Virus record (IMG/VR): IMGVR_UViG_3300037264_009183
Coordinates: 1 to 26,523 of that record
Direction: 5' to 3' (one strand)
From: a virus
Length of the DNA: 26,523 nt
A program made the position numbers and the translations under genes. Below the pieces are notes generated by a model. That model worked only from the letters and a program-made list of their open reading frames with translations, made no database searches and was not told where the DNA came from. Shown here one piece after another: positions 1 through 26,523 of the stretch. Positions within the stretch are counted from its first letter, which is position 1, and the number at the start of each line of letters is the position of its first letter.

Positions 1-120
1 TTCACGATCGTCGTCGTGGGCGAAGGCAAAGATCAGGCCGATGCGTGGGACGACGCGAAACCGATGTTCGATCAGTATGCCGAGAAGGGCCAGTTCACTG
101 ACGTAGAGGAGCTTAAATGA
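1..120 (+). CDS. Hypothetical protein, C-terminal 39 residues only
   Basis: The reading frame is open from the first base and ends at TGA 118-120, so only the C-terminus is in the window. The visible part is acidic and ends in EELK. Its stop overlaps the next start in an ATGA junction at 117-120, so it is the upstream member of the small-gene operon. I do not recognise the family. Confidence 0.6.
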   Translation, partial: FTIVVVGEGKDQADAWDDAKPMFDQYAEKGQFTDVEELK

Positions 121-320
121 ACGAGCGTGAGAAACTCATCCTAAGGATGGCCCTGTCGTACGCCCACGCCAACGTGGACGACATCAACGAGGCATTCGAA
201 GGTTGCGACGGCAGCGTGTTGGTCTACAACGACTCGGGGGTAAACCTGTCATCGAAAATGGTAACCCATCAGGAGCTGGCCGACCTGTGCAAGCAGCTGG
301 TTGGGATCGAGCTGGTTTAG
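117..320 (+). CDS. Small hypothetical phage protein, 67 aa
   Basis: The gene starts at ATG 117, overlapping the previous stop by four bases, and ends at TAG 318-320 directly followed by TGA in frame. The sequence has a helical N-terminal half with a VDDINEAF segment and a hydrophilic C-terminal half. It resembles short conserved phage proteins of unknown role, but I cannot name a family. The tandem TAG TGA stop means amber suppression would add only one residue. Translation of the next gene is probably coupled through the TAGTG overlap. Confidence 0.7.
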   Translation: MNEREKLILRMALSYAHANVDDINEAFEGCDGSVLVYNDSGVNLSSKMVTHQELADLCKQLVGIELV

Positions 321-712
321 TGAAGAAACTCAACTTCACGCTGGAAGACCTCAGCTCGCTTGGGAAGGCCAAGCTCGATGGAAGCGCGGTCCTTGAAAAC
401 GGGCAGCTCTTAATCAGGCTGAATACGCACGGGAACTGCTCCGAGGTAGTCGGTCCAATCATCGCCATCCAGCTCGACATGGGTGACGCGCGATTGATCG
501 TGTTCCGGAACATCAACAGCGATGAGCCGACGGATTCGCTGGACCTCGACGGCGCCCTGGAATCGAAGAGACACGAGCCCTGCATCGTTTGCAGGGTGTC
601 GCTCCCGGCCGACGACATCGTCTGGGCCAACAAGGATGGGACGCTGTCCACCGACACGGGGTCGCCGTACTGCGTCTCCTGCCTGCCAAACCAACCTGAG
701 GAGAAACCATGA
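320..712 (+). CDS. Hypothetical protein with C-terminal zinc-ribbon Cys pairs, 130 aa
   Basis: I choose GTG 320, which overlaps the preceding TAG (TAGTG), because this frame is contiguous with the operon and no other start near 320 fits. The N-terminal two thirds read as a mixed alpha-beta domain with no family I recognise. The C-terminus carries two CxxC pairs (CIVC and CVSC) about 39 residues apart, which would suit one zinc ion. Similar treble-clef or zinc-ribbon tails recur in several neighbours. It ends at TGA 710-712, overlapping the next ATG. The function is unknown; nucleic-acid or protein binding is only a guess from the zinc motif. Confidence 0.65.
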   Translation: MKKLNFTLEDLSSLGKAKLDGSAVLENGQLLIRLNTHGNCSEVVGPIIAIQLDMGDARLIVFRNINSDEPTDSLDLDGALESKRHEPCIVCRVSLPADDIVWANKDGTLSTDTGSPYCVSCLPNQPEEKP

Positions 713-1035
713 TGAAGCGTCACTTCAGGGTGCAACTCTACGTCTCAGGGCACAAACACATCAAGTGGCCGAAGATTAGGAATGCGACCGCCGAGATCTT
801 TCCATTCAAAGGCTGGAACGTGGGCAAGGTCACGTCAGCCGAGGGGTTCGGTGATCTCGAAGGCGATGAGACAGAGGGCGCCTTCGCCGAAAGATTGACG
901 CTGGCCATCTGGGAGGCTAACTGCAAACGGTGCGAGGTGGAGATCTTCATGACGCCACTAAGCAGCACCCCAGTGAACTTCAAGTTCGACAAGAACTCAC
1001 CTCTGGCGAAGAAAAAGAAAGCGACGGTGGCTTAA
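709..1035 (+). CDS. Conserved small phage protein, 108 aa
   Basis: ATG 709 follows GAGGAG (698-703) by five bases; ATG 712 is an alternative start. The central part, with FAERLTLAIWEAN, a CEVEIF strand and a TPL turn, resembles a widespread family of short phage proteins of unknown function with an 'F..R...A.WEAN..YC.VEV.AT.L' pattern, recalled from memory. The tail is lysine-rich (AKKKKATVA). It ends at TAA 1033-1035, overlapping the next ATG by one base. No catalytic signature is visible. Confidence 0.7.
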   Translation: MMKRHFRVQLYVSGHKHIKWPKIRNATAEIFPFKGWNVGKVTSAEGFGDLEGDETEGAFAERLTLAIWEANCKRCEVEIFMTPLSSTPVNFKFDKNSPLAKKKKATVA

Positions 1036-1190
1036 TGAGCGAACGAGAAATGAACGCCCTTGGCGACATGATCGACTCGGCCATGAGAGCCGTGAGGTCG
1101 CTCAAGAGGCGCAATCCATCCGCGGCGAACGAGCTGCGGGCCGCTGTCCTGGAGATGAAGGCGGCTATCAAGGAGGCGGACGGTGAGTGA
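1035..1190 (+). CDS. Small helical hypothetical protein, 51 aa
   Basis: ATG 1035 overlaps the TAA of the previous gene. The product is predicted to be almost entirely helical and amphipathic (MNALGDMIDSAMRAVRSLKR, then AANELRAAVLEMKAAIKEA). No Cys pair and no membrane segment are seen. It ends at TGA 1188-1190 and overlaps the next gene by eight bases. The function is unknown. Confidence 0.6.
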   Translation: MSEREMNALGDMIDSAMRAVRSLKRRNPSAANELRAAVLEMKAAIKEADGE

Positions 1191-1569
1191 AACCTGGAAG
1201 TGCGATGCGATCCAGTTTCCGAGGCTTCTCGCGGAGATCTACGCCGCCGGCCTGACGGCCAAGCAGGAAGAAGACATCTGCGGCTCCATGGACGTGAGTA
1301 AGGAGCAGCTGTACGACCTCCTGGAGCGGGCTCAGGGCAGGTGGGACAAGATCAATGCCATCACCCTGGCCGATAAAGAGCCGTCCGGTGACGGCGCGCT
1401 CGTGACCTGTCCGCAGGTCGCATCGGACGTCCTGGATCACGTTGGCCACAAGATCAAGTGCGTGTACTACGGAGAGTCCAAGAAGGGCGCGTACAACGCC
1501 GCGATCGAGTGCGAGACCTGCGGGTGCGTGATTCTCGACATCGACAGGAGCTTGACCCCAGATGCCTGA
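1183..1569 (+). CDS. Hypothetical protein with HTH-like helix and Cys residues, 128 aa
   Basis: GTG 1183 lies six bases after AGGAGG (1171-1176), which decides the start even though it overlaps the upstream gene. The N-terminal half (ICGSMDVSKEQLYDLLERA) looks like a small helix-turn-helix or helical bundle. The C-terminal half has scattered cysteines ending in a CETCGC segment that could be half of a zinc ribbon. It ends at TGA 1567-1569 and overlaps the next gene by eight bases. I do not recognise the family. Confidence 0.65.
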   Translation: MSETWKCDAIQFPRLLAEIYAAGLTAKQEEDICGSMDVSKEQLYDLLERAQGRWDKINAITLADKEPSGDGALVTCPQVASDVLDHVGHKIKCVYYGESKKGAYNAAIECETCGCVILDIDRSLTPDA

Positions 1570-1819
1570 ATGCAAGATGTGCACCATCGACGTGGCGAAG
1601 GTGCACCCAAGTGGAAACTGCCACGACTGCGAAGCCTATGGCACGACGGACCCCGTCAAGTACGTCCCGAATGCCACCTTCAAGTTCGACCGTCGCGTCG
1701 ACCGCACGCTCGTCTGCCTGAAGTGCGGGGCGACCGAGTTCAACATCGGCAAGGGCGGCTACTACACGGCCGCCCGATGCGTGAAGTGCAAATGGGAGAG
1801 GTGCGTCCATGAGGGGTAA
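1562..1819 (+). CDS. Double zinc-ribbon mini-protein, 85 aa
   Basis: Starts at ATG 1562 and ends at TAA 1817-1819. The 85 residues contain four CxxC units: CKMC at the N-terminus, CHDC near residue 20, then CLKC and CVKC in the second half, plus a final Cys. This spacing suits two separate four-Cys zinc sites, probably zinc ribbons. Such proteins are often adaptors that touch nucleic acid or polymerases, but nothing here fixes a partner. It overlaps its downstream neighbour by 11 bases. Confidence 0.7.
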   Translation: MPECKMCTIDVAKVHPSGNCHDCEAYGTTDPVKYVPNATFKFDRRVDRTLVCLKCGATEFNIGKGGYYTAARCVKCKWERCVHEG

Positions 1820-2045
1820 GCGAGAGCAGCTCGACCAGCCACAGACCATGGATCTCCTGTGCAACGAGTGGATCGGCCAGGAGGGAGTCCACGGGTTCGA
1901 GAACTATGACGAGCTCGTCTGCCTCATGCTCGAGAAGAACGAGAAGATCGAAGCCAAGATCCAGCGGATGGCCGGAGAGCACAAAGTGAAGTTCAAGTAC
2001 GGTCCTCCGCCGAAGGCGGACGACCTCCAAAGGAGGAAAGTATGA
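1809..2045 (+). CDS. Small hypothetical protein, 78 aa
   Basis: ATG 1809 lies inside the end of the previous gene, with a GAGAGG ribosome binding site upstream. The protein is charged, with a helical middle (MLEKNEKIEAKIQRM) and a basic C-terminal tail. No motif is recognised. It ends at TGA 2043-2045 in an ATGA overlap with the next start. Confidence 0.6.
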   Translation: MRGKREQLDQPQTMDLLCNEWIGQEGVHGFENYDELVCLMLEKNEKIEAKIQRMAGEHKVKFKYGPPPKADDLQRRKV

Positions 2046-2165
2046 CGGACAGACTGAAGTGCCCGAAGTGCGGTATCCCCACGATTGAGGACGCCGAGGG
2101 GGGTGACGGGTGAGGATGCCCTATGTAACGGGTGCGCCGAAAAAGAAGAGTCATCGACGAACTGA
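2042..2165 (+). pseudogene. Zinc-ribbon mini-protein split by a frameshift
   Basis: ATG 2042 follows a textbook AGGAGG (2031-2036) by five bases, so the start is convincing. In frame it encodes 23 residues with one CPKC pair and stops at TGA 2111-2113. The +1 frame immediately after supplies the missing half, a CNGC pair followed by an acidic tail ending at TGA 2163-2165. Deleting one G from the G6 run at 2098-2103 joins the halves into a 40-residue four-Cys zinc ribbon like those around it. This is a real frameshift, a sequencing homopolymer error, or possibly recoding. Confidence 0.5.
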
Positions 2166-2184
2166 ATCAGGATAGGAGGAGATG

Positions 2185-2520
2185 ATGCCGAAAAAAAGGA
2201 AGCGAACAAAAAGGGACTGGCCAGAGACCGACGACATGACCACGCCACTGTGGGAGTCGGTCGTCGGCCTGAAGGTCGAGATCGAGATCGGCGGGATCCC
2301 GGCAAAGACCGAGAAGCAGGCCATCGCGCTGATCAAGGCCGCCGTGGAGGATTGCCTGTCGGCAAGGGGCCCGATCCTGCTGTGGAAGAAGAGGGGCGGA
2401 GGCTACCAATCGTTCGGGAAGGGCAAACCGGCCCTGTACATCAAAGCTCCGGACATCATGCTCGGCTCGGTGGAAGCCGAAGTCGAATACGCCTCCGAGG
2501 AAGATCGTGGGCCGTGGTAG
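2185..2520 (+). CDS. Hypothetical protein with very basic N-terminus, 111 aa
   Basis: AGGAGG (2174-2179) favours ATG 2185 over ATG 2182. The N-terminus is strongly basic (PKKRKRTKR) and is followed by a predicted alpha-beta domain with a helix around EKQAIALIKAAVEDCL and a lysine- and glycine-rich stretch. DNA or RNA binding is plausible from charge alone. It ends at TAG 2518-2520, with an in-frame TGA two codons later. The next gene starts inside its last codons. The family is not recognised. Confidence 0.65.
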   Translation: MPKKRKRTKRDWPETDDMTTPLWESVVGLKVEIEIGGIPAKTEKQAIALIKAAVEDCLSARGPILLWKKRGGGYQSFGKGKPALYIKAPDIMLGSVEAEVEYASEEDRGPW

Positions 2521-2975
2521 ACGTGCTGAAGAGAAGCAAGTGTGCAAACTGCAGTAAAATCTTCGACGATGGAGAGATGAAGGCGATCGAGCATCTGTCG
2601 GAGCGCGTCTCCGCAGGCGACAAAATGCCAAGCGGAGAGTGCGGAGAGTGCGGATCGCTCTGTTTCCAAATGGCCCTGGACATGCCGAAGAAGAACCTCG
2701 AGCGCGCCGGCTGGGCTGAGAAGGGCCTCGAGGCGTTCGGGCGCACGAACGGAGTATCGTTCGAGCACGAGCCAGACAGCGCCGTCGGGGACTTCCTGGC
2801 GGACCTGATGCACCTGTGCGACCGGGACGGGCTGAACTTCGAAGATCTGCTCGGCAAGGGTCGCCGGCACTATGACGCCGAGGTCGACTGCTGCAAGTGC
2901 GGCGAGAAGCTAAAGGCCGGCGATGAAGCCGGAGACTGCGACCCTGTCTGCAAGAGGTGTGACAGCGCACAATGA
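2514..2975 (+). CDS. Hypothetical protein with N- and C-terminal zinc ribbons, 153 aa
   Basis: GTG 2514 overlaps the upstream TAG region; GTG 2523 is an alternative. An N-terminal CANC pair and a second pair near residue 40 (CGEC, followed by CGSLC) form one likely zinc site. A second site at the C-terminus is built from CCKC and CKRC. The middle, with HEPDSAVGDFLADLMHLC, is acidic and helical. Two ribbons flanking a helical core suggest a binding adaptor rather than an enzyme. It ends at TGA 2973-2975 in an ATGA overlap. Confidence 0.65.
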   Translation: MVDVLKRSKCANCSKIFDDGEMKAIEHLSERVSAGDKMPSGECGECGSLCFQMALDMPKKNLERAGWAEKGLEAFGRTNGVSFEHEPDSAVGDFLADLMHLCDRDGLNFEDLLGKGRRHYDAEVDCCKCGEKLKAGDEAGDCDPVCKRCDSAQ

Positions 2976-3037
2976 GTACTGAGAAACCCGAAGAGAAAAC
3001 ACCTCAAGAATGGGCGGACGAGGCGGTAGGCAAGTGA
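2972..3037 (+). CDS. Micro-protein, 21 aa
   Basis: ATG 2972 overlaps the previous stop (ATGA), and the ORF ends at TGA 3035-3037, which overlaps the next GTG (GTGA). Because both junctions follow the operon's overlap pattern, it is plausibly translated, either for its own product or to carry ribosomes to the next gene. The peptide is acidic and lysine-rich with one PQEWADEAV helix. No function can be assigned. Confidence 0.4.
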   Translation: MSTEKPEEKTPQEWADEAVGK

Positions 3038-3294
3038 GCCACGTCTGCGAGATCTGCCTCTCCAACAAGGCGGTCGCCAAGGGTACCTGGACAGCCTACG
3101 AAGGAACGGCTGCGGAGCAGCACCACAAGATCGCAACCTGCAGCTCCTGCGGCGGCCTAAGGTGGTGGGACGTTTCAAAGCTCAACGTGCTCACGAAGGA
3201 GCTCCGCCTCCGCCTACTAAAGAGGCGCGTGAAATACGCCGAGACTCTCAAGCGGCTGTACCCGCTGGTTGACTGGAGAAAGGTGCAAAGATGA
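3034..3294 (+). CDS. Zinc-ribbon small protein, 86 aa
   Basis: GTG 3034 overlaps the stop of the 21-aa ORF. The N-terminal half has CEIC and CSSC pairs about 30 residues apart, giving a four-Cys zinc site. The C-terminal half is a basic amphipathic helix (KELRLRLLKRRVKYAETLKRL) that could bind nucleic acid. It ends at TGA 3292-3294 in an ATGA overlap with the next gene. The family is unknown. Confidence 0.65.
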   Translation: MSHVCEICLSNKAVAKGTWTAYEGTAAEQHHKIATCSSCGGLRWWDVSKLNVLTKELRLRLLKRRVKYAETLKRLYPLVDWRKVQR

Positions 3295-3470
3295 AGATAT
3301 CCGCGAAGTTCAAGGAAGCCCCAGCTGGGCGCAAGTGGGAGTACGCAACGATCACGCTGAAGTCCCCCAAGGGGTGGTCCGGTTTCAGTGAGTACAACTA
3401 CGGTCCGGCTCTCTACCGAGATGGCAGGAGCCTGACCATCCACGTCCGTAGAAAGAAGAGGGTAAAATGA
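3291..3470 (+). CDS. Small basic hypothetical protein, 59 aa
   Basis: ATG 3291 and TGA 3468-3470 give 59 residues joined to both neighbours by ATGA overlaps. The protein is basic, probably beta-rich, with aromatic residues in the centre (WSGFSEYNYGP) and a final RRKKRVK tail. No family is recognised. It lies directly before the sigma-4-like gene. Confidence 0.6.
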   Translation: MKISAKFKEAPAGRKWEYATITLKSPKGWSGFSEYNYGPALYRDGRSLTIHVRRKKRVK

Positions 3471-3628
3471 AAGCGAGCAGACTGACGACGCGGGCCCTCA
3501 TCCGAATGCAGAGGATTCTCTCCTGGCGTAGGGGAGGCAAGACGCTCGAGTGGATCGGGCGGAAGCTCAAGGTCACGAAGGAGCGGGTCCGGCAGATCCA
3601 GAAACTTGCGGAGTACAGGAGATCGTAA
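3467..3628 (+). CDS. Stand-alone sigma region 4.2-like HTH protein, 53 aa
   Basis: Residues 26-45 read TLEWIGRKL followed by KVTKERVRQIQ, which closely follows the region 4.2 pattern of sigma-70 factors (TLEEIG..L.VTRERVRQIE). In sigma factors this helix-turn-helix contacts the -35 element and the beta flap. Nothing resembling regions 2 or 3 is present; residues 1-25 are a short basic helix. I infer a DNA-binding transcription regulator or a detached sigma domain that might work with the phage RNA polymerase encoded at 7815-14042. The start ATG 3467 overlaps the previous stop (ATGA), and the stop TAA 3626-3628 overlaps the next ATG. The 53-aa length is far below that of any full sigma factor. 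A generic small HTH protein is the alternative. Confidence 0.7.
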   Translation: MKASRLTTRALIRMQRILSWRRGGKTLEWIGRKLKVTKERVRQIQKLAEYRRS

Positions 3629-3894
3629 TGGGAACATGGATCTACCCATGGAAGAGCGGGGACGTGACCGCTGTGACCGCCCCGTCGAAGGCCGACGCAA
3701 TCGACTTCCTCGAGGCTATTGGGCCGGTGGACATGGCGAAACTCGAGCCGTTCACACGCGGATTTGCTGTGACGTTCGAGCCCATGGACAATGGGCTGTG
3801 GCAGGAGAAGGCGGCGAGCAGCGGCCTGAAAGGCGAGCTCAACACCTTCTTCGTGGACAGCATGAAGAGGAAGAGATGTCGCTCGAGAACCTGA
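3628..3894 (+). CDS. Small hypothetical protein, 88 aa
   Basis: ATG 3628 shares one base with the preceding TAA. The product has a beta-alpha-beta look (GTWIYPWKSGDVTAVTA, then a helix with ADAIDFLEAIG, then FAVTFEP). It ends in a basic KRKRCRSRT tail at TGA 3892-3894 and overlaps the next gene by 19 bases. No motif is recognised. Confidence 0.65.
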   Translation: MGTWIYPWKSGDVTAVTAPSKADAIDFLEAIGPVDMAKLEPFTRGFAVTFEPMDNGLWQEKAASSGLKGELNTFFVDSMKRKRCRSRT

Positions 3895-4529
3895 AGAAGA
3901 AGTTCCCCGAGGAAGGGAGCCGCTGCAAGAAGCTGTGCGGAAAATGCTGCGTGAGCGGCGTCCCCATCGGGATCGAAGAGACGAACAGGATCGGGGACTG
4001 GCTCGTCAAGAACAAGGAGTTCGAGGAGATCCGAGATCAGTTCCAGCACTTCGACGACCAGCCTGCCGCCTGCCCGTTCCTGACGCCGGACAAGAGCTGC
4101 TTCATCTACCCGGTGAGGCCGGTAGTCTGCGTGATGTTCGGCCACCTGCCGGACCAGCCCGGGATGCCGAAGAAGGCGAGCCAGCAGTGCCCGGAGGGCG
4201 TGCAGTTCACCCAGGTCCAGATCGAGGACACGCTCCCGGAGAGCCTGGAGTGGCACGACGCAACCGAGAAGGCGATGACGAGAATCATGAGCTTCCGGAC
4301 GGCCACGTTCACCGGCGATGAAGGCACGGTCACCGTCCCGATCAAGCCCGGCTCCAAGATGGAGAAGTTGACGACGGCGCTGAACTGCTACTGGTGCAAC
4401 GCGCCGTTCAAAGGGACCGCTTACCTGGAGAATGGCGAGCTACTCTGCGAGGAGTGCGACGACAACTATGAAAAAGGTCCTCCAGTTCACGGTCCCGGGC
4501 CCGCTGCTGGCGTACCGCCGGCCCCGTGA
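3876..4529 (+). CDS. YkgJ-like Cys-cluster protein with extra C-terminal zinc ribbon, 217 aa
   Basis: ATG 3876 opens a frame in which C17, C21, C24 and C25 form the CxxxCxxCC signature of the YkgJ family (UPF0153, CxxCxxxCC type). The family's second part follows near residues 70-90 (CPFL, then CFIY..RP.VC). Members are thought to bind zinc or iron, and their role is poorly known. After the domain comes a 50-residue linker, then CYWC and CEEC pairs near residues 170-195, an added zinc ribbon not usual for the family, and a Pro/Gly-rich tail. The gene overlaps the RusA-like gene by 62 bases. Metal binding is likely; a protein-modification or oxidoreductase role is only possible. Confidence 0.7.
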   Translation: MSLENLKKKFPEEGSRCKKLCGKCCVSGVPIGIEETNRIGDWLVKNKEFEEIRDQFQHFDDQPAACPFLTPDKSCFIYPVRPVVCVMFGHLPDQPGMPKKASQQCPEGVQFTQVQIEDTLPESLEWHDATEKAMTRIMSFRTATFTGDEGTVTVPIKPGSKMEKLTTALNCYWCNAPFKGTAYLENGELLCEECDDNYEKGPPVHGPGPAAGVPPAP

Positions 4530-4827
4530 TTCGAACGCGAAGAAGGCGTACAAGAAGTACACCCAGTTCAAGAACCTGGTCCTCGCGCTTGCGATGGAGC
4601 AGGGGTGGAAGGGCCGGACCGAGGCGCTCATGGAGTTCCCGGTCCGGCTCTCCGTCCACGTGCGGTGGAACAAGAGGCCGCACTCGGACTGGTCGAACGT
4701 ATTCAAGGCGGTCGAGGACGGGCTCTTCAGTCAGGACCGGTACGTGAAGCCGGGCCAGAAGAGCGACTTCGAGTGGAACGCAGGAGTTGAGGAGGCTATC
4801 GTGACGATAGAGTACGAGAGTGAATAG
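4468..4827 (+). CDS. RusA-like Holliday junction resolvase, 119 aa
   Basis: The length and the block HSDWSNVFKAVEDGLFSQDRYV (around residues 72-93, written here by its key positions D74, N77, K80, D84 and D90) match the RusA/YbcO-type endonucleases, which cut four-way DNA junctions during phage recombination or packaging. In RusA the motif is D-x-D-N; here the second Asp is Ser76, so metal binding may be altered. ATG 4468 is chosen because homologous sequence begins right after it (KKVLQFTVPGPLLAYRRPR). The start lies inside the upstream gene. It ends at TAG 4825-4827; the next gene is in the same frame two codons later, so amber suppression would fuse them. Confidence 0.75.
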   Translation: MKKVLQFTVPGPLLAYRRPRDSNAKKAYKKYTQFKNLVLALAMEQGWKGRTEALMEFPVRLSVHVRWNKRPHSDWSNVFKAVEDGLFSQDRYVKPGQKSDFEWNAGVEEAIVTIEYESE

Positions 4828-4833
4828 GATCGT

Positions 4834-5385
4834 ATGACTTCAATGACAAAGGCGCAGGTCGAGGAGACGCTGGAGAAGTTCTCGATGATAGCCGAGAGCA
4901 TCATGGAGAGCTGCGGCAGCCACGACCCGATCTCCATCTTCTTCACGGAGTCCGGGCCAAGGATCGTCTCCTCGGCGCCGATCATGGAAGACTTTGAGAA
5001 GGCGATCGTCGCTGGCAACATTGACGCCGGATACGCCCTGAAGGGTCAGATGGCGGACTCCCTGAAGAAGGTGGCCGAAGAAAGCGAGGCCTTCGGTGTG
5101 ATCACGACCGTGGAGGCCTGGGCGGCGGCGGCCGACCAGAAGGACATCCAGGTGATCGGCGGAGACCAGCCGGGCCAGGGCGGCGTTTTCGGGCCACTTG
5201 CGCGGTTCGATAAGAATCGCAAGGAGGTCCTGACGATGGCCTACGAGTTCAAGATGGATGACGGATCCAGATGCGAGGGAATGATCGTGCGCCCCATGAC
5301 CAGGGTCGGCGAGAAAGTCTCCCTCGGGAAGCCGGAGAGGTTCCCGGGAACAGGCGACGGCCGGTTAACGAAGATCCTGAAATAA
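4834..5385 (+). CDS. Hypothetical protein, 183 aa
   Basis: ATG 4834 lies six bases after the TAG of the RusA-like gene and in the same frame; ATG 4843 is an alternative. The N-terminal 100 residues are mostly helical (VEETLEKFSMIAESIMES, EDFEKAIVAG), with a conserved-looking SVVTT-type strand. The C-terminus is beta-rich and Gly-rich. No catalytic motif is recognised. It ends at TAA 5383-5385. A role in DNA metabolism is suggested only by its position after the resolvase. Confidence 0.65.
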   Translation: MTSMTKAQVEETLEKFSMIAESIMESCGSHDPISIFFTESGPRIVSSAPIMEDFEKAIVAGNIDAGYALKGQMADSLKKVAEESEAFGVITTVEAWAAAADQKDIQVIGGDQPGQGGVFGPLARFDKNRKEVLTMAYEFKMDDGSRCEGMIVRPMTRVGEKVSLGKPERFPGTGDGRLTKILK

Positions 5386-5402
5386 GGTACAATCGAATCA
5401 CA

Positions 5403-5588
5403 ATGGAATGCACCGAGACAAAAACAACCATCACAGCCTACATCAACCCCGCGATAGAGGCGAAGCCCGGGAAGGATGCTGTCGGCAGGGCTGAGGAGCA
5501 CATCCGGCGCTGCAAGACGTGCCGCGAAGAGATGGGCTCCGAGGCCAGGGGCCGCTTCATCCACAGCCTCGTCCTCGATCGCGAGTAG
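5403..5588 (+). CDS. zf-HC2 / anti-sigma-type zinc finger protein, 61 aa
   Basis: Cys3, His33, Cys37 and Cys40 form the MxC...HxxxCxxC arrangement of the zf-HC2 putative zinc finger, the ZAS domain found at the N-terminus of many anti-sigma factors. The flanking pattern (E-T-K-T..AY near the first Cys, AEEHIRRCKTCREEM at the second half) fits the family well. Anti-sigma proteins usually carry a membrane segment and longer C-terminus; this one stops 21 residues after the zinc site and would be soluble. In a phage that encodes its own RNA polymerase and a sigma-4-like protein, it may act on a host or phage sigma, which is inference. It ends at TAG 5586-5588, 17 bases before the suppressor tRNA. 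Confidence 0.65.
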   Translation: MECTETKTTITAYINPAIEAKPGKDAVGRAEEHIRRCKTCREEMGSEARGRFIHSLVLDRE

Positions 5589-5605
5589 ACCGGCGGCAAG
5601 AGCGC

Positions 5606-5679
5606 GCTCCCGTGGGCCAGAGGTTGGCCGGCACTCTCTAAAAGTGCACACGTGGGTTCGAATCCCATCGGGGGCACCA
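5606..5679 (+). tRNA. Amber-suppressor tRNA, anticodon CTA
   Basis: A complete cloverleaf is visible. The acceptor stem is 5606-5612 (GCTCCCG) with 5669-5675 (CGGGGGC), one G-T wobble. The D arm is 5615-5618/5626-5629 with loop AGAGGTT. The anticodon stem GCACT/AGTGC is perfect (5631-5635/5643-5647), with loop CTCTAAA, giving CTA at positions 34-36, which reads UAG. The variable loop has four bases. The T arm is 5652-5656/5664-5668 with loop TTCGAAT. Discriminator A5676 is followed by an encoded CCA (5677-5679). The short variable loop argues against Ser, Leu or Tyr origin; the charged amino acid cannot be told from the sequence. It lies 59 bases upstream of a gene with an in-frame TAG. Confidence 0.93.
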
Positions 5680-5738
5680 AATCCGCTTGACAGGAAGATC
5701 TTCGAGTGGCAACCTTACAGCAGAAAGAAGGAGGACAC

Positions 5739-6101
5739 ATGCGCGACACATAGGTAGCCAAGGTCGAACTCGCAAGGAAGTACGTCTACACCATCGTCCG
5801 AGCTGACCTCCCACCGGTACACCAGTTTGTCCAATCCCTTCACGCCTCCCACGAAGCTGGCATTCGATTCGGGAACGAGTCCACCATCTCCTCGATGGTC
5901 CTGTGCTCCGTCCCCGACGAAGAGGCGCTGAAGGAAACGTCCAGGCAGCTCACTGAGCGCGGCGTCCGCCACTACATGTTCGTCGAGGACGACTTCGGCG
6001 ACCAGGCTACCGCGCTCTCGACCGAGCCCATTCACGGCGTTGCCAGGAAAGTGTTTTCGAAGTATCCGCTCTGGAGGGAGATGCAGCATGGACAGGTATG
6101 A
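5739..6101 (+). CDS. Pth2-like peptidyl-tRNA hydrolase with in-frame amber at codon 5
   Basis: ATG 5739 follows a strong AAGGAGG (5728-5734) by four bases. The frame runs M-R-D-T-TAG and then is open for 115 codons to TGA 6099-6101. After the amber the protein matches phage Pth2-like proteins: YVYTIVRADLPPVHQFVQ.LH near residues 15-35, a hydrophobic SSMVLCSV strand, and FGDQATALSTEPI near residues 85-100. That family is related to archaeal/eukaryotic peptidyl-tRNA hydrolase 2, which frees peptides from tRNA. No ATG, GTG or TTG lies in frame between the TAG (5751-5753) and ATG 5895, which is already inside the domain, so full product needs UAG readthrough. The suppressor tRNA lies just upstream. 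The alternative is a pseudogene or base error. Confidence 0.75.
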
Positions 6102-6369
6102 AGCGATCCGCGCGCTCAAGGCGCGCATCAAGGATCTCGCCGCAACCCAGAAGAAGGAGAAGGCCTCCAGGAAGGGGTGCGGAGCGGACAAGATGCCCTC
6201 GCTCTGGGTGGCGATCTACTGCCGCGGAGCGGAGATCACCGCCTGCCTGAACTTCTACCTCGCGCTACGCGAGAAGAAATACAGGCACGGGACGCCGGAT
6301 GAGTACTGGGACAAGAGGTTCACGAAGGCCCTGAGCGAGAAGTTCGGAGGGGTCTCCGCGAAAGTTTGA
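6088..6369 (+). CDS. Small hypothetical phage protein, 93 aa
   Basis: ATG 6088 lies inside the end of the Pth2-like gene (14-base overlap) after GGAGGGAG. The N-terminus is a basic helix (RALKARIKDLAATQKKEKASRK). The rest contains an alternating block, EITACLNFYLALREKKYRHG, resembling short phage proteins with an 'IT.L...Y..LRGK.H.H' pattern that I know only as uncharacterised. It ends at TGA 6367-6369, six bases before the first tRNA-like element, so the RNA elements may be co-transcribed with it. Confidence 0.65.
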   Translation: MDRYEAIRALKARIKDLAATQKKEKASRKGCGADKMPSLWVAIYCRGAEITACLNFYLALREKKYRHGTPDEYWDKRFTKALSEKFGGVSAKV

Positions 6370-6375
6370 CTTCAG

Positions 6376-6456
6376 GGGGAGGTGGTGTAACGTCAGCACG
6401 GAGTGGCGCAGAAATGCGTCGCGCAGGAGGAGGTTCAACTCCTTCCCTCCCCACCA
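6376..6456 (+). ncRNA. tRNA-like element A, anticodon arm replaced by GAAA-capped hairpin
   Basis: Acceptor strands 6376-6382 (GGGGAGG) and 6446-6452 (CCTCCCC) pair perfectly, followed by A6453 and an encoded CCA (6454-6456). T6383 and G6384 take positions 8 and 9. The D arm is GTGT/GCAC (6385-6388/6396-6399) with surroundings like tRNA-Gln. Where the anticodon arm should be, 6401-6410 pairs with 6415-6424 (one mismatch, two wobbles) around a GAAA tetraloop, so there is no seven-base loop and no anticodon. AGGA follows as variable region, then a T arm 6429-6433/6441-6445 with loop TTCAACT. It should be recognisable to RNase P and perhaps EF-Tu, but cannot decode. Confidence 0.8.
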
Positions 6457-6457
6457 T

Positions 6458-6528
6458 GGCCGGGTGGTGTATAGCCGCACGGACGGGCAACCGTCAGGAG
6501 CTCGGGTCGCGCCGGGCCCCGGCCACCA
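6458..6528 (+). ncRNA. tRNA-like element B, anticodon arm replaced by GCAA-capped hairpin
   Basis: One base after element A, the same plan repeats. The acceptor GGCCGGG/CCCGGCC (6458-6464/6518-6524) is perfect, with A6525 and CCA 6526-6528. T6465 and G6466 are followed by a D arm GTGT/GCAC (6467-6470/6477-6480). A five-pair hairpin GACGG-GCAA-CCGTC (6482-6495) sits in the anticodon position, capped by a GNRA tetraloop. The same AGGA variable segment follows (6496-6499). The T arm is 6500-6504/6513-6517 with an unusual eight-base GGTCGCGC loop. Stems differ in sequence from element A while the architecture is the same, which suggests selection on structure. The T-loop is degenerate, so L-shape folding may be weaker than in A. 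Confidence 0.78.
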
Positions 6529-6746
6529 TATCAATCATCGCGCCTCGCGGCAACGAGGTGGAATTTCGTGGGGCGGCGGTGTAGTCGGGTGTCCACCCCT
6601 TCTGCATTTACAAAGCCCTGCCGCGCAAAACCGAACGGTGCCCCTATGAGTGTGGGGCTTAAAGTGGGAGGCTTAGGCCGAACACCACGCCGTTCGAGGC
6701 GCTCCCCTTTTTTGCCTTTTCGGACCCTTGGTGGTAGGATGGTTCT
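6529..6746 (+). other. Non-coding stretch after the tRNA-like pair
   Basis: No credible gene is seen. It contains a small hairpin (CCTCG/CGAGG at 6543-6547/6554-6558), a third GGTGTA box at 6578-6583 that is not followed by an acceptor match or CCA, a GCCCC/GGGGC hairpin near 6640-6658, and the terminator at 6666-6713. The last 30 bases hold the leader and start region of the next gene. A longer structured RNA covering the region is possible but not demonstrated. Confidence 0.5.
6666..6713 (+). terminator. Intrinsic terminator after the RNA island
   Basis: GGGAG (6666-6670) pairs with CTCCC (6702-6706), an inner GCC-GAAC/GTTC-GGC helix closes the middle, and six T residues follow at 6708-6713. 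The 3' half CTCCCCTTTTTTG is identical to that of the terminators at 19698 and 20704, which supports the call. It would end transcription of the small-gene operon and tRNA-like elements. Confidence 0.7.
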
Positions 6747-7187
6747 GTGATTCAAGAGACCCGCCTCGAGAAACGGCTCCTGATCCGAAAGGAGCAGATG
6801 GAGGCCGGCGAGATCCTGATGGTGAAGCTGCGCTCAGAGGTCCAACGCGGCTTCGTCCCGACCGACAAGAGGCAGTTCGCCGACATCCTGAAGATGGTTG
6901 CGGACTACTCCAAGAGGGTCGGGTCGTACGAGGAGTGCAAGGACATCCTGGAAAAGCTGTCGGAGGAGAAACCTATGACCATGGAAAAAGTCGGCGTCGA
7001 GTGCAACGGCAACCACGCTCCCACGAACTCCTACATGGAGAAGAAGGCCTCCGGCGAGGTCCAGTGCCGCCACTGCGGCGCGAGGTTCGGGGATCTGAAC
7101 ATCTCCGACAAGGCCTCGATGACCGAGCAGACCAAGCAGGCCAGGGCCGACGCGAAGGGCGCCGTCGAGAAGATGCTGGGGATCTGA
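6747..7187 (+). CDS. Hypothetical protein with zinc-ribbon-like motif, 146 aa
   Basis: GTG 6747 is the first start after the terminator, with a weak TAGGATGG ribosome binding site; later in-frame ATGs exist. The first 75 residues are helical and charged. A Cys/His group follows (ECNGNH near residue 90 and CRHC near residue 110, then ARFGDLNI), consistent with a single zinc site. The tail is helical and alanine-rich. It ends at TGA 7185-7187 and overlaps the next start (TGATG). The function is unknown. Confidence 0.65.
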   Translation: MIQETRLEKRLLIRKEQMEAGEILMVKLRSEVQRGFVPTDKRQFADILKMVADYSKRVGSYEECKDILEKLSEEKPMTMEKVGVECNGNHAPTNSYMEKKASGEVQCRHCGARFGDLNISDKASMTEQTKQARADAKGAVEKMLGI

Positions 7188-7435
7188 TGCCCGACGACGC
7201 GAAGAGCAAGCTGATCGACGAGTTCGTCGCCTCGGGGGCGCCGGCCGACGCCAGGCCGCTGCTGGAGGGGTTCGTCGACTTCCTCAAGAGCAAGGGCTGC
7301 TTCGTTCAGCCTGGCGGGCTGCAGGACCAGTTCGTCGAGAGGTCTTCCGTGAAGGACAAGAAGGGCGTCCCGATCGACGTTGAGAAGTGTCTCGTGTGTG
7401 GTCACGAGGAGTTCGAGGTCAAGCCGGCAAGCTAG
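7187..7435 (+). CDS. Small hypothetical protein, 82 aa
   Basis: ATG 7187 overlaps the preceding TGA. The protein is acidic and helical, with a FVDFLKSKG segment and a C-terminal CLVCGHEEFE half-ribbon. Its TAG stop (7433-7435) overlaps the TAG of the opposing gene within the palindrome CTAG at 7432-7435. It is the last gene of the plus-strand arm in this part of the window. Amber readthrough would run 57 codons antisense through the opposing gene. Confidence 0.65.
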   Translation: MPDDAKSKLIDEFVASGAPADARPLLEGFVDFLKSKGCFVQPGGLQDQFVERSSVKDKKGVPIDVEKCLVCGHEEFEVKPAS

Positions 7436-7806
7436 ATCTCGTCAAAGACTTCCTCGCCAACGCGCCCAACGCTGACGATTCGCCGTATCTTGCTGAACGC
7501 CGAGTACTCGATCTTCGCCACGCACGTCTTCGAGTATCCGGTCCCCGTGCTGACGGCCTCCATGGAGTACGGAGGCTTCGAGCCGAGCGAGCACACCGCG
7601 ACGTGAAAGCCGTCCGTCCCATCGTCGGACTTCTGGATCCTGAACGGACAGGAGTCCTCCTTGCGCCAGGCGCCGACGATCTCCATGGCGTGCATCAGGT
7701 TCTTGAAGTCCTTCGATGTTCCGAGAGCGTCCAGCAGCGCATCCGCCGACGAGAAGATCACGCAGGAGGCCTTGCCGACGCACGGGGCGATCAGCTTTAT
7801 GGACAT
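7432..7806 (-). CDS. Hypothetical protein, 124 aa, last gene of the polymerase operon
   Basis: ATG at 7806 lies four bases after AGGAGG, which itself overlaps the TAG of the RNA polymerase gene (TTAGGAGG). A TTG one codon earlier is less likely. The protein looks like a mixed alpha-beta domain with a helical middle (DALLDALGTSKDFKNLMHAMEI) and no recognised motif. It ends at TAG 7432-7434, tail-to-tail with the plus-strand arm and no spacer. Position suggests co-expression with the polymerase; an accessory role is speculative. Confidence 0.65.
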   Translation of the reverse strand: MSIKLIAPCVGKASCVIFSSADALLDALGTSKDFKNLMHAMEIVGAWRKEDSCPFRIQKSDDGTDGFHVAVCSLGSKPPYSMEAVSTGTGYSKTCVAKIEYSAFSKIRRIVSVGRVGEEVFDEI

Positions 7807-7814
7807 CAAACCTC

Positions 7815-10800
7815 CTAAGATGCTTTCCCAAGTCCGGCCAGAGTTGTCGGCGGCGCCTTCACCGGATCAGCGAGCGTGGCGCCGTACGCGAGGCCAGCGA
7901 TCGGATTCCACCCATTAACGTCTGACTTCCAACCCTCAGCGACGCCCTTCTGGATGACATCGCGCAGCCGGCGGTACGACAGGTTGGCCATCCAGTCTTT
8001 GCGCGCGAACGGCTGCATCTCGACGCCCTTCAGGAGAGGTCGATACCGGATCGGGTTTGGGTTTGCCATGACGTGGGACCGCCCCATCGACTGCAGCTTT
8101 TCCACGTCGTCATCCGTGAGGATCTTGCCGAGCCCACCAAGGTGCTCGACTTCCTCCATGAGCATCGTATTCCTGGCGAGGTTTGGCGTGATCCTGACAG
8201 CTCCCTTCTGGTTCTCCGCGTGGATCAGGTTGAGGGGGAGCGAGTCGCCCTCGATCACGTCGTGCCTGTTTCCGGAGTCCACGATCAGGCCGGTGTCCGT
8301 CACGGAACGCACGACTGTCTCGATGTGCTTCTTCCGCAGATTGCCGTTGAAGATGCCGTAGATTTCGTCGACCAGATACTTCCTGGTCGGACCGACCCCC
8401 TTAGTCTCCAGGAGCTCCCTTGGATCCAGAAGCCCGTCAGACAGCCTGTCCCCGGCCGAGACCTTGGCGCCAGGCTTGACGACTGGATCGAACGCCGTGA
8501 AATACGTCCTACCGCCCACCCGGATATCGTGGCCGCCGTGCGTCTTCTGCACGGCCTCTACAACGCCGTGCTCCATCGCCATCGCGGCCTTGTGCGGCAT
8601 CTCCTGCGGCATCGTCAATAGCGCCTTGAGCTTGTCGAAGCTGGAGATGGTCCCGGCCCCGACGCCGGTCAGGCCCTGGACGTGCTTCGACCGAAGGATC
8701 AGCTGCGTCATCGGCTCCCCGATAGCCTGCGATGCTGTGATCCCAATGAAGGCGCCGGGCCTCATCGGCCGGCCCCGCTCGTCGACACCATAGGAGAGCG
8801 CGTATGTACCGTTCGGATGGGTCGACATCAGCGGGCTGCCAAGCTCGACCGTCGAGATCCCCTTCGCCCGGAACCGTTCCCGCATTTGAGGGTCGAACAG
8901 ATCGCCGCGCTTCGCGACCCCTGGGTACGGCTTCATGATGTAGCGGCCAAGGCCCTCGCGGTCTGAGACCTGGAAGTCGATGCCGCGCTCATGGTCAGGC
9001 GCGTCGCCGGGGACGATCCTGTTCTCGATCGCCGATTGAACCATAGACTTCGTCAGGGCGCCTGGTTCCGCGGTCGAGACCTTTGTCTCCACAGCGCCGC
9101 GGCGGGATCCGTAGTTGGCAACCCAGTAGTCCACCGGCCTCATGCCGTGGCCGTACCCTGTCCTCACGGCGTGAGGATGCACGCGACCACGGATGTCCTC
9201 CACCAGGAGCGGAGCAGACGCGATCTGGGTCATCTGAGCGAGATCGCCTCGGCCCCCGGACGCGACCATCTGGAATAAGGAGGACCCCTTCTCGCGAAGG
9301 TGCTTCTCCGACATGCTCTTGAGCTCGCCGTACGCCCCGCTGTAGATCTGGACGACCTTCGAGTCCTGAGCTTTCCCCGGCTTCGTCTTCCTGGCCTCGC
9401 CAGCCTGCGCGTCGTGCTTCGACATGATCTTTCCCATCTCGTCCTTCGGGATGGTCAGGTCGTCGAGCGTGACGGTCAGGCCGGAGAGGTACGCGTATTC
9501 GTTCCCGAGGTCCTTGAGCGCGTCGATCGACGGGGCCAGGATGCGCGGGTTCTCACGCGCGATGGTGTCGATCAGGACGGCCGTCTGCTTCCCGTCCATG
9601 ACGATGTCGTGCCGGCGGAGCTTCTCAGGGAGCGCCTTGTTCACCAGCATGCGCCCGACGGTGGTCTCCACTCCGCCGACCGAGATGAGGTCCGTCTCCG
9701 AGATATCGCCGCCGTCGAACGCCACCAGGGCCTCGATGTCGTTCGGGTACGACTTGCCGGTCTTCTTGCCGGCGGTCGTCAACCTGAACAGGCCGACCTG
9801 CGATTCGTGCCGCGGCGTGACGAGGATCTTCTCCGAGGTAGAAAACGGGTTCGCGGACGGCATCATCCGATGGGCTTCTTCCACGGCCTCGTCAGTCACA
9901 GGGACGTGAACGCCCATGGTGTCGCCATCGAAGTCAGCGTTGAAGCCGACGCACACGAGCTGGTTCAGGTGGATCGATTTTCCGGCCACGACCCTGGGCT
10001 TCATCGCCATGATCCCGTGCTTGTGCAGCGTGGGGGCGCGGTTGAGGATGACGGGCCTCTCGGCCATCACCATCGACAGCGCCTCCTTCGCAACGTGGAT
10101 CTTGTCGGAGATCATCTTCTCCGCCTCGAGCGGAGCGTAGCCCTGGGCGGTCAGCTTCTGGACGATGAACGGCTTGAAGATCGTCCAAGCCATTTCCTCA
10201 GGGACGCCCACTTCGTCCATGCCAAGGGTCGGGTTGCCGACGATCGAGGCGCGTCCGGAGAGCTCCTGCTGCTTCTTGATGACCCTGGACTGGAAGAAGC
10301 TTCCCTTCGGATGCTCCCCGGTCACGACATCCAGGATCCCGCGGTAGTTCTCCGAGGAGACAGGCTCACCGACGCCGGCGATGGCTCGGGCGGCATTATA
10401 GAGGTCCGCGCGCTGCTCGCGCAGGTGCTCGTCTGGGATCTTCCCGGTCATGTCGGCGAGCTGCGTCTTCAGGGCGACGAGGTCCCGGTACAGGTAGTTC
10501 ACGTCGCTGACGTTGAGTGTGCCGTCCTGCAGAGGGTATACCGGACGGTAGGCCGGCGGGAGCACGGGAACCTTCTTGATGAACAGGTCCGCCGTGGAGA
10601 TCCCGTTCTCCTTCATGTTAATCAGGAAGCGCATCGCCTTGTTGAGGGAGTTCAGATCGCTTCCCTTGGAGGCCCTCGCCTTCTCCTTGAGGGCGGAGAT
10701 CGCCTTGGTCGGGTTGATGGCGTCCATCATCTTTCGGATCGCCGCTGGCCCGGTCATTCCACCCTTCTCGGCGGTCTTCTTCGACCCGAACTCGTCTACG

Positions 10801-13800
10801 TGGGCTTGCTCCCCGATGATCTCGTCGAACTCGCGCTGGCTGAGGCCGAGGACCCCACGGATCGCCGACTCGAATACCGGATTCGGTATCTCGTACGGCA
10901 GCTCCACGTGGGTCCACTTCTTCCCGAGCAGGCCACCCGTCATGTTCTCGTCGAACAGGCCGCCCTTCTCGGGCTTCATGTTCTTCCCGAGAAGCATCCT
11001 GGAGTTGGTCACCTCTCCGGCGCTCATCGCCAGGGTCTGAGTATCCGTGAGCGGCTTGAGCTGAAACTGGGTCCCGCGACGCTCGACGTTGATTCCGGCG
11101 CCCTTGAGAAGGGTGACGAACTTGTCGAAGGCGAACGTCGGCTGCGGAGGTGGGAGCGGCTCGCCCATCTGGACCGCGCGCCAGAACTCGTCGTTCTTGC
11201 CGGCCTTGTAGGTCGACATGTCCCGAAGGTTCGCCATCGCCCCGTGCGCCATCAGGGCCGACTGTTCCATGTGGCCGATCGTCTGGGCCCCCTCGCCGCT
11301 CTTGGCTGGGCGGAGGTCGGCGGTATATGAGTTGCCAGGATTCCTGGCGCTGAACTTCTCCTTGGAAGCGTGCTCCAGCTTCATGACGTGCTGGAGCCCA
11401 ACGGTTACCTTCCCGATCGAGCGGCCAGTCACGGGGTCGGTCAGCTCCTCGGTCTCGTTGATGCCGTGCTTCTTCAGTTCGCCGGACAGCCGCTCCCGGA
11501 TGTCTCCCGACTCGAAGTTGTCGACGACGTACGGAGTGCCCGTCTTCTCGGCGATCTTCCCGGCGAGCGCCTCGTAGATCTGTGACGGGTTCATGCGCGA
11601 GATGAGGCCCATCGGATTCAGCATCATCTCGACTGGCTTGCCGTCCTTCGTGTGCGGCATCTCGCCGTCCGGCACGATCTTCGTCACGAGACCCTTCGCC
11701 GCGTGGCGGGAGACCACCTTGTCGCCGATCTGGAGCGGCTCCTTCGTGCGAACGGTGACCTTCACCCTGCCGTTCGGAGACTTCGTCACGTGGGTGACCA
11801 CACCTTCGAACGGCTCCTCCCACACCTGGGAGGCGTCGCCGAACGGGCGGACCAGGTTCCTGGAGACCTTGCCGAGGATCACGTCTTCAGGAGTGACGCC
11901 CTTCTTGGATAGGTAGAGGACCGTCGGATCACCGTGGCCGATCTTCTGGCCGATCTTGATGATCCCGTCGGCGTCCAGCTTGTCGAGCTGCTCCTTCGTG
12001 AACTTGCTCGGGTAGTAGGCCGCGAACATGTCCCGGCCTGGCCTTCCCTCGTCCGTCGGAGCGTGGTCGACCTTGTACATGTGCTCGGACGTCAGCTTCT
12101 TGGCGGCTGACTCCGACATGACGATACCGTCCTCGTACCCCCAGCCGCGGTACGGAACCCACGCGATCCGCAGGTTCTTTCCGATCGCCAGGACCCCGTC
12201 CTTCGTGAAGTTGGAGTCCGCCAGAAGGTCGTGCTTCTTGACCTCCTGACCGACTTTCACCTTGGGCGTGCTCGTCATGAAGCTGCGGGCGTTCAGCGGG
12301 AAGTTGTTGTAAATCTGGACGGCATGGTCCTTCCCGTCAGCGCCAGCGATCGCGATGGCGTCATCGGTGACCGACTTCACCGTGCCTGCATGCGGAGAGA
12401 CGAGGGCTGAGCTCTTCCCGATCATTGATTCGAACGTGTGCTCGCGATCCTTCGAACGCTCGGATGCGGATTGGACAAGCGGCGTTTCAGCGTCGACGAT
12501 CGACACCGCCTGGTCGTACATCTTCGAAGCCATGAGCGACCGGCCGCCGTGCATCGCGTTCACGAACGGCACCATGTTGGTAGAGACGTCGAAGAGGTCG
12601 GACGGTCGGTCGACGATAAGGTCCACGTCCTTGGGTGTCACCGGGACGACCTTCCCGCGGTACATCACCCGGATATCGTCGTCCACCGGCACGTATTTGC
12701 CAGAGGCCTCGCGGCGGTACTCGTTCGGGAAGGCCACGCGCTTGTTGTAGATGTCCGGGTGACGGATCTCAACGAACTTACCGGTTTTCGCATCGACGAA
12801 CTGGGTCGTGACGACGCCGTCACCCTTTTTTGCCCCTATGGCCAGGTGCGTCACGGATCCGATGTCGCCGGCCTCCGGCGTGTGCATCGGGTCGAGGACG
12901 CCGATCATGGACGGGTCGACGTCGCGCTCCTCGATGGCGACCGCACGCTTGTTGCCGATGGCTCCCTCGCCGAACACCGTGGTGCGGGTCGCCCCGGACA
13001 GGAAGTTCACTGGGTTCGACTGGGTGGGGTAGGTCGATAGCTGCGACCTGTTGAAGAAGCTCGTGACGATGTCGCCGATCTTGTCCGGCTGCACGATGTC
13101 TCTGACCGTGGCCTTGTCGCGCATCCTGAGCTTGATGCGACCCTGGATGGCGGGGATCGCCTTCTCGATCCTCTCGGAGAGGATGTCATCGAAGGTCCTG
13201 AACTCCTTGAAGCGCGAGCTGTCGATGTCCGGCTCCTCGGTGTCCATAAGCACGTTGTGCATGTTTCCGAGGGCGTCGAGCACAAGGCCCTTCTCGAGCT
13301 TCTTGTACTCCTTGCCATACTTCATCTTCGGGACGTCCGGGGTCATCGGCAGTGCCGTCAGCTTCTCGCGGACGACGTTTGCGTTTTCACCAAGCGCGTC
13401 CGGGTTGGACTTCTCGCCGGTCAGCGTCGTGCGAAGCTTCGCCACGTCCTTCTTCAGGTTAGCCTGCGCCTTCATCTGGTCGAGGGCTTCCAGGCTCGTG
13501 GCGTCCATGATCTCGTTGTCGGTCGCGCCCATGGAGTGAAGGTACGAGTAGGCGGGAACGGTCTTCCCGTCCAAGGACACAGTCCACTTCTTCGCGGCCG
13601 GGTCGAAGTCGATCGAGTGGTTGAACTTCGAGAACCCGATGGGGAGCTTGAAGTGCGCGGACGTCTCGTCGGGGCTGGACTTCACGTAGACGCCTGGCTT
13701 CAGGCGGAGCTGGTTCGCGACGGAGAACTCCTCGCCCTGCACGATGAAGCTGTGCCGAGGGGTAAGCTTCGGGATCTCCATGAGCTTGATCTTCTTCGCG

Positions 13801-14042
13801 CGGTCCACGACCTCTCCGGTCTTGCCGTCGACGAGGGAGATGTCGGCGAAGAGAGGGGCGCCCCATGAGCGACCGTGGAGTTTCGCGTCGAGCTGACCCT
13901 TGATGTCGCCAGACTCGATGGTGTCCTCAACCCAAACCTTGTTGACCTTGAGAGTGCTTGGTCCGGCCACAGAGAGCGCGCTCTGCAGTGTGCCAGTCAA
14001 CTTGGCCTTCAGGCCTGAGTAGATGGCCTCCGAGTCGATCAT
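7815..14042 (-). CDS. Fused beta-beta' DNA-directed RNA polymerase, single chain, 2075 aa
   Basis: The N-terminal part is beta: a LTPRHSFIVQGEEF.VANQLRL..GVY block near residue 94, GYEDGIVMSE at 635-644, and GDKVVSRHAAKG at 773-784 with K775 and K783 matching the two beta lysines near the NTP. The beta C-terminus (FDKFVTLLKGAGINVE, 972-987) runs almost directly into beta' (SAGEV...KPEKGGLFD, from 1007). Beta' carries ELSGRASIVGNP, NRAPTLH, the catalytic NADFDGD at 1368-1374 (D1370, D1372, D1374), a bridge helix near 1590-1615 and a trigger loop QAIGEPMTQLILRSKH with R1784 and H1787. The coiled coil that binds sigma region 2 seems retained near 1180-1220. Both beta' zinc sites are missing; I find only one Cys. 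E. coli beta plus beta' total 2749 residues, so this is a compact but complete core. No alpha or omega gene is seen. ATG 14042 overlaps the portal stop; the stop is TAG. Confidence 0.95.
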   Translation of the reverse strand: MIDSEAIYSGLKAKLTGTLQSALSVAGPSTLKVNKVWVEDTIESGDIKGQLDAKLHGRSWGAPLFADISLVDGKTGEVVDRAKKIKLMEIPKLTPRHSFIVQGEEFSVANQLRLKPGVYVKSSPDETSAHFKLPIGFSKFNHSIDFDPAAKKWTVSLDGKTVPAYSYLHSMGATDNEIMDATSLEALDQMKAQANLKKDVAKLRTTLTGEKSNPDALGENANVVREKLTALPMTPDVPKMKYGKEYKKLEKGLVLDALGNMHNVLMDTEEPDIDSSRFKEFRTFDDILSERIEKAIPAIQGRIKLRMRDKATVRDIVQPDKIGDIVTSFFNRSQLSTYPTQSNPVNFLSGATRTTVFGEGAIGNKRAVAIEERDVDPSMIGVLDPMHTPEAGDIGSVTHLAIGAKKGDGVVTTQFVDAKTGKFVEIRHPDIYNKRVAFPNEYRREASGKYVPVDDDIRVMYRGKVVPVTPKDVDLIVDRPSDLFDVSTNMVPFVNAMHGGRSLMASKMYDQAVSIVDAETPLVQSASERSKDREHTFESMIGKSSALVSPHAGTVKSVTDDAIAIAGADGKDHAVQIYNNFPLNARSFMTSTPKVKVGQEVKKHDLLADSNFTKDGVLAIGKNLRIAWVPYRGWGYEDGIVMSESAAKKLTSEHMYKVDHAPTDEGRPGRDMFAAYYPSKFTKEQLDKLDADGIIKIGQKIGHGDPTVLYLSKKGVTPEDVILGKVSRNLVRPFGDASQVWEEPFEGVVTHVTKSPNGRVKVTVRTKEPLQIGDKVVSRHAAKGLVTKIVPDGEMPHTKDGKPVEMMLNPMGLISRMNPSQIYEALAGKIAEKTGTPYVVDNFESGDIRERLSGELKKHGINETEELTDPVTGRSIGKVTVGLQHVMKLEHASKEKFSARNPGNSYTADLRPAKSGEGAQTIGHMEQSALMAHGAMANLRDMSTYKAGKNDEFWRAVQMGEPLPPPQPTFAFDKFVTLLKGAGINVERRGTQFQLKPLTDTQTLAMSAGEVTNSRMLLGKNMKPEKGGLFDENMTGGLLGKKWTHVELPYEIPNPVFESAIRGVLGLSQREFDEIIGEQAHVDEFGSKKTAEKGGMTGPAAIRKMMDAINPTKAISALKEKARASKGSDLNSLNKAMRFLINMKENGISTADLFIKKVPVLPPAYRPVYPLQDGTLNVSDVNYLYRDLVALKTQLADMTGKIPDEHLREQRADLYNAARAIAGVGEPVSSENYRGILDVVTGEHPKGSFFQSRVIKKQQELSGRASIVGNPTLGMDEVGVPEEMAWTIFKPFIVQKLTAQGYAPLEAEKMISDKIHVAKEALSMVMAERPVILNRAPTLHKHGIMAMKPRVVAGKSIHLNQLVCVGFNADFDGDTMGVHVPVTDEAVEEAHRMMPSANPFSTSEKILVTPRHESQVGLFRLTTAGKKTGKSYPNDIEALVAFDGGDISETDLISVGGVETTVGRMLVNKALPEKLRRHDIVMDGKQTAVLIDTIARENPRILAPSIDALKDLGNEYAYLSGLTVTLDDLTIPKDEMGKIMSKHDAQAGEARKTKPGKAQDSKVVQIYSGAYGELKSMSEKHLREKGSSLFQMVASGGRGDLAQMTQIASAPLLVEDIRGRVHPHAVRTGYGHGMRPVDYWVANYGSRRGAVETKVSTAEPGALTKSMVQSAIENRIVPGDAPDHERGIDFQVSDREGLGRYIMKPYPGVAKRGDLFDPQMRERFRAKGISTVELGSPLMSTHPNGTYALSYGVDERGRPMRPGAFIGITASQAIGEPMTQLILRSKHVQGLTGVGAGTISSFDKLKALLTMPQEMPHKAAMAMEHGVVEAVQKTHGGHDIRVGGRTYFTAFDPVVKPGAKVSAGDRLSDGLLDPRELLETKGVGPTRKYLVDEIYGIFNGNLRKKHIETVVRSVTDTGLIVDSGNRHDVIEGDSLPLNLIHAENQKGAVRITPNLARNTMLMEEVEHLGGLGKILTDDDVEKLQSMGRSHVMANPNPIRYRPLLKGVEMQPFARKDWMANLSYRRLRDVIQKGVAEGWKSDVNGWNPIAGLAYGATLADPVKAPPTTLAGLGKAS

Positions 14043-15967
14043 ACCTTACTCGGCGACGGTGTTTTTCCGGCGTTCCTGTTCGGCGGCCTCTGCGTAGGAT
14101 TCGGCCTGGCGTCGACTCCGTTGCCGGCCATCAACTTCTGGCTGACGAGGCCGTGCAGCTCGGGGTTCTGCAGCTGCAGCCTCATCATGGTCATGTCGCG
14201 CTGGTTCGGGTCCATCGCGGAAAGCGTGGCCGCGAACTGCCCGGACCACATCTCTGGGTCTGCGACGCCGCCGCCTGGCTTGCCGGTACCGCTCTCGTTG
14301 GGCTCTTTCTTCAGGGAGCCGCCGGGACTGAACGACCCGCCGTTCGGCTTGGCGTTCTGCGTGGACATGAGCATCATCTGCGATTCTTCTGGGGTGTAGC
14401 CCATCTGCTGCATCTCGACCATCATGTCGCGCTGAGCCTTCGCCTGGGCGATCGCCGCGGCGGTCTGATACTTGACCTGGACGACCAGCGCCTCTCCCTC
14501 GGCCTCGGCCTGCGCCCTCATCTGGAGCTTCTGCAGCTTGCCGCGTTTCTCGACCTCCTCGGTCATCTTCTCGAACTCCTTAGCCATGTTGTGGCCGAGC
14601 TCGGAGACCAGGGTGTCGTCGGAGACCTTCTGCGCCGCGCTCGCCTGCATGAGCAGGCTCTTCTGCTGCACGTCGTCCACCCACTTGAGGCGGGTCATCG
14701 ACGTGTCGATCGGCTTGAGCTTTGTCGCGGCGGAGACCTTGCCGATCACGAACTGCATGAGCTGCTTGAGGCCCCGGATGTGGTTGAGGAAGAAGTTCTC
14801 GACCATCCGGAACGTCACCGATGAACCGGACCAGCTCATGCCACCAAGGAGGAACTCACGCGGGACCTGCAGGCCGACGATCATCGTCTCCTGCATGAAT
14901 CGCATCTCGTCGATGACGGACAGTGCCTTCGCGTCACCGCCAACCTGCTGGAACCCGGTCGGGATCGGGAAGATGGCGATGTAGTTCGGATCGCGGCGCC
15001 ACTTCTTGACGGCCGTCTCGATCTCGGCGCGCCACTTGGCCATCGCCAGATGACCGTGTGGGTCCAGGTTCGCCTGTGGCAGCGGGTACAGCATCCACAG
15101 TGGCATGATGTGCTGGAGGTACAGGGCCTCGCGCGCCTTGAGTAGCGTCTGGTAATAGTACCGGCTCTTCAGCAGCGGGACGATGAGCGGCATGCCCCAG
15201 CCGCTGTCGAAGTACGAGTAGGACGGCCGCTTCAAGTGGACAACATTGGCGGAGTCGAGCTCAACGCGCGCGCCCTCTTTGGCGGCCATGAGGAACGACA
15301 TTGGCGTTTCCTCTAGGACCCGACGGCGGCCCGTCAGGATCTGGCGCTTGAATGCGCCAGGAAGGTTGTAGTAGTACGTCGAGTTTCCCGAGATCGGGTT
15401 GTTCTCGATATCGATCGAGGCCGGATCCCAGCGGACGATGTTCATTCCCCTGGTCGTCTTCGTGATATTCTTGTCGATGACCACCATCGGGATCGGGTCG
15501 TCCGGAGAGCACTCCTTGCACTTCATGTAGAACTTGAAGTCCTTCTGCCTGAACTCGAACTTCACGCCCTTGATGGGGTAGGACTTCTTGCAGTGCGGGC
15601 AGACCAGGAACCTAATGAACGGCACGTAGAAACTGGCGATGTAATTTCCGTACGTGTTGTAGTCGAGGCCTGCCTCCTCGAGTTTCGTCCGGATCGACAG
15701 GTCCTCCTCGAGGACCTTGCGCCAGTGGCTCTTGAGCTCCTCGTCCTTTGTCTCGTAGACGATGTCCGTGATCGGGAACTGGGCCAGCTTGTAGAGCGTC
15801 GCGGAGATGATTTCGTCTGAGAAGGCGTAGAGCTGGCAGAACTTGAACAGGTCCTTGAGGCGTGGCGGCAGGAAGAGTGAGCCGATGTCGAAGAATGGTG
15901 ACGGGTATCGCATGCCCGTCCGCATGGACGTCTCGCTTGAGCGCGGGTCTACGGTTGGGTCGGCCAT
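14039..15967 (-). CDS. Phage portal protein with zinc-ribbon insertion, 642 aa
   Basis: The portal forms the ring through which DNA enters the head. Support comes from the VPREFLLGGMSWSGSSVTFRM block (368-388, shown by its core PREFLLGG), the preceding long helices (KSRYYYQTLLKAREALYLQ) and a Gln-rich coiled C-terminal third typical of large portals. C123, C126, C150 and C153 form a zinc ribbon in the wing region, an uncommon decoration. ATG 15967 lies six bases after a GGGGGA ribosome binding site. Its TGA stop overlaps the ATG of the RNA polymerase (ATGA), so the two are translationally coupled. The last 100 residues are Pro/Gly/Asn-rich and probably disordered. Confidence 0.85.
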   Translation of the reverse strand: MADPTVDPRSSETSMRTGMRYPSPFFDIGSLFLPPRLKDLFKFCQLYAFSDEIISATLYKLAQFPITDIVYETKDEELKSHWRKVLEEDLSIRTKLEEAGLDYNTYGNYIASFYVPFIRFLVCPHCKKSYPIKGVKFEFRQKDFKFYMKCKECSPDDPIPMVVIDKNITKTTRGMNIVRWDPASIDIENNPISGNSTYYYNLPGAFKRQILTGRRRVLEETPMSFLMAAKEGARVELDSANVVHLKRPSYSYFDSGWGMPLIVPLLKSRYYYQTLLKAREALYLQHIMPLWMLYPLPQANLDPHGHLAMAKWRAEIETAVKKWRRDPNYIAIFPIPTGFQQVGGDAKALSVIDEMRFMQETMIVGLQVPREFLLGGMSWSGSSVTFRMVENFFLNHIRGLKQLMQFVIGKVSAATKLKPIDTSMTRLKWVDDVQQKSLLMQASAAQKVSDDTLVSELGHNMAKEFEKMTEEVEKRGKLQKLQMRAQAEAEGEALVVQVKYQTAAAIAQAKAQRDMMVEMQQMGYTPEESQMMLMSTQNAKPNGGSFSPGGSLKKEPNESGTGKPGGGVADPEMWSGQFAATLSAMDPNQRDMTMMRLQLQNPELHGLVSQKLMAGNGVDARPNPTQRPPNRNAGKTPSPSKV

Positions 15968-16064
15968 GCGTATCCCCCGAACGTCGGAACTTGCGGGCTT
16001 TCGTCCCGCCCGCCTTTAACTGCGAGTATACCGCATGGGGCCAAGGAACCAAGGGATTCAGAGG
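15968..16064 (-). other. Leader of the portal-polymerase operon
   Basis: This 97-base gap contains the candidate promoter described separately and, between it and the portal start, a GCGGGC/GCCCGC hairpin on the minus strand. No reading frame of interest is seen. Confidence 0.4.
16025..16052 (-). promoter_or_regulatory. Candidate sigma-70-like promoter for portal and RNA polymerase
   Basis: On the minus strand, TTGGTT (16052-16047) and TATACT (16030-16025) are separated by 16 bases, 58 bases upstream of the portal ATG. TATACT matches five of six bases of the -10 consensus; the -35 matches weakly. If used, the host polymerase would transcribe the phage polymerase gene. Confidence 0.4.
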
Positions 16065-16253
16065 CTACTTCGGACTTGCGATTGGGGACCTGAGCGACTT
16101 CACTCCGGACAACCCAACCGTGGACTGGATCTTGTCCGGGGCCGCGTGCACCAACTTCGCCTGCAGCGGGGCGATCTTGGAGGTCCCGGTGATCCTGATC
16201 TTTGCTCCAGCCTTGAGAAGCTCAAACAGAAATCCCTGCGCGAACTTGGTCAC
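16065..16253 (-). CDS. Small hypothetical protein, 62 aa
   Basis: GTG 16253 overlaps the stop of the upstream gene (GTGA). The N-terminus TKFAQGFLFELLKAG resembles that of the neighbouring 117-aa protein (PFLRGFLHEV). The rest is basic with a beta-like KIRITGTSKIAPLQ segment. It ends at TAG 16065-16067, just upstream of the candidate promoter. The function is unknown; it lies in the structural block. Confidence 0.6.
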   Translation of the reverse strand: MTKFAQGFLFELLKAGAKIRITGTSKIAPLQAKLVHAAPDKIQSTVGLSGVKSLRSPIASPK

Positions 16254-16603
16254 TCCTGGCTCTTCTTCCTGGTCAGATAGAGCGCGCCTGCGCCCCCAGC
16301 GAGAGCGGCCCCGGCGAGGGCTTTGCCGCTGAACCCCTTCCGAACCTCCTGCGCCACGGGTGCCGCAGCGGCCGGCGCTGGCGCGGGAGCCGGCATCTTC
16401 CCGAAGAGAGGCTTCCCGCCTTGCATTTTGCGAAGGCCCTTCACGGCCCCGACTCCGGCCAGTAAGCTGGCTCCAGCGACACCGGCGGCGATACCAGGGT
16501 TTTCCATGGCAATCCCGGCGACATCGGCGGCTGATTCCAAGAACGCGCGCTTCTCAGACACCTCGTGAAGGAAGCCGCGCAGAAACGGGTGCGTCATGCC
16601 CAT
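16250..16603 (-). CDS. Ala/Gly-rich protein with two hydrophobic segments, 117 aa
   Basis: ATG 16603 opens a protein with an amphipathic N-terminus (HPFLRGFLHEVSEKRA) and a hydrophobic Gly/Ala stretch (GIAAGVAGASLLAGVGAV). A Pro/Ala linker and a second hydrophobic segment (ALAGAALAGGAGALYL) follow, ending in a basic tail. It may be a small membrane or virion protein; holin-like topology is possible, but no family is recognised. It ends at TGA 16250-16252, overlapping the next GTG. Confidence 0.65.
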   Translation of the reverse strand: MGMTHPFLRGFLHEVSEKRAFLESAADVAGIAMENPGIAAGVAGASLLAGVGAVKGLRKMQGGKPLFGKMPAPAPAPAAAAPVAQEVRKGFSGKALAGAALAGGAGALYLTRKKSQE

Positions 16604-16606
16604 AAG

Positions 16607-16704
16607 TTACGCGATCAACGTCGCGGCCTCCTGTAAGTAGATGATGCCGGCGACGCCTCGTTTACCTGCGCGCCGCTTCGGAAGAGAGCTTTTCTGTCGG
16701 CCAT
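16607..16704 (-). CDS. Possible mini-gene with -1 frameshift, 29 or 32 aa
   Basis: ATG 16704 follows a GAGGT ribosome binding site. Read straight it gives 29 residues ending at TGA 16615-16617. A -1 shift at the AGA-AAA-G codons yields 32 residues with a more protein-like C-terminus (KRGVAGIIYLQEAATLIA) ending at TAA 16607-16609, just before the next ATG. The A4 run could be a slip site, a mutation or a base-call error. The gene itself is uncertain. Confidence 0.35.
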
Positions 16705-16712
16705 CGTCTACC

Positions 16713-16934
16713 TCAAAGCTGTTCCGAGAAGACCGCCTCGGCAGGCTTCTTCGTCACGTCCCTGTGCCTGCGAAGCATATCCGCGTGGCACGGGTCGGTC
16801 ACAGCGACTATGGTCACGTTCGGGACCGCGTCTACGACATTGATCGGAACCGCCCCGTGGTAGCACCTCGGCAGCTTCACGTCGACCTTGCCGTTCGCCT
16901 TTGTTCTGGAGCCGATGTACTTGAAATTAGGCAT
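16713..16934 (-). CDS. Small hypothetical virion-region protein, 73 aa
   Basis: ATG 16934 overlaps the previous TGA. The sequence suggests a small beta domain (FKYIGSRTKANGKVDVKLP, then NVTIVAVTD) followed by a basic stretch. It has the size and place of a small head-completion or tail-adaptor protein, but no signature confirms this. It ends at TGA 16713-16715. Confidence 0.6.
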   Translation of the reverse strand: MPNFKYIGSRTKANGKVDVKLPRCYHGAVPINVVDAVPNVTIVAVTDPCHADMLRRHRDVTKKPAEAVFSEQL

Positions 16935-17542
16935 CAGGTCCCCGCATACTCGAGGATCGCCGCCATCCTGGCGAGCTGGATCCCCGTAACCGTCTCAGTA
17001 TACAGCCCTTCGTTGCCACCGTTCACAGCGCGGCCAGACCAAAGCCTCGAGACCTCGTCCTTGAGGTTCCCGCCGATGATCGGAGACGTCAGGAAGTCCA
17101 AGCTCTCCTGGGCCACCCCAAGGGGCCCCGGGAGCAGTATCAGGCCGTCCTCGAAGCAGATGACGGCTATGTAGCGGAGGACTTCGTCGGAGAACTCGTG
17201 GGATCGAACGCTGGAGGCCTCCAGAAGGCCCCTGGCGATCATGGCGGGGCTAGGGTGCTGGTAGGAGTCAAACGACGCCTGTAGGCCGTTCAGGCCCATG
17301 GTGACCTTCTCAAAGGCCACGTGGTCGCCCCAGTACGCGTTCGTGGTGAGCAGGGTTCGGATCGCCTGGATCTTGTCCTTTAGGGCGGCGCCCAGGGTGA
17401 CGTCGCGACCCTTCAGGTCGGACCACAGGGTCTCCGGCTCCCAGGACTCCCAGCCCGACCCAAGAAGCTCGGTCAGGCGGGCCTGGAGCGCCTTTGCCGG
17501 GCTGGCCTCGGAGAGGCCGTCCTGCTGGGCGGCTTTCTTCAT
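16934..17542 (-). CDS. Hypothetical structural-module protein, 202 aa
   Basis: ATG 17542 opens a mainly helical protein (LQARLTELLGSGWESWEPETLWSDL and others) with a conserved-looking SSVRSHEFSDEVLRYIAVIC segment and a C-terminal Gly-rich region. It starts five bases after the previous gene and ends in an ATGA overlap. The position between a 341-aa protein and the portal suggests a virion or assembly role; the family is not recognised. Confidence 0.65.
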   Translation of the reverse strand: MKKAAQQDGLSEASPAKALQARLTELLGSGWESWEPETLWSDLKGRDVTLGAALKDKIQAIRTLLTTNAYWGDHVAFEKVTMGLNGLQASFDSYQHPSPAMIARGLLEASSVRSHEFSDEVLRYIAVICFEDGLILLPGPLGVAQESLDFLTSPIIGGNLKDEVSRLWSGRAVNGGNEGLYTETVTGIQLARMAAILEYAGT

Positions 17543-17546
17543 GGGG

Positions 17547-18572
17547 CTATTTTGCCGCGGCCGGCGAGTTATCGCGAGAGCTTTCGATGTGGGCGGTCAG
17601 GAAATTCCGGCTGGCCTCGGGCAGGGACCACATGCAGCCGGGGTCCTTCGCGATCTTGTCGGCGAGCTCCTGTCCGAACATCTTCTTGAGCGTCTCGCCG
17701 TTGGACGACGCCCACGACTTCACCTCGTCGTCGGACAGCCGGATCGTCCCGCTGGCGACCGGGATGTCGTGCATGGCGATCTTTTCCTGGAGGACCAGGT
17801 GAGGCTCGAGGCCGCGCTCCCAGTACTCGGTCAGACCGAACTGCTTGTCGAACGTCTCCAGAAGGCGGATCGTCTCTGCGGCATCGAACGAGGCATGCTT
17901 CTCCAGCATCTCGTCCATGAGGTGGAGCCCGGCCGCCTTCTCCTGCAGGAGCTGCTTGCGTAGGGCGCACTGAGAGAAGAACGCCTCCTCGTTGACCTCG
18001 GCCTCCTTGATGGCGAACGGCTTCAGGTCCTCGTGGAGGTCGAAGCCGAACTTCTCGCCCGCGCCGACCATGGCCTGAGCGAGCTCGATCCGATCCGAGC
18101 GGGTGTAGCCGCCCCTGTTATCGGCGTAGGCGTCGTGGAGAGCCTTGAGGCTGTCGAACGGCTGGACGCCTTGAGAGGCGACCTTCTCGAGGCTGACGTA
18201 GTTCCGGCCGGCCGCGGAGACATCCACGGCGAACTTCTCCACCAGCGGGAGCGGAGCAAACCCGAAGACCTCGCTCGCCGCCTTGATCTGGGTGGCCGCG
18301 GCGACCTTAGCCTCTGGCGGAAGCTTGTCGGCGGTCATCTCGAAGTAGACGTTCGAGAGCGCCGTATTCGTGAAGTCGTTCAGAGGGTACTTCCGGATGG
18401 TCTCGCCCTTCTTGGTGAGGAATACAACCCCGAACTGCCCGTCCTCGAGGTCGCCCAGCTTCGACGGATCACCCAGCTCGAGGGCGCCGACCTTCTCGAA
18501 GTACGGGGAGGACGCCAGGAGCTTCAGGCCTGGATCGTCGAAGACGTCGATGACCTTGCCACCGAGACTCAT
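17547..18572 (-). CDS. Hypothetical structural-module protein, 341 aa
   Basis: GGAGG lies four bases before ATG 18572, favouring it over ATG 18575. The N-terminal 70 residues look beta-rich (KVIDVFDDPGLKLLA, then FGVVFLTKKGETIRKYPL). The remainder is helical, with repeated acidic and aromatic helices (TFDKQFGLTEYWERGLEPHL). It resembles uncharacterised virion-associated proteins near portals of large phages, but I cannot name a family. It is the first gene of the minus-strand block downstream of the plus cassette and ends at TAG 17547-17549. Confidence 0.65.
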   Translation of the reverse strand: MSLGGKVIDVFDDPGLKLLASSPYFEKVGALELGDPSKLGDLEDGQFGVVFLTKKGETIRKYPLNDFTNTALSNVYFEMTADKLPPEAKVAAATQIKAASEVFGFAPLPLVEKFAVDVSAAGRNYVSLEKVASQGVQPFDSLKALHDAYADNRGGYTRSDRIELAQAMVGAGEKFGFDLHEDLKPFAIKEAEVNEEAFFSQCALRKQLLQEKAAGLHLMDEMLEKHASFDAAETIRLLETFDKQFGLTEYWERGLEPHLVLQEKIAMHDIPVASGTIRLSDDEVKSWASSNGETLKKMFGQELADKIAKDPGCMWSLPEASRNFLTAHIESSRDNSPAAAK

Positions 18573-18575
18573 CAT

Positions 18576-18860
18576 GCCTCCGATTCTACCCTATCGGGGG
18601 GCGCTCGTTCACCCCTCTCGCGAAGGGGATCAACCGTGTCGGTTTGTGGCATAAGAAACCTGTTAGGAGATGCTTGTTTATTATCGACCACATGGAGGGT
18701 TGCAAAAACCTTCCGGCAACCCTTCAGGTGCTTCCCGTGAAAGGAGAAAGGAGGATAGGGAGACGCATCTGGATATCTGGAGCCTGTACCGCTCCGCGAA
18801 CGGTCGATAGCGTTGGAAGCGTCTCCGTTTTTCAAGTGGGATAACCATAGGAGAACGGAC
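18576..18860. other. Divergent intergenic region between minus operon and plus cassette
   Basis: No gene is seen. It holds two hairpins, CCCCT/AGGGG near 18616-18632 and GGGTTGC/GCAACCC (18697-18703/18716-18722), then the structured leader at 18759-18832 and the AGGAGA ribosome binding site (18849-18854) of the plus gene. Promoters for both directions should lie here; I could not find a convincing -35/-10 pair. Confidence 0.5.
18759..18832 (+). promoter_or_regulatory. Structured leader RNA closed by an 8-bp stem and T-run
   Basis: GGAGACGC (18759-18766) pairs perfectly with GCGTCTCC (18819-18826) across about 50 bases, followed by G and five T residues. Inside is a perfect GGAGC/GCTCC hairpin with a seven-base loop CTGTACC (18779-18795), and an AACG/CGTT hairpin. 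It sits 28 bases before the ATG of the 262-aa gene, so it could be an attenuator or a small RNA with its own terminator. Confidence 0.45.
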
Positions 18861-19649
18861 ATGTCACTTCTGCTGGAAAAGCTGTCACAGTGCATCATGG
18901 CTCTCGGGCAGGGATGCCTGACCCTGTTCCCGCGGGTCCGGAACGCGGATCCCAGCACGCAGGCCTGCCGGGCCTGCAAGCAGGTGGCCTACAAGGCGAT
19001 CCTCAAGGTCCTGCACGCGGACGGCCCGCAGGAAATCAAGGATTCCTGGGTCGCGATGTTCAAGATCAAGGCCCCGAAGGCGTGGATGTTTTCGCAAGAT
19101 CCCGATATCATCGGGACGTTCGCCTCAAACATCGGTGGCGTCGATGACGACGCCTGGACCCGGTGGTGGTTGGTGAACGCGATCGGCCGCGAGGAGAACA
19201 CCAGGTACCCCTCGCAGCGCAGCTTCTTCGACAGGGTCATCGCGCGTCACGCGATGAATCTCAGGGCGCACCTGCCGAAGGCGGTGGCCCCGGGGCACAT
19301 GAGCGCCCCGCTCTCGGAGGTCGTCGCCGCGAGCGAAGCGGCGCGCCCGTCCTCGCAGCCGGTGACCGTGCAGCCCACGGTGGACGTGGGCGACCTGCAG
19401 CCCGACGTCGTTCAGACTCTCGGAGACATCAACGCCCTGCCGGCGGAGACCTTCGAGCCGCCGCCCCAGGATCCCAAGCCGTCCGCCCCGTCGGTGGACG
19501 AGATCCGCGCCACGAGCGGACCCGCCAACCAGCCGCGCCGCCGGAGGGTCCGGCAGGATGCCGCCGGAAGCGTCGTCATCCCCGAGGGTGGCGTGGTCCG
19601 CGGGAAGCGGATCAGCGTTCCCAAGGAGGAGCCGGCCGAGCAGCAGTAG
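18861..19649 (+). CDS. Hypothetical protein of the plus-strand cassette, 262 aa
   Basis: AGGAGA six bases upstream fixes ATG 18861. The first 150 residues form a folded-looking, helix-rich domain with two cysteines (ACRACK near residue 36) and conserved-looking aromatic patches (WTRWWLVNAIGREENTRYP). The C-terminal 110 residues are Pro/Ala/Gln-rich and end in basic RRRRVR and acidic segments, typical of a disordered tail. It is transcribed against the flanking structural genes and has its own leader and strong terminator, so it is probably expressed independently, like a moron. The function is unknown. Confidence 0.7.
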   Translation: MSLLLEKLSQCIMALGQGCLTLFPRVRNADPSTQACRACKQVAYKAILKVLHADGPQEIKDSWVAMFKIKAPKAWMFSQDPDIIGTFASNIGGVDDDAWTRWWLVNAIGREENTRYPSQRSFFDRVIARHAMNLRAHLPKAVAPGHMSAPLSEVVAASEAARPSSQPVTVQPTVDVGDLQPDVVQTLGDINALPAETFEPPPQDPKPSAPSVDEIRATSGPANQPRRRRVRQDAAGSVVIPEGGVVRGKRISVPKEEPAEQQ

Positions 19650-19657
19650 GATCTCGC

Positions 19658-19698
19658 GGGGGAGGGTGGCATCGAAAGATGCTGCCCTCCCCTTTTTT
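19658..19698 (+). terminator. Strong intrinsic terminator
   Basis: A 15-pair stem (two G-T wobbles) with a GAAA loop at 19674-19677 is followed by six T residues (19693-19698). It lies nine bases after the TAG of the 262-aa gene. Confidence 0.93.
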
Positions 19699-19714
19699 GT
19701 ACAATGGAGGAGGT

Positions 19715-20074
19715 ATGAAGAGGTTTTCTTCGATGGATAGGCGGGAGTTTTTCCGGCTCAGCTTCGGCGCGCTCGTTGCGACGAAGTTGAGGATACCGAT
19801 GGCGTCCAACGGGGACAAGATTCGAGAGGCGCTCAAAGAAGTGGATCTCTGTAGAATTGAGAGCGCGCTGTCGAGCGCGATCGTTGGGCCAGGTCATTTC
19901 ATGGACGTGCTTCCTGAGAAGTGTCTCCGCATTAGCTTTGGTGGGTTGGCCGAATCCAAGATGAAGATGCCGCTGCATGAGGTCTTTCCCATGACGAGGA
20001 TGCCGAACCGCGCGTTTGAAGACGCCATGTGCCGACATTTCGGTGGCATCGCCATGACGAAGGGGGGGTGGTAG
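19715..20074 (+). CDS. Small protein with twin-arginine-like N-terminus, 119 aa
   Basis: Overlapping GGAGG motifs (19706-19713) precede ATG 19715. Residues 7-25 read M-D-R-R-E-F-F-R-L-S-F-G-A-L-V-A, which has the RRxF core and following hydrophobic stretch of a Tat signal peptide, though the hydrophobic stretch is short. The mature part would be small, with scattered Met and two or three Cys and no recognised fold. It ends at TAG 20072-20074, overlapping the next GTG. Export is possible; a chance resemblance is the alternative. Confidence 0.6.
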   Translation: MKRFSSMDRREFFRLSFGALVATKLRIPMASNGDKIREALKEVDLCRIESALSSAIVGPGHFMDVLPEKCLRISFGGLAESKMKMPLHEVFPMTRMPNRAFEDAMCRHFGGIAMTKGGW

Positions 20075-20673
20075 TGGGTTCGATCCACAAGTTCTATCTG
20101 AAGACCGCCCCAAAGGAGATAGGCGGTCTTTCGGGAAGCCACTGGTTCAAATGCGACCTCGAGGAGGCTCTCCGAGAAGTTGCGAAGGTTTGCGATGTGC
20201 TGGAACGCAACTCGCTAGCCGTGCCAGACGAAGCCTTCAGAGAATTTCTGGAGAGTACGTCTGAAGCCACGGCCGCCGCTGCCCCGGTCGACTCCTGCCA
20301 GGAGTTCAGGCGTTTCCTGGAGAAGGAGTACCCGATCGGCGCAAAGCTGATCGACTGGGCGCGCGCCCACGGATTCCATAACGAACGTGATACCAACTTC
20401 GGGTGCTCACGCGAGGTTGGCATCTGCATCCGGATGGCTTCCCCAGGAATCCGAGAGTTTTCGGTCAAGGAGGCCAACGGATACGAGGTGTGGGCGACGT
20501 GGACAGCGCCACAGCGTTGCTCTGCAAAGGGCGTCGTGAGGTGGCTGATTGAGTCAGGGGCGGAGTACGCCCAAGTCTTCCACGGCGAGGATCATGAGAG
20601 CATGATCTTCGATCTAATACCGACCTCTGGGTTTGAGTGCCTCGACTCCGACAGGGAGTCGAGGCGCGGGTAG
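20074..20673 (+). CDS. Hypothetical protein, 199 aa
   Basis: GTG 20074 overlaps the previous stop (TAGTG); GTG 20068 is an alternative. The N-terminal third is helical with an alanine-rich patch (SEATAAAAPV). The middle (CQEFRRFLEKEYPIGAKLIDWARAHGF) and C-terminus (GYEVWATWTAPQR) look like an alpha-beta fold. No family is recognised. The last codons encode one arm of an 11-bp hairpin at 20639-20665, directly followed by a terminator. It ends at TAG 20671-20673. Confidence 0.65.
   Translation: MGSIHKFYLKTAPKEIGGLSGSHWFKCDLEEALREVAKVCDVLERNSLAVPDEAFREFLESTSEATAAAAPVDSCQEFRRFLEKEYPIGAKLIDWARAHGFHNERDTNFGCSREVGICIRMASPGIREFSVKEANGYEVWATWTAPQRCSAKGVVRWLIESGAEYAQVFHGEDHESMIFDLIPTSGFECLDSDRESRRG
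20639..20665 (+). repeat. 11-bp inverted repeat at the 3' end of the 199-aa gene
   Basis: GCCTCGACTCC (20639-20649) pairs perfectly with 20655-20665 around a five-base GACAG loop. It lies within the coding sequence and immediately before the terminator, and could protect the mRNA 3' end or act with the terminator. Confidence 0.7.
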
Positions 20674-20678
20674 CCTTT

Positions 20679-20704
20679 TGGGGAGTGAGTACGCCTCCCC
20701 TTTT
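20679..20704 (+). terminator. Intrinsic terminator of the plus-strand cassette
   Basis: GGGGAG pairs with CTCCCC around a short loop and is followed by six T residues. The 3' half CTCCCCTTTTTTG is shared with the terminators ending at 6713 and 19698. Confidence 0.85.
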
Positions 20705-20719
20705 TTGCCTCTACGGAGA

Positions 20720-22810
20720 TTAAAGTACTGACTCCTCGACATCAAAGATGAACGGCGGGCTGACGAGGATGCCGACGCCAGGTTGCTCGATCACGATCTG
20801 GGCGGAGAGCCTGCGAGCGATCGAGGTTTCCGTCGCCGTGAGGCGGACGCGCGCCTGGCCGTCCGGCCCGCTGAGGATCTCGGCCTCCTGGTCGATGACC
20901 AGGATCGAGGATCCGAGGTTTACTTTTGCCTTCATGGAGACAACCGCGCCGGAGATATCCAGCGGGAAGCGGCGCTCCTCGTCGTAGATCGTGATGTCGA
21001 TCGCCGGCGTGGACCCCTTCGGAACGGACTGCCTGGAGACGTCCACCAGGATCGACTCCACGACGCAGTTCCTGGTCCCGATGATCCCGCGCAGAGTGCG
21101 CCGCACGGTCTTCTGGATGTCGACCAGCTTCTCAAAGATGAACCCGCCGATGGTGAGCGGGTCCGTGAACGCTCCGGCCGGCGCACCGAAGGCGATGTCG
21201 ACTTTCTCGTTCAACTCGTCGAGGGTCGCCTGGACGGCGGCGAGGTCCGCCGCCGACGCCGGAGGCGGGATCAGGAGCAGGTTCGTGGAGTACGGCGGGC
21301 TGTCCTTCACGATGAAACTGAGCGTGCCCGTCTCGGCGGCGGGCAGCGTGATGTCCGCGTACCAGAACTCCCCATCGATGTCGAACGACGGCTGGATGTA
21401 GTCGCCGTTGTCCGCCACGAAGGTCTCCCCGGAGAACCACTTGGCATCGGCGTCCCGCTTCACCCGGAAGATCGGGAGAACACCCGGGGCCGGGAAGGTC
21501 ACCGGGCCGCCGACCGAGTCGAGGACCTTGGCCTTGATGCGGGAGACGACGCCGGTCAGCAGAAGCCCGGACGTCTGGAACTGGATGTCGAACGCCGCCG
21601 GAATGCCGCGCGGGACGGAGACCGCGAGCGTGTCAACTTCCTCGGCTCCGCGGATCGACGTCACCGTGACGGGCTCCCCGATGATGAGCGCCGCGCCAGG
21701 CGCGGACGTCACGGAGAAGCTCCCGTCGGAGTTCGGAACGAACGATCCGATCAGCGTCGGCCCGGCGTCCAGGTAGCACTCCACCAGGAGGGCGTCCACC
21801 ACGAACCCGGGGCGGCCCGTGAAGGTGATGGTCCCGTCGGCCTTCACGAAGACGGAGAGCTTGTTCGAATCGACGACTGGCACGATGGGAACCGGGACCA
21901 CGTTGATGCGCGTGAGCTTCACGTGGTGGTAGCCGAGGATGTCGCCGCTCACCGTCCCTACGTTCGTGCTCAGGACGGTCGACACGAGGTCGCCGTTCGC
22001 CGGGTTCATGGTGCGGGTCTTCCCGCCCGCGAAAGCAAACGTGCCGTCATCCACCAGGATCGGCTGGTCCAGGTTCGTGAAGGTGATGATGTCGATCACG
22101 CCGCCCGGGGCCACGGGCGAGTAGAACGCGTCGAACGTGTTGACCAGGAGCGACTCGTTGTAGCGGAAGACGTCCCCGTGGACGTTCGAGGCGTAGACCT
22201 TCCCGGTGACGTCCGCGCCCACCGCGATGAGCGGCACGTCCGACATGGTCGGGATCGACTTGCAGTCGAACGAGCCGTTCCCGGCCGGGTCGAACACGAC
22301 GATCACCGCCGCCTGCGGGCCCTCGAGAGGGCCGACGAGCGCGGGGAACCAGATCTTCCCGGAGAGGGACGAGTCGATCTGCGCGATGAAGTACCCCTTC
22401 TGGTAGTTGGGGATCTTCACGCTCAGGTCGAAGCTGCGAACGACGGCGTAGGTCGTCGGGTTGAGCTCGTAGAGGACGCCGCGGTCGCTGGAGATCGCGA
22501 ACATCCGCAGGCCGCCGGTCTGGGCGACCATCGTGTTGCAGATCGACCCGAGGACCTCCGTTAGGACGAGGCCGGTTGCGCCGAGGCGGACGACCGTGTT
22601 TAGGACGTCCGAGTAGGTCAGCCAGAGATCGCTGTTGATGTCGAGCGCAAAGTGATTCGCGTAGACGAAGTTCCCGACCGTCGGTTCGAGTTTCGTCTGG
22701 ACTGACCAGAGGGGAGCTAGGAGAGGGCTCTTCTTCTCGAGGATGCCGTCATCCTTGAGGATGTAGAAGTTGCCCAGGTGATCCAGGGCCTGAGAGACCA
22801 CTCTTGCCAT
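20720..22810 (-). CDS. Tail fibre or baseplate-type protein, propeller plus Ig-like domains, 696 aa
   Basis: Residues 1-310 contain repeated short strands with GKIWF, GKVYAS and DVFRY-type blades, resembling a beta-propeller (Vgb/SMP-like). Residues 320-410 look like an Ig-like module (TITFTGRPGFVVDALLVE...SDGSFSVT). After a further beta region comes a short coil (AADLAAVQATLDELNEKVD, about 540-560). The C-terminal 110 residues resemble the BppU-type N-terminal baseplate domain (DITIYDEERRFPLDISGAVVSMKAK, then DGQARVRLTATET). The whole suggests a receptor-facing virion protein. The start ATG 22810 lies four bases after the upstream stop; the stop is TAA. Confidence 0.65.
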   Translation of the reverse strand: MARVVSQALDHLGNFYILKDDGILEKKSPLLAPLWSVQTKLEPTVGNFVYANHFALDINSDLWLTYSDVLNTVVRLGATGLVLTEVLGSICNTMVAQTGGLRMFAISSDRGVLYELNPTTYAVVRSFDLSVKIPNYQKGYFIAQIDSSLSGKIWFPALVGPLEGPQAAVIVVFDPAGNGSFDCKSIPTMSDVPLIAVGADVTGKVYASNVHGDVFRYNESLLVNTFDAFYSPVAPGGVIDIITFTNLDQPILVDDGTFAFAGGKTRTMNPANGDLVSTVLSTNVGTVSGDILGYHHVKLTRINVVPVPIVPVVDSNKLSVFVKADGTITFTGRPGFVVDALLVECYLDAGPTLIGSFVPNSDGSFSVTSAPGAALIIGEPVTVTSIRGAEEVDTLAVSVPRGIPAAFDIQFQTSGLLLTGVVSRIKAKVLDSVGGPVTFPAPGVLPIFRVKRDADAKWFSGETFVADNGDYIQPSFDIDGEFWYADITLPAAETGTLSFIVKDSPPYSTNLLLIPPPASAADLAAVQATLDELNEKVDIAFGAPAGAFTDPLTIGGFIFEKLVDIQKTVRRTLRGIIGTRNCVVESILVDVSRQSVPKGSTPAIDITIYDEERRFPLDISGAVVSMKAKVNLGSSILVIDQEAEILSGPDGQARVRLTATETSIARRLSAQIVIEQPGVGILVSPPFIFDVEESVL

Positions 22811-22814
22811 AGCT

Positions 22815-23018
22815 CTATCCGATCGTCCCGATCAATACAGGGCTGGAAGGATTCGATACATCATACACCAGGACCTGCGCGCCGTTCGCGACGGTCAGCG
22901 TCGTCACCGACTGCGGGAGCGCCAGGAGCGGCCGGGTGAGCAGCGTCGTCGGGTCAAGGCAGATCTTGCTCTCGACCACGAAGTTCTGCGGGACGACGGC
23001 TTCATTGTAGTCGGCCAT
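22815..23018 (-). CDS. Small virion-region protein, 67 aa
   Basis: ATG 23018 overlaps the region of the preceding TAG by close packing. The peptide has a beta-hairpin look (TTLTVANGAQVLVYDVSNPSSPVLIGTIG), as in short fibre-associated or capsid-decoration proteins. It ends at TAG 22815-22817. No family is assigned. Confidence 0.6.
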   Translation of the reverse strand: MADYNEAVVPQNFVVESKICLDPTTLLTRPLLALPQSVTTLTVANGAQVLVYDVSNPSSPVLIGTIG

Positions 23019-23019
23019 T

Positions 23020-23676
23020 CTAGTTCAGGCTCGCACCGATGACCCTGATGGCGTCGACCGTGTCTAACGTCGACATGCCGAACGTGAACGTGATGTAGAC
23101 CAGCAGCACCCGGTTCGGCACGAGGCTTAGATTCGGGAAATGCGCCCGGTGGATTCCGTTCGTCGAGGTCGTGTTAGCGACGGCGATGGTGTTCCCAAGC
23201 TCGTCTTTCAGCGTGACGGCCGCAGAGGTCGTGGCGATGATGTCGCTGAGCGAGCTACGAAGCCCGAAGAGGATTGTCATCAGCCTCTGCGTGACGTCAA
23301 TCACCGGCTCGATGAAGGGCCTCACTGCCGACCCGCCGGCGGCATTGGTCAGGATGCTCACGGGGTCGTCCGCTATGAAGAAGGCTAGCGAGGTTGACTC
23401 GTAGATGACGACGGCGTCCGTGACTACGAGGATCGACGCGGTATTCCACGGCCCCACGTAGAGCCCGGCCTGCTCGGCGGATTCCGTCAGGGTGAGCTGC
23501 GGCGTCACCACGGCGCCTGGGATCTTGAACATGTCGTCGCTGAAGTCCCACTGAGCTGAGTCGAGCGGCCGCAGAATCTTCGCCTTCACCGTCAGCCCGC
23601 TGACGGGCCCGTCGTCGTTCACGGCGACGATGAGCGGGACGTAGGTGACCCCGGCCGGATACGTTCTTTGGCTCAA
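23020..23676 (-). CDS. Tail-associated protein with BppU-like beta domain, 218 aa
   Basis: The N-terminal half (YVPLIVAVNDDGPVSGLTVKAKILRP, then ESAEQAGLYVGPWNT) fits the pattern of phage baseplate or fibre beta domains with a 'DxGPVSGLTV' turn. A helix near residues 125-155 (VIDVTQRLMTILFGLRSSLSDII) could drive trimerisation. A second beta domain follows. Its ATG 23676 overlaps the previous TGA, and it ends at TAG 23020-23022. A fibre or baseplate subunit is likely; the exact role is unknown. Confidence 0.6.
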   Translation of the reverse strand: MSQRTYPAGVTYVPLIVAVNDDGPVSGLTVKAKILRPLDSAQWDFSDDMFKIPGAVVTPQLTLTESAEQAGLYVGPWNTASILVVTDAVVIYESTSLAFFIADDPVSILTNAAGGSAVRPFIEPVIDVTQRLMTILFGLRSSLSDIIATTSAAVTLKDELGNTIAVANTTSTNGIHRAHFPNLSLVPNRVLLVYITFTFGMSTLDTVDAIRVIGASLN

Positions 23677-24059
23677 GATAGCACCGTCGCATCAGTGTCG
23701 ATTCGGACGAGGATCGTCGTCGGGTTGACTGCCAGCCCGAGCTCCTGAACGACCTGCCCTGGAGTGTACCCAGAGACATTCTGGTTGGTGCCGCCGTCGA
23801 CGAGGTCCAGGAAGACGGAGGCCCCGGGCGTCAGCCCGGAGAACCCGGTGAGAGTCTTCTCGCAGCGGACCATGCACTGCGTGAGGCCGACCAGAGATGT
23901 GACGAAGCCTATGGCGGGCCCGGTCGCGGAGGACAAGGCGTTGGCACGGTCCACGGTATTCGACGCGCTGAGGTAGACGGCGTCCCCGATCACGACCGAC
24001 GGGTCGCGGCTGAGAAGGATGTCGGTGTCGCCGCCGCCGCCAAGATTCACGGTCACCAT
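23673..24059 (-). CDS. Capsid decoration or tail-collar-type protein, 128 aa
   Basis: The pattern GDAVYLSASNTVDRANALSSATGPAIGFVTS (by its parts GDAVYLS, VDRA and IGFV) followed by SGLTPGASVFL and a final GLAVNPTTILV strand matches a small beta module common in phage decoration and fibre proteins. ATG 24059 immediately follows the TAG of the upstream gene and is in frame with it. It ends in a TGA overlap with the next gene. Confidence 0.65.
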   Translation of the reverse strand: MVTVNLGGGGDTDILLSRDPSVVIGDAVYLSASNTVDRANALSSATGPAIGFVTSLVGLTQCMVRCEKTLTGFSGLTPGASVFLDLVDGGTNQNVSGYTPGQVVQELGLAVNPTTILVRIDTDATVLS

Positions 24060-24332
24060 CTACGCCCTCGCCTTCGCAGCTCTCTCGAGGTTCGGGTCGA
24101 ACAGGAGCTGCTTGATCTTCCCGAAGCTCGTAAGCAGCTTGGACGCCGAGATCAGGTCCTCTTGGTTGTAGAACGCGAGGGAAAGCATCTGAACCTTCCC
24201 TGCCTCATTCGCGAACACGAAGATCGTCTTCCCGACGTCGTTCTTTCGGATGTCGACGATCCTGATCTCGCTGGCGTGCAAGAACGCCGCGAGCTCGATG
24301 TCCTTCGTGACGAAGACCTTCTCGTCGCTCAT
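24060..24332 (-). CDS. DUF5659-like small protein, 90 aa
   Basis: FVTKDIELAAFLHASEIRIVDIRK, then IFVFANE and the later hydrophobic helix, fits the short DUF5659 pattern (F.T.D..LAAFL...G...........F.F) found in phages and environmental sequences; the role is unknown. ATG 24332 overlaps the preceding TGA. The stop TAG 24060-24062 is directly followed in frame by the next ATG, so readthrough would give a 219-residue fusion. Confidence 0.6.
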   Translation of the reverse strand: MSDEKVFVTKDIELAAFLHASEIRIVDIRKNDVGKTIFVFANEAGKVQMLSLAFYNQEDLISASKLLTSFGKIKQLLFDPNLERAAKARA

Positions 24333-24820
24333 ACGTACGTGAAACTCCCGAAGACCGGCTTCAGCGTGTCGTTGAAGATGACGATGCGTTCCCTGCCGGG
24401 GGCGACGCCGCAGGCCAGCTTCACCTGGCCGACGCCGGAAACCAGGGCGGTCTGCAGGACGTCGAAGAACGCCCGGCGGAACGCCGCGTTGAAGGAGTAG
24501 TCCTGCTGCCGAGCGGACACGGTGACGGACTCGTTGTCGGCCACGGTTCCCTTGAGGGCATTCGTTTCGCCGTCATGCTTCGAGAAGACGGTCGGAATCA
24601 CCGTGGCCACCGGCACCGTCGTCAGGCTGTCGACCTTGAGGTAGTGCTTGTTCAGCAGGGCCTCGCCGACGGGTTCGATGCGCTTGCCGAAGACGGCGGT
24701 GACGCCCTCGAGGATCTTCACCACGATCGCGTGTCCGGCGGGGATCGGCGCGATGACGTTCAGGTTTGCCGACAGGATCCTGCCGGTGGTCGTGTTGTAG
24801 AGGATGTTCACGGGTACCAT
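24329..24820 (-). CDS. Virion-region protein, 163 aa
   Basis: ATG 24820 (MVPVNILYN) is preferred over an upstream start at 24853 because it overlaps the previous TGA (ATGA). The first half is beta-rich with NILYNTTTGRILSANL; the second half has a helix-strand pattern (FRRAFFDVLQTALVSGVGQVKLA). It is likely a tail or baseplate component by context only. Confidence 0.6.
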   Translation of the reverse strand: MVPVNILYNTTTGRILSANLNVIAPIPAGHAIVVKILEGVTAVFGKRIEPVGEALLNKHYLKVDSLTTVPVATVIPTVFSKHDGETNALKGTVADNESVTVSARQQDYSFNAAFRRAFFDVLQTALVSGVGQVKLACGVAPGRERIVIFNDTLKPVFGSFTYV

Positions 24821-25323
24821 CAGATGAACCTCACCTTGTAGCGAAGCTCCCAATGCTTCATCGCCTGGTCGCAGATCCTCACCTCGATGTCACCGACGCC
24901 GGACACGGGCCCGATCTGCACGGATGCGAGACCGGCCACGACAACCGGCTTCGCGTTCGACACCGCGACGATCACGGACGGGCACACCTGAAGATTCGTG
25001 GCAACAGGCATCAGGACGCCGGAGAAGTCCTTGATCGAGATCGACAGAGTGTGCTTCTCGACGCCGTCCCCGGCGCATTCCGGGACGCCGTCGAAGCCTG
25101 CGGCCTTGTCGGAAACTGCAGCGATCTTTCCGGCGTCCTGGAAGGCGGTCACCACGGTCGCGATCGGCTTCGTCTCCGAGGAGTCCTTGTCGACGAGTAC
25201 GTACGGAGGATTCTCGTTCGAGGCGCACCAGTTGACGAGGTAGCCCTGGGCCACGAAGGAGTCCTTGAGGCCGACCACGTCGCTGATGTGGCGGCCGGAA
25301 ATCTGGACTGTCTCGTTCGGCAT
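24820..25323 (-). CDS. Virion-region protein, 167 aa
   Basis: ATG 25323 lies two codons behind the TAG of the upstream gene and in its frame. The protein is beta-rich with several Cys (CAS, CAGD, CPS, CDQ) and conserved-looking IATVVTAFQDAGKIAAV and HWELRYKVRF segments. The C-terminal third resembles small tail or receptor-contact beta domains. It ends in an ATGA overlap at 24820-24822. No family is assigned. Confidence 0.6.
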   Translation of the reverse strand: MPNETVQISGRHISDVVGLKDSFVAQGYLVNWCASNENPPYVLVDKDSSETKPIATVVTAFQDAGKIAAVSDKAAGFDGVPECAGDGVEKHTLSISIKDFSGVLMPVATNLQVCPSVIVAVSNAKPVVVAGLASVQIGPVSGVGDIEVRICDQAMKHWELRYKVRFI

Positions 25324-25329
25324 ATAGTC

Positions 25330-26523
25330 CTAGTTGTGGTTCACCACGATACGCAGTGGGTGTGGTCCCGAACGCGTAATATACGCAGGCCCAACCCCTG
25401 AGCCATTGTAGTACAGGTACGCCTGCATCGTGTGCGGGCCCGCTGGGACGTTCTGGAACACCGCCGACCCGCCGAAGTATACGATGCGATCCTGGCCGAG
25501 TCCGCTTGGATCTCCGGTCCCGCCGATGCGCTCAACTGGTCCGGCGTCCAGCGAGAGTCCTGAGCTGCACGGGGCCGTGAACCATCCAGGCGTCACGATC
25601 GACTGAATGTCGAGATGTACGATCACGTCTCCGGCCACGGACTGGACGAAATTGACGAGCGCCCCGGGGATCGCGGTGCCAGGGTACGCGGCGCCTGTGG
25701 CAAAGCCACCAGATGAGATGTCGAGGATCTGGTCGGCGAGGAGCAAGCTCGACGCTGTAGGGGCCGTGTAGATGGCTGTCAGGCGCGTTGGCCTTGTCGC
25801 CTCATTGGCGACCATGGCATCAAACCCGTCGGCACCGTCAGCCCTCCGCATGATGAGCTGTGCAGTGTGGAAGCCGGCGATCAGGCTGATCGCCTTGTGG
25901 ACGACAAGGGTGTCGCCCCTCATATACGTGAAGTCGTGATGCTCGACGCACGTCCCGTCGTAGTCGATGCCGTCGACCCGGATGCCAAGCTGGACGTTGA
26001 AGCCGTAGGTGGACGGAACGTGCGCCGCGGCGGTGGCCAGACCCTCGAACAGGACAACCTTTGTCTCCGCCAGGTTGAACGAGACCAGAGCCCCGGGGAT
26101 CAGGGCGTACGAAGCCGTCGCGTTGACGGTCGGTACGCCAGTCGCGTTCTCGGCCTCTTGGGATGTCAGGGACCCGACGCCAAAGACCGGCTCCGTGTAG
26201 AGGGCGGTCAGCGTGATAGGGCTCAGGATGTCAGCCGGCAAGTCGACGCCTGCTGTGCCGACCTTTCTCACGATGATTGAGATCGTATGAAGGCCGGCCA
26301 GAAGCGAGACAACGTGGCTAAAGTCGACCGGCACCTCGACGTTGTCGCTGCCGCCCCTTCTCCATTTCTCGACAGGAACGTCCACACCGTCGATCCTCAG
26401 ACCGAAGTCGAAGTAGTTGAACGACCCAAGGCCGCCGAAGCATGGGAACTGAGCGATGAGCTGGACAACCTTTTGCTCGGTGAGCGCGAAGTTGATTGTT
26501 GACCCTGGCACAACGACAAAGAC
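25330..26523 (-). CDS. Repeat-containing tail or appendage protein, 5' end beyond window
   Basis: The frame is open to the window edge; the GTG at 26511 lies inside a VVVPGS segment that matches later repeats (IPGALVSF, IPGALVNF), so the true start is outside. At least two copies of a module of about 120 residues are clear: PG...NFALTE.KVV, then LRIDGVD or IRVDGID, then SLLAGLHT or SLIAGFHT, then LTALYTEP or LTAIYTAP. A third, more diverged copy ends in GPHTMQAYLYY. The pattern suggests tandem jelly-roll domains, as in fibres. It ends at TAG 25330-25332, with the next gene in frame. Confidence 0.65.
   Translation of the reverse strand, partial: VFVVVPGSTINFALTEQKVVQLIAQFPCFGGLGSFNYFDFGLRIDGVDVPVEKWRRGGSDNVEVPVDFSHVVSLLAGLHTISIIVRKVGTAGVDLPADILSPITLTALYTEPVFGVGSLTSQEAENATGVPTVNATASYALIPGALVSFNLAETKVVLFEGLATAAAHVPSTYGFNVQLGIRVDGIDYDGTCVEHHDFTYMRGDTLVVHKAISLIAGFHTAQLIMRRADGADGFDAMVANEATRPTRLTAIYTAPTASSLLLADQILDISSGGFATGAAYPGTAIPGALVNFVQSVAGDVIVHLDIQSIVTPGWFTAPCSSGLSLDAGPVERIGGTGDPSGLGQDRIVYFGGSAVFQNVPAGPHTMQAYLYYNGSGVGPAYITRSGPHPLRIVVNHN

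Follow-up and report, generated by a model that had tools for sequence, protein, structure and literature searches.

Tandem tRNA-like elements with GNRA-capped hairpins in place of the anticodon arm: a candidate family of phage RNAs

Genomic context

The window, i.e., the whole stretch of DNA analysed here, is a 26.5-kb virus record (IMGVR_UViG_3300037264_009183; 26,523 nucleotides) with a 2075-codon RNA polymerase-like gene on its minus strand. The locus of interest lies on the plus strand and begins with a tRNA with CUA anticodon, i.e., an amber suppressor (5606-5679; ARAGORN, Rfam RF00005 with 58.4 bits), which is the only canonical tRNA found within the window. It is followed by a Pth2-like gene (5739-6101; supported by its translation and homologues), by a small ORF of 92 codons for which no family was found (6091-6369; similar ORFs occur in the related phage records L016, L004 and L005) and by two tRNA-like elements, A (6376-6456) and B (6458-6528). 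Between the tRNA and the Pth2-like gene, a possible promoter with a weak -10 box can be read from the sequence (TTGACA-17-CAACCT, 5687-5715); a consensus promoter scan reported none at this position. L016 and L023 carry TTGACA-17-TAGTCT directly upstream of their Pth2-like genes.

The Pth2-like gene starts with ATG CGC GAC ACA TAG followed by 115 open codons. That is, its fifth codon is an in-frame amber codon (5751-5753) and its product would read MRDT-amber-VAKVELARKYVY... Counterparts lie in L004 (2451), L005 (4107), L016 (18529, minus strand) and L023 (5986), and further loci are found in the divergent jumbo phages L032 (ME3), L034-L039 and L029. The amber is located at codon 5 in the window, L016 and L023, at codon 3 in L004, L005 and ME3, and at codon 4 in GAP32, CBB, BF, SNUABM_19, Kaldavass, XbC2 and LR756511, while the homologues of RaK2, XacN1 and RAS14 have no early amber. 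A tRNA(CTA) was found in the window, L004, L005, L016, L023, ME3, GAP32, CBB, BF, Kaldavass and LR756511; for SNUABM_19 and XbC2, the survey was confined to the surroundings of the Pth2-like gene. The co-occurrence of early in-frame amber codon and tRNA(CTA) suggests that amber suppression may be needed to produce the Pth2-like protein. For XacN1, the genome authors found no target of its suppressors (PMC5852040).

The annotations of GAP32, CBB, Kaldavass, XbC2 and ME3 give the Pth2-like gene a late start; BF and SNUABM_19 have no annotated feature at its position. L004 (2780-2794) and L005 (4438-4452) show short frames with a good ribosome-binding site (MKET-amber, MRDT-amber), which sit directly after the Pth2-like gene and before their element A. 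In Acinetobacter phage ME3 (L032, 4573-4697), a tRNA-like element whose D loop has 5 nt and whose extra arm is long lies between tRNA(CTA) and Pth2-like gene; here, a 7-nt anticodon loop may persist.

With regard to the protein family, 9 of 10 Pth2-like homologues match PTH2 (PF01981) at E up to 1 (best E 2.2e-6). The protein of the window stays below the Pfam cut-off (E 0.068, 13.8 of 23 bits), and a profile of the Pth2-like proteins finds PDB 24bt, a peptidyl-tRNA hydrolase, with E 7e-4. The AlphaFold model is poor (pLDDT 49.9). Pth2 enzymes carry a GK-x-x-Q motif, the lysine of which has a catalytic role. In our alignments, this lysine is apparently replaced in the Pth2-like proteins, and hydrolysis by them is therefore not assured.

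Architecture of elements A and B

Element A is a type I mimic of 81 nt, supported by sequence, folding, descriptor and covariance model. It consists of a perfect 7-bp acceptor (6376-6382/6446-6452), a D arm (6385-6399), an 8-bp hairpin with GAAA cap that replaces the anticodon arm (6403-6422; folding, descriptor) and a T arm with loop UUCAACU (6429-6445), followed by A73 and CCA. Element B, a type II mimic of 71 nt with the same kinds of support, has a perfect 7-bp acceptor (6458-6464/6518-6524), a D arm (6467-6480), a 5-bp hairpin with GCAA cap (6482-6495) and a T arm with a 6-bp stem and the hexaloop GUCGCG (6500-6517), again followed by A73 and CCA. Neither element has an anticodon loop.

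The first-pass annotation of this DNA had described these elements as tandem tRNA mimics, and we find their coordinates, 7-bp acceptors, A73, encoded CCA and D arms as well as the GAAA/GCAA hairpins, the shared AGGA segment and the one-base gap between A and B as given there (sequence, folding, descriptor). Some of its finer points need adjustment. The D arms, called Gln-like, are present, but for A the term Gly-like fits better since a real tRNA-Gly(UCC) of unrelated phages has exactly the same D arm, perhaps a hint at where A came from. In A, only the first G of the D-loop GG is present. T arms were proposed for both; the 7-nt loop of A is near-canonical, while the stem and hexaloop of B are non-canonical. 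The replacement of the anticodon arm by a hairpin holds for both elements, with stem lengths that are unequal (8 bp vs. 5 bp). Folding supports A (z = -3.9) but less so B (z = -1.6 only), such that B rests on comparative evidence.

Like functional tRNAs, A and B form a cloverleaf that has a 7-bp acceptor and ends in NCCA. Neither contains a 7-nt loop with U33 and readable anticodon, and neither reaches the gathering cut-off of RF00005. An Rfam search of the window at E up to 1 places A and B in no family.

For scanning both strands, we used a descriptor composed of 7-bp acceptor, D arm, central hairpin, T arm and NCCA. It has only three matches in the window, namely tRNA(CTA), A and B. In 4,961 dinucleotide shuffles of the window, a near-identical descriptor produced 162 matches, i.e., 0.033 per window, an estimate that is not blind as the descriptor was written after A and B were known. 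Among the listed matches in 156 kb of DNA from other phages and from bacteria, those with a loop other than 7 are ordinary tRNAs read with a 3-nt loop.

Elsewhere in the window, a PrrB_RsmZ match at 19557-19693 stays below threshold (23.1 bits of 44, E 0.13) and is probably due to chance. Downstream of B, we do not claim a third RNA at 6535-6725 since its fold is no better than that of shuffles (z -0.77) and it aligns poorly with L016 17603-17756. The latter (minus strand) is a structured stretch of 154 nt between two mimics with a 9-bp closing stem and a z-score of -3.35.

Related elements in other phages

Five other phage records of 16 to 595 kb contain 11 further elements, which makes 13 elements in six records: two in the window, one each in L004, L005 and LR756511, and four each in L016 and L023. 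The records L004, L005, L016 and L023 (part of a 236-kb record) were found via neighbouring proteins and DNA patterns, the element of LR756511.1, a 595-kb uncultured phage, by a model search of whole records. All relatives other than LR756511 stem from one viral collection and most are fragments. The Pth2-like gene and the first mimic share a strand in the window, L004, L005, L016 and L023, with the mimic no more than 0.3 kb downstream; in LR756511 the two are about 119 kb apart and the mimic has no encoded CCA.

The central arm is capped by GAAA or GCAA in 9 of the 13 elements; exceptions are L004 (AGCAC), L005 (irregular arm), L016 C (AUCU) and L016 D (CCGG). Arms of 8 bp with a tetraloop are present in A, L016 D, L023 2, L023 4 and LR756511, with one mismatch in L023 2. 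Type I comprises A, L004, L005, L016 D, L023 2 and 4, and LR756511, all with a 7-nt T loop near the tRNA consensus; L016 E combines a type I-like T loop with a longer central arm. Type II comprises B, L016 B and C, and L023 1 and 3; its hallmarks are a T arm that invariably carries GGGUCGCGCC and the D-stem 5' strand GUGU. The L016 counterpart of B is near-identical, and all differences are within the hairpin, where the cap is GAAA instead of GCAA and two pairs are G-U instead. Acceptor stems vary even within one array (four distinct ones in L016, three in L023), and tandem mimics are mostly 1 to 20 bases apart. By eye, the type II T loop GUCGCG (6506-6511 in the window) includes the self-complementary CGCG, and the D strand GUGU could pair with loop GCGC, for which a dimer or switch is possible.

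Other searches yielded no additional members. A blastn search of the region against INPHARED phages gave nothing useful. The sole match of a pattern combining D arm and AGGA, in L002, is unrelated and attributed to chance, as are L027 and L028, which fit the type II pattern at positions where the descriptor finds no tRNA-like fold. Scanning bacterial genomes with the D-arm pattern TAGCTCAGAGAAAGAGCG gave six matches and among them no GNRA-capped mimic. Two Lachnospiraceae contigs (L102, L107) carry other tRNA-like sequences with D arm TAGCTCAGAGAAAGAGCG; in L102, the YrlA model matches with 42.8 and 35.9 bits (cut-off 69).

Structural conservation

To assess selection on structure, we swapped hairpin halves between elements. 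With their own partner, the type I arms (n=5) form 39 of 40 pairs, compared to a mean of 3.85 out of 8 per arm when swapped, and among all 120 permutations the true pairing alone reaches the observed total. The eight distinct acceptors show 56 of 56 positions paired (permuted mean 37.6). Stem sequences are wholly different among the elements, with pairing retained. That is, compensatory stem changes are present in the homologues among the records searched, where the first-pass annotation had named a lack of covariation, or homologues with a normal anticodon loop, as signs against its proposal. Such a loop (7 nt with U33) is found in none of the 13 elements of the six records. Its central claim, i.e., tRNA mimics unable to decode, is thus strongly supported.

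Since MAFFT misaligned type I with type II elements, and A with other type I elements, we built covariance models from small, well-aligned subsets. Two models built without the elements of the window recover A (R1, E 4e-9) and B (R2, E 8e-10); R1 also matches ordinary tRNAs, as expected. This recovery is free of the post-hoc weakness of the descriptor; the source phages were nonetheless found starting from the window. Folding energies give a mixed picture. For the LR756511 element, the cloverleaf is the minimum-energy fold (z -5.8). L023 1, L023 3 and L004 have a lowest-energy fold other than the cloverleaf, and folding energy alone does not clearly set B, its L016 counterpart and L005 apart from shuffles.

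Relatives in L023 (including elements 2 and 4), L016, L004 and LR756511 pass the RF00005 cut-off. Where ARAGORN calls a mimic, it takes the cap region for an anticodon, and some mimics are mis-called by gene finders as tRNA-Ala(CGC), tRNA-Cys(GCA) or '?(gaaa)'. Within the 236-kb record of L023, the matches of the Rfam tRNA search are limited to the tRNA(CTA) and two of the four mimics, such that the mimics there do not resemble by-products of a tRNA-rich genome; this search missed the L005 tRNA(CTA) seen by ARAGORN and may miss others.

Possible functions

The architecture, its compensatory conservation and the linkage to an early-amber Pth2-like gene and a suppressor tRNA are direct observations. 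As judged from their sequences, A and B are members of a family of putative stand-alone phage RNAs, in which a tRNA body with acceptor and CCA is combined with a short helix, mostly with a GNRA cap, where the anticodon arm would be. The part for decoding is missing while the top half is kept; a partner should therefore read the acceptor, the CCA and perhaps the elbow. Among the known acceptor-stem readers are aminoacyl-tRNA synthetases, EF-Tu, peptidyl-tRNA hydrolase and several toxins (PMC11559606).

Our preferred reading, to which we assign a probability of about 0.38, is that the mimics act as decoys that occupy host enzymes reading acceptor and CCA, with the Pth2-like protein in the same pathway. 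The mimics would be transcribed and trimmed at both ends in the way of tRNAs, and would remain uncharged without taking part in decoding. They would engage enzymes that read acceptor stem and CCA but not the anticodon, e.g., tRNA-modifying toxins of anti-phage systems. The several mimics with different acceptor stems in some phages would cover several specificities, and the Pth2-like protein might, e.g., release blocked tRNAs.

The toxSAS FaRel2 selects tRNAs by G1-C72, C2-G71, G4-C69 and Pu5-Py68, and its class is implicated in antiphage immunity (PMC11559606). All four pairs are present in L023 1 and 3 (GCGGGGA, GCGGGGG), three in A and two in B; within the window the match is partial and may be due to chance. 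We treat it as a lead and not as a test. MenT1 can modify an acceptor stem with CCA in isolation (PMC10435456), and Pth removes acetylated aminoacyl-tRNA produced by TacT (PMC4942678); by analogy, Pth2-like gene and acceptor decoys could belong to one pathway. For the tRNA-like domain of YrlA, competitive inhibition of a tRNA nuclease has been proposed (PMC7790460). Type II mimics have no canonical T loop, which argues against elbow-reading enzymes as targets. The distant mimic of LR756511, which has no encoded CCA, and the apparent lack of the Pth2 lysine also speak against this reading. A wider version, namely a counter-defence module in which a non-decoding decoy array with varied acceptors and an amber-gated Pth2-like protein shield the tRNA pool from acceptor/CCA-directed defence enzymes, seems rather unlikely to us; if true, it would be unlike any described.

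In the main rival, the mimics are dedicated RNA partners of the phage's own Pth2-like protein, or regulate it; the protein would bind acceptor and T arm and be titrated, activated or guided by the RNAs. As possible roles, the first-pass annotation had listed decoys, substrates for aminoacylation and EF-Tu, RNase P or Pth2-like ligands, and the Pth2 hint gains support from the linkage to the Pth2-like gene, i.e., the close downstream position of the first mimic in five phages, and from peptidyl-tRNA hydrolase being counted among the acceptor-binding proteins (PMC11559606). GAP32, CBB, BF and Kaldavass, however, possess the amber-interrupted gene without a GNRA-capped 8-bp mimic among the tRNA-model matches listed, and in LR756511 gene and mimic are far apart, such that we consider this role somewhat unlikely.

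In five phages the mimics lie 3' of the Pth2-like gene, and this location together with the mostly short distances between tandem neighbours would also suit processing signals (tRNA punctuation), where RNase P and 3' nucleases cut and end the transcript of the Pth2-like operon; this is improbable as multiple tandem copies are unnecessary for this purpose and the LR756511 copy is away from the gene. With acceptor, discriminator and CCA intact, the mimics might serve as aminoacyl donors outside translation. Anticodon-independent identity is provided by G3:U70 for Ala and by a long variable arm for Ser and Leu. Since the mimics have neither, anticodon-independent charging is unlikely, and mascRNA, a comparable mimic, is not aminoacylated (PMC11693755), so a donor role appears quite improbable. 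That the mimics are decayed tRNAs is least credible: A has the D arm of a real tRNA-Gly(UCC) and L023 2 and 4 exceed the Rfam tRNA cut-off, but compensatory pairing, the recurrent 8-bp and tetraloop design, the prevalent GNRA caps and the perfect acceptors in six divergent records all speak against decay.

If confirmed, the elements would show that phages encode non-translational tRNA-shaped RNAs, in arrays, which are conserved across very different large phages. Phage decoy tRNAs versus tRNA-directed immunity would become a testable question, and so would the purpose of the amber-interrupted Pth2-like gene and of the phage amber suppressor. Given the mis-calls by gene finders, further mimics may go unnoticed in annotated genomes.

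Comparison with known systems

The first-pass annotation knew of no described phage element of this design. Within the open-licence literature of PubMed Central this holds, but bacterial Y RNAs do have tRNA-like domains outside translation. YrlA (RF02553) is the nearest bacterial idea; Y RNAs act with the Ro60 protein. RF02553 has no match in the window at E up to 10, and a TROVE (Ro60) protein was found in none of the 15 records searched, of which the window and its near relatives are fragments. In GAP32 and CBB (L073 52-174, L075, L082 62-180), some tRNA bodies are extended at the anticodon arm by about 60-75 nt of inserted sequence and share a CAGCAAC[CT]ATA motif; the YrlA model has sub-threshold matches in these phages, again without a TROVE protein.

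tmRNA has tRNA-like ends and no anticodon arm, but also an mRNA-like domain that is absent from the mimics, and RF00023 has no match in the window. The linked protein resembles Pth2 (PF01981) by the family-level matches and the PDB 24bt match given above, but differs in the residues at the conserved lysine, in its early in-frame amber and in the sub-cut-off score of the window member. Phage tRNAs, including amber suppressors, share acceptor, CCA, D and T arms with the mimics, which adjoin a tRNA(CTA); the mimics differ by the absence of a 7-nt anticodon loop with U33 and, in B, by the non-canonical T loop. Nearest in shape are mascRNA and menRNA of human MALAT1 and MEN-beta, which are tRNA-like with a longer anticodon-equivalent stem and a compact loop (PMC11693755); these are products of animal lncRNAs with a smaller D arm and are unrelated to the phage mimics by descent. 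Compared with these systems, the elements are best described as a kind of non-coding tRNA mimic that stands apart in its architecture and in its genomic surroundings.
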